Positions 1 to 64,000 of a stretch of DNA of 64,000 nucleotides are shown here, one piece after another (within the stretch, counting starts at the first letter, position 1; every line of letters begins with the position of its first letter). A program made the position numbers and the translations under genes. Source of the DNA: Gammaproteobacteria bacterium (GTDB taxonomy: Bacteria; Pseudomonadota; Gammaproteobacteria; Pseudomonadales; Pseudohongiellaceae); assembly GCA_017853205.1 (NCBI GenBank), contig JAFMKB010000004.1, forward strand, positions 21,580-85,579, read 5' to 3'. The notes under the pieces are model-generated. The model was given only the letters and a program-made list of their open reading frames with translations, searched no databases and was not told the origin of the DNA.

Positions 1-960
1 TCTTTCGAGGAGATGGCGCGAGTAGAATCACAGCGCGAAGACGGCGTGCAAGCAGTAGCAATCGTTACGCCGAATCATTTGCATTTCGAACCCGCTAAAG
101 CGCTGCTCGCTGAAGGTATTCATGTCATTTGCGATAAGCCGCTCACTAACGACTATGCCCAGGCACAAGAACTCGCCGAGATCGTAAGCAAAAGTAACGC
201 ACAGTTTGCCGTGACCTATAACTACAGCGGTTATCCACTTGTCCGTGAGGCGCGCCACCTAGTTGCCTCCGGAGCCCTTGGTGCGATTCGATTAGTACAG
301 GTCGAATATCCACAAGACTGGCTTGCAACGAATATCGAAGCCAGTGGGCAGAAGCAAGCGGCATGGCGAACCGACCCCGCTCGTGCGGGCGCAGGCGGTA
401 GCATCGGGGACATAGGCACGCACGCGTTCCATCTCGCGGGATTTGTTTGTGGCATGCAGCCGACAAGCCTGCTTGCCGATCTCTCTTCTTTCGTCCCCGG
501 CCGCGTCCTCGACGACAACGCCCATATTCTGCTGCGATACGCCAGCGGCGCTCGGGGGATGCTCTGGGCGAGTCAGGTCGCGGCGGGACAGGAAAACGCG
601 CTTCGGTTGCGAGTCTATGGCGAAACGGGGAGTCTGGAATGGTTTCAAGAGAACCCTAATCAGCTCATACATCGTCCCTTAGGCGAGCCGATGCGCACGC
701 TCACTCGCGGCGGAGCGGGTCTCTCGGCAAGCGTTGTTACACGAATCCCTGCGGGTCATCCCGAAGGGTTTATCGAGGGCTTCGCCACGCTCTACAGCGA
801 CTTTGCCGATCTGATTGTCTCTAGCGATGGAATTAACCATGGCCATGAAGACGATCCTTCGCGACTGCTCCCCACTGTCGCCGACGGTGTAAAGGGTGTA
901 CGTTTTGTGACAGCGGCGGTAGAGTCAATGGCAAATGGCTGTAGCTGGGTGACGCTGTAG
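1..960 (+). CDS. Gfo/Idh/MocA family oxidoreductase (5' truncated by window edge)
   Basis: Frame open to base 1; VTPNHLHFEPAKALLAEGIHVICDKPLT motif and GGSIGDIGTHAFHLA typical of the family; Rossmann N-terminus missing. Confidence 0.88.
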   Translation, partial: SFEEMARVESQREDGVQAVAIVTPNHLHFEPAKALLAEGIHVICDKPLTNDYAQAQELAEIVSKSNAQFAVTYNYSGYPLVREARHLVASGALGAIRLVQVEYPQDWLATNIEASGQKQAAWRTDPARAGAGGSIGDIGTHAFHLAGFVCGMQPTSLLADLSSFVPGRVLDDNAHILLRYASGARGMLWASQVAAGQENALRLRVYGETGSLEWFQENPNQLIHRPLGEPMRTLTRGGAGLSASVVTRIPAGHPEGFIEGFATLYSDFADLIVSSDGINHGHEDDPSRLLPTVADGVKGVRFVTAAVESMANGCSWVTL

Positions 961-991
961 TAATTCAGAATCTAAAAAAGGACTACGCACA

Positions 992-1837
992 ATGGTAAGC
1001 ATTAGCCGTCGACAATTTCTAAATCGCAGTGGGCTTTTCGCTGCCGGCATCACAAGCAGTGTGCTGCTTCCGTCATTCGCTCGCGCACAATCGCGCCGAG
1101 TCGAAAACATTGGGCTGCAACTCTACACACTGCGCAACGAACTTGCCGATGACTTTGATGGCACGCTAGCACGTGTAGCCGAGCTTGGTTATAAAGAGAT
1201 GGAGTTTGCTGGCTATTACGGCCGCAGCGCGGCTCAGATTAAAGCGGCGCTTGACGCGAACGGATTAGTGTCACCGGCGGCGCATATCCAATGGGCAGCA
1301 GTCCGCGATAATCTACAAATTGAAATTGAGCGGGCAGTAGGGATTGGCCAAGATTATATTGTCATTCCTTATTTGCAAGAGAACGAGAGAACACTCGATC
1401 ACTACAAGCGGCTTGTCGATACGCTCAACGGAGCGGGTGAGGCTTGTCGCAATGCGGGTCTCAAAATCGCTTACCACAACCATGATTTTGAATTTGCCGC
1501 AGTCGATGGCGTTGTTCCCTATGACATGCTGCTTGCACAGACTGATCCGGCGCTTGTCGATATGGAGCTCGATCTGTTCTGGATAGCCTATGCTGGGGCC
1601 GATCCCCTCCGCTATGTCAAAGAACATGCAGGCCGCTTCAGTATGCTGCACGTGAAAGACCTTTCTGCTGACCGAAAGATGGTAGCGGTGGGCGAGGGCT
1701 CGATCGACTTCGAATCTATTTTCGCGCATACCGATACCGGTGGTTTTAAACATTATTTCGTCGAACACGACAATCCTGTTGACGCGTTCGAGTCTGTGAC
1801 CACGAGCATCGAATCGGTTCGCCGAATGAGATTTTAA
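992..1837 (+). CDS. Sugar phosphate isomerase/epimerase (xylose isomerase-like TIM barrel) with Tat signal
   Basis: SRRQFL Tat-like N-terminus; IGLQLYTLR, HNHDFEF and MELDLFW TIM-barrel motifs. Confidence 0.87.
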   Translation: MVSISRRQFLNRSGLFAAGITSSVLLPSFARAQSRRVENIGLQLYTLRNELADDFDGTLARVAELGYKEMEFAGYYGRSAAQIKAALDANGLVSPAAHIQWAAVRDNLQIEIERAVGIGQDYIVIPYLQENERTLDHYKRLVDTLNGAGEACRNAGLKIAYHNHDFEFAAVDGVVPYDMLLAQTDPALVDMELDLFWIAYAGADPLRYVKEHAGRFSMLHVKDLSADRKMVAVGEGSIDFESIFAHTDTGGFKHYFVEHDNPVDAFESVTTSIESVRRMRF

Positions 1838-1892
1838 TCTGCGAGCGCGCGAGTAGCGCAGCACTAAGCGGTAAGAAAACGAGGAAAGAAGA

Positions 1893-2435
1893 ATGAAGAC
1901 CAGAAGAGAGTTTATCCAAGGCTTAATCTTATCGGTAGGCGGCGCGGCGACCCTTAGCGCCTGCGGAGATAAGGCGCCAGCGGTCACGGCGACCGCACCG
2001 CACAACCCAGGGCGATTCTATACAGGCGACGAGATGGCGCTCGTTAGCCGCGTTTCCGATCTCATCATTCCTCGAACAGAGACACCTGGCGCGCTCGACG
2101 TGAATGTTGCCGGTTACCTCGATGGCCTCATGAGCGATTGGGCAAGTGCAGAAACTCAGCGCGCACACCGCGCAGCACTCGCGCGACTGCGCGCGGATCT
2201 TGATTCTGCCGTTGGAGTTCCATTCGAGCGCGCGGCGCAAGAGGCTGCCGAGGAGGCATTGGCGGAACTCGACGCACGTGCGTTCGAAATCGATCAGAGC
2301 ATGGAAGGCTATCGCCGTTTTAAGGGTTGGATAACGCAGGCCTATTTCGCGACCGAAGGTGGCGCCGTCCAAGAACTAAAATGGGTCGCCTTACCCGGCC
2401 GCTGGGATCCTAGCGTCGACATAACGCCTGCGTAA
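1893..2435 (+). CDS. Gluconate 2-dehydrogenase subunit 3 family protein (Tat signal, possible lipobox)
   Basis: KTRREFIQG Tat motif, LSAC lipobox, VSDLIIPRTETPGALDVNV family pattern; next to GMC gene. Confidence 0.85.
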   Translation: MKTRREFIQGLILSVGGAATLSACGDKAPAVTATAPHNPGRFYTGDEMALVSRVSDLIIPRTETPGALDVNVAGYLDGLMSDWASAETQRAHRAALARLRADLDSAVGVPFERAAQEAAEEALAELDARAFEIDQSMEGYRRFKGWITQAYFATEGGAVQELKWVALPGRWDPSVDITPA

Positions 2436-2530
2436 CTTCGCATAACTCTGCGCGCATAACTGCGTTGCGCTAAATAATGATACGAGCGCCTTACGGCGGC
2501 TTCAAAAGAATTGAAGAGAGGATAACCACA

Positions 2531-4231
2531 GTGGCAGATTTCGATGCGATAGTAGTAGGGTCGGGAATGAGTGGCGGCATGTCGGCCAAAGAGCTTACCG
2601 AGCGTGGACTCAAGGTGTTGGTGTTGGAACGAGGTCCAGAAATAATTCCCGAGCGCGATTACACTGACAATTTAGCCCCTTGGGAGAAACCGAATCTCGA
2701 CAATGTTGCGCAGGAGGAGATAGCGGAACACTATCCGCGTCAATACGGTGGCGTGGCCTACGCGATTAAAGAATCGACAAAGCACTTCTGGGTAAAAGAT
2801 TCTGAGCATCCCTACGAAGAAGCTGAGGGCACGACCTACGACTGGCTACGCGGATACCATACAGCGGGGCGGTCGATTATGTGGTCACGCCAAACCTACC
2901 GTTTGAGCGATCTCGATTTCGGTGCAAACGCGCGCGAAGGCCATGCGATAGACTGGCCGATCCGCTACGCCGATATTGAGCCTTGGTATAACAAGGTCGA
3001 GACCTTTATTGGTATTTCTGGCAGCGCCGAAGGGCTTCCACATCTACCTGATAGTGTTTTCCAGCCCGCGTTTGAACTTACCGATGCCGAGAAAGCATTG
3101 AAGGCAAGCGTTGAGTCTAGTTTCCCAGAACGCAATGTAATTCCTGCGCGCATCGCACACCTTACAGATGCGACTGAAGAGCAGAAATCGCTTGGACGCA
3201 GCAATTGCCAAGTACGTAACCATTGCCACCAAGGCTGCAGCTTTAAGGCATATTTCTCGTCGCTCAATGCGACCCTCCCCGCCGCAGAGCGCACTGGTAA
3301 CCTAACCATGGTTCATAACGCGATAGTTGAGTCTATTGAATACGACGCAGTAAGCAATCGTGTTTCTGGTGTACGCGTAATCGATGCGGAGACGAATGAG
3401 AAACGCACCTATACAGCAAAAGTTATTTTTCTAAATGCGTCCACGATAGCGTCTGCAATGATTTTGCTCCAGTCTAAGTCAGAGACGTTCCCTAATGGGC
3501 TGGCGAATCATTCCGATCAAGTGGGCCGCAATTTAATGGACCACGTTAGCGGCGCAAATGCGACCGGTTACCTTAGCGGATTCGATAACAAAACGACGTT
3601 TGGTAGACGCCCAAGCGGTGGGATTTATATTCCGCGTTACGCCAATCTAAACGGACAAGACAAACCGTATCGCCGGGGATTTGGTTTCCAAGGAGGCGCA
3701 ACCTCTGTGGGTAATGCCGGCGGTCAAATCCCTGGCATCGGTCGAGCGTTTAAGGAAGCGCACAGATTACCGAGCGCTTGGCGTATCGGCATCGGCGCTT
3801 TTGGAGAGCAACTCTCTAATCCAGATAACCGCGTTACTCTTCATCCTAGCAAGCGCGATAAATGGGGCAACCCTCTCGCTTTATTTAACGTTAAGTATGG
3901 CGAAAACGAATATAAAATGTTGGAGGAAGCCAGCAAAGACGCTGTTGCGATGCTTGAGGCAGCGGGCTGTACACAAATCACCGCGACACCAGTTAATCTC
4001 ACCAAACCTGGCAACCGCATTCACGAAATGGGCAGCGCGCGCATGGGACGAGATCGAGAGACTTCCGTGCTAAACGGTTGGTGTCAGGCGCACGATGTGC
4101 CAAACCTGTTTATTACCGACGGTTCGTTTATGACGTCGGCAGCATGTCAGAACCCATCGCTTACGTATATGGCGTTCAGCGCACGCGCTGCTAATTACGC
4201 AGCTGACCTTATTGAGCAGGGGGTCATCTAA
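2531..4231 (+). CDS. GMC family oxidoreductase (gluconate/glucoside dehydrogenase large-subunit-like)
   Basis: DAIVVGSGMSGGMSAKEL FAD motif; C-terminal NPSLTYMAFSARAA; GTG start at 2531 chosen (ORF track starts at 2477). Confidence 0.85.
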   Translation: MADFDAIVVGSGMSGGMSAKELTERGLKVLVLERGPEIIPERDYTDNLAPWEKPNLDNVAQEEIAEHYPRQYGGVAYAIKESTKHFWVKDSEHPYEEAEGTTYDWLRGYHTAGRSIMWSRQTYRLSDLDFGANAREGHAIDWPIRYADIEPWYNKVETFIGISGSAEGLPHLPDSVFQPAFELTDAEKALKASVESSFPERNVIPARIAHLTDATEEQKSLGRSNCQVRNHCHQGCSFKAYFSSLNATLPAAERTGNLTMVHNAIVESIEYDAVSNRVSGVRVIDAETNEKRTYTAKVIFLNASTIASAMILLQSKSETFPNGLANHSDQVGRNLMDHVSGANATGYLSGFDNKTTFGRRPSGGIYIPRYANLNGQDKPYRRGFGFQGGATSVGNAGGQIPGIGRAFKEAHRLPSAWRIGIGAFGEQLSNPDNRVTLHPSKRDKWGNPLALFNVKYGENEYKMLEEASKDAVAMLEAAGCTQITATPVNLTKPGNRIHEMGSARMGRDRETSVLNGWCQAHDVPNLFITDGSFMTSAACQNPSLTYMAFSARAANYAADLIEQGVI

Positions 4232-4305
4232 CAGATTCTTTGGTGAGTGAGTCAATCAGATCGCGATAGAAAGAAGTTGATCAACACAGAAAGGGTTACA
4301 CCGTT

Positions 4306-4629
4306 ATGACACTCAAAAGCACCTACCTTTTGCTTGCGATACTCGGCGCTGCAGTGCCTTATCTTTTCTTTTTAGATTTTTTCGGTGAGTACGGGGTAAG
4401 TGTTTCGGATTTCGTTGCCGCGCTTTTTGCAAATTCTGCGAGCGGCGGATTTACCGCCGATCTCCTCATTAGCTCTTTTGTATTCTGGCTATTTATGTTT
4501 GCACGTCGTTCACAGACGAAAGGCGAAAGTCCAGCACCTTGGTTTTTTATGCTTTTGAACCTTGGTATCGGTTTGTCCTGTGCTCTTCCTGCTTACCTTT
4601 ATGCGCAGGCCAGTCGTGAAGCAAAATAA
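4306..4629 (+). CDS. DUF2834 domain-containing membrane protein
   Basis: YLLLAILGAAVPYLFFLDFF...GGFTADLLISSFVFWLFMFAR pattern. Confidence 0.75.
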   Translation: MTLKSTYLLLAILGAAVPYLFFLDFFGEYGVSVSDFVAALFANSASGGFTADLLISSFVFWLFMFARRSQTKGESPAPWFFMLLNLGIGLSCALPAYLYAQASREAK

Positions 4630-4647
4630 TAGTACTTCCTCAGACTA

Positions 4648-4821
4648 ATGCGCGGCGTCAAGAAACAGGATCTTCCTCAGAAAACGTGTCCCGTCTGCGA
4701 GCTGCCTTTTGCGTGGCGGAAAAAATGGGAGAAAAACTGGAACGAGGTTAAATACTGCTCGGAAAGATGTCGACGATCGGCGAAGGTCAGCCAAGCCCCA
4801 GCTTCCCCCGAACAGCGCTAA
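4648..4821 (+). CDS. DUF2256 domain-containing small protein (57 aa, not in ORF track)
   Basis: Hand translation [57 protein letters not shown]; CPxC...W+KKW...[10 protein letters not shown] signature. Confidence 0.85.
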
Positions 4822-6511
4822 AGGCCTCAAACTGACTCAGATAAACCTCGCCGCTAAGATGCTCGAAGAAATCGGTGCGGTTGAGCATGTCCATCACGGG
4901 TCCCTTCACCTCCGACAGGTTCAGTGTAATTCCCTGCTGTTTTAAACGCAGGTTGATCGCCTCTAGTGTCTCTAATGCCGTGTAGTCAATCTCATTTATC
5001 GCCGTACACATAAGTATTACGTGTGCGATGTCGCCGTTATCGAACGCAGCAGAATAAATGCGTTCCTCAAGATAAGAGGCGTTGGCAAAGAAGAGGCTTT
5101 CGTCGACTCTAAGAGTAAGAATCTGTGGGTAGCATTCGACCTGATAACGGCGCACATTGCGGAAATGCTCGGTGCCCTCGATAAGTCCCACTTCGGCTAT
5201 ATGAGGTTTGGAGGTGCGATAGAGGTGTAGACCAATCGATACCAATATGCCGCAGGAAACACCGGCTTCGACGCCGAACCCCAAGGTAATAAACATCGTG
5301 ACCAACACAGCTGCCGTATCTCCCTTGGAGACGCGCCAGGTCTTTTTGATAACCGAGAAATCGACGAGGGCAATAACCGCTACAATAATCGTGGCGGCGA
5401 GGGTAGCTTTAGGTAGGCTGTAAAGTAATGGCGTTAGGAATAGAGAGACTACGCCGATAAATGCCGCGGTCATTAGACTTGCAGCCTGCGTGACAGCGCC
5501 GGCGTCGAAGTTAACAACCGAGCGTGAAAAGCCGCCGGTTACTGGAAGTCCGCCCGAAAAAGCCGAGGCGACGTTTGCGGCGCCGAGCCCAATGAGTTCT
5601 TGATCCGCATCGATCCGCTCTTGCCGCTTGCCACCTAAAGTGCGACCGACCGATACCGATTCTACGTAACCGATAATCGAAATAAGAAGCGCAGGCAACC
5701 ACAGCGCCTCAATGAGTGCGATTGAGAAATCAGGTAAAGCGAGCATTGGTAAACCAGTAGGAATAGCACCGACTACCGCAACGCCATTAGCATCAAGTCC
5801 TAGGGATGAAACCGCAACTATCGTCGCAATGACTGCTAGCACAGGTGCGACCTTGGTCAGCAGCTGCGCGCGGAAACGACTGACGCCGAGCTTTGTAAGA
5901 AACGAAACGCCGCTTCTCTTCACAAGCATCAAAAAGACAATTACGCCCACGCCTATCCAAAGGGTCGAAAAATTAAGCTGTGGGATATGTATCCAAATTG
6001 AGTGGAGAAGTTCACCGATCGTATCTCCGCCAGCCTGGATGCCGAAAATATGGCGCAGCTGACTGAGCGCGATAATGATAGCCGACGCAGTTATAAACGC
6101 CGACACGACGGTGTGCGAAAGAAAGTTGGCAAGAAACCCGAGTCTCAATAAACCAAATACGGCGAGCATGCCTCCGGACAGTGCTGCAAGAGTAATGGCA
6201 GCAGCAGTTGCGCTGACGCCATCACTCGCTGAAACCTCACCGACAGCAGCCGCCGTCATGAGCGAGGCGATTGCCACCGGTCCTACCGACAGTGTGCTAC
6301 TGCTACCAAAAAGCGCGTACACAGCGAGTGGAAGAATACTGGCGTAGAGGCCGACTTCCGCAGGCAGTCCAGCTAACAGCGCATAGGCTAAGGATTGCGG
6401 TATTAGCATAATTGTCACAATGATCGCAGCGATCAGGTCACTGCTAAAAGTCTGTCCATCGTAACCGCGTATCCAGCGCAGCGCCGGCAGTAATTTATCG
6501 CTCCTTCGCAT
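4787..6511 (-). CDS. SulP family inorganic anion transporter with STAS domain
   Basis: [26 protein letters not shown] and [27 protein letters not shown] SulP motifs; C-terminal STAS. Confidence 0.92.
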
Positions 6512-6581
6512 TCAACTCTTTCCTTGGTTCACGGTACTTAATTTTGCTGCAGTGCAGGACGCATCTGCAGCGCAATAAAGA

Positions 6582-8291
6582 CTAACTTCTTAGCGACTTC
6601 AGCTTCTTGGGTGCTGCGAGCCACTCGCGACCCTTCAACATCGCATGCCAATAGATCGCGGGGAGCATGTCCTTTTTAAGAATCCACGCTGCCCACGTTG
6701 GGCGAGTGCCATTAAGTAAAAATGACGGAAATGAAGGAAGAAGCTTGCCACCATAGCCAAACTCCGCGAGCACAATCTTACCGCGTTCGACCGTAAGTGG
6801 GCACGAACCGTAGCCATCGTATCCTGCCTGGAGATCTCGACCGTTAATAGAGCTAATGATGTTAGCAGCCACAACCGGCACCTGCTTGCGCACAGCAGCC
6901 ATGGTTTTGGCATTGGGGGTGTTCATTACGTCGCCTAATCCCCAAACATTCGCAAATTTCTTATGTTGCAGACTGAATTGATCGACGTCGAGCCAGCCAC
7001 CGGCATCGGCAAGTACGCTGTTAGCAACAAAATCCGGCGCTTTCTGTGGTGGGCACACGTGAATCATATCGAACTCTTCGCAGATTACGTCATTCTCTTT
7101 CCCTTCCTCAGACGATTTAAAATAGGCGCGCTTATTTTCGCCGTCGACTTCGACAAGAGTATGATTGAAATGAGTCTTGGCATGGTATTTCTCAATATAT
7201 TTCTGCAGCGCTGGAACGTACGCTGCGACACCGAAAAGAACTCCGCCAGCATTGAAGAAATCGATGTTGATATCTTTTAGCGCACCGGTGCGACGCCAAT
7301 GGTCGCCGGAAAGATATAACGCTTTCTGAGGAGCGCCCGCGCATTTGATCGGCATCGGTGGTTGGGTAAAGATTGCGCGCCCTTTCTTAAGTCCTTTTAC
7401 AAGTTCCCAAGTGTAGGCTGAATATTCATAGGAATAGTTGGACGTGACGCCGTTCTTACCGAGACTCTCTTTGAGCCCTTTGATGCCATCCCAGTTAAGC
7501 ACAAGCCCGGGAGCGACGATAAGGTGCTGATAATGAAGCGACTGCTCGTTATCTAACTGAACCGTATTTTCGGTCGGTGTAAAGCCGACGGCAGCTTGTT
7601 TGATCCATGAGACGTTGCTAGGAATCAGGTCGCGCATGTTGCGCTTTGTTTGCGTGTTGTTGAACACGCCTCCGCCTACCATTGTCCACCCAGGCTGATA
7701 GTAATGTGACTCGGCTGGATCTACCAAGGCGATACGTAAATCGCCTTTACGTTTGAGTAGGCTCGCTGCTGCAGCGATCCCTCCCGATCCTGCGCCAACT
7801 ATTACCACGTCGAACGAAGGTTTTGCTGCACCCTCGTTCTGTGTAGAAGCAGCGGCGATTTCTTTGTCTGCGACATAGGGTTTGACTGCGTCGGTAACAT
7901 CGAATCCGACTTCCTTCGCCTTTTCGAGTACCTCCTGAGCGCCGGCGCCTCGACTAACCGCTGCGGCTGACCAAAGGCAAACCGTTCGATTACCGGTTCG
8001 GCAGTAGGCGTGAATTTTCTCGGCTTTCGCTTGGGCCTGCTCGAGTAAGTCAGCGAAAGTCTGAACCTGCGCATCTGTCTGTTCGCCTGACTTGAAAGGC
8101 AGATTAACGACCGCAATCCCTAGCGCGTCAGCAGCAGCCGAAATAGCGTCAAATGTCACTTGGTCTTGCGACTCGCCATCGGGACGATTGCAAACGAGTG
8201 TTGTTACGCCATTGGCTTTCAGTTCGGCAAGATCATCTATTTCAACTTGAGCCGAAACTGTGAGTGTGTCGTTTAGCGTCATGATGCGCAT
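6582..8291 (-). CDS. DUF442 (PTP/rhodanese-like, TIGR01244-type) domain fused to sulfide:quinone oxidoreductase-like FAD protein
   Basis: N-terminal HAYCRTGNRTVCLW Cys loop; C-terminal DVVIVGAGSGGIAAAASLLKR, KCAGAPQKALYL and SCPLTVERGKIVLAEFGYGG SQR motifs. Confidence 0.9.
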   Translation of the reverse strand: MRIMTLNDTLTVSAQVEIDDLAELKANGVTTLVCNRPDGESQDQVTFDAISAAADALGIAVVNLPFKSGEQTDAQVQTFADLLEQAQAKAEKIHAYCRTGNRTVCLWSAAAVSRGAGAQEVLEKAKEVGFDVTDAVKPYVADKEIAAASTQNEGAAKPSFDVVIVGAGSGGIAAAASLLKRKGDLRIALVDPAESHYYQPGWTMVGGGVFNNTQTKRNMRDLIPSNVSWIKQAAVGFTPTENTVQLDNEQSLHYQHLIVAPGLVLNWDGIKGLKESLGKNGVTSNYSYEYSAYTWELVKGLKKGRAIFTQPPMPIKCAGAPQKALYLSGDHWRRTGALKDINIDFFNAGGVLFGVAAYVPALQKYIEKYHAKTHFNHTLVEVDGENKRAYFKSSEEGKENDVICEEFDMIHVCPPQKAPDFVANSVLADAGGWLDVDQFSLQHKKFANVWGLGDVMNTPNAKTMAAVRKQVPVVAANIISSINGRDLQAGYDGYGSCPLTVERGKIVLAEFGYGGKLLPSFPSFLLNGTRPTWAAWILKKDMLPAIYWHAMLKGREWLAAPKKLKSLRS

Positions 8292-8381
8292 TGTTCTTCT
8301 CCTAGAATTTTTACTTAGAGCTAGTCATTATTTATGTTTATTCTTTAACAGAAATGATCTAAAGGTCTGAATCTACTCGTG

Positions 8382-9272
8382 CTATTTGAATGCATTTATT
8401 GGCACTTTGAGATAGACGAGCCCATTGTCCTCGGCTGCAGGAAATTCACCAGCGCGAACGTTGACCTGTAGCGACGGCAGGATTAAATGCGGCATGGCGA
8501 GTGTTTTATCTCGCGCGGTACGCATTTTCACAAATTCATCTTCGCTTATAGATTGGTTGACATGGATATTTCGCTCGCGTTCCTCAGCGATGGTTGTTTC
8601 ATACTCGAGCTCGCGGTCATTTGGGCCATAGTCGTGGCACATAAACACACGGGTCTCACCAGGGAGCTGAAGCAATTTGTGAATTGAGCGGTAAAGTGTA
8701 GCAGCATCGCCCCCAGGGAAGTCGGCACGCGCAGTTCCGGCGTCCGGCATAAATAGCGTATCGCCTACGAATAGCGCATCACCGATTAGATGCGACATAC
8801 ACGCAGGTGTGTGTCCAGGGGTATGCATAACATGCCCTTCGAGATTTCCGATTTTATAAGTTTCCCCGTCAGTGAAGAGGTGATCGAACTGCGAGCCATC
8901 GTGAGCAAGTTCGTTATCGATGTTATAGATACCGCCGAAAACTTTTTGCACTGTCTTTATTTGTTCGCCAATAGCGAGCTTTCCACCGATCTTATCGCAT
9001 ATGTAATGGCCTGCAGAAATATGATCGGCATGCGCATGCGTTTCGATTATCCATTCAATCCTTAGCTCGTTGTCGCGGATAAACTTTATCATCGCATCCG
9101 CGCCTTCATGGCTAATGCCGCCTGACGCGTAATCCAAGCCGAGCACGCTATCGATTATTGCGCACGCGGCAGAGCTAGGATCTTTGACGACATAAGAGAA
9201 TGTATTGCTCTCGGCATCAAAGAATGGCGTGACGACTGGAATCAAAGTGCTGTTATCGATCGCTGCGTTCAT
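8382..9272 (-). CDS. Persulfide dioxygenase-like MBL-fold hydrolase (ETHE1/Blh type)
   Basis: IETHAHADHISAG, HTPGHTPACMSHLIGDALFVGDTLF, CHDYGPNDRE; start taken at MNAAIDN. Confidence 0.9.
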   Translation of the reverse strand: MNAAIDNSTLIPVVTPFFDAESNTFSYVVKDPSSAACAIIDSVLGLDYASGGISHEGADAMIKFIRDNELRIEWIIETHAHADHISAGHYICDKIGGKLAIGEQIKTVQKVFGGIYNIDNELAHDGSQFDHLFTDGETYKIGNLEGHVMHTPGHTPACMSHLIGDALFVGDTLFMPDAGTARADFPGGDAATLYRSIHKLLQLPGETRVFMCHDYGPNDRELEYETTIAEERERNIHVNQSISEDEFVKMRTARDKTLAMPHLILPSLQVNVRAGEFPAAEDNGLVYLKVPINAFK

Positions 9273-9336
9273 GTTGACCTCCTTGTTTCGCTCCCACGCT
9301 AACGCAAGAGTGATTAGTTTCAAATTCTTGAGATGT

Positions 9337-10329
9337 TTATTCGTAGCTCAATGGCCGTGATTTTCCGTAGAAAATTTTATAAATAAATGCTGTGTAGATC
9401 AGAATCATGGGAACTGCGATTGCCGTTCCTATGAGGGCAAATTCGAGTGATGCGGTGGAGGCAGCGCTCTCCCAAATATCAAGTTTTCCGATGACGATAT
9501 CTGGGAAGATGCTATAAGCGAGTCCTAATGCCATCATCAGACACATCACTACCATGCACACGAAAACAATCCAGCCATAACCGGCTCTTAAGATCTCTTC
9601 CTTAGACAATACCCATAGCGCAGTGATATAGGCAACGCCTGTCATTAGTGGGATAGGGAGTAAGCCGATTGCTGCGGGCAAAGTGAACCACTTCGCCGCA
9701 ATCGTGCTACTTGCAATGGGTGTAGCAATTGAAATTAGAAATAGACCGATGCCCATCGGCAAAATGGCTGTGCGCGCCCATTTGGCAGCTTTCGTGTAGA
9801 TCTCACCAGAACTTTTAATGAATAACCATCCGCACCCGAGAACGACATAGAAGGCTGGAAGTGAGAAAGAAATTGCTATCGAGAATGCGATGCTAGTGAA
9901 ACTGCTTTCGAGTCCCATAACATAAGTGCCGAGCATCCAACCCTGCGCCATGGCTGCTAGAAGTGAACCTATGAAGAACAGATTGTTCCATAGGCGTTTG
10001 TACTCTGCTGTGACCTTCACGCGGAAATCGAATGCTACACCTCGCAAGATCAAGCCAAATAACATGAGCGTAACTGGGATATAAAGGTGTGTCAGGATCA
10101 TGCCGTGCGCGCTAGGGAAGGCTATGAGCAAAATACCTATGCCAAGCACTATCCAAGTCTCGTTTGCGTCCCAGAAAGGCCCGATGGTTTCAATCATGCG
10201 GTCTTTCTCATCGTCAGTTGCAAGCGGGAGCAAGATTCCAATTCCGAGATCGTAGCCGTCTAGAATAATATAGAGCAGTAGGGCTAGCCCCATTAGGCTT
10301 ACAAAAATTAGCGGTAGCCAATACTCCAT
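9337..10329 (-). CDS. cydB: Cytochrome bd ubiquinol oxidase subunit II
   Basis: DGYDLGIGILLPL and GPFWDANETWIVLGIGILLIAFP motifs; 1-nt overlap with cydA stop (TAATG). Confidence 0.96.
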   Translation of the reverse strand: MEYWLPLIFVSLMGLALLLYIILDGYDLGIGILLPLATDDEKDRMIETIGPFWDANETWIVLGIGILLIAFPSAHGMILTHLYIPVTLMLFGLILRGVAFDFRVKVTAEYKRLWNNLFFIGSLLAAMAQGWMLGTYVMGLESSFTSIAFSIAISFSLPAFYVVLGCGWLFIKSSGEIYTKAAKWARTAILPMGIGLFLISIATPIASSTIAAKWFTLPAAIGLLPIPLMTGVAYITALWVLSKEEILRAGYGWIVFVCMVVMCLMMALGLAYSIFPDIVIGKLDIWESAASTASLEFALIGTAIAVPMILIYTAFIYKIFYGKSRPLSYE

Positions 10330-11702
10330 TATAGCGCTCCTAGGGTGACTGCTGATCCAGGCGTACCTATGCTAGGCGCTGCGAAATCCATGCTTTCTTT
10401 TAGCGAGCGTGCCGGCTTAGAAGACATGTGCATAAGCGTGAGGATGTAGAATAGAAGTAGGAATGCATACAGCAGCAGGTATCCGATTAAGGTGCTGAGC
10501 ACCATGCCGCCTGCGTGGTCGGCAACAACTTCGCTCGCGCGGATATAACCTTGTACAACCCAAGGCTGACGACCTATTTCGGTAACATACCAGCCTGCGA
10601 GGCTTGCGACCCATCCGGCGAATGTCATCCAGCTAAGCGTGCGCAGTAACCAAGGGCCGACCTTGTCGCGAAAGAGCGCATAGCTGCCCCACCAGGCGAC
10701 TGCGAGCATCAGGAAGCCCATGCCGACCATTACGCGGAAGCTCCAGAAAAGAGGAGCAACCGGTGGGTGTGCCTCTTCGAATTCATTCAATCCCTTAAGT
10801 TCGCCGTCGGCATGATGCGTCAGGATGATGCTCGCGAGCTTCGGTACTTCAACTGCAAAATGCGTTGTGCGTGTTTCTTCATCCGGAAATCCGAACAGGG
10901 TAAGGGGTGCGCCTTTTTCTGTCTCCCAGATGCCCTCGACTGCGGCGATTTTGGCAGGCTGGTTCTCCAGAGCAACAAGCCCATGTAAGTCGCCTACAAA
11001 AATCTGAATAGGAGCGACGATTGCCGCAAGCACGACGCCTGTGCGAATTACCTTCCAAGTGGCGGGTCCATCAACGTTCTTGCGGGCACGCCATGCACTA
11101 ATGCCGGCGACAAAGAAGGCCGAGGTAAGAAGAGATGCGGTAACCGTGTGTATAAATCGATACTTGAACGAAGGATTAAATATTATTTCCATCCAGTCGT
11201 CGACCATGAACACGCCATTTTCTATCGTGAAACCTGCAGGCGTATGCATCCACGAGTTGAGGCTGAGGATCCAGAAGGCTGAGGTTGTGGTGCCAATCGC
11301 AACGAGGAAAGACGAGATTAGGTGTACGCGGTTAGACACAAGGTTTTTTCCGTAAAGCATAATGCCAAGGAAAGAGGCTTCCAGGAAAAAAGCAGTAAGT
11401 ACCTCGTAGCCGAGTAGAGGGCCTGCGATATTTCCGACACGCTCCATGAAACCTGGCCAGTTGGTGCCAAACTGAAAACTCATGGTGATGCCAGAAACTA
11501 CGCCTAATGCGAAGGTGAGCGCAAAAACTTTTACCCAAAAGAAATAAGCGTATTCCCAGTCTTTGTCACCGGTGAGCGTGTAGCGTAGGCGAAAAAAAAC
11601 AAGAAGCCAGCACAGTCCGATTGAGATGCTAGGAAACAAAATATGGAAACTGATATTGGCGGCAAACTGAATGCGCGAAAGAAGGAAGGGATCGAGTTCC
11701 AT
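10329..11702 (-). CDS. cydA: Cytochrome bd ubiquinol oxidase subunit I (short, CIO-like)
   Basis: LSRIQFAANISFHILFPS and TEIGRQPWVVQGYIR motifs; SD GGAGACACTACCAATG places start at 11702. Confidence 0.95.
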   Translation of the reverse strand: MELDPFLLSRIQFAANISFHILFPSISIGLCWLLVFFRLRYTLTGDKDWEYAYFFWVKVFALTFALGVVSGITMSFQFGTNWPGFMERVGNIAGPLLGYEVLTAFFLEASFLGIMLYGKNLVSNRVHLISSFLVAIGTTTSAFWILSLNSWMHTPAGFTIENGVFMVDDWMEIIFNPSFKYRFIHTVTASLLTSAFFVAGISAWRARKNVDGPATWKVIRTGVVLAAIVAPIQIFVGDLHGLVALENQPAKIAAVEGIWETEKGAPLTLFGFPDEETRTTHFAVEVPKLASIILTHHADGELKGLNEFEEAHPPVAPLFWSFRVMVGMGFLMLAVAWWGSYALFRDKVGPWLLRTLSWMTFAGWVASLAGWYVTEIGRQPWVVQGYIRASEVVADHAGGMVLSTLIGYLLLYAFLLLFYILTLMHMSSKPARSLKESMDFAAPSIGTPGSAVTLGAL

Positions 11703-11749
11703 TGGTAGTGTCTCCGAGAGGCGTGTGGTCTTCTGGTCAAAGATGCTGG

Positions 11750-11839
11750 TTAGAGCAGGTAGGTCCAAATAGCCCAACAGACGAGTGCAGTGGTCGGCGC
11801 TACGAACATCATGAGGACCATATTTTTAATGTGTATCAT
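11750..11839 (-). CDS. 29-aa single-TM micro-ORF preceding cydA (candidate bd oxidase small subunit)
   Basis: AAGGAGACACTCCGATG Shine-Dalgarno; translation MIHIKNMVLMMFVAPTTALVCWAIWTYLL*; absent from ORF track because of size. Confidence 0.65.
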   Translation of the reverse strand: MIHIKNMVLMMFVAPTTALVCWAIWTYLL

Positions 11840-11920
11840 CGGAGTGTCTCCTTGCTAGCGTGAACGGCGACGGGGTAAGCGCCTGTCGCCAAGCAATAAA
11901 TTAAGTCTTGTACTGAAGGT

Positions 11921-11938
11921 TTGCAGTACTCGTGCCAA
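11921..11938 (-). promoter_or_regulatory. Sigma54 (-24/-12) promoter for the cyd-sulfide operon
   Basis: Minus strand TTGGCACGAGTACTGCAA against consensus TGGCACG-N4-TTGC; one mismatch (CTGC). Confidence 0.75.
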
Positions 11939-12043
11939 CTTCTTGATAACTTCCTAACCTATTGTTTTTTATGAAGTAAAATTATAGGAGCGCGGATTTT
12001 GTGCGTGTTTCAACAAGCGAGGTGATAATAATATGGAGATAGC

Positions 12044-12057
12044 TGCCAGAAATGGCT
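12044..12057. promoter_or_regulatory. Candidate enhancer/UAS half-palindrome
   Basis: TGCCAGAAATGGCT, resembles the perfect palindrome 39 bp away. Confidence 0.4.
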
Positions 12058-12082
12058 ACAATCCAGCCAGTTTTGTCAAAAA

Positions 12083-12096
12083 TGCCAAATTTGGCA
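12083..12096. promoter_or_regulatory. Candidate activator-binding palindrome
   Basis: Perfect 14-bp palindrome TGCCAAATTTGGCA, 16 bp before the fisR-like start. Confidence 0.55.
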
Positions 12097-12112
12097 GTAA
12101 GTAGGGTCATCC

Positions 12113-13522
12113 ATGCAGCTAATCGCCAGTAACAAGGCGCGTGATCTTGGCGCGATGCTCGAAGGCTATGAATGCCCTGCCATTCTAGTCTCTGCAGACT
12201 ACGAAATACTGGCGACCAATCAACAGTACCTCGACGCGTTCGGCGAGATCGAGTTCGATAAGACGCCGCGTTGCTTCGAAGTCTCACACGGTTATTCCAA
12301 GCCCTGCGATCAGTCTGGGGAGGACTGCCCGCTTGGTGCTGCGGTGGCGTCGGGGCATAAAGAGCGAGTGTTGCACATTCACCAGACACCTCGCGGTCGG
12401 GAACATGTCGATGTCGAGATGCTGCCGATTCACAACGCCGAGGGTGATCTTGCCTATTTTGTCGAGCTTTTGCGGCCCGTTCCGCTTGCTAGCGGCGAGG
12501 TGTCGACTCAGGAGCTTGTCGGATCGAGCCCACCTTTTGAGAAGATGTTGGAAAAGATCGCACGTGTTGGTGCAACCGATGCGTCCGTTTTGCTGCTAGG
12601 TGAATCAGGCACGGGCAAGGAACTTGCCGCTCGAGCGATTCATCTGGCGAGCAAGCGTAGCACAAAACCGATGGTCACCCTCGAGTGCGCTGGGCTCTCG
12701 GATTCGCTGTTTGAGAGCGAGCTTTTTGGCCATGTGAAGGGTGCGTTTACCGGGGCGCTGAGCAACAAGAAAGGCCTGGTCGAGCTTGCCCACGGAGGTA
12801 CGCTGTTTCTCGATGAGTTGGGGGATATTCCTCTTGGTATGCAGGTTAAGTTGCTGCGATTACTCGAGACAGGAACTTTCCGCCCGGTTGGTAGTGGCGA
12901 GGTAAAAACCTCGAATTTCCGATTAATCTGCGCAACGCATAAAAACCTCTTGGCGATGGTGAATGCAGGTGAGTTTAGGAACGACTTATTTTATCGAATC
13001 AACGTGTTCCCGATCGCTATACCGTCACTTGGCGAACGCCTAGACGACCTTCCTGCCTTGAGTAAGGCGATACTCTCGCGATTCGCAGGAGGCGATAAAT
13101 ATCATCTGACCCACTCCGCAATTCGGACGCTTGCCGCCTATCGATTTCGCGGTAACATTCGAGAATTGAGGAATTTGCTCTATCGCGCGATTGTGTTAGC
13201 TGACACTAATGTTATCGACAGCCGCGTCATCGAGCTGTGTTTCGAAGAGGATAATCTCATCGATGCGTCTAAAGGTGATCAGCCAATGTACAATGATTCG
13301 GCACAGAGCGATCCGGCGGTAGCGAAGGCGCCCACGGCGGGGTTGCTCGACGCACTCATTCCAAATAAGAAAGAAACGCAGTGGCCGTCGCTCAAAGAAA
13401 TCGAGCGGCGTTATATTGAGGCCATGCTCGCCGCACAGGATGGTGACAAGGCAGCGGTTGCTGCTGCGTTAGGTGTCAGCGAGCGCTCTCTGTACAGGAA
13501 GCTCAGCGGCAAAAATAATTAG
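12113..13522 (+). CDS. fisR: Sigma54-dependent transcriptional activator, FisR-like (sensor + AAA+ + Fis HTH)
   Basis: LLLGESGTGKELAARAIH, GAFTGA, C-terminal Fis HTH; N-terminal RCFEVSHGYSKPCDQSGEDCPL cysteine motif (C54, C65, C72). Confidence 0.85.
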   Translation: MQLIASNKARDLGAMLEGYECPAILVSADYEILATNQQYLDAFGEIEFDKTPRCFEVSHGYSKPCDQSGEDCPLGAAVASGHKERVLHIHQTPRGREHVDVEMLPIHNAEGDLAYFVELLRPVPLASGEVSTQELVGSSPPFEKMLEKIARVGATDASVLLLGESGTGKELAARAIHLASKRSTKPMVTLECAGLSDSLFESELFGHVKGAFTGALSNKKGLVELAHGGTLFLDELGDIPLGMQVKLLRLLETGTFRPVGSGEVKTSNFRLICATHKNLLAMVNAGEFRNDLFYRINVFPIAIPSLGERLDDLPALSKAILSRFAGGDKYHLTHSAIRTLAAYRFRGNIRELRNLLYRAIVLADTNVIDSRVIELCFEEDNLIDASKGDQPMYNDSAQSDPAVAKAPTAGLLDALIPNKKETQWPSLKEIERRYIEAMLAAQDGDKAAVAAALGVSERSLYRKLSGKNN

Positions 13523-13617
13523 GAGAGACTTAGATATTGGTCATTTATAGGTAGTAAGTACTAACTAATTCAAAAAGACTAAGACGAAATTGATAAAATT
13601 CATAAGCTGCGGAGAGA

Positions 13618-14004
13618 GTGATGAAGACGATAAAAATAGAACAACAGTTTAGACAGGCGGCAGACGAGGTGTGGGCAATATTTTCCGATGTGACGCGCTG
13701 CGACTGGGTGCCGGCAATCGAAAAAATTACCTTAGTGGGCGACGTGCGCAGCTTCGATATGGCGGGCCTGGGTGAGGTGCAGGAACGCATCGTCCTGCTC
13801 GATGATGAGCAGAGGAAGCTTCAGTATTCGGTGATCAAAGCCCGCTCGGTGCTTGAGCACCATCTTGCCACAATACGCGTCACCGAGGCGGGAGAGGGAT
13901 GCCACTTTTATTGGGAGACTGAGATCGCGCCAGACGAATTCGCGCCGGCAATAGAGCAGGGCATGCACTCGGCGTTTGCTCAACTGCAGAAAATCCTTGC
14001 CTAG
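13618..14004 (+). CDS. SRPBCC family protein (polyketide cyclase-like)
   Basis: IEQQFRQAADEVWAIFSDVTRCDWVPAIEK pattern. Confidence 0.75.
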   Translation: MMKTIKIEQQFRQAADEVWAIFSDVTRCDWVPAIEKITLVGDVRSFDMAGLGEVQERIVLLDDEQRKLQYSVIKARSVLEHHLATIRVTEAGEGCHFYWETEIAPDEFAPAIEQGMHSAFAQLQKILA

Positions 14005-14226
14005 ATGCGCGCTATTTTGGTGCGCTGACGCTCGCGAGGTGAGCCTAGTGGTGCGCGAATATCAGAGTGCCATTTTTCATGATGGGTAGAACAGAGCGGC
14101 GTTACTGGCCGAGTCGAGCCCCAAACAGCAAAAAATAACCTACTTAGGGGGAAAAAGCAGAGAAATAGAAATATTTTTGCCTGGATGGTGAACTTGGTAC
14201 GGCTGTTGCATCGTTATAGCCACATA

Positions 14227-14345
14227 CCTGAAAACGCATTCCGATGTGTGAGGAGATTCTCTCCCTCTCTCGCCACACCGATGTGCACCAACCTAGTTTT
14301 CAGTATTTTTGAACCCGCCAGCGTCTCGCTCGGCGGGTTTTTTTT
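14227..14345 (+). ncRNA. Putative small RNA or structured leader ending in an intrinsic terminator
   Basis: CTGAAAAC (14228-14235) pairs with GTTTTCAG (14296-14303); nested GGAGA/TCTCC and GTGTG/CACAC; terminator follows directly. Confidence 0.45.
14312..14345 (+). terminator. Rho-independent terminator
   Basis: AACCCGCCAGCG-TCT-CGCTCGGCGGGTTTTTTTT. Confidence 0.88.
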
Positions 14346-14500
14346 ACTCAGTTTTCCACAACTTCGCTTGCTATCCTCGTGCGTTCCTTCCGAGCCGTTT
14401 GTCTGCGCCATCTCGACAGTCCTTTCGCAACGCGCATATTTAAGTTGCAGGATTTGGGAACAGCCCGATAATCAGCACTTCAACCAATCGAGCGACATCC

Positions 14501-15214
14501 ATGGTCAGACAGGTAGCAAAGTCCTTCACTGGGTCTCACTTTGATGATGAGGCGTTATTCGCAAAAATCGCAAAGGAGATCACTGAGCAAGGATTCAGCA
14601 TCAATCCTGCTGCTATGCCAATGCCATTGATTACGGCGCTGCACGATCACGTCATGTCGATTAGTGACGATAAGTTCTCTGCAGCGGGTATTGGACGAGG
14701 CAACCGATTTACCCGCAGCAAGTTCGTTCGCACCGACGAAATCTGCTGGATTGAGGGTGATTCGCAGGCAGGCCGCGATTGGTTAGCGTGGACACAGTCG
14801 TTACAAATCTATCTCAATCGGCATCTTTTGCTCGGCCTATTCTCGTTTGAGAGCCACTTCTCCCTCTATGGTCCAGGCGATTATTACAAACGCCACAAAG
14901 ATGCCTTCAAAGGTGAGGCGAATCGCGTTCTCTCGCTGGTGCTCTACCTTAACCCCGGTTGGTCAGCGAAAGATGGCGGTGAACTCGTGCTCTATCCATC
15001 GGACACTGAGAGCGAATCGCTAAGCCCGCCTGCTTTGCTCGCAGCGGGGTTGGCATCTGAGACCAAGGTTACCCCGCTCATGGGGACTTTAGTGCTTTTT
15101 CTTAGCGAAGATTTCCCCCACGAAGTCCTGCCCGCCGCTCGCGACCGCTACGCCATCGCCGGCTGGTATCGCGTAAACACCTCGGTTAGTGACAGAGTCG
15201 ACCCGCCGCGGTAG
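14501..15214 (+). CDS. 2OG-Fe(II) oxygenase family protein
   Basis: GPGDYYKRHKDAF, LVLYLNPGW, GELVLY, HEVLPA and R motif of prolyl-hydroxylase-like fold. Confidence 0.85.
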   Translation: MVRQVAKSFTGSHFDDEALFAKIAKEITEQGFSINPAAMPMPLITALHDHVMSISDDKFSAAGIGRGNRFTRSKFVRTDEICWIEGDSQAGRDWLAWTQSLQIYLNRHLLLGLFSFESHFSLYGPGDYYKRHKDAFKGEANRVLSLVLYLNPGWSAKDGGELVLYPSDTESESLSPPALLAAGLASETKVTPLMGTLVLFLSEDFPHEVLPAARDRYAIAGWYRVNTSVSDRVDPPR

Positions 15215-15217
15215 ACG

Positions 15218-15694
15218 CTAACTCGGCACCGGAATCTTCAAGGTCTCTTTAACCTGCTCCATCACCACGTAGCTCGTCGACTCCTGCACGCCGGGTAGGG
15301 TGAGCAGGGTATCGCCAAGCAGCTCGCGATACGCACCCATATTTGCGACCCGAGCCTTGATTAGGTAGTCGAAATTGCCCGATACGAGATGGCATTCTTG
15401 AACCGACTCAAGCGCCAGCGCTGCCTCTGTAAACTCGGCGAAGATGTCTGGCGACTTGCGAGAGAGGCGAATCTGCACAAACACCACAAGGCCTGCTTCC
15501 AGCTCTGCCGGATTGAGGATCGCACAATAACCGCGGATCACTCCATCGCGCTCCATTCGCTTTACTCGCTCCATACACGGGGTAGTGGTAAGACCTACCC
15601 TGCGGGCAAGCTCGGCATAGCTTATGCGACCGTTAGCCTGCAGCTCTCTGAGGATTTTTCGATCGATTCTAGATAGAGACTTTGTCTGCTTCAT
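15218..15694 (-). CDS. Lrp/AsnC family transcriptional regulator
   Basis: LSRIDRKILRELQANGRISYAELARRVGLTTTPCMERVKRMERDGVI. Confidence 0.95.
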   Translation of the reverse strand: MKQTKSLSRIDRKILRELQANGRISYAELARRVGLTTTPCMERVKRMERDGVIRGYCAILNPAELEAGLVVFVQIRLSRKSPDIFAEFTEAALALESVQECHLVSGNFDYLIKARVANMGAYRELLGDTLLTLPGVQESTSYVVMEQVKETLKIPVPS

Positions 15695-15759
15695 AGAGAT
15701 ATGCCAGATTAATTCACTAATTAATTATCTTAAAAGCAGACTTTATCTCATTTAATGGT

Positions 15760-15779
15760 GCAAATGTAAGGATATTTGC
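15760..15779. promoter_or_regulatory. Inverted repeat in the Lrp/ald divergent region (candidate operator)
   Basis: GCAAAT-N8-ATTTGC. Confidence 0.4.
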
Positions 15780-15875
15780 CAATTGTATTTTGGGCCCCTT
15801 GGCTATACTTCTCGTTGTACTGTCTGCGTGTATTTTGCGCGTGGACATCCAACATGACTCATGAGGAGAACGACA

Positions 15876-17015
15876 ATGCTGGTAGGTGTCCCCAAGGAAA
15901 TAAAGAACCACGAATATCGCGTCGGTTTAACTCCGGCGGGCGTCCGCGAACTTGTTAGCGCGGGCCATCAAGCGCTTGTCGAGACGCAGGCGGGCATCGC
16001 TATCGGCTTCACCGATGACCAATATGCCGACGCGGGCGCAGAACTTGTCGCTACTGCTGCCGAGATATTCGAGCGTGCCGAATTGATCGTGAAGGTAAAA
16101 GAGCCACAACCGAGTGAGTGTAAACAGCTTCGAGCAAATCAGACGCTGTTCACTTATCTGCACCTTGCGCCAGATCCCGAGCAGACCAAACTACTCCTCG
16201 CTTCGGGTGCAGTATGCATAGCGTATGAAACGGTAACCGGTCTAAATAATTCACTGCCGCTACTCGCGCCAATGAGCGAGGTAGCCGGCAGGATGTCTAT
16301 TCAGGAAGCGGCCCTGTGCCTCGAAAAATCGAGAGGAGGTAGCGGCGTCCTCCTTGGAGGCGTTCCGGGTGTCGAGGCGGGTAAGGTTGTTGTACTCGGC
16401 GGTGGCGTGGTTGGTTTGAATGCTGCCCGCATGGCGCTCGGCCTCGGCGCTGATGTCACGATACTCGATCGGTCGCTGCCGCGGCTGCGCCAGATAGATG
16501 AACTGTTCGACGGACGGATTAAAACGCTCTACTCGACTACTGAGGCGATCGAGAGCCAGCTTAGAACGGCCGATGCGGTCATTGGCGCGGTGCTAATCCC
16601 GGGTGCTTCTGCGCCTAAACTAGTGACACGCGATATGCTCGGGGTTATGAAGCCCGGCTCGGTGCTCGTGGATGTAGCAATCGATCAAGGCGGTTGTTTC
16701 GAAACGAGCCGCGCCACAACGCATCAGGACCCGATTTACGTGGTCGATGGCATCATTCATTATTGTGTGGCGAATATGCCGGGTGGCGTAGCGCGCACGT
16801 CGACGTTCGCGCTAACCAATGCCACGCTGCCCTTTGTGATGAGTCTTGCGAACAAAGGCGCAGAGGAGGCTCTGCGCAGTGACGCACATCTGCTCAATGG
16901 CCTCAACGTTTACCGCGGCGTGCTCACGGTGCAGGCCGTCGCCGAGGCGCAGGGACTCAGCTTCGTTGAGCCTGCCGAGGCGCTTCAGTACGGTGGATTG
17001 CAAGTTAGCGCGTAG
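15876..17015 (+). CDS. ald: Alanine dehydrogenase
   Basis: [58 protein letters not shown]. Confidence 0.97.
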
Positions 17016-18894
17016 CCTCGATCCATGCATCGATTTTGGCTTCGAGCATGCCCATGGGTAGCTGGCCAGAACCTAAGATTTGATCGTGGAATTCGCGGAT
17101 ATCGAAGTTATCCCCCAGGGCCGCTTCGGCCTTGGAGCGGATAGCTTGTATGCGCAGCATGCCAATCTTATAGGCGGTAGCCTGCCCAGGATTATTAAAA
17201 TAGCGGCGTATCTCTGACCGCACCGAGGGCTCAGGTCGCGGCGAATTCGTGAGTGCGTACTGAACCGCCTCATCCTGAGTCCAGCGCTTCGCGTGTATCC
17301 CCGTGTCTACGACTAAACGCACCGCGCGCCAAATCTCGCCTGACAGTCGGCCAAAATCTGCATAGGGGTCTTCATACCCCCCCATCTCTTTACCAAGTCC
17401 TTCGGCGTAAAGTCCCCAGCCCTCGCTAAACGAGGTATATCCTTTGTTGGCTCGGAAGGCGGGAAGCCCTTCGAGCTCCTGCTGGATCGAGATCTGCATG
17501 TGATGCCCTGGGACGCCTTCGTGATAGGCCAGATTTTCAAGGCGATGTTTAGACGCGGCGCGCATATCCGACAAATGGACATAAAACGTACCCGGGCGCG
17601 AGCCGTCCTTAGTTCCGCGGGCATAGTGTGCAGCGCCGCCATCCTGTTCGCGGAAGGGTTCAACGCGCCGAACCTGCAAGCCCGCCTTGGGTAGAATGCC
17701 GAAGAACTCGGGAAGCTTTTCGTAGGTGGCGGCGAGGATTGCGTCGGCGTCGGCGATGTAAGCGGCTCGGCCTTCGTCTGTATTAGGGTGATAGAAACGG
17801 TCGTCGTTACGGATGAAGGTAAAGAAGTCCTGTAGCGACCCTTCAAAACCAACGCGCGCTTTAATTGCTTCCATCTCTGATTGGATGCGAGCGACTTCGC
17901 TGATACCGGTGTCAAAAATTTCGTCCGCAGTAAGGGGCAGGGTTGTCATGCGCTCGAGGCGCTGCTGATAATACGCCTCGCCATCGGGCAATGACCAAGA
18001 ACCTTGGGCAATGTCTGAAACATTGGCAAGGTCAGTGGTGAGCCATGCGCTAATCTCTGCATAAGCGGGCTGCATATTGTCCAAAATCGCGGTGCGTGCT
18101 CGTTCAAGGAGAGCGTCGGCGCGCGCTTGGTTGAGTGTGCCCGCAGCAACCAGCGCACTGAACTTATCGGTGATGTCGTCCCAGAGTGCCGAACTGCCGA
18201 TGTCGTTAAAAGGCTCTCCGGTGGTTATCCGTTTGATCTCGCTCAACGCCTGCTGAAAATCGAAATACGGCGGGCGTATGCCATCCTCCGCGGCGAGCTG
18301 TGCGCGTGTGAGGTATTGCAGCAGGTAGCGCCCGCTCTGCTCTAGTCGGGAAATATAGTCGAGTGCATCCTGCTCCGTGTCTACAACGTGATAGTTGATC
18401 AGGCTGTTAGGCAGTGAGGCTTGGGGGCCATTGCGGCCAAAGATAAAGCCATGGCGCCGAAACGGAACTGACTGCTCGGCTTGAGTGAGCTGATACACCC
18501 AGAGATCAAAAGAGCGTTTCGCCTCGTCGCTGAGCTGGGCGTAGTCGAATTCGCGTCGAAGCCGCGCAACCGAATCTCTACGCCACGCAAGCTGCGCATC
18601 GCTCGCGGCTTCGGAGACATCGTCTAGCTCTCCGTGGGCACTCTTGTCGCCTAAGCGAGTCTTCGTTAGCGGCGAGAAATCAAGCTCTCGAGCGTATTCG
18701 GCATCAAGCCATGCGGTAAGCCGCTGTGATTCGCTTGTCGCTAGGGTCGTCGCAGGTAACGCTGACGCGACCGTTGCTGATGAGTCGTTGGGCCCGCAGG
18801 CCTCCAAGCCGAAGCAGCTAACAAGTGTAAGTAACGCGAGGGAAAAACGACGAAGCGGAGATGTCTCGACGATTGATGTGTTATGAAAAGGCAT
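17005..18894 (-). CDS. DUF885 family protein, putative secreted lipoprotein
   Basis: LAYHEGVPGHHMQISIQQELEGLPAFR; signal peptide with LEAC lipobox. Confidence 0.92.
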   Translation of the reverse strand: MPFHNTSIVETSPLRRFSLALLTLVSCFGLEACGPNDSSATVASALPATTLATSESQRLTAWLDAEYARELDFSPLTKTRLGDKSAHGELDDVSEAASDAQLAWRRDSVARLRREFDYAQLSDEAKRSFDLWVYQLTQAEQSVPFRRHGFIFGRNGPQASLPNSLINYHVVDTEQDALDYISRLEQSGRYLLQYLTRAQLAAEDGIRPPYFDFQQALSEIKRITTGEPFNDIGSSALWDDITDKFSALVAAGTLNQARADALLERARTAILDNMQPAYAEISAWLTTDLANVSDIAQGSWSLPDGEAYYQQRLERMTTLPLTADEIFDTGISEVARIQSEMEAIKARVGFEGSLQDFFTFIRNDDRFYHPNTDEGRAAYIADADAILAATYEKLPEFFGILPKAGLQVRRVEPFREQDGGAAHYARGTKDGSRPGTFYVHLSDMRAASKHRLENLAYHEGVPGHHMQISIQQELEGLPAFRANKGYTSFSEGWGLYAEGLGKEMGGYEDPYADFGRLSGEIWRAVRLVVDTGIHAKRWTQDEAVQYALTNSPRPEPSVRSEIRRYFNNPGQATAYKIGMLRIQAIRSKAEAALGDNFDIREFHDQILGSGQLPMGMLEAKIDAWIEATR

Positions 18895-19111
18895 TAATCT
18901 CAGTCCTAATTCGCTTATGGTGGCCCACGCTTTCTCGCTTACGCACTGAAGCGAGTCGAAGGTGTGAAATTGAAAGACAGCACCCGTGTTCGGTTTCAGG
19001 ATAGAAGCAAACCAACAACGTGTCCATGAGCAAAGTTTGGGTGTTGCTTTGTGGATTAACCCCTCCGCCTATTGCATAATCTCGGCCCCGCCGATCAAAT
19101 GGATTTCTCTT

Positions 19112-20032
19112 ATGTGGTTTAAGAATCTTCGCTTTTATACCTTTGCCAAACCTCTCGCTCAATCGTTCGAAGAAATCGAAACGGCGCTCGCCGACAAACT
19201 ATTCGAGCCCTGCGGATCCATGGAAAAGGCACGATTGGGCTGGGTAAGCCCGCTAGGGCGTGAAGGCGAAATGTTAAGCCACGTGCAAGGACCTTACCTG
19301 ATGCTCTGCTCGCAAAAGCAAGAACGTTTGCTGCCTGCATCCGTTGTAAACGAAGCCACCGAGGAGAAGGTTGCCGAGCTCGAGGAGCGTCAAGGACGCA
19401 AGATCTACCGAAAGGAAAAGCGTCAGATTCGCGACGATGTCTTCGTGACTCTCTTGCCCCGCGCGTTCACTCGTAATCAGCAAACTTTTGCCTATTTGTC
19501 GCTCGCCGACAACATGCTGATCGTGAACTCGAGCAGCGCGCCGAAAGCTGAAGAGCTCATTACCCTCCTGCGAGATACGCTTGGGTCGCTTCCGGTCGAG
19601 ATACCTTCGACCAATCGCGCGCCAGCAGATGTGATGACTCGCTGGCTTCGCGAACAGCACGGCAGCAACAATTTTGTGATCGATGAAGAATGCGAGTTGT
19701 TCAATCCCATCGACGGCGGCAACGTTGTACGCTGCAAGGGTCAGGATTTATTCAGTGAAGAGATACAGGCACATCTAAGCGCGGGCAAGCAGGTTAAAAG
19801 TCTCGGTGTGACATGGAATAGCGTGGTTAGCTGCGTCTTGTCCGAAGACCTTTCGATAAAGCGCGTAAAGTTCGTCGGCATGAACGAGGAGCGTGATCAG
19901 GGTGACGCCGAAACGGCTGCCGAAAAATTCGATCAGGAATTTGCGGTGATGACGCTCCAGCTCACAGACTTCTTCAAAGACTATTTCGCTGCCTTTGGTG
20001 GACTAGAACAAAGCAACGGCGCAAGCAATTAG
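19112..20032 (+). CDS. rdgC: Recombination-associated protein RdgC
   Basis: MWFKNLRFYTFAKP; GWVSPLGREGEMLSH; length and pattern of RdgC. Confidence 0.95.
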   Translation: MWFKNLRFYTFAKPLAQSFEEIETALADKLFEPCGSMEKARLGWVSPLGREGEMLSHVQGPYLMLCSQKQERLLPASVVNEATEEKVAELEERQGRKIYRKEKRQIRDDVFVTLLPRAFTRNQQTFAYLSLADNMLIVNSSSAPKAEELITLLRDTLGSLPVEIPSTNRAPADVMTRWLREQHGSNNFVIDEECELFNPIDGGNVVRCKGQDLFSEEIQAHLSAGKQVKSLGVTWNSVVSCVLSEDLSIKRVKFVGMNEERDQGDAETAAEKFDQEFAVMTLQLTDFFKDYFAAFGGLEQSNGASN

Positions 20033-20079
20033 TCGGCGTGAGCAATTAAACAGCGTAAGCAGTAGGAATCCCCGCTTCA

Positions 20080-22413
20080 ATGGATATCAATAATAAAATT
20101 GCCGAGGAACTCGGCGTGATGGTGCAGCAGGTTGCTGCAACGATAGCTCTCCTCGATGAGGGGTCGACGGTCCCCTTTATCTCGCGCTATCGCAAAGAAG
20201 CAACGGGTGGTCTCGATGACCTGCAGTTGCGAGATCTCGAAGTACGCCTACGGTATTTACGCGAACTTCAAGAGCGTAAGCAGGCGATCGTTGCGAGTAT
20301 TATCGAGCAGGGCAAACTCACGCCTGAGCTCGAGCAGAAAATCACTGCCGCTGAAACAAAATCGATTCTCGAAGATCTCTATCTTCCTTACAAAAAGAAG
20401 CGCCGCACTAAGGCAATGATTGCTATCGAGGCGGGCATCGAACCTCTCGCGGATAAACTCTTAGAGGATCCGACACTTGATCCCGAACAAGAAGCGGCGG
20501 CGTTTGTCGATGCCGAAGCAGGATTTGCAACCCCAAAAGAAGTGCTGGACGGCGCGAAGCAAATCCTGATGGAACGTTTCGCCGAGCACCCGGAGCTTAG
20601 CGGAAGTCTCCGCAACTATCTCTGGGAGGAGGGCGTGTTGCAGTCGCGTGTGGTCGAAGGTAAAGAAAGCGATGCGGCGAAATTCCGCGATTATTTCGAC
20701 TACGATGAGCCGCTAAAACGCGTGCCCTCGCATCGCGCACTCGCCATCTTCCGCGGCCGCAAGGAAACCTATCTGCAGGTGGTTATCGCTACCCCCGCGG
20801 CAGTAGCTAATGCCGACAAGACGCGTCCTGATATTGTACCCGAACGTGCAGAGCTCATGATTGCTAACACGTTCGGTATTGCCGACAAGGGCAGGGCGGC
20901 GGATCGCTGGCTTGCAGAAGTGGTCAAATGGACATGGAAAATAAAACTTCTCACGCGCTTAGAGTTAGACCTATTGGGTCAGCTCCGCGACAGCGCTGAG
21001 GAAGAAGCCATTCGAGTATTTGCCGAGAACATGAAAGCCATTCTGCTCGCCTCACCTGCAGGCAGCAAAGTGACTATGGGACTCGATCCCGGCCTGCGTA
21101 CCGGCGTTAAAGTGTCGCTCGTCGATGCGACAGGTAAGTATCTAGAGGACACGGCGATATACCCGCACGCGCCAAAGAACCAATGGGATCAATCGATCGC
21201 AACACTCGCTGCGTTATGTGAGAAGCATAACGTAGAGTTGATCGCGATAGGTAACGGAACCGCGTCGCGTGAAACAGACAAGCTCGCGAGTGAACTTCTC
21301 AAGAGGCATCCGGAGCTGCGCGCGCAGAAAGCAATGGTAAGCGAGGCCGGTGCATCGGTGTATTCTGCAAGCGATATAGCCCGCGAAGAATTTCCAGACT
21401 TAGATGTCACCGTTCGCGGGGCAATTTCGATTGCTCGACGCCTGCAAGATCCGCTTGCAGAATTAGTAAAAATTGAGCCCAAGTCGATTGGCGTGGGTCA
21501 ATATCAGCATGACGTCAGTCAAATAAAGCTGGGACATTCATTAGACGCCGTCGTCGAAGATTGTGTGAACGCTGTGGGGGTGGATGTGAATATGGCCTCT
21601 GCACCACTGCTACGGCGTGTATCGGGGCTCAGCGCCTCTATCGCAACTAACATTGTCGCGTACAGAAATAGCAACGGCGCGTTTAAAACGCGCGCCGATC
21701 TTAAGGCAGTACCAAGGTTCGGTGAGAAAAGCTTCGAGCAGGCGGCAGGATTCCTGCGAATTGTCGATGGTGAGAACCCACTGGACGCGTCGGCTGTGCA
21801 TCCTGAATCATATTCGGTTGTCGAAAAAATAGGCGCGGCAGGGCAAAAATCGGTTAATGATTTGATCGGTAACGTGAGCTATTTGAAGTCGCTGGATCCG
21901 AAAGTGTTTGTCGATGAGCGTTTCGGATTGCCGACAGTAACCGACATTCTTGCCGAGCTTGAAAAGCCCGGTCGAGACCCGCGACCAGAATTTAAAACCG
22001 CAGACTTCAAAGACGGCGTCGAAAAAGTGTCTGATCTCGAAGTGGGTATGGCACTTGAAGGTGTCGTCACCAATGTGACTAATTTTGGCGCTTTTATTGA
22101 TATCGGTGTTCACCAAGATGGACTCGTGCATATCTCAGCGCTGTCCCATAGCTTTGTCAAAGATCCTCATACGGTTGTTAAGACCGGCGACGTAGTAAAG
22201 GTCAAAGTGATGGAGGTTGATATAAATCGGCAAAGGATTGGTTTGTCGATGCGCCTGGATGACGATCCAGCGACACGCCAGGCCGAGTCCGCAAACCGAG
22301 GGCGTAGCGATGGCGCTCGTACTAGCAATCGACAGCAGTCACAGCAGCGTTCGAGTGCGCCAGTGAAGACCGGCACTCTAGGCGATTTGTTGAAAGGTGC
22401 GATGAAAAAGTAA
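20080..22413 (+). CDS. tex: Transcription accessory protein Tex (S1 RNA-binding)
   Basis: [52 protein letters not shown]1 domain. Confidence 0.97.
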
Positions 22414-22418
22414 CATTT

Positions 22419-22970
22419 ATGGCACTTAAACCAACGATCTATAAAATGAAGCTCGCGCTAACGGATCTTGATCGAGAGGTCTACGAGAACCTTAGCCTCA
22501 CGGTGGCGTGTCATCCATCGGAGACGCTCGAGCGCATGATGGTGCGCGTGCTTGCTTACTGCCTCAACGCCTGTGAAGGACTCGAGCTGTGTAAAGGGCT
22601 GAGTGATACTGAGGAGGCCGATCTCTGGGCGCACTCACTCGACGGTTCTCTTGCCCTTTGGATCGACGTAGGAGAACCAACGATAGAGCGTATAAAAAAG
22701 GTGTCTCGTCTTGCGCCAGATGTTCGCCTTTATAGTTTTAATTCCAAGTCCCCGACCTGGTGGGAACTATCGTCTCCCGAAATTGCTAAGTTACCCATCA
22801 GCGTTTTTCGCTTCGATTGGGTAGGTGTGCAAGCTCTCGCAAAGACGGTTGAACGGACGATGGAGTTCTCGATAACCGTCAGCGAAAGCAGTTTGTTCGT
22901 CTCGACGCCAGCCGGCGACTGTGAGCTTCATTTAGAGCAGCTGCAAGATGGCTCAGCCTTAAGACGATAG
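22419..22970 (+). CDS. YaeQ family protein
   Basis: ALKPTIYKMKLALTDLDREVYENLSLTVACHPSETLERMMVR. Confidence 0.93.
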   Translation: MALKPTIYKMKLALTDLDREVYENLSLTVACHPSETLERMMVRVLAYCLNACEGLELCKGLSDTEEADLWAHSLDGSLALWIDVGEPTIERIKKVSRLAPDVRLYSFNSKSPTWWELSSPEIAKLPISVFRFDWVGVQALAKTVERTMEFSITVSESSLFVSTPAGDCELHLEQLQDGSALRR

Positions 22971-23077
22971 GTCTGGCCGTTAGTTATTCGAACTCGAATT
23001 ACTTCTTTAACCCTGTCGCACCCCTAGCCAACAAGTTAGAACGTTGGCCGTCCTGTAGGACTCTTAGACCACAAACC

Positions 23078-23089
23078 TTCCTGATTTTT
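23078..23089. other. Not assigned: T/A-rich spacer upstream of SET gene
   Basis: Low-complexity placeholder only; no function claimed. Confidence 0.05.
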
Positions 23090-23177
23090 GTCCTCAAAAA
23101 TACTTTCTGAATCAACTAAAAAATTCTTGTAGAAGATGCCACATAGGCAGTATAAAGCGCGCGTTGAAACACGTGGT

Positions 23178-23189
23178 CGTGCTAGCACG
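23178..23189. promoter_or_regulatory. Perfect 12-bp palindrome upstream of SET gene
   Basis: CGTGCTAGCACG, just after a TTGTAG-N18-TATAAA promoter-like sequence. Confidence 0.35.
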
Positions 23190-23355
23190 CACCGAACTCA
23201 GCGCGCTGTTCTTGGGATAAGTGTCTATGCAGTATCAGGCACTTGTTTTGGCAATGTGGAATAACCACATGATTTGGGTTCTCGGCAGTAGTCGCCTTAT
23301 TAGAGAAACAGGCTTCGATTGTCCGCGACCGGTCGTTATTTGGAGAAAATTAACG

Positions 23356-23826
23356 ATGCTCTATCCTGCTAGCTTTGGGGACAACCCCCTTTACCCAAAA
23401 GATACAGACTTCCGTGTGATCCGAAAGGACGACACAAATGGTTTCGGCGTAATCTCCCTAAGGTCGTTTAAGTGCGGAGAAATTGTTGCCGCTATGGCGG
23501 GTGAGAGAGTCTCTGATATTCGTCAACACACCCTGCAGATCGATGACAATACGCATCTGCACGATACCTATTTTTCGGGCTATTTCTTACATTCTTGTTC
23601 GCCAAATATTTCGTTAGATATGCGTAATATGCTGATCACAGCGGTGAAAGATATTGCTGCCAACAGCTATTTAACGATGGACTATGCGGAAACCGAGCAA
23701 GTTTTGTTTAGGCAGTTTGCCTGCGCCTGCGGAAGTGAAAACTGCCGCGGTTGGATAACCGGCAACCAAGAAATTCACCCTGGTTTCATCCAGGAAGCTA
23801 TTGCGTGCGGACCCGACGCTGCTTAG
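23356..23826 (+). CDS. SET domain protein-lysine methyltransferase-like with post-SET Cys cluster
   Basis: GFGVISLRSFKCGEIV, FLHSCSPNISLD, LTMDYAETE, CACGSENCRGWITG; ORF may start at 23221. Confidence 0.82.
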   Translation: MLYPASFGDNPLYPKDTDFRVIRKDDTNGFGVISLRSFKCGEIVAAMAGERVSDIRQHTLQIDDNTHLHDTYFSGYFLHSCSPNISLDMRNMLITAVKDIAANSYLTMDYAETEQVLFRQFACACGSENCRGWITGNQEIHPGFIQEAIACGPDAA

Positions 23827-23863
23827 CGCAAAAAAAACGAAACAGCAAAAAGTTCAGACACTG

Positions 23864-23895
23864 CAGCGCCGAGTCAGTCTCGAGCGCTGTTTTTT
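23864..23895 (+). terminator. Rho-independent terminator/attenuator between SET and decarboxylase genes
   Basis: CAGCGCCGAG-TCAGT-CTCGAGCGCTGTTTTTT. Confidence 0.75.
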
Positions 23896-23940
23896 GCGTC
23901 TGTAGAAATTTTCAATACTCTCCGAAAGGAATAACGAAGA

Positions 23941-25184
23941 TGATGAATGCCGAAGAATCACAGCGCTGGTGGCAACGAGAAGACCTTGCCTATCGCGGTG
24001 AAGAGCTATTTTTTGCTGGCTTAGCAGTGTCAACGCTCGCGAAACGTTTCGGTTCTCCTGCCTTTGTCTATTCTTTCGCGCGCGTCCATGAAAATCTCGA
24101 GCGCGTTCACGCCGCACTTCGCGATGCGAAGCTACCTGCTGGCTACACGCTGCTCTATGCGATGAAGGCGAATCGATTTGCGCCATTGCTCACGAGTCTT
24201 CAGCATACGGGTCTCTGTGGGATCGACGCGTGTTCTCCGCGCGAGGTCGAGCACGCCGTCAGCTGCGGTTTCAGACCAGATCAGATTTCGTTTACCGCAG
24301 GCAGTCTTTCGCGACGAGACGTCGATGCGCTTGCGTGTTTCGATGGACTTTTTGTCGACTGTGATTCGCTACATGCGATTAAAACTTGGGGTGAAATTAA
24401 ACCGGGCTCGTCGATCGGCATCCGCGTTAATCCGGGTATGGGCGTTAGCCGCGCCGACAACGACAAACTTCAGTATGCCGGTGTCGCAGCCACGAAATTT
24501 GGAATCTACGAAGAGCAATTGCAGGAGGCCCTGAGCCTAGCGGCCCATTACAGCCTCAAGATTACGAAAATTCACTTCCACACTGGCTGCGGCTATCTGA
24601 CTGCCGAATTGCCACAGTGGGATCGCGTGTTGGGCGCGTGCTTGGAAAAATTCGTTGAGCGGTGCCCGGACGTCACCACGGTCAACGTTGGTGGAGGCTT
24701 AGGCGTGCCTCACGTTGCGAGTGACGGTGTTCTCGATCTCGCTGAATGGAGCCGTGTGCTGAACAAGCACTTTGGACATCGCCAATACAAAGTGGAACTC
24801 GAGCCTGGTGAATACTTGCTTAAAGATGCCGGTATTTTGATCCTAGGAAAAACATTTGAAGAGACTAAACAGACGTCACGGTTTGTTGGTGTTGACGCGG
24901 GATTCAACATTGCGCCGGAGCCTGCTTACTACAATCTTCCTTTTCAGCCACTAGCGCCGATTTGTAGGGGCGAGCTTAGGCAGGTGACAGTGGTGGGTAA
25001 TATCAACGAAGCGCTAGATGTGTGGTATCGCGATGCCTGGTTGCCTGAACTGAGCGAGCAAGATTATTTGGTGCTGATAAATGCCGGGGCCTATTCGGCA
25101 TCTATGGCGTCTAATCACTGTATGCGTGGAGACGGCAATACCATGGTTCGTGAATTCCTGTTGCCGGATACAAAGGAGCAGTAG
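23941..25184 (+). CDS. Type III PLP-dependent decarboxylase (DAP/ornithine decarboxylase-like)
   Basis: YAMKANRFAPLL PLP lysine; HFHTGCGYL; NVGGGLGVPHV; ELEPGEYLLKDAG; INAGAYSASMASNHC. Confidence 0.9.
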
Positions 25185-25262
25185 ATCTGAGTTATTACTC
25201 GATTGGCGAGACTCGCTTTAATCAGAATCTGTTATCCTCTAAACGACACGTCGGAGGAAAAA

Positions 25263-25727
25263 ATGGACAACGAACTGTTTATAAAGCGCATCACGCTCAA
25301 GGCGAATCTCGAGAAGCTTGCAGGCAAGATAAATGCTGCGCAATGGGACGAAGGCAATGCGCTGCTCGGCGGCGGGTATACCGCTGATTCTCTTGAGTGG
25401 TATTTGCGCGGTGAGGGAAATTTCTTCTTCGTCTGTTTTATAGGATCAGACCTCGCGGGTATGGCCTCGGCACAGCTTCTGCCTCGCGCCTACGGAAAAC
25501 ACAGCACGTTCTATGTTGATGAGCTCGATACGGCGGTTAACTTTCGCAGGCGAGGGGTGGCAACGGCATTGATGAACGAAATTAAACTACTCGCCGACGA
25601 AACCGACAGCTATGAACTGTGGCTTGGGACCGAAAAAACCAACACCGGCGCACAGAGGCTCTACGAAAAATTAGCGCCAGACAGCGTTGAGGAGTTCGTC
25701 GGCTATACGTGGAATCTAGAGGATTAA
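25263..25727 (+). CDS. GNAT family N-acetyltransferase
   Basis: FYVDELDTAVNFRRRGVATALMNEIKLLA acetyl-CoA binding motif. Confidence 0.9.
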   Translation: MDNELFIKRITLKANLEKLAGKINAAQWDEGNALLGGGYTADSLEWYLRGEGNFFFVCFIGSDLAGMASAQLLPRAYGKHSTFYVDELDTAVNFRRRGVATALMNEIKLLADETDSYELWLGTEKTNTGAQRLYEKLAPDSVEEFVGYTWNLED

Positions 25728-25747
25728 TCAGCAGTCCAAAGCGTTTC

Positions 25748-26512
25748 TTAGTCAGTAGATCGCTCAAATAGGGTTCGGTATTTTCGCGTCTGATACCCTA
25801 TCGCGATACCGCCGATAACGCCTGGCGCTACCCAGAGTACGATGCTATAGCCCCTAACTGTATCGCCGAACACCTCGCTTAGAAAGTTCAGGCCGCCGAA
25901 GACAAAGAACGCGGTATAGGCAGCAATGCCTGAGGCGATTAAGCCATTAAGATGTTCCGTCCACCATTCCTTCGTACGTGTTACAGGCTTCAAGGCGAAA
26001 TACAGGCAGCTTGCCGAAGTATAGATTTCGAACACACCAAAAAGAATGAATAATATCGAGCCTGTTGCGAGTCCGTTTACAGAGAGTCCGAGTCCCGCAA
26101 CGATAAGTGCAGCGCAGAGGCCGAGTTGGATCGGTTCGCGCAGCGCGCTTCGGTCCTCTTTGCCCTGCACTGTGAGCCAGCCATGACGTGTTGATAGTAA
26201 GACAAGCAGGGATATTGAAAATAGAAATAGGGCGAAATCTCGAACCTCACGACTGACAGCGACGGCGCGGGCAGGCTCTAAAGCTATGCCTGGAGCATGC
26301 ATCGCAAGTGGGAAAAGCAAATCTAATGTAGTGACAGTGATACCAGAAAAACCAACTGCATACATTACAACCGCGAAATAGCGGCCAAATTTTTTGTGAT
26401 TAAGATTTCCTTTACGTGTTACCACGGGAATCCAGAAGAGTAGCAGGCCGCAGCTGCCGAAAGCCACGTGAAGACGTATCACATTCTCATGCACCCAATG
26501 CAGTATTTCCAT
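25748..26512 (-). CDS. Multi-TM membrane protein of unknown function (possibly DUF2306-like)
   Basis: Multiple hydrophobic helices; HVAFGSCGLLLFWIPVVTRKGNLNHKKFGRYF. Confidence 0.6.
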   Translation of the reverse strand: MEILHWVHENVIRLHVAFGSCGLLLFWIPVVTRKGNLNHKKFGRYFAVVMYAVGFSGITVTTLDLLFPLAMHAPGIALEPARAVAVSREVRDFALFLFSISLLVLLSTRHGWLTVQGKEDRSALREPIQLGLCAALIVAGLGLSVNGLATGSILFILFGVFEIYTSASCLYFALKPVTRTKEWWTEHLNGLIASGIAAYTAFFVFGGLNFLSEVFGDTVRGYSIVLWVAPGVIGGIAIGYQTRKYRTLFERSTD

Positions 26513-26766
26513 CTCCGCTCTCCCTAGAATCAGTTTGTCTATGCGTCATTTTTAGAGGCGTTTATTCAAAAGTGCTCATTCAGAAGTGCTTATTCAGATG
26601 TCTATTCAGAGGCTCTTAGCATCACCTTTCCTAAAATCTTTACTTGTGTCAAGGCCGCGAATGAAAGGCAGATCTTCTCACTTAATTGACTGCTATACTG
26701 AACAGATCGGCGGTAACGCGAATCGCTAACTACGCGCGCCTAAAATCGGATAGAAGGGATGCAGCA

Positions 26767-27234
26767 ATGAATGGTGACAAAACGGGCGAAAGCAGATTGA
26801 AACCGCGGTCAGTCGAGTTGCTGCGTGAGCCAGTTGAGCTATACAAAGTGCTTAAATTCGAAGGCTTGGTGGCGAGTGGTGGTGAAGCGAAAGCGGCGAT
26901 TGACGCAGGTCTTGTGTTCGTAAACGATAAAATAGAAAAGCTGAAGCGCAAGAAATTGGTTAACGGCGACACGGTGCGCATGGGTGAAGAGTCCCTGATC
27001 CTCAAATTAGCCGAGGATTACGATCCAGCGTCAAAGCCGGTCAAAGCGAAAGCCAGCAAAATTGCGCCTGCACCTCCCGCCAAGAAGGACTGGCGTCGAA
27101 AGAGGACGCCGGCTCAGATCGATGCCGACGCCGGCGTGGTGTCAGACCGAAAGCCTCAAGGCGTTTCGAAAAAAGGCAATCAGAGAGCGGCGCGTCCAAC
27201 GCTTGGCGCGTTGAGTAAAAAAACGCGCCAGTGA
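26767..27234 (+). CDS. S4-domain RNA-binding protein with basic C-terminal tail
   Basis: YKVLKFEGLVASGGEAKAAIDAGLVFVNDKIEKLKRKKLVNGDTV. Confidence 0.82.
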   Translation: MNGDKTGESRLKPRSVELLREPVELYKVLKFEGLVASGGEAKAAIDAGLVFVNDKIEKLKRKKLVNGDTVRMGEESLILKLAEDYDPASKPVKAKASKIAPAPPAKKDWRRKRTPAQIDADAGVVSDRKPQGVSKKGNQRAARPTLGALSKKTRQ

Positions 27235-27260
27235 AGTTAATTTTATTCCATGCGCGCATA

Positions 27261-27821
27261 TTACCAGTCGAGGTCATCGGGAATCGCAAAGTCAGCATAG
27301 GCCTGCTCTTCGAGTTCGAGCTTAGTGAGCTGCTTTGGATTCGCGATCGTCACAAAATGCTCAGCGCTACGTTCTTGAATCTTGTGCGCCACATCCACAG
27401 GCACAACGACATATTTTCCGTCGACTTTTGATTCGACAACGGCTAGCGTGCCACCGCTGAGCTGTTCGCGAGTGCGCGCGTCTACCCAAATTTGTTTGAC
27501 TTTGTTTTCATGCTTGAAGTTGAATTTTAGCTCGCCTCCAACCTTCATTGCATTTGCTTCGATTAGCTGTCTGATTTGCGCCATTTTCGCGCGCCACTCT
27601 CCGTCGCGATTCCGTTCTTCGTTGAGCTTTCGATCGCGTTCGATCTGCTCTTGGCGCTGTTTTTTGCGCGCTAACTCTGTTTCCTGCTTGGCGTTTTTCT
27701 TAACAGTTTTTTTCTGCTGAGGTTGCTTGCTCTCTTTGCGCTTGGCGCGCTCAAGCTGTTTCGCTTTTTTCTCATCAACGAGGCCAGACTTCTTAAGTTG
27801 ATCTTGTAATGACAAACCCAC
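27261..27821 (-). CDS. DUF2058 family nucleoprotein-like protein
   Basis: LQDQLKKSGLVDEKKAKQLERAKRKE...AYADFAIPDDLDW. Confidence 0.93.
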   Translation of the reverse strand: MGLSLQDQLKKSGLVDEKKAKQLERAKRKESKQPQQKKTVKKNAKQETELARKKQRQEQIERDRKLNEERNRDGEWRAKMAQIRQLIEANAMKVGGELKFNFKHENKVKQIWVDARTREQLSGGTLAVVESKVDGKYVVVPVDVAHKIQERSAEHFVTIANPKQLTKLELEEQAYADFAIPDDLDW

Positions 27822-28056
27822 GCGAGCTTCCCCTTGTATTTATCTTTCGGACAGATGACGCAATGCTACAAAAAAATCCTGACATAACGTATGCAAACGA
27901 TAGAGTGAATGTTACCGGCGTACTAACTCTATGGCTAGCAGATGCCGCACGACGCATCTCAAATTGTACTATCCCAGCGCTGTTTCATCGAGAATCTTTG
28001 CCTAAACCCCTCATCTTGGTTAGTCTTGATGGAAACGGGTATATGAGAGCAACGCC

Positions 28057-29571
28057 ATGTTAGATGTCTTAATTGTAGGAGCCGGCATATCCGGCATTAG
28101 TGCCGCCTGTCATCTTGAGAAGCGCTGCGCTAAAAAGCGCTATGCGGTACTCGAAGGGCGCGACAATGTGGGCGGAACTTGGGACTTATTCCGCTACCCA
28201 GGTATTCGATCCGACAGTGACATGCATACTTTCGGTTTTAGTTTCAAACCTTGGACAAACCCTAAATCTATTTCGGACGGTGAATCAATTCGCGAGTACC
28301 TGAAAGAGGCGGTTGCCGAGTATGGAGTCAAAGATAAAATTCGCTTCGGTCATAAAGTCGTTTCAGCTAACTGGGATAGCATGCGCGATGTCTGGCTTGT
28401 CACTGCAACGAATGTTGCCGGTGAGACGGTCGAAATTGAGACGCGCGTACTTTTCATGTGCAGCGGTTACTACAACTACGCCGAAGGTTATACGCCGGAC
28501 TATCCAGGGTTAAGTAATTTTAAGGGCCAGCTGATCCATCCGCAAAAATGGCCAGAGGATCTCGACTACTCAGGTAAGAAAGTTGCAGTAATTGGCAGCG
28601 GCGCGACGGCAGTGACGATTGTCCCAAACATGGTCGATAAAGCCGCGCAGGTGACAATGATTCAACGTTCGCCAACCTATATGTTTTCGCGCCCAGCAAA
28701 AGACGCAGTCGCGAACTTCCTCGGCACTGTATTGCCTAGCAAGTGGGCTTATGCGCTTACTCGCTGGAAGAATATTTATTTTCAGAACGCGACTTACAAA
28801 GGGGCGCGTAAAAATCCGGAAAAAACTAAAAAGCTTCTATTAGATAGCGTACGGAAATCACTAGGCGACGACTACGACATCGATACGCATTTTACGCCGC
28901 GCTATAACCCCTGGGAGGAACGCCTCTGCCTTATTCCTGACGATGATTTCCTATCAGCTGTGAAAAGCGGTTCAGCAGAGGTGGTAACCGATACGGTTGA
29001 TAAATTTGTCGAGAATGGCGTTTTAATGTCATCGGGTAGATTGGTCGAAGCAGATATTGTGGTGAGTGCAACAGGTCTTAACATGCAGTTTATGGGGGGC
29101 GTAGAATTTTTTCTCGACGAGGTGAAACTCGATCTTAGCAAAAAATACTACTATCAGGGCATGATGTTTTCGGGCGTGCCTAATCTTATTCAGACATTTG
29201 GCTACATCAATGCCTCATGGACACTGCGCGCTGACCTCAACTCGATATTCGTCTGTGACTTGTTGCAAGAGATGGACAGAAAGAACGCAAGTCATTGCGT
29301 GCCAAAGTTGCGTCCCGAGGATGCTTCGATGGTGCCACGGCCAACTATTTCGGGCTTTAATCCTGGATATATGCAGCGCGGGATTCATGAGTTTCCGAAA
29401 CAGGGTGAGCATGCCCCATGGCATAACACTCAGGACTATTTGCTTGATCGAAAGATCCTCAAGAGCAACCTTTTTTCAGACGGCGTGCTTCAATTCGGGC
29501 AAGCTGATTGCAAAGATTCGGCTAACAAAGCGCAAGAAACTCACGAAACTCACGAAACAAAAGTCGCGTAA
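28057..29571 (+). CDS. Flavin-containing monooxygenase / Baeyer-Villiger type
   Basis: DVLIVGAGISGISAACHL; FRYPGIRSDSDMHTFGFSF; KKVAVIGSGATAVTIVP. Confidence 0.93.
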   Translation: MLDVLIVGAGISGISAACHLEKRCAKKRYAVLEGRDNVGGTWDLFRYPGIRSDSDMHTFGFSFKPWTNPKSISDGESIREYLKEAVAEYGVKDKIRFGHKVVSANWDSMRDVWLVTATNVAGETVEIETRVLFMCSGYYNYAEGYTPDYPGLSNFKGQLIHPQKWPEDLDYSGKKVAVIGSGATAVTIVPNMVDKAAQVTMIQRSPTYMFSRPAKDAVANFLGTVLPSKWAYALTRWKNIYFQNATYKGARKNPEKTKKLLLDSVRKSLGDDYDIDTHFTPRYNPWEERLCLIPDDDFLSAVKSGSAEVVTDTVDKFVENGVLMSSGRLVEADIVVSATGLNMQFMGGVEFFLDEVKLDLSKKYYYQGMMFSGVPNLIQTFGYINASWTLRADLNSIFVCDLLQEMDRKNASHCVPKLRPEDASMVPRPTISGFNPGYMQRGIHEFPKQGEHAPWHNTQDYLLDRKILKSNLFSDGVLQFGQADCKDSANKAQETHETHETKVA

Positions 29572-29594
29572 TGAGTCGCCGATGAGTCTTCGGG

Positions 29595-29631
29595 GCTTAT
29601 GAGCGCCTCCTAGAAAGAGGCGTTGATAAGC
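29595..29631. terminator. Stem-loop between convergent genes, possible bidirectional terminator
   Basis: GCTTAT..CGCCTC-ctagaaa-GAGGCG..ATAAGC; no strong U tract. Confidence 0.4.
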
Positions 29632-29633
29632 GG

Positions 29634-30308
29634 CTAGAAATTATCCGGGTTCAGTTCATCGTGATCGGAGTAGACGCGAGTCTCGCCCGCGAGACAAGGG
29701 AAGTCGCCTACACAAGAGAAGGGTGGAATGAATCCCTCAGGCATCATCTCGAGGGAATACAGAGGCGTGTTCACGTCTTCTGTTTTTATGCACTGTCTAA
29801 CTTTCCGTCGACTTCCGACTCTTGGCTTGTTTTCACAAACGATACGCTGCGTGTCCATACCATAGAGCTGAATGTAGGTGTCCACCTTATTATCGATAAA
29901 GGCCTGCTGCGCAGAGTTTAAAGTGCCGTATAGTTTTTTATAAAGCGATAGCCACTCTTTGTTTTCAACCTCGAGAGCTGTGCCGAGCCAGGCCATTCCT
30001 ATGGGAATTGAACGTGGAGCATACTCACCCTGCAAATACATAAAGCCGAGTAGGTATTGTGCATCTTTGACGCCACGTTGTGCTGCGAGGCTAAGGTCGG
30101 CGTAGGCGGATTCGTAGTCGCCTTTCTCATAGGCGATGGCGCCCTGCTCGTACTGTCTAAGCACCTCATGATAAAAGAGCTGAGTAACTTCAACCTGAGC
30201 TGTACAAGCAAGGGAGGCGACTAAGCTCAAAGTGCAGGTGAGTCTTCTAATCCAGACGTTGACCGCGTGATGGGTGTTAGGATGAGCGTCACTGTGTCGG
30301 TTCTTCAT
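29634..30308 (-). CDS. Sel1/TPR-repeat-like secreted protein
   Basis: AYEKGDYESAYADLSLAAQRGVKDAQYLLGFMYLQGEY SLR-like repeat. Confidence 0.65.
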   Translation of the reverse strand: MKNRHSDAHPNTHHAVNVWIRRLTCTLSLVASLACTAQVEVTQLFYHEVLRQYEQGAIAYEKGDYESAYADLSLAAQRGVKDAQYLLGFMYLQGEYAPRSIPIGMAWLGTALEVENKEWLSLYKKLYGTLNSAQQAFIDNKVDTYIQLYGMDTQRIVCENKPRVGSRRKVRQCIKTEDVNTPLYSLEMMPEGFIPPFSCVGDFPCLAGETRVYSDHDELNPDNF

Positions 30309-30428
30309 AGCTGGAGTCCCTTTCTTGTTAATCTACTGAAGAGAAAAGCATGGGCTTTGGGGTAAACTTATTTATCGCAGTAATCTACTGCGTTTATCAG
30401 TCTATTAAAACCGAGAGTTGAGCTATTT

Positions 30429-30827
30429 GTGAAGTCATTTCAATCGGGGCATAGCCGCGTTACCTGTCCTAACATCGATTGCGGAATAGACCTTACGCTT
30501 GACGCGCTGTCCTGCCCCAAATGCGATGAGCCGTTGCCGGTTGGGCTGCGAGAGGATTTGCTCGAGGTAGATGTCGCCCATTCGGGTGAGACATGGACAG
30601 AGGCGCTAGACAAGCTCGAGGCTGCCATCGGCTTTGCCCGCGCGCAGCGCTTTAAGGGTCTGCGGGTAATTCATGGCACTGGACGGTCTCGCGATGATGA
30701 TGCTTGGGAGGGCCCGGGGCGGATCCGCCGAGAGTCGCTAAACTATCTTCGTCAGGCGGCATTCGATATCGACGCACGGTTGATACCCGAAAAACATAAT
30801 CGCGGCGCCCATCTACTTCTATTCTGA
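30429..30827 (+). CDS. Zinc-ribbon plus Smr-domain protein
   Basis: CPNIDCGIDLTLDALSCPKCDEPL ribbon then LRVIHGTGR Smr motif; GTG start. Confidence 0.75.
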   Translation: MKSFQSGHSRVTCPNIDCGIDLTLDALSCPKCDEPLPVGLREDLLEVDVAHSGETWTEALDKLEAAIGFARAQRFKGLRVIHGTGRSRDDDAWEGPGRIRRESLNYLRQAAFDIDARLIPEKHNRGAHLLLF

Positions 30828-30913
30828 GCACGGTTTGACTCGACTGGTATTCTTTCGAAGCCAGTAGTCGCCCTGACGCGAAGTTCTATGCCTGCGTCTC
30901 GTCTACACAGATA

Positions 30914-32041
30914 TCAGAGTGCGCGACTAATCACCATTTTCTGCACCTCGCTCGTGCCCTCGTAAATCTGACAGGCTCGGACGTCGCGGTAGTAGCGCTC
31001 CACTGGGAAATCCTGCAAATAGCCATAGCCTCCGTGTATCTGAATCGCATCGGAACAGACGCGTTCCGCTATTTCGGAGGCAAAAAGTTTGGCCATCGAT
31101 GCCTCGCTGAGGCAGGGCTCGCCTGCATCTTTGAGCGCGGCTGCGTGGAGCGTGAGCTGCCTCGCGGCCTCTATTTGAGTAGCCATGTCGGCAAGTTTGA
31201 AGCCCACTGCCTGATGTTCAGAAAGCGGTTTGGCAAACGCCTGTCGCTCGCGGCTATAACAGGTTGCAGCTTCGAGCGCCGCGCGCGCGATACCGACACA
31301 CTGTGCGGCGATGCCGATTCGACCGCCTTCGAGATTGCCAAGGGCAATTTTATACCCTTGGCCCTCTTCGCCTAAACGGTTCTCCGCTGGAATAACGCAG
31401 TCTTCAAAAGCTATCTGACAGGTATCCGACGCGCGCTGACCCATTTTCGTCTCGACGCTAGCGACGCGGTAGCCAGGAGTATCCGTTGGTACGACGAACG
31501 CGCTAATCCCGCGTTTGCCGGCTGCAGGATCGGTAACCGCAAAAACAATCGCGATATCTGCGTTTTTGCCCGAGGTAATGAACTGCTTGGTGCCATTCAA
31601 AACGTAGTCACCGCCTCGCGTCTCAGCACGGGTCTTAAGCCCCGAAGCATCGCTGCCCGCCTGTGGCTCGGTGAGACAGAATGCAGCGAGCTTGTCTCCA
31701 CGCGCAAGCGGCGCAAGAAAATCTCGTTGCTGCTGAGACGTGCCGTAATGGAGTAAAGGCATGCAGCCAACCGAATTAGTCACACTTACGATTGTCGAGC
31801 ACGAGGCGTCGGCAACGCCTATTTCCTCTAGCACGAGTGCTGCTGCAACGTAGCCGATGTCGCAGCCGCCGTGCTGCTCGGGCACTAGCATGCCGTAGAA
31901 ACCGAGCTTAGCGAGGCCGCTTAGCGCCTCCGCCGGGAAGGTTGCGTCCCGGTCCCATTGCGCCGCGAAGGGCGCAATGTGTTCGCTTGCATAGCTGCGC
32001 GCGGTTTCGCGGATGAGGCGCTGTTCTTCGCTGAGAATCAT
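30914..32041 (-). CDS. Acyl-CoA dehydrogenase
   Basis: [64 protein letters not shown]. Confidence 0.97.
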
Positions 32042-32047
32042 CGGGTG

Positions 32048-33103
32048 CTATTTCCAGCTGCTTGCTGGCTCGTTCGGGTCCGAAGTTAGGAAGCGAATCA
32101 GGTCTTTATGAAACAGGTCTGGTATTTCGATCTGCGGTGCGTGACCAACGTCCGGATAGAGGATGATCGCGCTATTTTGGAGCTGATTAGCGACATTATT
32201 GGCTAATGCTGGGAAATCATCGACTAATCCATCCTCTTCCCCGCCGATGACCAGCGCCTTTGTCGCGATATGCTGCCAGTCATAGACAACGGGATCGTCG
32301 TAAAGCATCTGCCCTTGCAGACGTCTCACCTGCGCGAGGCGGGGCCAGTCGCCGCCGAGGGTTTGACCATACTGGCGACGCACAAATTCGAGGTGTGCGG
32401 GGGGCCACTTAAGTGGGAAATAGCGCTGGTGTCCTCGAAGTATCGATTGATAGGTGGTTTCACCGCCGCCGACAAAAGGGTCGCTCCAGGGACGACTCTG
32501 ACGTTGGTCTGTGAGGCCTATCTGATTAATCATGACCACATGGGTGGTTGTCTCGGGATACATCATGGCAAACCGAGAAACGGCCATGCCACCCATTGAA
32601 TGCCCCACGATCGCGGTTTTCTCGATGCCGAGTTCGTCGAGCAGCGCCTTCATGTTGGCTGCGACCATATTAAAGCTGTAGGGGAGTATTGGCTTAGAGC
32701 TTTTGCCATAACCAATGCGATCCACTGCGATCACCCTAAATCCCTCTTCGGCAAGCGCATTGATCGTCGGAGTGTAGGCTTCGGAGTAAAAGTTCATCCC
32801 GTGTTGTATAAACACAGTTTGGCCGTTAGCGCGTCCGCTTGGCGCAACGTCCATGTAGGCGTAGCGAAGATCCTGCTGGAAGCGGTTTATCTCGAGGAAT
32901 TGAACCGGATAGGGATAGGGGATCTCCTCGAAATTAGCTGAAACCGCGCCCCACTCGGCAGGCGGCTCGGCCGGGGCCACCTCGGGCCAAGATTCCTGAG
33001 CTTGGCCAAGGTTTCCGCCTAGCGCAAGGGCGAGCGCGAAGCTCAATGCGGCGCTTTGAATGAATCCAGTGTGTTTACGCTTTCTGACAATTGAGTAGAA
33101 CAT
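32048..33103 (-). CDS. Alpha/beta hydrolase, secreted
   Basis: AIVGHSMGGMAVSRFA nucleophile elbow; signal peptide. Confidence 0.92.
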   Translation of the reverse strand: MFYSIVRKRKHTGFIQSAALSFALALALGGNLGQAQESWPEVAPAEPPAEWGAVSANFEEIPYPYPVQFLEINRFQQDLRYAYMDVAPSGRANGQTVFIQHGMNFYSEAYTPTINALAEEGFRVIAVDRIGYGKSSKPILPYSFNMVAANMKALLDELGIEKTAIVGHSMGGMAVSRFAMMYPETTTHVVMINQIGLTDQRQSRPWSDPFVGGGETTYQSILRGHQRYFPLKWPPAHLEFVRRQYGQTLGGDWPRLAQVRRLQGQMLYDDPVVYDWQHIATKALVIGGEEDGLVDDFPALANNVANQLQNSAIILYPDVGHAPQIEIPDLFHKDLIRFLTSDPNEPASSWK

Positions 33104-33155
33104 ACAGCTAATCCTCTCTTTATTTATCGGTTTTATTCTTGAAGGTCAGTGGGGG

Positions 33156-34349
33156 TTAAATGAGTTCGACGGCCAAGGCAGTCGCTTCACCTCCGCCAAT
33201 ACACAGCGAGGCAATGCCGCGTTTCTTGCCATGATTCGCGAGTGCGGCAAGTAGCGTGACGACAATGCGCGTACCAGAGCAACCAATGGGGTGGCCGAGC
33301 GCACAGGCACCGCCGTTGACATTTACCTTCGACGCGTCGAGCCCTAGTGATTTGATAGCCGCCATTGGGACGACTGCAAAGGCTTCATTAATTTCGAAGA
33401 GGTCAACAGAGTCTTTATCCCAGCCGGTTTTGGTCATTAGGCTGCCGATTGCTCCGATGGGCGCCATGGTGAATTCACTGGGCTCCTGCGCATGCGATGT
33501 ATGTGCCACGATGCGCGCAAGCGGAGTAAGTCCTCGCTTCGACGCCTCGGACTGGCGCATCAACACAACGGCAGCTGCGCCATCGGAAATCGAGCTCGCA
33601 TTCGCTGCGGTCACGGTCCCGTCCTTTCTGAAGGCAGGGCGTAGCTGCGGGATTTTATCGAAGCGCGCTTTCATAGGCTGCTCGTCGGTGTCGATTGTTA
33701 CAGTGCCACCGCGCTGTGCGACCACAACAGGGGTTATCTCGCTTATAAAAGCCCCGCTTTCGATGGCCGCTTGTGCCTTCTTCAGCGAGTCAATAGCGTA
33801 GGCATCTTGGGCTTCGCGGTCAAAGCTATATTTGTCCGCGCAGGTCTCTGCGTAAACGCCCATTGCAGCGCCTTCGTAGGCGTCTTCGAGCCCATCGAAG
33901 GCCATGTGGTCGATAACTTTTGCATGGCCGAATCGATAACCCGAACGCGCGCCGGGGAGCAGATGCGGCGCATTGCTCATGCTCTCCATTCCGCCCGCGA
34001 CTGCCACAGTGGCGCTGTCTGCAAGCAGGAGGTCGTGGGCAAGCATTATCGCCTTCATGCCAGAGCCGCAAACCTTATTAATCGTAGTTGTGCCGGTAGA
34101 CTTGGGTATACCTGCGCCCAAAGAGGCCTGTCGGGCGGGCGCCTGACCCAAGCCGGCCGGCAGCACACAGCCCATAATGACTTCATCGATATCGCTCGCC
34201 TCGAGACCCGCACGCGCCACCGCCGCGCGGATCGCAGTAGAACCCAGTTCCGTTGCCTTTACTGAGGCTAATTCGCCCAAAAAGCCGCCCATTGGAGTAC
34301 GTGCTTGGCCGACGATGACAATGGGGTCTTGTTGTGCTGCGGTGGTCAT
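33156..34349 (-). CDS. Acetyl-CoA C-acyltransferase (thiolase)
   Basis: KVCGSGMKAIMLAHDL; NVNGGACALGHPIGCSGTRI; CIGGGEATALAVE. Confidence 0.97.
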   Translation of the reverse strand: MTTAAQQDPIVIVGQARTPMGGFLGELASVKATELGSTAIRAAVARAGLEASDIDEVIMGCVLPAGLGQAPARQASLGAGIPKSTGTTTINKVCGSGMKAIMLAHDLLLADSATVAVAGGMESMSNAPHLLPGARSGYRFGHAKVIDHMAFDGLEDAYEGAAMGVYAETCADKYSFDREAQDAYAIDSLKKAQAAIESGAFISEITPVVVAQRGGTVTIDTDEQPMKARFDKIPQLRPAFRKDGTVTAANASSISDGAAAVVLMRQSEASKRGLTPLARIVAHTSHAQEPSEFTMAPIGAIGSLMTKTGWDKDSVDLFEINEAFAVVPMAAIKSLGLDASKVNVNGGACALGHPIGCSGTRIVVTLLAALANHGKKRGIASLCIGGGEATALAVELI

Positions 34350-34617
34350 AGGATTTCCTGCTAGGTTCGAGTTGCTGTGATGGCAAATTACGTGGTCTGT
34401 GAGTATAACCCAAGGTCACCGCTTGGCGAGCGTTGTGACCCCAAAACCAGCTCGCATCGTACCCCTTTCCAAGCCCAAAGCGTTTTGGCACACTGCGTTC
34501 TGAAATCACTCATCACATCGAGCGGTTTGCCCCTATGGGCAGCAACACGCTCGGTTTAGCATTCGAGAAATAACTCGAACCCATCGTCGCTACACACCCG
34601 AACCAAAAGGACCCAGC

Positions 34618-35583
34618 ATGGCAATCCCAGAAATTCTAAAAGGCCGACTCTCTATTCCTGTTGTCGCGTCACCCCTCTTTATCATCTCGGGCCCCGAGCT
34701 CGTCATTGCGCAGTGTAAAGCCGGCGTCGTTGGTTCATTTCCTTCGCTTAATGCGCGTCCTGTCGAAGTGTTGGACGAATGGCTGACGCAGATTAACGCG
34801 GAGCTCGACGCGTACAATTTGGCTAATCCAGATAAGCCTGCAGCACCTTTTGCAGTGAATCAGATAGTTCACAATTCGAATGATCGTCTAATGCAAGATG
34901 TCGAGCTCTGCGTTAAGCATAAGGTGCCGATTGTCATTACCTCGCTGGGTGCTCGCCCTGAAGTGTTTGATGCAATTCACTCCTATGGCGGTATTGTGCT
35001 TCACGATGTGATTAACAACCGGTTTGCAAAAAAGGCGATCGAGAAGGGCGCCGACGGTCTTATCTGCGTGGCAGCCGGCGCCGGTGGTCACGCTGGCACT
35101 CTTTCACCGATGCCATTCATTCAGGAAGTACGCGAGTGGTTCGACGGTCCGGTCCTGCTTTCAGGCGCAATCTCGACGGGCGATGCCGTACTCGCAGCGC
35201 AAGCGATGGGTGCCGATATGGCGTATATCGGGTCGGCGTTTATCGCCACCAAAGAGGCAAACGCTGACGAAGCCTATAAACAGTCGTTAGTAGACTACGC
35301 GGCGAGCGATATTGTTTACACGAATCTTTTTACCGGCGTCCACGGCAATTATCTGCGCCCATCTATCGAAGCGGCGGGCCTTGATCCCGATAATCTTCCC
35401 GAGAGTGACCCGTCGAAGATGAACTTCGGCTCAGGCGGCAGTTCTAAGGCTAAGGCATGGCGCGACATTTGGGGTTGTGGGCAGGGTATTAACGCGATTA
35501 AGTCTATTGGTACAGCAGGAGAGCTTGTAGAGCGATTGAAGCGTGAATATGCCGCAGCGCGCGAGCGTCTGCTCGCTAGCTAG
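34618..35583 (+). CDS. Nitronate monooxygenase / NAD(P)H-dependent flavin oxidoreductase
   Basis: GADGLICVAAGAGGHAGTLSPMPF; GADMAYIGSAFIATKEA. Confidence 0.93.
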   Translation: MAIPEILKGRLSIPVVASPLFIISGPELVIAQCKAGVVGSFPSLNARPVEVLDEWLTQINAELDAYNLANPDKPAAPFAVNQIVHNSNDRLMQDVELCVKHKVPIVITSLGARPEVFDAIHSYGGIVLHDVINNRFAKKAIEKGADGLICVAAGAGGHAGTLSPMPFIQEVREWFDGPVLLSGAISTGDAVLAAQAMGADMAYIGSAFIATKEANADEAYKQSLVDYAASDIVYTNLFTGVHGNYLRPSIEAAGLDPDNLPESDPSKMNFGSGGSSKAKAWRDIWGCGQGINAIKSIGTAGELVERLKREYAAARERLLAS

Positions 35584-35638
35584 AGTTGCCGCAATAATCC
35601 GAATCGAAAAAATGCGCATAAAATCGAGGGAGAGGAAA

Positions 35639-37948
35639 ATGCCAAGAATGGTAATTAGTGAGGATCGATGTGTAATTAATAGTCGGGTAGGGCAGACGCC
35701 GGTGAAGCTCGCAATTGCTTTTAGTCTGAGTGCACTGATGGCGGCCTGCGCCCCAGACGAAGGTGTTTCGGACAACGGCGTAAGCGAATCTCCGAAAGAG
35801 ACCATCAACGTTCGTTGGACCGAGCATGGAATTCCCCACATTACGGCCCAAACATGGGAGGGGCTAGGCTTCGGTTTTGCGCACTCTGTGGCGCAAAATG
35901 GTGTCTGCGTTTTGGCCAAAGAACTGGTCACAGTTAACGGCGAACTCTCAAAGTATTTTGGCGCAGAAAATGGCAACGTAAACAGCGACGCATTTCATCG
36001 CGCGTTGCTTAACGACGCTAAAATCGACGAGTATTTAGCAGCGAGTTCCGCTGACAGCAATGCGATGGATAGCGGCTACGCACGCGGCTATAACCGCTAC
36101 ATCGATACCCACGCCGATCAGCTCCCTGCATCCTGCGCTGGCGCAGAGTGGGTCAAGCCCATTGATGAACGAGACCTCGCGCGACTCGCAATTGGAGTAG
36201 GCATACGCTATGGCCTTGGGCGTGTAACAGACCAAATCGCAACAGCGACGCCTAACCAAGCGATCGCGTCACTAAAGCCGATCGATTTGTCGCTCGATGT
36301 CGAAAAAATCGGCAGTAATGCATACGCGTTTGGAAGTGAGTTAACCGACACTGGGCGTGGCATTCTTCTAGGCAACCCGCACTACCCTTGGCAAGGGCCT
36401 TCGCGGTTTCATATGGCGCATCTCACGTTGCCGGGCGAAATCGATTTTATGGGAGTTGGCCTGATTGCGACACCACGACTTGCGATTGGTTTTAACGAGA
36501 CGATTGCGTGGTCGCATACCGTCTCCACGGCTCTGCGCTTTACCTTCTTTAGACTGGATCTTGTGCCTGGTAATCCGATGGCCTACCTCGTCGGCGACCA
36601 AGAGCGCCCCATCGAAGCGATCGAAGTTGCAGTTGAGACCGCAACCGGAATAGAAAACCGAACAGTCTATTTAACGCATTTTGGCCCAGTCGTTGCAGGG
36701 CCTAATACGCCATGGAACGATCAACACGTTTATGTTATGCGCGACGTAAATTATGAAAATTACCGCACGGGTGATCAGTATGCTGCGATGCAGCGCGCGA
36801 CCGATGTCACACAGCTCAAGCAGGCGCTCGCTGATCACCAGGGTGCAGCGTTTGTGAACACAATTGCGGCCGACAAAGCGGGTGGGGCTCTTTATGCTGA
36901 CATGTCGGCTATACCGAATGTGTCGGTTGATTTGATTGCGCGTTGCGCGGTTGATCAATCTGCAGGTGCACGTATAACGACACTTAATGGCTCCGACCCC
37001 AGCTGCGATTGGCAGATAGATGAAAGCGCCGCGGCCCCGGGGCTCATGCCACCATCGCAGCAACCTAGCCTGATTACAACGACGTATGCCGGTAACAGCA
37101 ACGACTCGTATTGGCTTAGCAATCCTGCTATGCGTCTCGAAGGTTACTCGCCGATAATCGGCGACGAGAATGCGCAGCGCACGCTACGAACACGCGCAGG
37201 ACTCAAATTTGTCGAAGAGGTGCTGAACGCAGGCGAGAAATTCGACCAGGCAACTGTCGAAAATTTACTATTTACTCATCGTCACTACGGCGCCGAATTG
37301 TTCCTCGATGAAGTGCTCGAGGTCTGTGCTGATGATCCCACTCTCGCCGAGGCCTGTGCGGTGCTCGCGAACTGGGATCGTCGACAAACAGTAGAGAGTC
37401 GCGGGGCGCATATTTTCAATGAATTTTTCACGGAGACTAATCAGCTTTCTGCTTACTACGCAGTGCCATTCGACAATGCCGATCCAGTCCACACGCCTCG
37501 CGGGTTAACGGTTAGTGAAACGGCAACCCGGGAAGCTATTGTTGCTGCCTTGCATGTGGCGGTGGATCGGATAACCGACGCAGGTATTGCGCTCGATGCG
37601 CGGTGGGGTGATGTACAGTTTGAGATTCGTAATGGTGAGAAAATTGGAGTGCCGGGGGGCGATGGCCGCGCGGGGATGTTTAGCGTAATCAGCGCGCGTT
37701 TCGATGGCGACAACGGCGGCTACACGCCAATTGTAACCGGCAACAGCTACATACAGTCGGTTACGTGGAACGAAGACGGAAGCCCGAGTGCGCGCGCGAT
37801 ACTCACCTATTCGCAGTCACCGGAGCCGGATTCGCCATTCTACGCTGACCAAACCAAAATTTACTCGCAGAGCCAATGGATAGAAATGCCTTTCACTGAT
37901 GAACAGATTGCGACAAAGTTGGTGAGAGAAGAAACGCTAGAGATGTAA
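35639..37948 (+). CDS. Penicillin acylase family protein (AHL/aculeacin acylase-like), predicted lipoprotein
   Basis: ALMAAC lipobox; GSNAYAFG Ntn nucleophile; GNPHYPWQGPSRFHMAHLTLPG; start trimmed from 35543. Confidence 0.9.
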   Translation: MPRMVISEDRCVINSRVGQTPVKLAIAFSLSALMAACAPDEGVSDNGVSESPKETINVRWTEHGIPHITAQTWEGLGFGFAHSVAQNGVCVLAKELVTVNGELSKYFGAENGNVNSDAFHRALLNDAKIDEYLAASSADSNAMDSGYARGYNRYIDTHADQLPASCAGAEWVKPIDERDLARLAIGVGIRYGLGRVTDQIATATPNQAIASLKPIDLSLDVEKIGSNAYAFGSELTDTGRGILLGNPHYPWQGPSRFHMAHLTLPGEIDFMGVGLIATPRLAIGFNETIAWSHTVSTALRFTFFRLDLVPGNPMAYLVGDQERPIEAIEVAVETATGIENRTVYLTHFGPVVAGPNTPWNDQHVYVMRDVNYENYRTGDQYAAMQRATDVTQLKQALADHQGAAFVNTIAADKAGGALYADMSAIPNVSVDLIARCAVDQSAGARITTLNGSDPSCDWQIDESAAAPGLMPPSQQPSLITTTYAGNSNDSYWLSNPAMRLEGYSPIIGDENAQRTLRTRAGLKFVEEVLNAGEKFDQATVENLLFTHRHYGAELFLDEVLEVCADDPTLAEACAVLANWDRRQTVESRGAHIFNEFFTETNQLSAYYAVPFDNADPVHTPRGLTVSETATREAIVAALHVAVDRITDAGIALDARWGDVQFEIRNGEKIGVPGGDGRAGMFSVISARFDGDNGGYTPIVTGNSYIQSVTWNEDGSPSARAILTYSQSPEPDSPFYADQTKIYSQSQWIEMPFTDEQIATKLVREETLEM

Positions 37949-37958
37949 TCTCTAGCGT
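37934..37958. repeat. Perfect inverted repeat straddling the acylase stop codon
   Basis: ACGCTAGAGAT-GTA-ATCTCTAGCGT (11-bp arms). Confidence 0.8.
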
Positions 37959-37999
37959 GCTGCTGTTTCGCAGTAAGGGGAAGCCTAGAAAAGCCTAGG

Positions 38000-40171
38000 T
38001 TAAAAAGTACCGTTGACTCGCAGGCTTAGTTCGATGCCCGTGGTCGTGCATCGGTACTCGATTTCTTCGAGAATGTCTGCCGTCGTGCGACCGACAAAAC
38101 GAGTACGACGGCGACACTGTGCTCCATTAGTTAAAGCTCCGGCATCGAACCTATACGTAGTGCCCCGCTGGTTTCGATATTCTGCAAAAAGGTTTACGCG
38201 AGGCTCGCCGACATTAAACTCAATGTCATCGACGTCGTAGCGGAACATGCCGCCGTCTATGCGATCGAAATACTGCATTCCCCAATTGACTCTTATGTCG
38301 GGGATGTCGTGTCTAAAGAACAGAGTGAAACGGCCGCGCTGGTAGTTCTGGAAGCGGCGCTTGATACCAAGATGGGGGTCGGTTACCTCGGAGTCTTGTA
38401 CATTAAGCGAAGTCGTAATAAGCAAGTTCGGCATGCCGAGGGGCGTCGCTCTAACACTAGCGCTGAGGTCCACGCCCATTTCAACGCCGTCGCCAATGTT
38501 GCCATTTACCGATTGCAGGCTGTCTTCTGATCTACTTGAGTCTAGCCTGTCGATCACATCTTGATGCTGCGCGTAAAACACTTCGGCATTAAGCACGCCG
38601 AGGTCGTCGGGCAGGCGATACTCGCCGTTAAACACATAGCGCCACTGCCACTGTTGGCGCAGGTCGGTGTTGCCCTCTAGTGTGTTCGTATCATTATCAG
38701 TTTCATCGTTAACCGCGACGAAATCGGCAAAGCTCAGCTGGTTCACGATTTTCTCGATACTGCCGCGCAATTGAAGATTTGTGCTCGGGTTATAGCGAAG
38801 ATCGATTTTCGGTTTAACGAAACTAAAATCCCGCTGGTTGCTACTGTCGCCGGATTGCGTGATCTCTGATGACTCATATAAAAGCGTCGTTTCAAGAGAA
38901 AGGGTAGGCGTGAGAGTCCAGTTATGAATGGCGAAGGGCTCGTAACGTATTTCTTGGACAGACGAATTTGCATTACTAACGGTTTGCGGAACAAGGCCGC
39001 CGACCGCTGCGGACGGTGTGCCGCCCGCTACAATACCCCCTAGCGTTAGTGCAGAATCAAGCGTAGTTTGCGCACGCTCGACACCAAACTCAATGCTCTG
39101 CGCATCGAAAAGGCTCGTCGTATACGACCCTCGAACTATCTGCTCCTCTGTCACATTATTGATGCCTAGATAGAGATTTTTTTCTTCTGAGCCATCGTCA
39201 CGGAGTTCGAATCTCTCTCTTGCTGAATCGCGATTGTCTTGATTGGCAATAGCGAGAAGTTTGAAGCGCTGCCCGTTCCTAAACGTTAATTCATAATCGC
39301 CACCAATTTCCCAGTTGTCGCGCTGACTTGGAATCTCTTCTCTTTCGCTGAGTACTGTATTCGGGGTAACCCGCAGATTTGTTGTATAGCGTTCGACATC
39401 GGTGGGGTCGTCTCGGTCGGCGTAGAGCGCATTTACTCGGAGGCTGCTGTTTTCCGATATCTCGTATCCGAGATTCATGCTGATCTCATTCTGCATCTGG
39501 TCGCGCGTGCGTGTTTCGAGAACGAGGTCATTCATCGAAAAATCACCGAGTATGCTGTACTCATCGCCGATCGACACGTTGTAACGAGGTTGGCTACGGG
39601 CAGCAAAAAGATAATCTAGCCCGCCGCGTTGACCGCTTAAAGACAAGGTTCCCCCAGGACGGAAATTCTGATCTTGATAGCGATCGATGCTCGCCTCATA
39701 AGAGATGCTGTTGGACGCAATAGCCTCAGTGAGTATGACGTTCACGATCTGGCCGCTGCCTCGCACATCGAGGTCGCCCGAGGTGCCGCGGATGATTTGG
39801 AACTCGCGAACCTGCGTCGCAGGGATCCGATCTAGCTGCTGGCTTGTCGAATTGTTTTTCCCCGCGATGCGTTTGCCGTTAATAAGCACTTGATTACCGC
39901 CACCGCCCCCCAATCCGCGGCCACCCGTTTCGGGGTTGCCGGGGATATTCGACGGCCCGCTGCTAGGCCCGCCCGCGGCGCCTTGTCCAGGAATCCTGTC
40001 GAGCATGTCTTGAGCGGTGATGGGCTGCCACTGATCGAAATAGTCCGCTGTATATATGACAGTTGAGGACTCGTCGCCGGCGTCTTGAGCCGACACAGTG
40101 CTGGTGAGTGAGCTAGCAAAAATGGCAGCGAGAGTGAATGCGCGTAAAAGGGTAGGCATGAAGCGTCTCAT
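38000..40171 (-). CDS. TonB-dependent receptor
   Basis: Plug-like QDMLDRIPGQ, VLINGKRIAGKNNSTSQQLDRIPATQVREFQIIRG; C-terminal beta-barrel. Confidence 0.88.
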   Translation of the reverse strand: MRRFMPTLLRAFTLAAIFASSLTSTVSAQDAGDESSTVIYTADYFDQWQPITAQDMLDRIPGQGAAGGPSSGPSNIPGNPETGGRGLGGGGGNQVLINGKRIAGKNNSTSQQLDRIPATQVREFQIIRGTSGDLDVRGSGQIVNVILTEAIASNSISYEASIDRYQDQNFRPGGTLSLSGQRGGLDYLFAARSQPRYNVSIGDEYSILGDFSMNDLVLETRTRDQMQNEISMNLGYEISENSSLRVNALYADRDDPTDVERYTTNLRVTPNTVLSEREEIPSQRDNWEIGGDYELTFRNGQRFKLLAIANQDNRDSARERFELRDDGSEEKNLYLGINNVTEEQIVRGSYTTSLFDAQSIEFGVERAQTTLDSALTLGGIVAGGTPSAAVGGLVPQTVSNANSSVQEIRYEPFAIHNWTLTPTLSLETTLLYESSEITQSGDSSNQRDFSFVKPKIDLRYNPSTNLQLRGSIEKIVNQLSFADFVAVNDETDNDTNTLEGNTDLRQQWQWRYVFNGEYRLPDDLGVLNAEVFYAQHQDVIDRLDSSRSEDSLQSVNGNIGDGVEMGVDLSASVRATPLGMPNLLITTSLNVQDSEVTDPHLGIKRRFQNYQRGRFTLFFRHDIPDIRVNWGMQYFDRIDGGMFRYDVDDIEFNVGEPRVNLFAEYRNQRGTTYRFDAGALTNGAQCRRRTRFVGRTTADILEEIEYRCTTTGIELSLRVNGTF

Positions 40172-40380
40172 TGTTCGGTAATCACAAATAGAAACCGCCG
40201 CCAGCCCGATGCAGGCTAGGGTGCGGCGTTAGAAGAATTCAAAAACAGGGAGCGATTGTACAGTCTATCTAGTGTGCTGCCTTGCCTGTGTTACAAACTG
40301 GCAACAAATGCCCGCAAATGGACCTACTTTAGAGGCCAGAATGCGGGGAATGCCTCTAAGCGCCATAACAGCGTTCGAGG

Positions 40381-41697
40381 CTAATGTTCGATCTGGCTGC
40401 CGCGGAGTGAGACCCAGTAGAAGAAGAGTCCAGAGGCGATTATTGCCAAGCCGAAGAGCGCTTCGACTGGACGATTAAGCATAACGAACCCAAGGGTCCA
40501 TCCTGTGAGACCTAAAAATATGAGCGGCGGTAAGGGGTACAGAAAGGTTTTGTAGGGCCGCGGCAGGTTGGGCTGGCGCCAGCGGAGGACGAAAATACTC
40601 GAAACCGTCGCGAAATTATTAATCGCGAGCGTAAAGCCAGAAAACACCAATACGGATTCGAATGTCGACGAAAAGATAAAGACCAAGGTGATTATTCCCT
40701 GTGCGTAAATTGCGATCGAGGGGACTCCGTGCGCGTTAGTCTTGCCAAGAGCGCTCAGCAGTGGAAAGTCTTCTCCGATCATCTGAATTACGCGCGGGCC
40801 TGCCATCACCATGGCGCTGACCGTCGAGATCAATAGCATGGCAAGCACAATGCCGGTGAAGCGCCCGCCCGCAGTGCCGAATGCTGCCTCTGCAGCGATA
40901 TACCCCACCTCGACTTCTCCTGTCATGCTGTCCATAGGCGCCGCATATAAGAATGCGAAATTTAGCGCGACATACATTAGCGTTACGATGACGGTGCCCG
41001 CTAACAATATGCCCGGCAATGTCCGCTGTGGATTCTCCATTTCGCTGCTCAGATACGTGGCCGCATTCCAACCCGCAAATGCATAGCTCACATAGATTAG
41101 CGATACGGCAAACTCCCCAGAGGTGAGCACGCCAAAATCACCGCTTCGCGGGAAAAATTCAACGGGCTGAGGGGTGTCGACGAGCACGATCGCAGCGATA
41201 ACGAACGCAAAAATGATTAGGACCTTGAGTAACGTGAAAACTAGCTGAAGGCCTCCGCTGTTTCGTCGATTAGTAGCATGCACAACGCTCAGCGCGATAA
41301 CGAGGCTGGCGGCGATAAGGCGTTCGCCCCAAGGGCCCGCGAAATCAGGAAAAATCGAGAGCATGTAAGCGGCGAATGTCATCGCTGCAAGTGCGGTCGG
41401 CCCCGCGAAGCCTATTGTCGAGGATATCCATCCAGAGACGAATCCTGCGGCCGGATGGTAAATGCGACTCAAAAAGTTGTACTCGCCCCCGGACCTCGGC
41501 AGTGCCGCACCGAGTTCGGCATAGGTCATAGCGCCGCAGACGGCGATCAATCCCCCTACCGCCCAGAGCATTAACAGGGCAAAGCCCGATTGAATGTCGA
41601 GAAGCTGAAATCCGAGGCTGGTAAACACGCCTGTGCCGACCATATTAGCGACGACGACGGCGGTAACGGTAGTGAAGCGAAACTTATCTGCAGCCAT
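40381..41697 (-). CDS. APC family amino acid permease
   Basis: ADKFRFTTVTAVVVANMVGTGVFTSLGFQL; YAELGAALPRSGGEYNFLSRIY. Confidence 0.93.
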   Translation of the reverse strand: MAADKFRFTTVTAVVVANMVGTGVFTSLGFQLLDIQSGFALLMLWAVGGLIAVCGAMTYAELGAALPRSGGEYNFLSRIYHPAAGFVSGWISSTIGFAGPTALAAMTFAAYMLSIFPDFAGPWGERLIAASLVIALSVVHATNRRNSGGLQLVFTLLKVLIIFAFVIAAIVLVDTPQPVEFFPRSGDFGVLTSGEFAVSLIYVSYAFAGWNAATYLSSEMENPQRTLPGILLAGTVIVTLMYVALNFAFLYAAPMDSMTGEVEVGYIAAEAAFGTAGGRFTGIVLAMLLISTVSAMVMAGPRVIQMIGEDFPLLSALGKTNAHGVPSIAIYAQGIITLVFIFSSTFESVLVFSGFTLAINNFATVSSIFVLRWRQPNLPRPYKTFLYPLPPLIFLGLTGWTLGFVMLNRPVEALFGLAIIASGLFFYWVSLRGSQIEH

Positions 41698-41999
41698 AGA
41701 TGAGTGGATCTCGTTAACCAAATAGAGCTGCAGCAGGTGGGCATTGCAGCGCAGTGTGTGTCCCGTGGACTCGGCATTATGGCGTTCCCTAGAGGGCGAG
41801 TCCATCGCTCAGTTAATTAGAGTGAGGCGCGCAAAATGCTTTGATTTGATCTTAATAAATTGGATAATGCTCTCGATAACTATATGAATATAATAATTAT
41901 TATTTTATTAGTTAGAATAAAACCCAAAAAATCAATTCGATTTATAAATAATTTTAATCCAAGTAACTAAGCAAGCACTCATTCTACAAGGGAAGAGAT

Positions 42000-44948
42000 A
42001 TGACCATTTTCACCAAACGTCCAATAGCGGCGAGTGTCGCGAGCGCGATGTTGTTAAGTGCAGTAAGCACTCAGATTTTCGCGCAGCAGGAAATAGACGA
42101 GATCGTCGTTGTTGGGTCTCAGATTCGCGGCGCACAAATAAGCGATGCGCTGCCCGTCTCAGTGATGAACGAGCTCGATATCGAAGCCTTGGGTGTCAAT
42201 TCCGGCGACGAACTTCTCGAGTTTATGGCTGAGCAGGGCCAGAACTTTTTCAGCGAATCAGAAAATATCTCGGGCGGCGTTAACTCTGCCCGCGGTGATA
42301 TCGGTGCGTTCAATCTTCGCAATTTGGGCACGGGAAACACGCTGGTACTTTTGAACGGACGTCGCGTGGTTAACTCCGCTGCCTACCAAACCGAATCGGT
42401 AGGCGGAAGCTTCGTGCCGGTTAACACAGTGAATGTTCAGTCTATCCCCGTTACAGGCCTACGCCGAACCGAAGTGCTTCGCGAAGGCGCCTCGGCGATT
42501 TATGGCGCAGACGCGGTTGCCGGCGTTGTTAACTATGTCATGAAGAATGACTTTGATGGGCTCAATATTAGCCTCCGTGCGGATAGCTATGAGAGCATCG
42601 GGCGCGACGATGAGCGCCTCACAGTGGAGTGGGGTACTAATTTCAATCAGGAGCGCACGAACGTCGGTGCGAGTTTTAACTTCTTTCAGCGTGATCGTGT
42701 TAACTCACAGGATGACCCGCGCTGGGCCGATAGCGATTTTCGAGACCGAGTGGGAGATAACGAGTTTAATACAACTGTATTTCGCAATGACAGCGCAAAC
42801 TCTGGGTATGGGCAATACGACGTGCGCCCCAGTGTATCGAGCAATGGTCTTCGTAATGTGATTACTGACAGTGCCGGTGAGTTCGAAACCTACCCTGTAG
42901 GTGACAGCCGTTGTGAATACACCATCAATGATGAGGTCTGTGGCGCAGTCGACGGGCAGGGAACGTATCGCTATAACCTAAACGAGAACCGCGACCTCTA
43001 CTCTGAGCTTGAACGCAGCAACCTCTACGCTTACTTGAATCATGATTTCGACAACGGCATGGAAGGGTTCGGTGAGTTCAGCTGGTATAACTCAGACACC
43101 AATACGATTCGTCATCCCTCGTCGCGGTCGAGTGCAGTGGCTAAATTCCGAATGGCGGGCGATGCCTACTATAATCCGCTCGGACCTTGCACTTCGCCGA
43201 ATCGTCTTCCAGAGAGCGTTATCGGCACTGGCGTATCTTGCGATGGACTGCAACTCGAACTAGATAATTACCGTTTTACTCAAGTGCCACGTATCGTCGA
43301 TGTGTCCGGCGATACCTATCGTTTGCTCGCGGGCCTTCGTGGCGAAGTGGGGACTTGGTTCTGGGAAGGTGCTTACACCTGGTCTCGTGCCGACCGCGAG
43401 GACATCACGCGCAATCGCGTTAGTAACCAGCTTATGACCGAGGCGCTTAACGACACGACATCGGCAGGCTTCAATCCCTTTGCACCGACGACCGGCAGCA
43501 ATATTGAACGAGCGCTGGTTGACGTTGTCCGCAAGAACGAGCAAGAGCTTTCGATGATCGACTTTAAAATGTCGAGTAGCGACGTTTTCGATTTGCCAGC
43601 CGGCTCCGTCGGCATGGTTGTCGGCTTTGAGTACCGTGATGAGTCTTTTATTGACGACCGCGACCCACGCTTAGACGGGACTATTCAATTCACCGACGTT
43701 TCGGGCAATACGTTCCCGTTCATCTCGGACGTTGCGAACTCAAGCCCGACAGCCGACAGTAGCGGCGATCGTCAGGTTACTTCGCTCTATAGCGAGCTGC
43801 AAATTCCTGTTCTGAGCAATCTCGATGTTCAGCTTGCAGCCCGTTACGAAGATTTCTCTGATGTGGGAAGCACTACGGTGAGTAAGGTTGCGTTTGGTTA
43901 TCGTCCATTCGAGCCTGTGTTGATTCGCGGCTCTTGGTCCGAAGCCTTCCGCGCGCCAAATCTCGTGACTATAAACGAGGCGCAGGTCGCTCGTTCGAAT
44001 ACACGCAACGACTTCGGTTGTCTCGTGGTCGACCCTGACGAAACAGTGCTCGATTGCAACTACGGCATGCAACGTACAGCTGCGGGAAGCAAATCTCTCA
44101 GGCCAGAAACGTCAGATAACTATTCTCTCGGTCTCGTGTTTGAGCCAGTCGAAGGTCTCACTATTACTTACGACAAGTGGTCGATAGAAAAGTCAGACAC
44201 GATTGGCTTATTCGGTGAGGAAAATCACATCGCACTCGACCTGCTGCGTCGTCTAAGCGCCGGCACGAGCAACTGCGCCGCCGTCGCCACAAACCCAGCG
44301 GTTGTTCGTGATACGGATATTCCTACCGATTCTTTGCCACTATTCGCAGCGGCAGGGCTTTGTCCATTTGGCGAAGTCGCTCGAGTCGATGACGACTACA
44401 CAAACCTAGACAAGCGCACCGTTGAAGGCACTGACATCGGGATCTACTACGACGTAGAAACCGCGCTCGGCGATTTCGGTTTCCGCTATGTCGGAACATT
44501 TATGGACAAGTATGAGCAAGAGGCGGGTGGTCAAGCGGCTGAGCTCGTCGCAGCGCAGGCGGCGGGGGCATTGCCCGCCTCTGTGCCTGTTGTCGGCTTT
44601 GCAAGTCTCATTGGCCAGAATGGCAATCCAGAGCGCAAAGACACCGTGCGTGCCAGCTGGAGCAAAGGCGATTGGGCGGTTCGTATGACCGGTCTTCGAT
44701 ACGGCGATTTCGTTCAGTTGCTCTCCAATGGGCAGGTCTTCCCAATTCCAGAGATGACCACGTTTAACCTGTCGGTCGATTACAATTTCAGCATGATCGG
44801 CGATATCGATAGCCGAATTCGATTAGGTATGAATAACGTACAGGATGAACGCGCGCCGCTTGCAGATGACTCATTCGGTTACTTTGCCGATCAGCACCGC
44901 GATCTTGGCCGGTACTACTATGTAGACCTGCGCTTCCGCCTGCTATAG
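42000..44948 (+). CDS. TonB-dependent receptor
   Basis: EEIVVVGSQIRGAQISDALPVSV, LRRTEVLREGASAIYGADAVAGVVNYVMKNDFDG, C-terminal FRLL. Confidence 0.96.
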   Translation: MTIFTKRPIAASVASAMLLSAVSTQIFAQQEIDEIVVVGSQIRGAQISDALPVSVMNELDIEALGVNSGDELLEFMAEQGQNFFSESENISGGVNSARGDIGAFNLRNLGTGNTLVLLNGRRVVNSAAYQTESVGGSFVPVNTVNVQSIPVTGLRRTEVLREGASAIYGADAVAGVVNYVMKNDFDGLNISLRADSYESIGRDDERLTVEWGTNFNQERTNVGASFNFFQRDRVNSQDDPRWADSDFRDRVGDNEFNTTVFRNDSANSGYGQYDVRPSVSSNGLRNVITDSAGEFETYPVGDSRCEYTINDEVCGAVDGQGTYRYNLNENRDLYSELERSNLYAYLNHDFDNGMEGFGEFSWYNSDTNTIRHPSSRSSAVAKFRMAGDAYYNPLGPCTSPNRLPESVIGTGVSCDGLQLELDNYRFTQVPRIVDVSGDTYRLLAGLRGEVGTWFWEGAYTWSRADREDITRNRVSNQLMTEALNDTTSAGFNPFAPTTGSNIERALVDVVRKNEQELSMIDFKMSSSDVFDLPAGSVGMVVGFEYRDESFIDDRDPRLDGTIQFTDVSGNTFPFISDVANSSPTADSSGDRQVTSLYSELQIPVLSNLDVQLAARYEDFSDVGSTTVSKVAFGYRPFEPVLIRGSWSEAFRAPNLVTINEAQVARSNTRNDFGCLVVDPDETVLDCNYGMQRTAAGSKSLRPETSDNYSLGLVFEPVEGLTITYDKWSIEKSDTIGLFGEENHIALDLLRRLSAGTSNCAAVATNPAVVRDTDIPTDSLPLFAAAGLCPFGEVARVDDDYTNLDKRTVEGTDIGIYYDVETALGDFGFRYVGTFMDKYEQEAGGQAAELVAAQAAGALPASVPVVGFASLIGQNGNPERKDTVRASWSKGDWAVRMTGLRYGDFVQLLSNGQVFPIPEMTTFNLSVDYNFSMIGDIDSRIRLGMNNVQDERAPLADDSFGYFADQHRDLGRYYYVDLRFRLL

Positions 44949-44977
44949 TCTCGGGTGTGAAGTCAGTGCTAGAGAAG

Positions 44978-45003
44978 AAGGAGCCTGCTGGCTCCTTTTT
45001 TTA
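44978..45003 (+). terminator. Rho-independent terminator
   Basis: AAGGAGCC-TGCT-GGCTCCTTTTTTT. Confidence 0.88.
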
Positions 45004-45121
45004 TGCAAGTCTATTTGCAGCGACTACCAACTGAAATTGAAAGAAGTCGCTCACGCTGCTCAGGTTGTGAAAGTTAGGAAAGTTAGCACGATAAGAAAGG
45101 TTATTAAGGAGAAGCCAAATT

Positions 45122-46336
45122 ATGTCCACCTCAAAGCGGATATCTCACGTGGGCATGTTACTGAACTCTAGCATTTGCCGGCGGTCTTTGAGGACATTGC
45201 TGAAGGTAACCGCGGCAACAATCGCGTTATCGAGTGGCTCGGTGATGGCTGGTTTCTGCGAGTCTGAAAGTGCGTTGATCGATGATAACTTTAGCGGCGG
45301 CAATCTTGGTGTCTGCGAGTTTACTTCATCCAACTCTGCTAGCTTTACAATCACCCCTGAAGACGCTCCTCCGATTAATCCGAGCGCATGGTATTCATTT
45401 CGAGTCAGCCCTAAAAGGGAGGAGCCGATACAATTAATTCTTACTTTTGTTGACGGGAATGCTCGGTACTGGCCAAAGATAAGTTCGGATGGTGAAACGT
45501 GGCGAAGACTTGATGAGTCACAGGTCGATATAAGCGACGATCGAAGCAGGATGGCCATTGCTCTGGCTAAAAGCCGCACTCCACTTTTCGTCTCAGCGCA
45601 AGAGCTCTTTGTTAATGATGATTACGAGAGATGGATGCATAGCCTCGCTGAGCATCCTGAGGTAATGAGCCGTACGTTGGGTCGTAGTATCCAAGGCCGT
45701 CCCATTCAGGCGTTAATTACCGCACCGAAATCTGAGGTGGTGTATTTTTTTGGGCGTCAACACCCACCAGAAATCACCGGCGGTCTTGCGATGCAGAGTT
45801 TCATAGATGAAGTGTTTAGTGACAGTGATTTGGCTAAAGAATTTCGTGCGCGATTTATGCTGGTGCTAGTGCCGCTGATCAATCCTGACGGTGTTGCCGC
45901 GGGACACTGGCGTCATAATATGGGTGGACGTGATCTCAATCGAGACTGGGGGCCTTTCACGCAGCCCGAAATTCAGAGTGTTAAACGTTTAATCGACGAA
46001 CTTGATGATGCCGGTATAGCGCCTAAGTTGATGCTCGACTTTCATTCTACGCAGCGGAGTCGTTTCTATACTCAGATGCCAGAAGACTTTGATGAAGAAT
46101 TAGACTTTGCCCGCGATTGGCTAGACCGCGCTCGCCTGCGTATGCCCGATTTTGATTTTCTTTATGACCCACGCAAACCTTCGGGGCAAGAAAATACGAA
46201 GAATTATTTCTATGCGACGTATCATATCCCGGCGATAACTTACGAGATTGGAGACGAGGTTGACCGCGCAGAGTTACGCCGGACCTCTCCGATCTTCGCC
46301 CAAGAAATGATGCGAGTAATGCTCGAGCGCGATTAA
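45122..46336 (+). CDS. Secreted M14-family (cytosolic carboxypeptidase-like) metallopeptidase
   Basis: FFGRQHPPEITGG zinc motif, LVPLINPDGVAAGHWRHNMGGRDLNRDW, DFHST. Confidence 0.9.
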   Translation: MSTSKRISHVGMLLNSSICRRSLRTLLKVTAATIALSSGSVMAGFCESESALIDDNFSGGNLGVCEFTSSNSASFTITPEDAPPINPSAWYSFRVSPKREEPIQLILTFVDGNARYWPKISSDGETWRRLDESQVDISDDRSRMAIALAKSRTPLFVSAQELFVNDDYERWMHSLAEHPEVMSRTLGRSIQGRPIQALITAPKSEVVYFFGRQHPPEITGGLAMQSFIDEVFSDSDLAKEFRARFMLVLVPLINPDGVAAGHWRHNMGGRDLNRDWGPFTQPEIQSVKRLIDELDDAGIAPKLMLDFHSTQRSRFYTQMPEDFDEELDFARDWLDRARLRMPDFDFLYDPRKPSGQENTKNYFYATYHIPAITYEIGDEVDRAELRRTSPIFAQEMMRVMLERD

Positions 46337-46357
46337 AGGATAGAGGAAAGCAACAAA

Positions 46358-47191
46358 GTGATGGGCCAGAAAAATACGAGGAACGGATTTATGCGTAGTT
46401 CGAAGCGATTGTTGGTTGTGGGCGTGTTTTTGTGCTCGGTAGTTCCCGCTCTTTCGGCCCAGACGGTAGAAATAAAAAGTCTCGATAACCCTGAGCCTGC
46501 GCAAGTGCTCTTCGTGGGTAACAGCTACTTTTACTACAACGACAGTCTCCATAACCATGTGAATAGGCTCGTGCAGGCACAGAATATAGATCTCGCCGAA
46601 CGGATAGCGTATAAATCTGCAACGATTGGCGGTGCGTCTTTAAGTCACCACGATGTAGCCGCCCATCTCGAACCCGGACGGTTGGGGTTGGATACACCGT
46701 TTGATCTCGTGATTCTTCAAGGGGGAAGCGGCGAGCCGCTGCGCGAATCACGCCGCCGTGTATTCGCGCAAACCGCTGGACAACTTAGCGCAGTCATTCG
46801 CGAAACCGGTGCCGAAGTAGCACTCTACATGACGCCGGCTTATTCGAGTGTGCACGCGCGTTATGACCCGGCTATGATCGACAAAATTTCGTCGCTGTAC
46901 ATCGATGTCGCCAACGAAATAGGTGCGCTGGTAATCCCTGTAGGCCTCGCCTTTGAAGAAGCTTATAAGCGTCGGCCAGAGATGGTTCTACATAAATTCT
47001 TTGACGGTAGTCACCCAGAGCTAGAGGGTACTTACCTTGCGGCCTGTGTCGTTTTTGCCACACTTTATGGCCAGTCTCCAGTCGGGAATAGTTATACTTA
47101 TTTTGGCGAAATTGATGAGCAGGATGCACTCTTTTTGCAGCAGGTTGCACAGGATGTGGTCGTCGATTTCTTCGGGCGCGAAAAGCAATAA
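46358..47191 (+). CDS. SGNH/GDSL-hydrolase-like secreted protein
   Basis: VLFVGNSYFYYNDSL; FDLVILQGGSGEPL; LHKFFDGSHPELEGTYLAACV. Confidence 0.75.
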   Translation: MMGQKNTRNGFMRSSKRLLVVGVFLCSVVPALSAQTVEIKSLDNPEPAQVLFVGNSYFYYNDSLHNHVNRLVQAQNIDLAERIAYKSATIGGASLSHHDVAAHLEPGRLGLDTPFDLVILQGGSGEPLRESRRRVFAQTAGQLSAVIRETGAEVALYMTPAYSSVHARYDPAMIDKISSLYIDVANEIGALVIPVGLAFEEAYKRRPEMVLHKFFDGSHPELEGTYLAACVVFATLYGQSPVGNSYTYFGEIDEQDALFLQQVAQDVVVDFFGREKQ

Positions 47192-47215
47192 AATTTACCT
47201 CTCTAAGGACGAAGC

Positions 47216-48193
47216 ATGAAAACTAAAATAACAGAACTATTCAATATTGAGCACCCGATCATCCAGGGCGGCATGCATTATGTCGGTTTTGCAGAACTTG
47301 CAGCAGCGGTATCGGAGGCAGGTGGACTCGGCATTATTACCGGGCTTACGCAGAAAACTCCGGAGGCTCTCGCACAAGAAATAGCAAAAGCTCGCGCGCT
47401 TACGAGCAAGCCTATCGGTGTAAACCTTACCTTCCTGCCTTCGATTAATACGCCCGACTACCCTGGTTATGTAAAGGCAATAATCGAAGGAGGTGTCACT
47501 GTCGTTGAAACCGCTGGCAGAAATCCTGTGCAGGTAATGCCTGCATTGAAAGAGGCTGGTATCAAAGTCATTCACAAATGCACGTCAGTACGGCATGCAC
47601 TAAAGGCACAGGAAATTGGTTGTGACGCAGTATCTGTAGATGGGTTTGAGTGCGGTGGCCATCCAGGCGAGGACGACATTCCCAATATGATTCTACTTCC
47701 ACGTGCCGCCGATGAGTTGGAGATCCCCTTTGTAGCCTCCGGTGGTCAAGCTGATGCTCGTTCGCTTGTCGCGTCACTTTCTATGGGAGCTGAAGGTATC
47801 AACATGGGCACGCGTTTTATTGCTACTAAGGAAGCGCCCGTGCACGAAAACGTGAAGCAGGCGATTGTGAATGCGTCTGAACTTGATACGCGATTAATTA
47901 TGCGTCCGTTACGCAACACCGAGCGTGTTTTGAATAACGAAGCTGTAGAGCGACTCATAGCCAAGGAAAAGGCGCTCGGTGACTCAATAAAGTTTGACGA
48001 CATTCATGACGAAGTCGCTGGCGTGTACCCAAAAATAATGCTCGAAGGTGACATGGAGATCGGTGCGTGGTCCTGTGGAATGGTAGCCGGCCTCATTTAC
48101 GATATACCTACCTGTAAAGAGCTAATCGATAGGATCATGTCAGAAGCTGATGAGATTATCAGTCAGCGCTTAGCAGGTATCCTCAGAGGCTAG
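47216..48193 (+). CDS. Nitronate monooxygenase family protein
   Basis: IEHPIIQGGMHYVGFAELAAAVSEAGGLGIITGL; GCDAVSVDGFECGGHPGEDD. Confidence 0.95.
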   Translation: MKTKITELFNIEHPIIQGGMHYVGFAELAAAVSEAGGLGIITGLTQKTPEALAQEIAKARALTSKPIGVNLTFLPSINTPDYPGYVKAIIEGGVTVVETAGRNPVQVMPALKEAGIKVIHKCTSVRHALKAQEIGCDAVSVDGFECGGHPGEDDIPNMILLPRAADELEIPFVASGGQADARSLVASLSMGAEGINMGTRFIATKEAPVHENVKQAIVNASELDTRLIMRPLRNTERVLNNEAVERLIAKEKALGDSIKFDDIHDEVAGVYPKIMLEGDMEIGAWSCGMVAGLIYDIPTCKELIDRIMSEADEIISQRLAGILRG

Positions 48194-48256
48194 AAAACTC
48201 GAACGTCTGTTATTCGCGTCTTACAGGGTGCCTAAATGGTTTAGATCCTCTATCCA

Positions 48257-48279
48257 CATTGGGTCTCTGAGACCTAATG
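48257..48279. promoter_or_regulatory. Near-perfect 23-bp palindrome upstream of RND operon
   Basis: CATTGGGTCTCTGAGACCTAATG, one mismatched pair (G/T). Confidence 0.5.
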
Positions 48280-48322
48280 TAAGCAGGTACTGACGCGAAT
48301 CAATACCATTACTTTTCTTCAT

Positions 48323-48364
48323 GATAACTTAAGGTCGCCTTAAGGAAAGCCCTCTAAAGTTATC
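48323..48364. promoter_or_regulatory. Overlapping inverted repeats upstream of RND operon
   Basis: CTTAAGG-TCG-CCTTAAG inside/overlapping GATAACTT...AAGTTATC. Confidence 0.45.
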
Positions 48365-48421
48365 AAGCCTATTTTTCATGGTGGCTGATACCCAACAGCT
48401 CGAACAACGTGGAAACTTATT

Positions 48422-49747
48422 TTGTCTATTCTCTCGATTAGCCCGAAGAAACACTCGGTGCATTTACACTTTATTAAGAAGAGTCTGTCTCACGTATCGG
48501 TTCTACTGATCTTATTGGCCATCTCGCCAGCGATGACTTTGGGGCAGTCGGAGGTACACACCCATGAGGAACTGGCTCGAAGCGACGAGCTTACCTTCGA
48601 TATTTTGGTGTCAGCTGCTATGGAGCAATCATCCGAGATGCTGTCACTTGCATCGATAAAGAATCAAGCGGAGGCCTATGCCGATGCAAGTGACGGTATT
48701 CTTCCAGGACAATACACCTGGAGGGCCCTTGTGTTTGATGACGGTGCGACCGATAAGCGAGGCATTCGTGAAACAGAAATGGGGATCGATATAGGTCTTT
48801 GGAGACGCGGTGAAAAAAGCGCTGCCAAATTATTAAGCGCATCTTACGGTAACCGTGTCGACGTGTTTGATCGCTACCTGCGATGGTTGAGTTCCGGACG
48901 TGTTCGCCAAGCCTTGGCGGAGCTCGGTGACGCCGACAACGCGTTTGCAGGAGAGCAAGAAATAACAGAGAACTTGAATGCAATTGTAGACGTCGTATCA
49001 GCGCTGCTTTCTGAGGGTGCTGTGGCTGAAGCGGATCTTCTGCGTGTTCAAGCCGAAGTACTTGATCAGGAAATAAGAGTTCTCGATGCTCAAGCCGCGC
49101 TCGTAGATGCTGAACGTAACTATCAATTAATTACGGGCCTTGCACTACGACCATCAACTAATTTAGTTGAACCTGTTCCTTATTTGGGACGTGAAGATTC
49201 GCACTTGGACGTCGCTAGAGACCACCCATTATTACAAATGCTGAATCAAAAAGTTGAGATTTCTAAAGGGGGTGCCGAGCGAATTCGATTTAATGCGCGT
49301 AACCGCACTACCGTCAGCGTTGGCGTTCGGCGCGAAGAAGCTGGCGCCATGGTGCCTAATACAGACACAGTATCTATTGGTATTTCGGTACCTCTCGGCG
49401 GAAAGAGACAGTCTCGCCCTCAAGTAGAAGATGCATTAAGTGTTGCTGCCGATGCTGAGGTATCTCTTCATCAAGCGCGACGAAGTTTGCAGTCGAGTCT
49501 CCATGAAGCAGCTCATCAATTGAGTGTTATTACCGAAGCGTTGTCCTTGAATAGTCGTCGGAAGACGCTGGCTGAACGACGTGTTGCGATGACTCTGGCC
49601 GCTTTTGAGGAAGGTGAAGTTAACTTGGAGGAAGTGTTAAGGGTGAGAAGAGCGCTTTCTTCTATTGATCGTGAGATCAATTCTTTGGAAGCAGAAAAAA
49701 TTAGGCGGGTCGGTGAGTACAGGCAAGCACAAGGAGACACGCTATGA
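48422..49747 (+). CDS. TolC family outer membrane protein of HME-RND system
   Basis: Long helical OEP pattern; ATGA overlap with the downstream adaptor. Confidence 0.85.
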   Translation: MSILSISPKKHSVHLHFIKKSLSHVSVLLILLAISPAMTLGQSEVHTHEELARSDELTFDILVSAAMEQSSEMLSLASIKNQAEAYADASDGILPGQYTWRALVFDDGATDKRGIRETEMGIDIGLWRRGEKSAAKLLSASYGNRVDVFDRYLRWLSSGRVRQALAELGDADNAFAGEQEITENLNAIVDVVSALLSEGAVAEADLLRVQAEVLDQEIRVLDAQAALVDAERNYQLITGLALRPSTNLVEPVPYLGREDSHLDVARDHPLLQMLNQKVEISKGGAERIRFNARNRTTVSVGVRREEAGAMVPNTDTVSIGISVPLGGKRQSRPQVEDALSVAADAEVSLHQARRSLQSSLHEAAHQLSVITEALSLNSRRKTLAERRVAMTLAAFEEGEVNLEEVLRVRRALSSIDREINSLEAEKIRRVGEYRQAQGDTL

Positions 49748-50907
49748 GTGTAATAGTGCAAACAATGAGAAACAAAAGTATGCGAAATTTTGTCACTGTG
49801 CGCGGTCAAGCAAATTTAGTTCGGTTAGGCGCTGCATTGCTTCTTAGCTCCTTATTAGTCTCTGAGGTCAGTGCACAACAGGCAGCCGATGCAATCGAAC
49901 TAACTCAAGAGGACGCCATCAAACTCGGTGTTCAGTTCGAATCGGTTAGGTCTATCAATGATGCGATGGGCATTGAGCTGCCCGCGCAGGTTATCGCGCC
50001 ACTCGATGAGGGTTCTCATGCTTACTCCCTCGTCGATGGCGTGATATCTGATTGGAGAGCAAGCTCAGGTGATCGTGTTTTAGAAGGGGAAATTATTGCT
50101 CGGATTGCTAGCAACGTAGCTGGTGACTTGCAAGCGCAATGGCTCGACGCTGACGCAAGTCTCAGCGCTGCGCGTTTAGAAGCGAGTCGCAGCGAAAGAC
50201 TTTTTGAAAATGGTGTCATTGCAGAAAGAAGGCTCCAGCAGGTACAACTTGCACTTGCTCATGCAGAAAGCAGGGAAGCCTCAAATAGAAGGGCGCTTGA
50301 GCAATTAGGATTTGACGCATCCTCTATCGACAGATTAGCGGAATCTAAAGCTAATCTGGGTTATGCACTGTTGCGTGCTCCAAGGGAGGGTTTATTAGTT
50401 CATCGAGCTCGCAGCGTAGGAGAGCCGGTTGGAGTGGGCGATAAGATCGCTGAATTTCAATCAAGCTCCGCGAAATGGGTATCAGTAATACTGCCTGCGG
50501 CACTTGCTGATACTTTGGGGAATAGCACTAAGCTTTCACTCATGCCAACAGGAGAAACACTGACACTTCGCGAACGCGACTATTCGATCGATCCACTGAC
50601 GCAGACTATCGAACTGTATGCTGAGTTTGATACCGAAGTGAACTATCCACTCGGCTCTTTAATCGATGTCTTTGTCTTACCTAGCGAGAGTGGCGTGCTA
50701 GTGCCAGCGTCGGCCATAGTTTACACAGAGGGTAATAACTACGTGTATGTTAAGACAGTAAACGGAGTTACACCTCGACAACTAGATTTAATTCCTATCG
50801 GCCGTGATTACTTGGTGCATTCTGGGCTAAGAGCCGGTGAGCAAATCGCTGTAAGCGGAACCGCACTGTTGAAAGGTATGCAGCTCGGGCTAGGTGGAGA
50901 CTCCTAG
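49744..50907 (+). CDS. RND efflux periplasmic adaptor (membrane fusion) subunit
   Basis: Signal peptide; GYALLRAPREGLLVHRARSVGEPVGVGDKIAEFQ; LVPASAIVYTEGNNYVYVKT. Confidence 0.9.
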   Translation: MSVIVQTMRNKSMRNFVTVRGQANLVRLGAALLLSSLLVSEVSAQQAADAIELTQEDAIKLGVQFESVRSINDAMGIELPAQVIAPLDEGSHAYSLVDGVISDWRASSGDRVLEGEIIARIASNVAGDLQAQWLDADASLSAARLEASRSERLFENGVIAERRLQQVQLALAHAESREASNRRALEQLGFDASSIDRLAESKANLGYALLRAPREGLLVHRARSVGEPVGVGDKIAEFQSSSAKWVSVILPAALADTLGNSTKLSLMPTGETLTLRERDYSIDPLTQTIELYAEFDTEVNYPLGSLIDVFVLPSESGVLVPASAIVYTEGNNYVYVKTVNGVTPRQLDLIPIGRDYLVHSGLRAGEQIAVSGTALLKGMQLGLGGDS

Positions 50908-53900
50908 TGCTTTCATACATAGTTAAATTGTCACTAAGCCAGCGCTTATTGGTAGCGCTGATCTCAATGCTCGTTATCGGATTCGGCGTTCGCGCAATGC
51001 TGAGTTTACCGATCGATGCTTTCCCCGATATCTCACCAACACAGGTAAAGATAATTATAAAATCGCCAGGCATGACACCTGCCGAAGTAGAGTCGTTAAT
51101 AACACAACCCATCGAAGTAGAGCTACTGGGCATTCCTCGCAAGACTATACTTCGCTCATTATCGAAGTATGCACTTAGTTCAATTACTCTCGATTTTGAA
51201 GAAGGCACTGATATCTACTGGGCAAGGCAACAAGTGGCTGAACGGCTAAGTGCTGTGTGGGGGAATCTTCCAGCTGGTATAGGCGGCGGCCTTGCCCCGA
51301 TGAGTACTCCGCTTGGTGACATGTTTATGTTCACGGTCGAGAGCGAAGAGCTTTCTCTTGAACAAAAACGTTTTCTACTTGATTGGACCATTAGGCCTGC
51401 GCTGCGCACAGTTCCAGGGGTCGCCGACGTTAATGCGCTTGGCGGTTTCGTGAAGACTTACGAAGTATCTCCCCAGTTGGGAAAGATGCGAGCGCTTGGC
51501 GTGAGCAATGCCGCACTGGTCGACACACTCGCAGCTAATAATAAAAACGATGGTGCCGGCCGTATAAGCCAGGGCGAAGAGTCAATGCTTGTACGCATTG
51601 AAGGTGCACTTACAACAATAGCCGACATAGAATCTCTACAAATTCCCACTCAGGCCGGTGAGAAAGTGCGCCTCAATCAAGTCGCAACAGTGACCAATGG
51701 ATCTCTAACCCGCTACGGTGCTGTAACAAGCGACGGAGAAAGCGAAGCGGTTCAGGGCTTAGTGATAGGCCTTAGGGGGGTTAACGCACGGGAGCTTATT
51801 ACCAACATCAATGCAAAGCTTGAAGAGATAAATGCAACTTTGCCCGACGGAACATCGACACGGGTATTTCACGAACGCAGTGTACTAATCGAAGGTGCAA
51901 TAGGCACCGTTGCTAAAGCGCTGCTTGAGGCAGTGGCATTAGTAGTAATTTTGTTGGGGTTATTCCTCGGGAGTTGGCGTGCTGCACTCACTGTTGCTGT
52001 TGTACTGCCGATGTCAGCGCTTATCACGTTTATATTGATGGACCTGTCATCGATGAGCGCCAACCTTATGAGTCTAGGGGGGTTGGTTATTGCGATCGGT
52101 ATGCTCGTCGATTCTTCTATCGTGATAGTCGAAAATATAGTCGCATCTCTTTCATCACATGCAGACGCAAAGGCGACGACTGTGAGTCGGGGCAATGGCG
52201 TTGCTAGGCTCCCGAGTCTCCACATTATCTATCGAGCGGTAAAAGAAGTGGCGCTGCCTGTCACTGCAGGCGTCGCAATTATCGTTATCGTCTTCTTGCC
52301 TTTGCTTACGCTTCAGGGATTAGAGGGCAAGTTATTCGGGCCTGTAACACTGACAATTGTTTTTGCCTTATTCGGCTCACTCCTTGTCGCTCTTACTGTG
52401 GTACCGGTCGTAGCCTCTTTAACCATGAGGGGCACGAATCATCGTGATCCGTGGTTGTCTCGAACGCTAATGAGTCTATATAAACCCAGTCTTGCTTGGG
52501 CGTTAGGAAATCAAAAATTGGTCGGTAGTGCCGCGTTAATGCTCCTGCTTGTCACTGCGCTCGTCTTCCCTCGAGTCGGTAAAACGTTTATGCCGACGAT
52601 GGATGAGGGAGATATCATCATTCAGCTCGAAATGGTGCCGTCAATTAACCTAGCGACTTCCGTCGACATCGTTCAGGCGGTTGAACGTGCGCTACTTAAT
52701 GAAGTATCGGATATCTTAAGAATTGTGTCGCGAAGTGGGTCTGACGAAATAGGTATGGATCCGATGGGTCTCAACGAAACCGATATGTTTCTTCAGCTCA
52801 AACCACCATCCCAATGGCAAGCGGCAAGTAAAGAAGAACTAGAATCAAAATTACGCGCGGTATTAGAACAGTTTCCGGGATTAAATTACGGCTTTACTCA
52901 GCCGATCGACATGCGCGTGTCGGAAATGTTGACCGGCTCGCGTGGCGACGTAGCGATTAAGCTTTTCGGCGATAATCTTGATGAACTTAACGCAGGTGCT
53001 CAGCGCATTGCAGACTTGGTATCAACCGTTCCAGGTGCAGTAGATACGATTGCTTCGCTTAATGAAGGTGCACAGTATCTTCAGATAAAAGTTGATCGTG
53101 TACGCAGCGGAAGGTTTGGAATCGATTCAGATGAACTGCAAGCTCAACTTCGAGCTGAAAGCGAGGGGTTGCAAGTTGGCGTCATACTCGAAGGCAGTGC
53201 ACGCGTGCCCTTGCTCATCAGATATGATTCGCTTGCAGGAGACGGTTTGACAGCGTTGGAGAACAGGGCAATTGCATTACCCGACGGTCGTTCTATCGCA
53301 TTAAGTCAGATTGCCAATATAGAGCGAACCGAAGGTCCTGTTGCCATTTCACGCGAATCAGGCCAACGATTCGCGGTGGTTAGGACTAACGTAGAAGGTC
53401 GTGATCTGGTTGGTTTTGTCGAAGAAGCGAAAGCGCTCGTTTCGAGCGAGGGAGATTTACCGCCCGGCAGCGTACTCGAATGGGGTGGAGAATTCGAAAA
53501 TCAACAACGCGCATCGGCTAGACTCGCGCTGGTAGTCCCAGTCGCTTTGTTGCTAATTGCGTTTATTTTGTTCTTAACTTTTGAGTCATTGAAACAAACT
53601 GTCATTGTGCTTTCTAACATTCCTTTTGCGATGACAGGAGGGCTTTTAGCTCTGTGGTTCACGGGCGAGTTTTTGTCAGTGCCTGCCTCCGTTGGTTTTA
53701 TCGCATTGCTCGGAATTGCGGTGCTCAACGGCGTAGTATTAATGTCACATTTTAACTACTTGCATGCAAAAGGGTTACAGGTTTTCGAAATAGTAACCGA
53801 GGGGGCTCAGCGAAGACTTCGCCCGGTCTTGATGACAGCGACTACCTGTGCGTTCGGCCTAGTTCCTTTACTGCTTGCAACTGGTCCGGGCTCCGAGATT

Positions 53901-54020
53901 CAGAAGCCTCTTGCAATCGTGGTCATCGGTGGACTTATAAGCAGTACCGTGCTGACGCTTTATTTGTTTCCGCTGATCTATTTGCGTACCACCAAGGCAT
54001 TAAGTATTAATCCGCGATAG
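50907..54020 (+). CDS. HME-family (CusA/CzcA-type) RND transporter permease
   Basis: DAFPDISPTQVKIIIKSPGMTPAEVE; GGLVIAIGMLVDSSIVIVEN; GTG start overlapping adaptor TAG. Confidence 0.95.
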   Translation: MLSYIVKLSLSQRLLVALISMLVIGFGVRAMLSLPIDAFPDISPTQVKIIIKSPGMTPAEVESLITQPIEVELLGIPRKTILRSLSKYALSSITLDFEEGTDIYWARQQVAERLSAVWGNLPAGIGGGLAPMSTPLGDMFMFTVESEELSLEQKRFLLDWTIRPALRTVPGVADVNALGGFVKTYEVSPQLGKMRALGVSNAALVDTLAANNKNDGAGRISQGEESMLVRIEGALTTIADIESLQIPTQAGEKVRLNQVATVTNGSLTRYGAVTSDGESEAVQGLVIGLRGVNARELITNINAKLEEINATLPDGTSTRVFHERSVLIEGAIGTVAKALLEAVALVVILLGLFLGSWRAALTVAVVLPMSALITFILMDLSSMSANLMSLGGLVIAIGMLVDSSIVIVENIVASLSSHADAKATTVSRGNGVARLPSLHIIYRAVKEVALPVTAGVAIIVIVFLPLLTLQGLEGKLFGPVTLTIVFALFGSLLVALTVVPVVASLTMRGTNHRDPWLSRTLMSLYKPSLAWALGNQKLVGSAALMLLLVTALVFPRVGKTFMPTMDEGDIIIQLEMVPSINLATSVDIVQAVERALLNEVSDILRIVSRSGSDEIGMDPMGLNETDMFLQLKPPSQWQAASKEELESKLRAVLEQFPGLNYGFTQPIDMRVSEMLTGSRGDVAIKLFGDNLDELNAGAQRIADLVSTVPGAVDTIASLNEGAQYLQIKVDRVRSGRFGIDSDELQAQLRAESEGLQVGVILEGSARVPLLIRYDSLAGDGLTALENRAIALPDGRSIALSQIANIERTEGPVAISRESGQRFAVVRTNVEGRDLVGFVEEAKALVSSEGDLPPGSVLEWGGEFENQQRASARLALVVPVALLLIAFILFLTFESLKQTVIVLSNIPFAMTGGLLALWFTGEFLSVPASVGFIALLGIAVLNGVVLMSHFNYLHAKGLQVFEIVTEGAQRRLRPVLMTATTCAFGLVPLLLATGPGSEIQKPLAIVVIGGLISSTVLTLYLFPLIYLRTTKALSINPR

Positions 54021-54033
54021 GAAAGGAAAATCG

Positions 54034-54324
54034 ATGAATAGTTTGCTTATTTTCGAGATAGCATCGAGCCTAGAAGAAGATTTCATTGATTGCCTCTTAG
54101 AGTTCCCGCTAATAGAGAGCTTCTCTTCTTTCGAAATACGGAGACACGGGAATCATGAATCGTTAAGTACTATTGAGAAAGTCACGGGTCGTTCTAGGGC
54201 AATTCGATTTGAAGTTGTAATTGATCAAGAACAAATCGATCAGCTCGTAACTCGTCTTAATCGAGCTGTTGCTCCCAATATTCGATTTAATATTATCCCT
54301 TTAATTGGCAGTGGCACGACTTGA
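54034..54324 (+). CDS. DUF3240 family protein
   Basis: Short ORF immediately after CzcA-like gene; LLIFEIASSLEEDFIDCLLEFP pattern. Confidence 0.75.
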   Translation: MNSLLIFEIASSLEEDFIDCLLEFPLIESFSSFEIRRHGNHESLSTIEKVTGRSRAIRFEVVIDQEQIDQLVTRLNRAVAPNIRFNIIPLIGSGTT

Positions 54325-54394
54325 TAGACATTAGACGAGGACAGGTAGGCTAATGAAGCGGGGCAGACTGATAGGAAATCTAGTAATAGATTGA

Positions 54395-54424
54395 GCGTAG
54401 CGCTCCTGTAAGAAGCGACTACGC
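54395..54424. terminator. Stem-loop between convergent DUF3240 and porin genes
   Basis: GCGTAGCGCT-cctgtaaga-AGCGaCTACGC. Confidence 0.5.
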
Positions 54425-54448
54425 ATCCTAATTAGTTACGCATCCAAA

Positions 54449-55810
54449 TTAAAAATTCCACTGGGTGCGAAGAGTGAAGATATCCATATCTTGTGCGAAC
54501 ATTCTCACGGTATTGGACTCATCTGTATCGAGCACGCGCGACCAATCCGCCATGATCCTTACGCTGCGATTTGGATACCAGTTGAGCGCAATCGATAGCG
54601 CGTCTTCAGTTCCGCCCATCACATTGCCATCGTTTAGGTCAATCGCGGCGTAACGCGCGGCAATTTCCCACGCGCCGATGCCACCGTTTGCCCAATCAAA
54701 ATTTCTCGCTGGCCGCAGGCCTTTGAATTCTCCTGCGTTCATTCTGTAGCTTGAGGCGCGAGTTTCGCCGGTCAGGCTCCACGCGGCAGCGGCATGCCAG
54801 CCGGAGAACTCAAGGTCCGATGCTGCAGCGCGCCCGATCTGTGTTGTTGTATGTTCTGCAAATACATAGAGAGGTCCCCACACTGCCGCCATCTCTGGAC
54901 CGAAAAGCGTTGCGGACTCTGCGTCGTTCAGTTTGCCGGTGTTAACTATGTTGAGTTCTGAAAAATCGGTGGTTTTATCTTTTATCTGCATTGTCGGTGT
55001 GGCGATATCTACCTCGCGATAGGCGCCCCTAACGCCTAAGTGCAGAATGCGGTTGTCTTCTATAATCGGCGAGTAGACAAACCGGCCCGACGTCCCCCAG
55101 CCTTCGTCTCCCGTTGTATCACTGTTGCTCATCGAGTCGCCGTAAACGCCTGCTGCGGCAAACCAATTTACGCCGCTATTCTCGTAACGCGCACCGATAG
55201 CGCGATCTGTAAATGTCGCGACTAAGTAGTTGTCTGCGCTTCGCTCGACGAAGGGGATGTCGTTAGAGCTCATTTCAAGTGAAAGGCTGTAAGGCTGTTT
55301 CTGGTGCCCGACGTAGAGGGAGGCGCCACCGTCTGTTTCGTACCCCAGTTTAATATCTTTTATTGCGACCTTGTTTTTCGCATAGTCGAATTCGGCGGCA
55401 TAACCCCAGTTATTGTCGAACACGCCATCTATTTCGATGCGTCCCCGTCGAACCTGACTCCCGCTAATTGGATCTTTGCCAATGCGTGAATCGAATGAGT
55501 GGTCGATGTAGTCGAGATGCAAGCGTCCGCCGATCTCTACCTCGTAGGCGCCATCGGCAGATTTGACATTAAGCCCGCTGCCGTTAGCAAAGCCAATGTT
55601 TACGACGTCGGCTTCCTCTAACGCCTCTTTGCTCAACAGTTCGTCGTACTGTGCTTGGTCGATAGCGCCGTTGCTCAGCAGAATATCGAGAAGCGCTTGG
55701 TCTGCGGCTTGGGCAGTCGATGCTACAAGAGCAATCGCGGAGGCTAGGGTTATTGCCGAGGCTTTTACAAAACCGTTCGAGCCGGCAACTTGGTGCATTT
55801 TGTGCGTCAT
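54449..55810 (-). CDS. OprO/OprP-type porin
   Basis: VEIGGRLHLDYIDHSFDSR...SQVRRGRIEIDGVFDNNWGYAAEFDYA; start may be at an internal Met. Confidence 0.92.
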   Translation of the reverse strand: MTHKMHQVAGSNGFVKASAITLASAIALVASTAQAADQALLDILLSNGAIDQAQYDELLSKEALEEADVVNIGFANGSGLNVKSADGAYEVEIGGRLHLDYIDHSFDSRIGKDPISGSQVRRGRIEIDGVFDNNWGYAAEFDYAKNKVAIKDIKLGYETDGGASLYVGHQKQPYSLSLEMSSNDIPFVERSADNYLVATFTDRAIGARYENSGVNWFAAAGVYGDSMSNSDTTGDEGWGTSGRFVYSPIIEDNRILHLGVRGAYREVDIATPTMQIKDKTTDFSELNIVNTGKLNDAESATLFGPEMAAVWGPLYVFAEHTTTQIGRAAASDLEFSGWHAAAAWSLTGETRASSYRMNAGEFKGLRPARNFDWANGGIGAWEIAARYAAIDLNDGNVMGGTEDALSIALNWYPNRSVRIMADWSRVLDTDESNTVRMFAQDMDIFTLRTQWNF

Positions 55811-56102
55811 TAGGTTCTATCTCCGCGTTATTATGATTGGCTTAGTGCTTATAAGCATGATCAGCTTCGTAAGCTCGATAACAACACTCTATTACCAAAA
55901 TATTACAGGTTTATGACAATATGACAGTTAAGTCATTAAATTGACTAAAAACGGAAATATTTGAGTTTGAGTAGCAGTGGAGGAAGTGCAACCGACTAGG
56001 ATCGTCAGGCGAGCGTGGGATGTATGTGGGGTACGCGGTTTAACTTCGAAGAGATAACAGGGTGACAAATGTGAGGACGGAGCAGGGAAAGAAAATCAGC
56101 TA

Positions 56103-56345
56103 TCAACGCATCTTCTGCGTGGCGCAGCGAAAGGTGCCTACGGCAAACCCGCGAAGCTTCGCGTGTTTAGTCTTACGTGAAGTGACGCGCTTGCGCCACA
56201 TTCTAAATGAAGAGGGTTTCATCTCGAGTCGCATGAGCTTTATAACATCGGGCTCTTTGAGCCCGTAAGACGCCTCAATCGCTTCGAAAGGTGTGCGGTC
56301 TTCCCACGCCATTTCGATGATTCGGCTTATGTCACTAGGGTTCAT
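56103..56345 (-). CDS. TIGR03643 (DUF2805) family protein
   Basis: SDISRIIEMAWEDRTPFEAIEASYGLKEPDVIKLMRLEMKPSSFRMWRKRVTSRKTKH. Confidence 0.92.
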   Translation of the reverse strand: MNPSDISRIIEMAWEDRTPFEAIEASYGLKEPDVIKLMRLEMKPSSFRMWRKRVTSRKTKHAKLRGFAVGTFRCATQKMR

Positions 56346-56379
56346 TCTTTTGCCTCACATGCAGACTTTTCAATTGCGT

Positions 56380-57918
56380 CTATATTTCGACGGCAACTTT
56401 ATAAGTCGGATCTTCGATAATGTTTACGTCGATTATTTTTTCTGCGTTTTTGAGTAGTTTCAAGCAATCAGGGCTGAGGTGCCTGAGGTGCAGTTCTTTT
56501 CCCGCTCGCGTGTAGCGCTCCGTTATTTTGTTAAGCGCTTCAATACCCGACATATCGTTTACGCGGCTTTCGCGGAAATCGATTATTACTACATCGGGAT
56601 CAGCTGCGATATCGAATTTCTCGGCAAAAGCCTGCACCGAACCGAAGAACAACGGGCCATAGATCTCATAGTGCTTAGTCCCTTTTTCGTCGACGTACTT
56701 ACGCGCGCGGATACGTTTGGCGTTCTCCCAGGCAAATACCAGGGCTGAGATGATCACACCGATAAGCACCGCTAGTGCAAGGTTATGTAAGAGTACGGTG
56801 ATGCCCGCAACTAGAAAGCCCACGAGATTGTCGCGCGTTGGCATCCTTCCGATCGCCCTGATACTCGCCCATTCGAAGGTCCCAATCGCGACCATAATCA
56901 TCAGTCCTGTTAGGGCAGCGATCGGCATTTTCTCGATGTATTCGGCGCCAAACATGATAAACACAAGCAGCATAACCGAGGCGACAACCCCCGAGAGGCG
57001 CGCGCGGGCGCCAGATGAAATGTTGATAAGGCTTTGGCCAATCATCGCGCAGCCGCCCATGCCAGAGAAAAATCCCGTGACGAAGTTTGCAAGACCCTGT
57101 GCCATCGCTTCTTTATTACTCTTACCGCGAGTCTCGGTGATCTCGTCGATGAGGTTCAATGTCAGCAAGCTTTCTATAAGACCAACTCCGGCAACGATAA
57201 ACGCATAGGGAAAAATAATGCTGAGTGTTTCCAGGGTAAGTGGCACGTCCGGGATATGAAAGGGCGGGAAGCCCCCTTTAATCGAACTTATATCGCCAAC
57301 GTTGCGCGTGTCGATATTCCAGCCGAGAACGATAGCGCTGACAACTAAAATCGCCGTAAGCGAGGCTGGCACCGCCTTGGTAAGTTTCGGTAGGCCCCAA
57401 ATAATAAGCATTGTGAGGAAAACGAGGCTGAGCATAATGTTAAGCTGGTCGCCGATCATCCAACCCATCTCGCCGTTCTCTCCGGCAACTTTAAACGATG
57501 CCAGCTGCGCCAGAAAGATTACAATTGCCAGCCCGTTAACAAAGCCAAACATCACCGAGTGAGGTACGAGGCGAATGAATTTACCTAATTTGAGTGCCCC
57601 CGCCAGCATTTGAATCATGCCTGCAAGCACAACCGTGGCGAAAATGTACTCGACGCCATGGCTCTGCGCGAGACTCACTATGACCACTGCCACCGCGCCA
57701 GTTGCGCCTGAAATCATGCCGGGCCGACCACCAAAAAGCGACGTAATAAGACCAATACTAAATGCGGCGTAGAGACCAGTGAGCGGAGAAAGCCCCGCGA
57801 TAAGCGCGAAGGCAATTGCCTCAGGCACCAGTGCCAATGATACCGTGAGTCCGGAAAGGATTTCGGTTATGAAGTTGATGTGCTTGGAACGGTCGTAGAG
57901 GTTAAATAGATTTTTCAT
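56380..57918 (-). CDS. SulP family inorganic anion transporter with STAS domain
   Basis: VSLALVPEAIAFALIAGLSPLTGLYAAF; GFFSGMGGCAMIGQSLINISSG. Confidence 0.95.
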   Translation of the reverse strand: MKNLFNLYDRSKHINFITEILSGLTVSLALVPEAIAFALIAGLSPLTGLYAAFSIGLITSLFGGRPGMISGATGAVAVVIVSLAQSHGVEYIFATVVLAGMIQMLAGALKLGKFIRLVPHSVMFGFVNGLAIVIFLAQLASFKVAGENGEMGWMIGDQLNIMLSLVFLTMLIIWGLPKLTKAVPASLTAILVVSAIVLGWNIDTRNVGDISSIKGGFPPFHIPDVPLTLETLSIIFPYAFIVAGVGLIESLLTLNLIDEITETRGKSNKEAMAQGLANFVTGFFSGMGGCAMIGQSLINISSGARARLSGVVASVMLLVFIMFGAEYIEKMPIAALTGLMIMVAIGTFEWASIRAIGRMPTRDNLVGFLVAGITVLLHNLALAVLIGVIISALVFAWENAKRIRARKYVDEKGTKHYEIYGPLFFGSVQAFAEKFDIAADPDVVIIDFRESRVNDMSGIEALNKITERYTRAGKELHLRHLSPDCLKLLKNAEKIIDVNIIEDPTYKVAVEI

Positions 57919-58030
57919 AGGGTAAAAGCAGTGTGTAGCCAAATGCAAAAGGCGGGGACTCTACAGGAAAGGGCGCTCAATGAGAAGGAACGTATGATTA
58001 TGCGCTAAGCGGGGAGAGGCTTAGAGGGGG

Positions 58031-58966
58031 CTAGAGAGGCAGTCTGAGTCCTTCTGTCGCGATATGGTAGCCAGAATCTAACACAGTAAGGCTCTCAGGA
58101 CTTTCGGGCTCTAGTAGAGGATTCGTGTGGTTAAAGTGGATAAACCAGACCTTGTCGCGCTCCGTTGCTGGTAAATCTGCAAACAACGCCATCGACTCTA
58201 CGACGAACGGGTGAGGTATCTGAGACATGTCCCGATTACCAAGCTCTCCGTCGGCGAAAAAAGTTGCGTCCAGTAGGGCGTAATCGACTGTCTTGAGCAG
58301 TGCAGCGATGTCTGTGTCCCAGTCGGCCCATTTATTAATATCCGGGATAAAGAGTGCGCTCTTGTTAGGCCCCTCGATGCGGTAACCAACCGTCTCGGAA
58401 AATTCATCACGATGAGGAACCAGCATGGGTGTCACGAAGAGGGTCGAAGTTAGTTTGACGGTGTGGTCGTCTTTAAGCGGCATAAGCGCTATGTTGCCTA
58501 GCGCAACAAGTTGACTCCAAGGACCATTGTTGCTTAGAAACTCTGACATCAAAGGCATGGCATACACTTCGAGCCCCTGCGCATTCATCGCTTCACGCCC
58601 AAAATGCATTAAGCCAGCGTAGTGACCGATATGCGCATGAGTCAGAAAGACGCCATCCAGGCTATCGCGGGTATTCGGCGCTTCTTTTTGAAGCGCATAA
58701 AGTTGTTCGGGAAGGTGTGGGGTCGCTTCGAATAAGAAACTTAGGTCTCGGTCAGGGTCTATTAACGCAAGCGATGTTGCGGTTCTTCGTTGTGAGGGAT
58801 CTTCCCAGCCTTTCATACAATGTGGTTGATAGCAGCCGACCTGAGGATAGCCTGCATCTTGGGCGACCCCAAGGATAAAGAGGTAAGGCGCCTCTTGTGC
58901 CGAGACGAAGAAACAGACAATCAGGCTTTTAGCCATTAAAAGAGTCGAAATAATAAGTTTTTTCAT
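58031..58966 (-). CDS. Secreted PqqB-like MBL-fold hydrolase
   Basis: FILGVAQDAGYPQVGCYQPHC...; VFLTHAHIGHYAGLMHFGREAM; N-terminal signal peptide. Confidence 0.88.
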   Translation of the reverse strand: MKKLIISTLLMAKSLIVCFFVSAQEAPYLFILGVAQDAGYPQVGCYQPHCMKGWEDPSQRRTATSLALIDPDRDLSFLFEATPHLPEQLYALQKEAPNTRDSLDGVFLTHAHIGHYAGLMHFGREAMNAQGLEVYAMPLMSEFLSNNGPWSQLVALGNIALMPLKDDHTVKLTSTLFVTPMLVPHRDEFSETVGYRIEGPNKSALFIPDINKWADWDTDIAALLKTVDYALLDATFFADGELGNRDMSQIPHPFVVESMALFADLPATERDKVWFIHFNHTNPLLEPESPESLTVLDSGYHIATEGLRLPL

Positions 58967-59108
58967 CGGGCACGCTCATTTAACCGTTGTTCGATTTATG
59001 ACACGCTGCCTCACCGCACACGGTTTTAGTCGGTGGCATAAACGCTAAGTGGTCATAGATCGACTTAAAAATGTCGCCAATCTTGCGATAGAGTGAATAG
59101 TATTTGCG

Positions 59109-59128
59109 TCCACGCAACGTGGATTTTT
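59109..59128 (+). terminator. Short hairpin with U tract (orphan terminator-like)
   Basis: TCCACG-CAA-CGTGGA-TTTTT. Confidence 0.45.
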
Positions 59129-59209
59129 CAACAATTCCCCCAAAACTCCAATCATTCTGTTAGACTCGGTAAAGATGAGTCACATCATCTTGACCAATAA
59201 GTTCTGCCG

Positions 59210-60346
59210 ATGATGCAGAGCATTCTCTCATGCGCTGTCGTTGCTGTGCTAGTCATCTCGCTAGTTCTACTCGTCCGCTGCGGACGCCTTATTCTAACTG
59301 GGCGGACACCGACACGCTTCTTTGCCTTTTTTGCGATATTGTTTACTTCGGGCCTCGATGTAGGCTTAATTATGTTTCCTTTAACCGAATTCCCAATTTA
59401 CGAAACGAGAAAAATCTACGGATTCACCAATCCCATTGCTATCGAATTTGGTTTTTGGGGATTCTACATTTGGCTCTTTTATTTTCTCACGACATTCTAT
59501 TTCTGTTTGGTAGAGCCGCGCTTAAAAATATTCGAAATACCTTGGGTTAAAAGAGTAAACAACGCAACAATCATCGCAACCTGTGCGTTTACCGGCTATT
59601 TATTTCTTCAGTATCTGCCTGATTATGTGTCAGGTATCTCGTCTCTCTACACGTTTGCTTTTGTTGGCTTAGTGGTGCTCGCCGCAGTTATATCAAGTAC
59701 AGATATTCGTTACCTTAAGATATTGAGTCTCGCCTCTACGTGGCTATTTTTTGCGCTCATCGTTGCGATGTGGGCGTTTGGCGGGCTTGGGATATCTGGA
59801 CTCGTGACTAATATGGGTCGTTTAGGTGGCTACTTTAGCAATATCCATCGCTTTATTTTTCCACTCTCCGACTATCATGCCTTTTACTTATTCTGGTGGT
59901 TTGCTTGGAGCATTATGATAGGGCAGTTTGTTTCGAGATTTGTGGGTGGACTGCGAACTTGGCAACTCTTACTTGCCCTTTTACTTATCCCGTCCATTCC
60001 GATTGCACTTTGGTTTTCTGTTTTGTTTGGTGTCTATGAGCAAGGGCTAGAAGTTTCGAATTATATGAATGTCCTCATGGTTTTGGTCGGCTCTATTTTT
60101 GTGACCAATTCGCTCGATTCATTGATGCGGTTGTATTCAGAAAATCTGCGTCTAACGGTAAGCCGCCTCGGTATGAAGAAGTATGTGGTAGGCCATTGGC
60201 TGTTGCTTTATAGCCTTATATTGCTCTATCAATTCACGCCACTACAGATTGAATGGATAGGATTGGTCGTTATCTTTTTGTACGCCGCTGTCGCGGGATT
60301 GACCTACCGACGCAGGCATGATCTTGCTGCGTCTTTGCGAGCCTAG
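59210..60346 (+). CDS. Shortened BCCT-like membrane transporter (378 aa)
   Basis: [50 protein letters not shown] resembles BCCT signature; N-terminal [20 protein letters not shown] resembles BCCT FSAGIGIGLMFYGVAEP. Confidence 0.7.
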
Positions 60347-60357
60347 AAGGAGAGAGC

Positions 60358-62037
60358 GTGAGGGAATTTGATTACATCATCGTGGGCGCTGGTTCGGCGG
60401 GCTGTGTCCTCGCAAATAGGCTCTCCGCCAATCCCGCCAATCAGGTATTGCTTCTCGAGGCAGGCGGCAGCGATAAAAATATTTTTGTACAAATGCCGAC
60501 AGCGCTCGCCTATCCGATGGCATCTGAACGGTTTAATTGGGGGTATCACTCAGAACCTGAGCCTTGTCTTGACGGTAGGCGAATAACTTGTCCTCGAGGG
60601 AAAGGGCTGGGCGGAACTTCTTCCATTAACGGGATGGTTTACGTGCGCGGTAATCCACACGATTTTGAAGAATGGGAAGCCGAAGGAGCTAAAGGATGGG
60701 GGTATCGAGACTGTTTACCTTACTTTAAAAAAGCAGAAACTTGGATAAAAGGGGGTGATGATTATCGTGGGGGAGATGGGCCTCTCGGTGTCTGCGCTGG
60801 TAATGATATGAAGCTGAATCCGCTCTATCGAGCGTTTATTGATGCGGGAATTGAAGCGGGTTATCCAGAGACTGAAGATTACAATGGCCTGCATCAAGAA
60901 GGCTTTGGCCCTATGCACATGACGGTTCGAGATGGCGTGCGTGAATCGACGTCTCGCGCGTATTTACGGCCTGTGCTTCACCGCCCAAATCTACGCCTGG
61001 TTACCCATGCGCTTGCAAAAAAAATAGAATTTGACAAGTCGCGCGCGGCGGGAATTGTTGTCGAAATCGCAGGAAAGACTGAATTTATTGGCGCCAAAAA
61101 AGAGGTGCTTATTGCTGCGGGCGCGATCGCTTCACCGATGCTTCTTCAGTGCTCGGGTATCGGTGCTCGAGAAGATCTGGCTGAAGTAGGTGTTCGGCAG
61201 AAAGTCGAGCTGCCTGGTGTTGGAAAAAATCTTCAGGATCATTTAGAGGTCTATTTTCAATTCTGGTGTAAGAAGCCAGTGAGTCTGAACTCCAAGCTCG
61301 GACTTTTCAGCAAAGGCATCATTGGGGCTGAATGGCTGCTCACGAAGAAAGGGCTCGGCGCAACAAATCATTTTGAATCCTGTGCCTTCATTCGTTCTTC
61401 GAATGGCCTCAAAGCGCCGGATATTCAATATCATTTCTTGCCCGCTGCGATGCGGTATGACGGCACCCCGTCAATTTCGGGGCACGGATTTCAGGTGCAT
61501 GTCGGTCCTAATAAACCTAAGAGCCGCGGACGGGTAAAAATCACCTCTGCTGATACTGCTACTTCACCAAGCATTTTATTTAATTATTTGGCGGCAGACG
61601 AGGACAGGGAAGCATGGCGACGCTGCATTCGTTTGACGCGCGAGATAATCAATCAGCCAGCAATGGACGCCTACAGAGGCGAAGAGATACAGCCCGGGAC
61701 TCAGGTAGCAAGCGATGAAGAGATCGATAGATGGGTAAGGGAGAACGTTGAGAGCGCCTATCATCCAGCAGGTACCTGTAAAATGGGGAGGGCTGATGAC
61801 CCGATGAGTGTGGTGGATGCTGAGTGTCGTGTGCATGGCTTGGATAATTTGCGCGTAATCGACGCCTCGGTGTTTCCAACGCTACCCAATGGCAATATCA
61901 ATGCACCAGTCATCATGGTGGCAGAAAAAATGGCAGATAAACTCTTAGGTTTACCCAGGTTACCCTCGGCAGCGGTCGCTATCCCTCTGCCACAACAGTG
62001 GGAGACTCAGCAGAGATCGGGCACCCCTGTTCGTTAG
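60358..62037 (+). CDS. GMC oxidoreductase, choline-dehydrogenase-like
   Basis: [51 protein letters not shown] start. Confidence 0.92.
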
Positions 62038-62267
62038 CTATTAATAGCGCCATTTGAGTTTTATCCTGTTGCTCTGACAAGTTGGCGCCTTATCACACCC
62101 GTCTATAGACGGATACAAGCCACATGAAGCGACCAATACTATTAAGTATATCTTTAGAAGCAAGATATTATTGTCATAATTTGAAAAGGTATTGTAGTTT
62201 CAAATCTAACTGCTACTTAGCCGTTGAGCTAGATCGCTAAAATAATAGCAACCGTGGGGTCTGAGAT

Positions 62268-62810
62268 ATGGAGAAGAAAATGAAGAGAATTGAGTGGATA
62301 TCAAAATTAGTAAGCAAGCTAATTTTTATCAGTCCGATCTTGCTGTTTGCAGGAATAGTCAATGCGCAACAGAATTCAGCGCCCCCAGCACTATTCTTGT
62401 CTGCAGAGGAAATTGAAAAACAACTCGATGCCGCTACATTGGCTTCTGCCTCAGCCGGTGGATGGTCGGTTTCGATTTCGCCTGGTGTGTCAGTAAGACG
62501 GCGAAGCAGCGCAGTTAAGCAGTTTGCAATTTTTCATCCTTGGAGTATGGAAATTTATCGCATATTAGAAGGAAGCGGAGAGTTTGTTACTGGCGGGAAG
62601 CTCGTGTTACCGCTCGCAGATTCCCCAAGCGAAGATATAGTTAGGAGCGAACACGGTATCGAGGGTGGCTTAGTACGTAAAGTTGGAGCAGGTGATGTAC
62701 TTGTATTGCAACCTGGAACCCCCCACTGGTTTCGACAGATAGATGGAGAGACAATCACCTACATGGAAAGTCGTATTCGCATAAGTACTCATCCAATTCA
62801 GTTTCAATAA
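62268..62810 (+). CDS. Cupin-domain secreted protein
   Basis: Signal peptide; YRILEGSGEFVTGGKLVLP...VGAGDVLVLQPGTPHWFRQIDG. Confidence 0.85.
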   Translation: MEKKMKRIEWISKLVSKLIFISPILLFAGIVNAQQNSAPPALFLSAEEIEKQLDAATLASASAGGWSVSISPGVSVRRRSSAVKQFAIFHPWSMEIYRILEGSGEFVTGGKLVLPLADSPSEDIVRSEHGIEGGLVRKVGAGDVLVLQPGTPHWFRQIDGETITYMESRIRISTHPIQFQ

Positions 62811-62971
62811 AATTGATATTGCTTTGGTAGAAGTACTCTGCTGATCTCTAGTAAAAATCGTTAAGGTCAATAGAGGTGAGAATCCGCTCGTGTTGTCGAA
62901 ACTAACTGAGGATCCTGTCTGCTCCAGAAGCGGTGCTGCATTTGTTACTCTTTGCTCTTCGTCGGAAATTT

Positions 62972-63901
62972 ATGGAAATTTCTATGATCTTTAAATCAAA
63001 GGATGGCACTGCGCAAGGTGTAGCTAAACAACGATTCATTGAAAGTCTCGCTACGCCAGATAAAAGGATCATAAACGATCCGTATGCTTGTGAGTTTGTT
63101 TTCGGTTCCGCCGTGGTAAAGATGATTGGTCACAAATTCTGTGTTTGGCTTTCCCAGAAAATTCTACCAGGTTGGCACGAGCATTTGGTTGCGCGTACAC
63201 GATTTATCGATGAATTAGTTGAAGAGGCATTGATCAATGAAGCCGAGCAATACGTCATCCTTGGTGCTGGCTATGATACTCGAGCTCATCGGCTGAATTT
63301 TTCTGATCCCTTCAGAGTGTTCGAAGTAGATCAACCAGAAGTTCAGGAGAGAAAGCGAAAAAAGCTTCCAAGCGTGTTACTGAATAATGACAGGATAGTA
63401 TATGTCCCGGTCGATTTTAGCTATCAGTCAATAAGCAAACAGCTAATTGAAAGTGGTTTCGATAATAGCAAATCGACGATTTTTACTCTTGAAGGAGTTT
63501 CGCAATATGTTTCGAAAGAGGATTTAAGTTCTCTCGTTCAGGAAATCGATTCACTAACGCAGAATACTGAAGCTACTTTTTATATGTCTTATATTGACGA
63601 ACTCTTCACAACCAATCCCGAAGAATGTTGCGGAGCTGGCTTTCAAAAACCCGGGGAAAAATTCGAGTTAATTAGAGGGCTTTCAGCGAAATCGGGAGAG
63701 CCGTGGGTTTCTTTTTACGCGGATACTGAGATTGAAAGAATATTAACAATAAATGGGTTTTCTATAGAAGAAAATGCTGCTCTCGCTGATCTGAATTCAC
63801 GCTACTTTAGTCCTGTGGGCAGAACGATACCCGAAAGCCAATTATTCAATCTTGAACGTTTCGTTGTAGCGAAAAAAGCTGTAACTAACACTACTGCCTA
63901 A
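62972..63901 (+). CDS. Class I SAM-dependent methyltransferase (LCMT/TIGR00027-like)
   Basis: QYVILGAGYDTRAHRLNFSDPFRVFEVDQPEVQERKRKKL; start trimmed from 62933. Confidence 0.9.
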   Translation: MEISMIFKSKDGTAQGVAKQRFIESLATPDKRIINDPYACEFVFGSAVVKMIGHKFCVWLSQKILPGWHEHLVARTRFIDELVEEALINEAEQYVILGAGYDTRAHRLNFSDPFRVFEVDQPEVQERKRKKLPSVLLNNDRIVYVPVDFSYQSISKQLIESGFDNSKSTIFTLEGVSQYVSKEDLSSLVQEIDSLTQNTEATFYMSYIDELFTTNPEECCGAGFQKPGEKFELIRGLSAKSGEPWVSFYADTEIERILTINGFSIEENAALADLNSRYFSPVGRTIPESQLFNLERFVVAKKAVTNTTA

Positions 63902-64000
63902 TACGACTCCACCTTTATCAGTGTCACTTTCTTACCTTGATTGATCTTAGACTCCAATGTAGCGAAGTCGTATTTCCTCGTTATTCTTTATGCCAATGGC

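Follow-up and report, generated by a model that had tools for sequence, protein, structure and literature searches.

The closest described systems are the FisR-controlled sulfide-oxidation operons. In the FisR of Cupriavidus, a tetrasulfide is formed by Cys53-Cys64 (PMC9495516). In Acinetobacter baumannii, pdo-sqr is under FisR control and cydAB is induced by sulfide, and the FisR of that species functions without these cysteines (PMC7315123). In E. coli, cytochrome bd sustains respiration that is resistant to sulfide (PMC4815019). Literature text searches, mostly outside subscription papers, returned no description of a FisR-cydAB-pdo-sqr operon.

Such an operon is present in the window, the 64,000-nucleotide stretch of DNA analysed here, which comes from a 2.54-Mb draft genome in 109 contigs whose relatives are OM182-type gammaproteobacterial MAGs. 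The control region studied is the DNA separating fisR from the divergent cytochrome bd operon. FisR orthologues were gathered from relatives and from the class, and the DNA upstream of each fisR was inspected. It is highly probable that this region controls a FisR regulon and that, on sensing sulfane sulfur, it switches on a microprotein, CydAB, PDO, SQR and SulP from position 11911. Most likely, sulfide detoxification and a sulfide-resistant oxidase are thereby switched on together.

The Regulator

The regulator gene (12113–13522, plus strand) encodes a sigma54 activator with a PAS-like domain, an AAA+ domain containing GAFTGA, and a Fis-type HTH, as matched by the PAS_4, Sigma54_activat and HTH_8 models. 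Three cysteines, C54, C65 and C72, lie within the motif CY.VSH.....PCD..GE.CPL and are invariant in 51 of 51 homologues. The C54–C65 spacing equals that of Cys53 and Cys64 in the Cupriavidus protein, whose third such cysteine is Cys71. These domains and cysteines bear out the preliminary description of the gene as fisR-like, and on their strength we identify the regulator as FisR. In many relatives, fisR is divergent from pdo-sqr-sulP with a matching promoter; in the clade of the window, cydAB intervenes between that promoter and pdo. By analogy with Cupriavidus, the signal for this FisR would be sulfane sulfur.

It might be argued that the regulator is NorR-like and senses another signal, nitric oxide or cyanide, both of which bd oxidases also resist. 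The divergent layout with three sites, described below, does resemble norR-norVW (PMC2941729, PMC1274295), and bd oxidases help against nitric oxide and cyanide (PMC11837568). However, the protein scores 289 bits against the NorR model, whose cut-off is 476, and it has a PAS-like domain (PAS_4) where NorR has GAF, which is absent, so that NorR identity is rejected. Together with the invariance of the FisR cysteines and the presence of pdo and sqr in the operon, this makes a nitric oxide or cyanide sensor very unlikely.

The Sigma54 Promoter

RpoN, which a sigma54 promoter requires, is encoded in the genome. The minus-strand sequence TTGGCACGAGTACTGCAA, reported earlier at 11921–11938, is found there, and within it the −24/−12 element TTGGCACGAGTACTGCA (11922–11938, minus strand) has its GG and GC spaced by 12 bases, with flanks that fit the consensus. 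Position 11923 holds the C of the −12 GC, and a start 12 nt away places the predicted +1 at 11911 on the minus strand, in agreement with the start proposed previously. A pattern search of the 2.5-Mb genome with TTGGCACG-N5-TGCW gave one exact match, which is this promoter; within one mismatch there were 31 matches, and 11 when the pattern was read backwards. Within the 270-bp spacer, shuffling gives a P of about 0.0003 for the best sigma54 match. A plain consensus scan covering all 64 kb at up to two mismatches does not reach significance on its own; the case for the promoter rests on its position and conservation. A minus-strand −24/−12 element recurs at the matching place and in the matching orientation upstream of fisR in many FisR loci. 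In the alignment of close relatives, islands of conservation mark the promoter sequence TGCAGT...TGCCAACT as well as the half-sites of the upstream activating sequences (UASs). This comparative evidence strongly supports the original proposal of a sigma54 promoter with enhancer sites for a bacterial enhancer-binding protein, and we consider the element to be a real promoter.

A second sigma54-like promoter, TTGGTACGGCTGTTGCA, lies at 14194–14210 on the plus strand and is followed by a conserved stretch of ~126 nt ending in a Rho-independent terminator. This stretch has a strong fold (z −5.6), matches no Rfam family over threshold, and was detected in five genomes from the window's subclade (plus L040) and in no others. 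The segment 14194–14346 is a candidate sigma54-driven small RNA.

The Upstream Sites

The candidate site consensus is TGnCA-N4-TGnCA, and the cluster at 12044–12096 is the densest in the 64 kb. With at most one mismatch, the 174-bp interval between promoter and fisR contains four sites against 0.07 expected (P ≤ 0.0002, shuffles). Only two exact sites occur in the 64 kb, both inside this interval. Genome-wide, the exact form TGCCA-N4-TGGCA is present five times, here and at four other places.

The preliminary description had proposed a pair of sites here. Both are where it placed them, at 12044–12057 and 12083–12096, its spacings are all correct, and the second is indeed a perfect palindrome 16 bp before the fisR ATG (12113). 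What did not hold is the number, as there are three non-overlapping sites and an overlapping one. UAS1, TGCCAGAAATGGCT (12044–12057), lies 139.5 bp upstream of the predicted +1. UAS2, AGCCAGTTTTGTCA (12065–12078), missing from the preliminary description, has one mismatch, is degenerate in L040 and lies 21 bp from UAS1, so that UAS1 and UAS2 are 140 and 161 bp upstream of +1. UAS3, TGCCAAATTTGGCA (12083–12096), is the perfect palindrome, a clade-specific third site 18 bp beyond UAS2. The remaining site, TGTCAAAAATGCCA (12074–12087), also new, is an exact match overlapping both UAS2 and UAS3, an arrangement that allows alternative registers of predicted binding. Across 12065–12096, TGnCA half-sites follow one another every 9 bp, four in all; L039 and L041 share this tiling, and L040 has it partly.

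Paired TGnCA-N4-TGnCA sites recur at the matching place in relatives whose FisR is ~50 to 96% identical. The spacing of the pair is 20–22 bp within the order and mostly 30–33 bp in more distant families, corresponding to two or three helical turns. For this reason, the 39-bp pair 12044/12083 is less likely to be functional than 12044/12065, whose 21 bp make two helical turns as in the relatives; the latter is the canonical pair across relatives. Given that canonical pair and the larger overlapping array, the perfect palindrome is probably an auxiliary site. The distance from promoter to UAS1 in the genus takes values of ~120, 131 and 140 bp, which are steps of one helical turn; the Rayleigh test gives R 0.84 and p 3e-7 when loci are treated as independent, although they are phylogenetically related. 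In families beyond the genus, no significant phasing is seen (R 0.28, p 0.17). When the genome itself was searched with the paired-site pattern for further FisR targets, no hit was obtained with zero mismatches allowed.

Two terminator-like sites were flagged in the array, which could suggest that the palindromes are intrinsic terminators, or else a chance resemblance. Their stems are only five pairs long, however, and the TGnCA bases of the half-sites are retained in relatives while the inner four bases drift; moreover, the counts are far above those in shuffles. The terminator reading was rejected on these grounds, and either explanation is extremely improbable.

A single sigma70 promoter candidate for fisR, a weak one (12034–12062, plus strand), was found, and it overlaps UAS1. 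It is near chance level and not significant across loci, and a general −10 box between the paired sites, present at 7 of 36 loci, is not significant either (P 0.09). As proposed in the preliminary description, fisR may be autoregulated through the UASs and, since the sigma70-like promoter overlaps them, such regulation would be self-repression. This raises the question of whether the palindromes are no more than operators through which fisR represses itself, or are sites of a different regulator, with cydAB transcribed from an unseen oxygen-controlled sigma70 promoter and the −24/−12 element a relic of an ancestral pdo promoter. The strongest palindrome is the one nearest the fisR ATG, which, like the overlap with UAS1, would suit this idea. 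Against it, the −24/−12 element and the sites are conserved jointly and with phased spacing, and no minus-strand sigma70-like promoter ahead of cydA was found in 11700–12300. We regard the idea as unlikely.

The Operon and the Probable Recruitment of cydAB

The promoter was earlier placed between a fisR-like gene and the cyd operon. The cydAB genes are indeed downstream, but the first ORF is that of a microprotein, and the operon extends to pdo-sqr-sulP. All of its genes are on the minus strand, in the order microprotein-cydAB-pdo-sqr-sulP, and from the gene spacing they are assumed to form one transcript. The genome has no gene for subunit I of a bd oxidase other than cydA (10329–11702, ATG at 11702), which, with cydB (9337–10329), specifies its single bd oxidase, alongside one haem-copper oxidase. 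Next is pdo (8382–9272, ATG start chosen by inspection), for a persulfide dioxygenase of metallo-beta-lactamase fold. It is followed by sqr (6582–8291), for a sulfide:quinone oxidoreductase whose nearest solved structure is mitochondrial SQR, and by a gene for a SulP-family anion transporter (4787–6511). The SQR is fused at its N-terminus to a TIGR01244/BLH phosphatase-like sulfurtransferase domain; against L061 and L068, this SQR gives a tblastn match split in two near the domain junction.

In relatives, a promoter of this type serves pdo without cydAB, from which we conclude that cydAB was probably added to a known sulfide-oxidation regulon. In the window's clade, cydAB is at the operon head, next after the microprotein ORF; in L064, from a different family, it directly follows the promoter without that ORF; and in L044 and L046, it is at the 3′ end of the operon. 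We take these varied positions to reflect repeated recruitment. More distant FisR-like genes adjoin other cydA types, such as that with cydP in Pseudoalteromonas xiamenensis (L094), where a FisR-like activator is divergent from cydP-cydAB-cydX-ybgE and the stretch shown has no pdo or sqr. This arrangement suggests FisR-like control of a bd oxidase alone in other lineages.

The Microprotein

The first ORF of the operon (11750–11839, minus strand) is preceded by the Shine–Dalgarno sequence AAGGAG and encodes a 29-residue microprotein with a single transmembrane (TM) segment, MIHIKNMVLMMFVAPTTALVCWAIWTYLL. When close relatives are compared, differences are much more frequent at synonymous than at non-synonymous positions (for example, pS 0.48 and pN 0.05 for the window versus L040), and we therefore judge the ORF to be real and under purifying selection. 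The genus has 14 loci whose FisR operon begins with the microprotein. It precedes cydA in the window, L039, L040, L041 and L043, and pdo, with no cydAB between, in L042, L044, L055, L058, L060, L061 and L068. In L056 it is followed by a RidA-like gene, and in L045 (3736–7742) a FisR-type sigma54 promoter and the microprotein are followed by a Yip1-domain protein and the cbb3 oxidase genes ccoNOP, which replace cydAB and pdo. In G051, fisR is elsewhere, yet the microprotein precedes pdo-sqr (L106).

No Pfam or NCBIfam model matches the microprotein, so family models do not place it with CydX or CydP, and it is found in FisR loci with pdo, ccoNOP or RidA genes and no adjacent cydAB. A dedicated bd subunit as its sole role is ruled out by this occurrence without cydAB. 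As a guess, it is a small respiratory or SQR partner. It is tempting to propose, though we do so only tentatively, that the constant first product of the clade's FisR response is an undescribed family of ~29-residue single-TM proteins (MIxIKNMxxLMxxPxxTAxxCWAIW) that has a role in the response to sulfide itself, such as partnering SQR or the co-induced terminal oxidase, with terminal oxidases (cydAB, once cbb3) recruited behind such promoters more than once.

A second family of related single-TM peptides, of 26–29 residues, is encoded in L106 and L109–L120, often syntenic and in many genus members, between a ~181-residue protein and a ~400-residue putative lipoprotein; it is not found in the window's genome.

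Proposed Mechanism

We propose that FisR dimers would occupy the TGnCA-N4-TGnCA sites beside their own gene. Sulfane sulfur would modify the N-terminal C54, C65 and C72, leading to assembly of the FisR ATPase ring, which would loop over ~140–160 bp to sigma54-RNA polymerase at 11922–11938. Transcription would then proceed leftward from about 11911, a single predicted transcript encoding the microprotein, CydAB, PDO, SQR and the SulP transporter. One signal would thus elicit both sulfide oxidation and a sulfide-resistant oxidase accepting SQR's electrons from quinol, while the same sites would self-repress fisR.

The wiring is testable: one persulfide sensor would control sulfide oxidation together with an oxidase able to respire in sulfide, a coupling known to date from A. 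baumannii, where the two responses are encoded at separate locations (PMC7315123). The predicted FisR recognition motif and its geometry, TGnCA-N4-TGnCA sites two or three turns apart, can be used to find targets elsewhere, and the analysis exposes a microprotein family missed by annotation.

Comparison with Known Systems

The locus resembles the FisR/pdo-sqr sigma54 regulon that Li et al. 2017 (as cited by PMC9495516) described in Cupriavidus pinatubonensis JMP134, with which it shares the cysteine spacing, a sigma54 activator and promoter, and sulfide-oxidation targets. The window differs in having cydAB and the microprotein gene between promoter and pdo, an sqr fused to a TIGR01244 domain, and an added sulP. 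The A. baumannii FisR operon (PMC7315123) likewise has a divergent fisR, a predicted sigma54 promoter, a pdo-sqr operon and a sulfide response, but there cydAB, though induced by sulfide, lies at a locus of its own, and the FisR does not have these cysteines. The E. coli NorR/norVW system also has a divergent enhancer-binding protein and, upstream of its sigma54 promoter, enhancer sites in tandem; in contrast, NorR is a GAF sensor of nitric oxide that uses GT-N7-AC sites and has other targets. Like the bd small subunits CydP and CydX (PMC9104464, PMC11742914), the microprotein is a tiny single-TM protein encoded beside cydA, and CydP also precedes cydA and, in P. xiamenensis, is encoded with the cyd genes on one side and a FisR-like gene on the other; however, no family model recognises the peptide of the window, which is also found in FisR operons lacking cydAB. 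Relative to the known FisR regulon, then, what is new in this reading of the genomes is the corrected anatomy of the sites, their helical phasing, the recruited oxidase and the unlisted microprotein.
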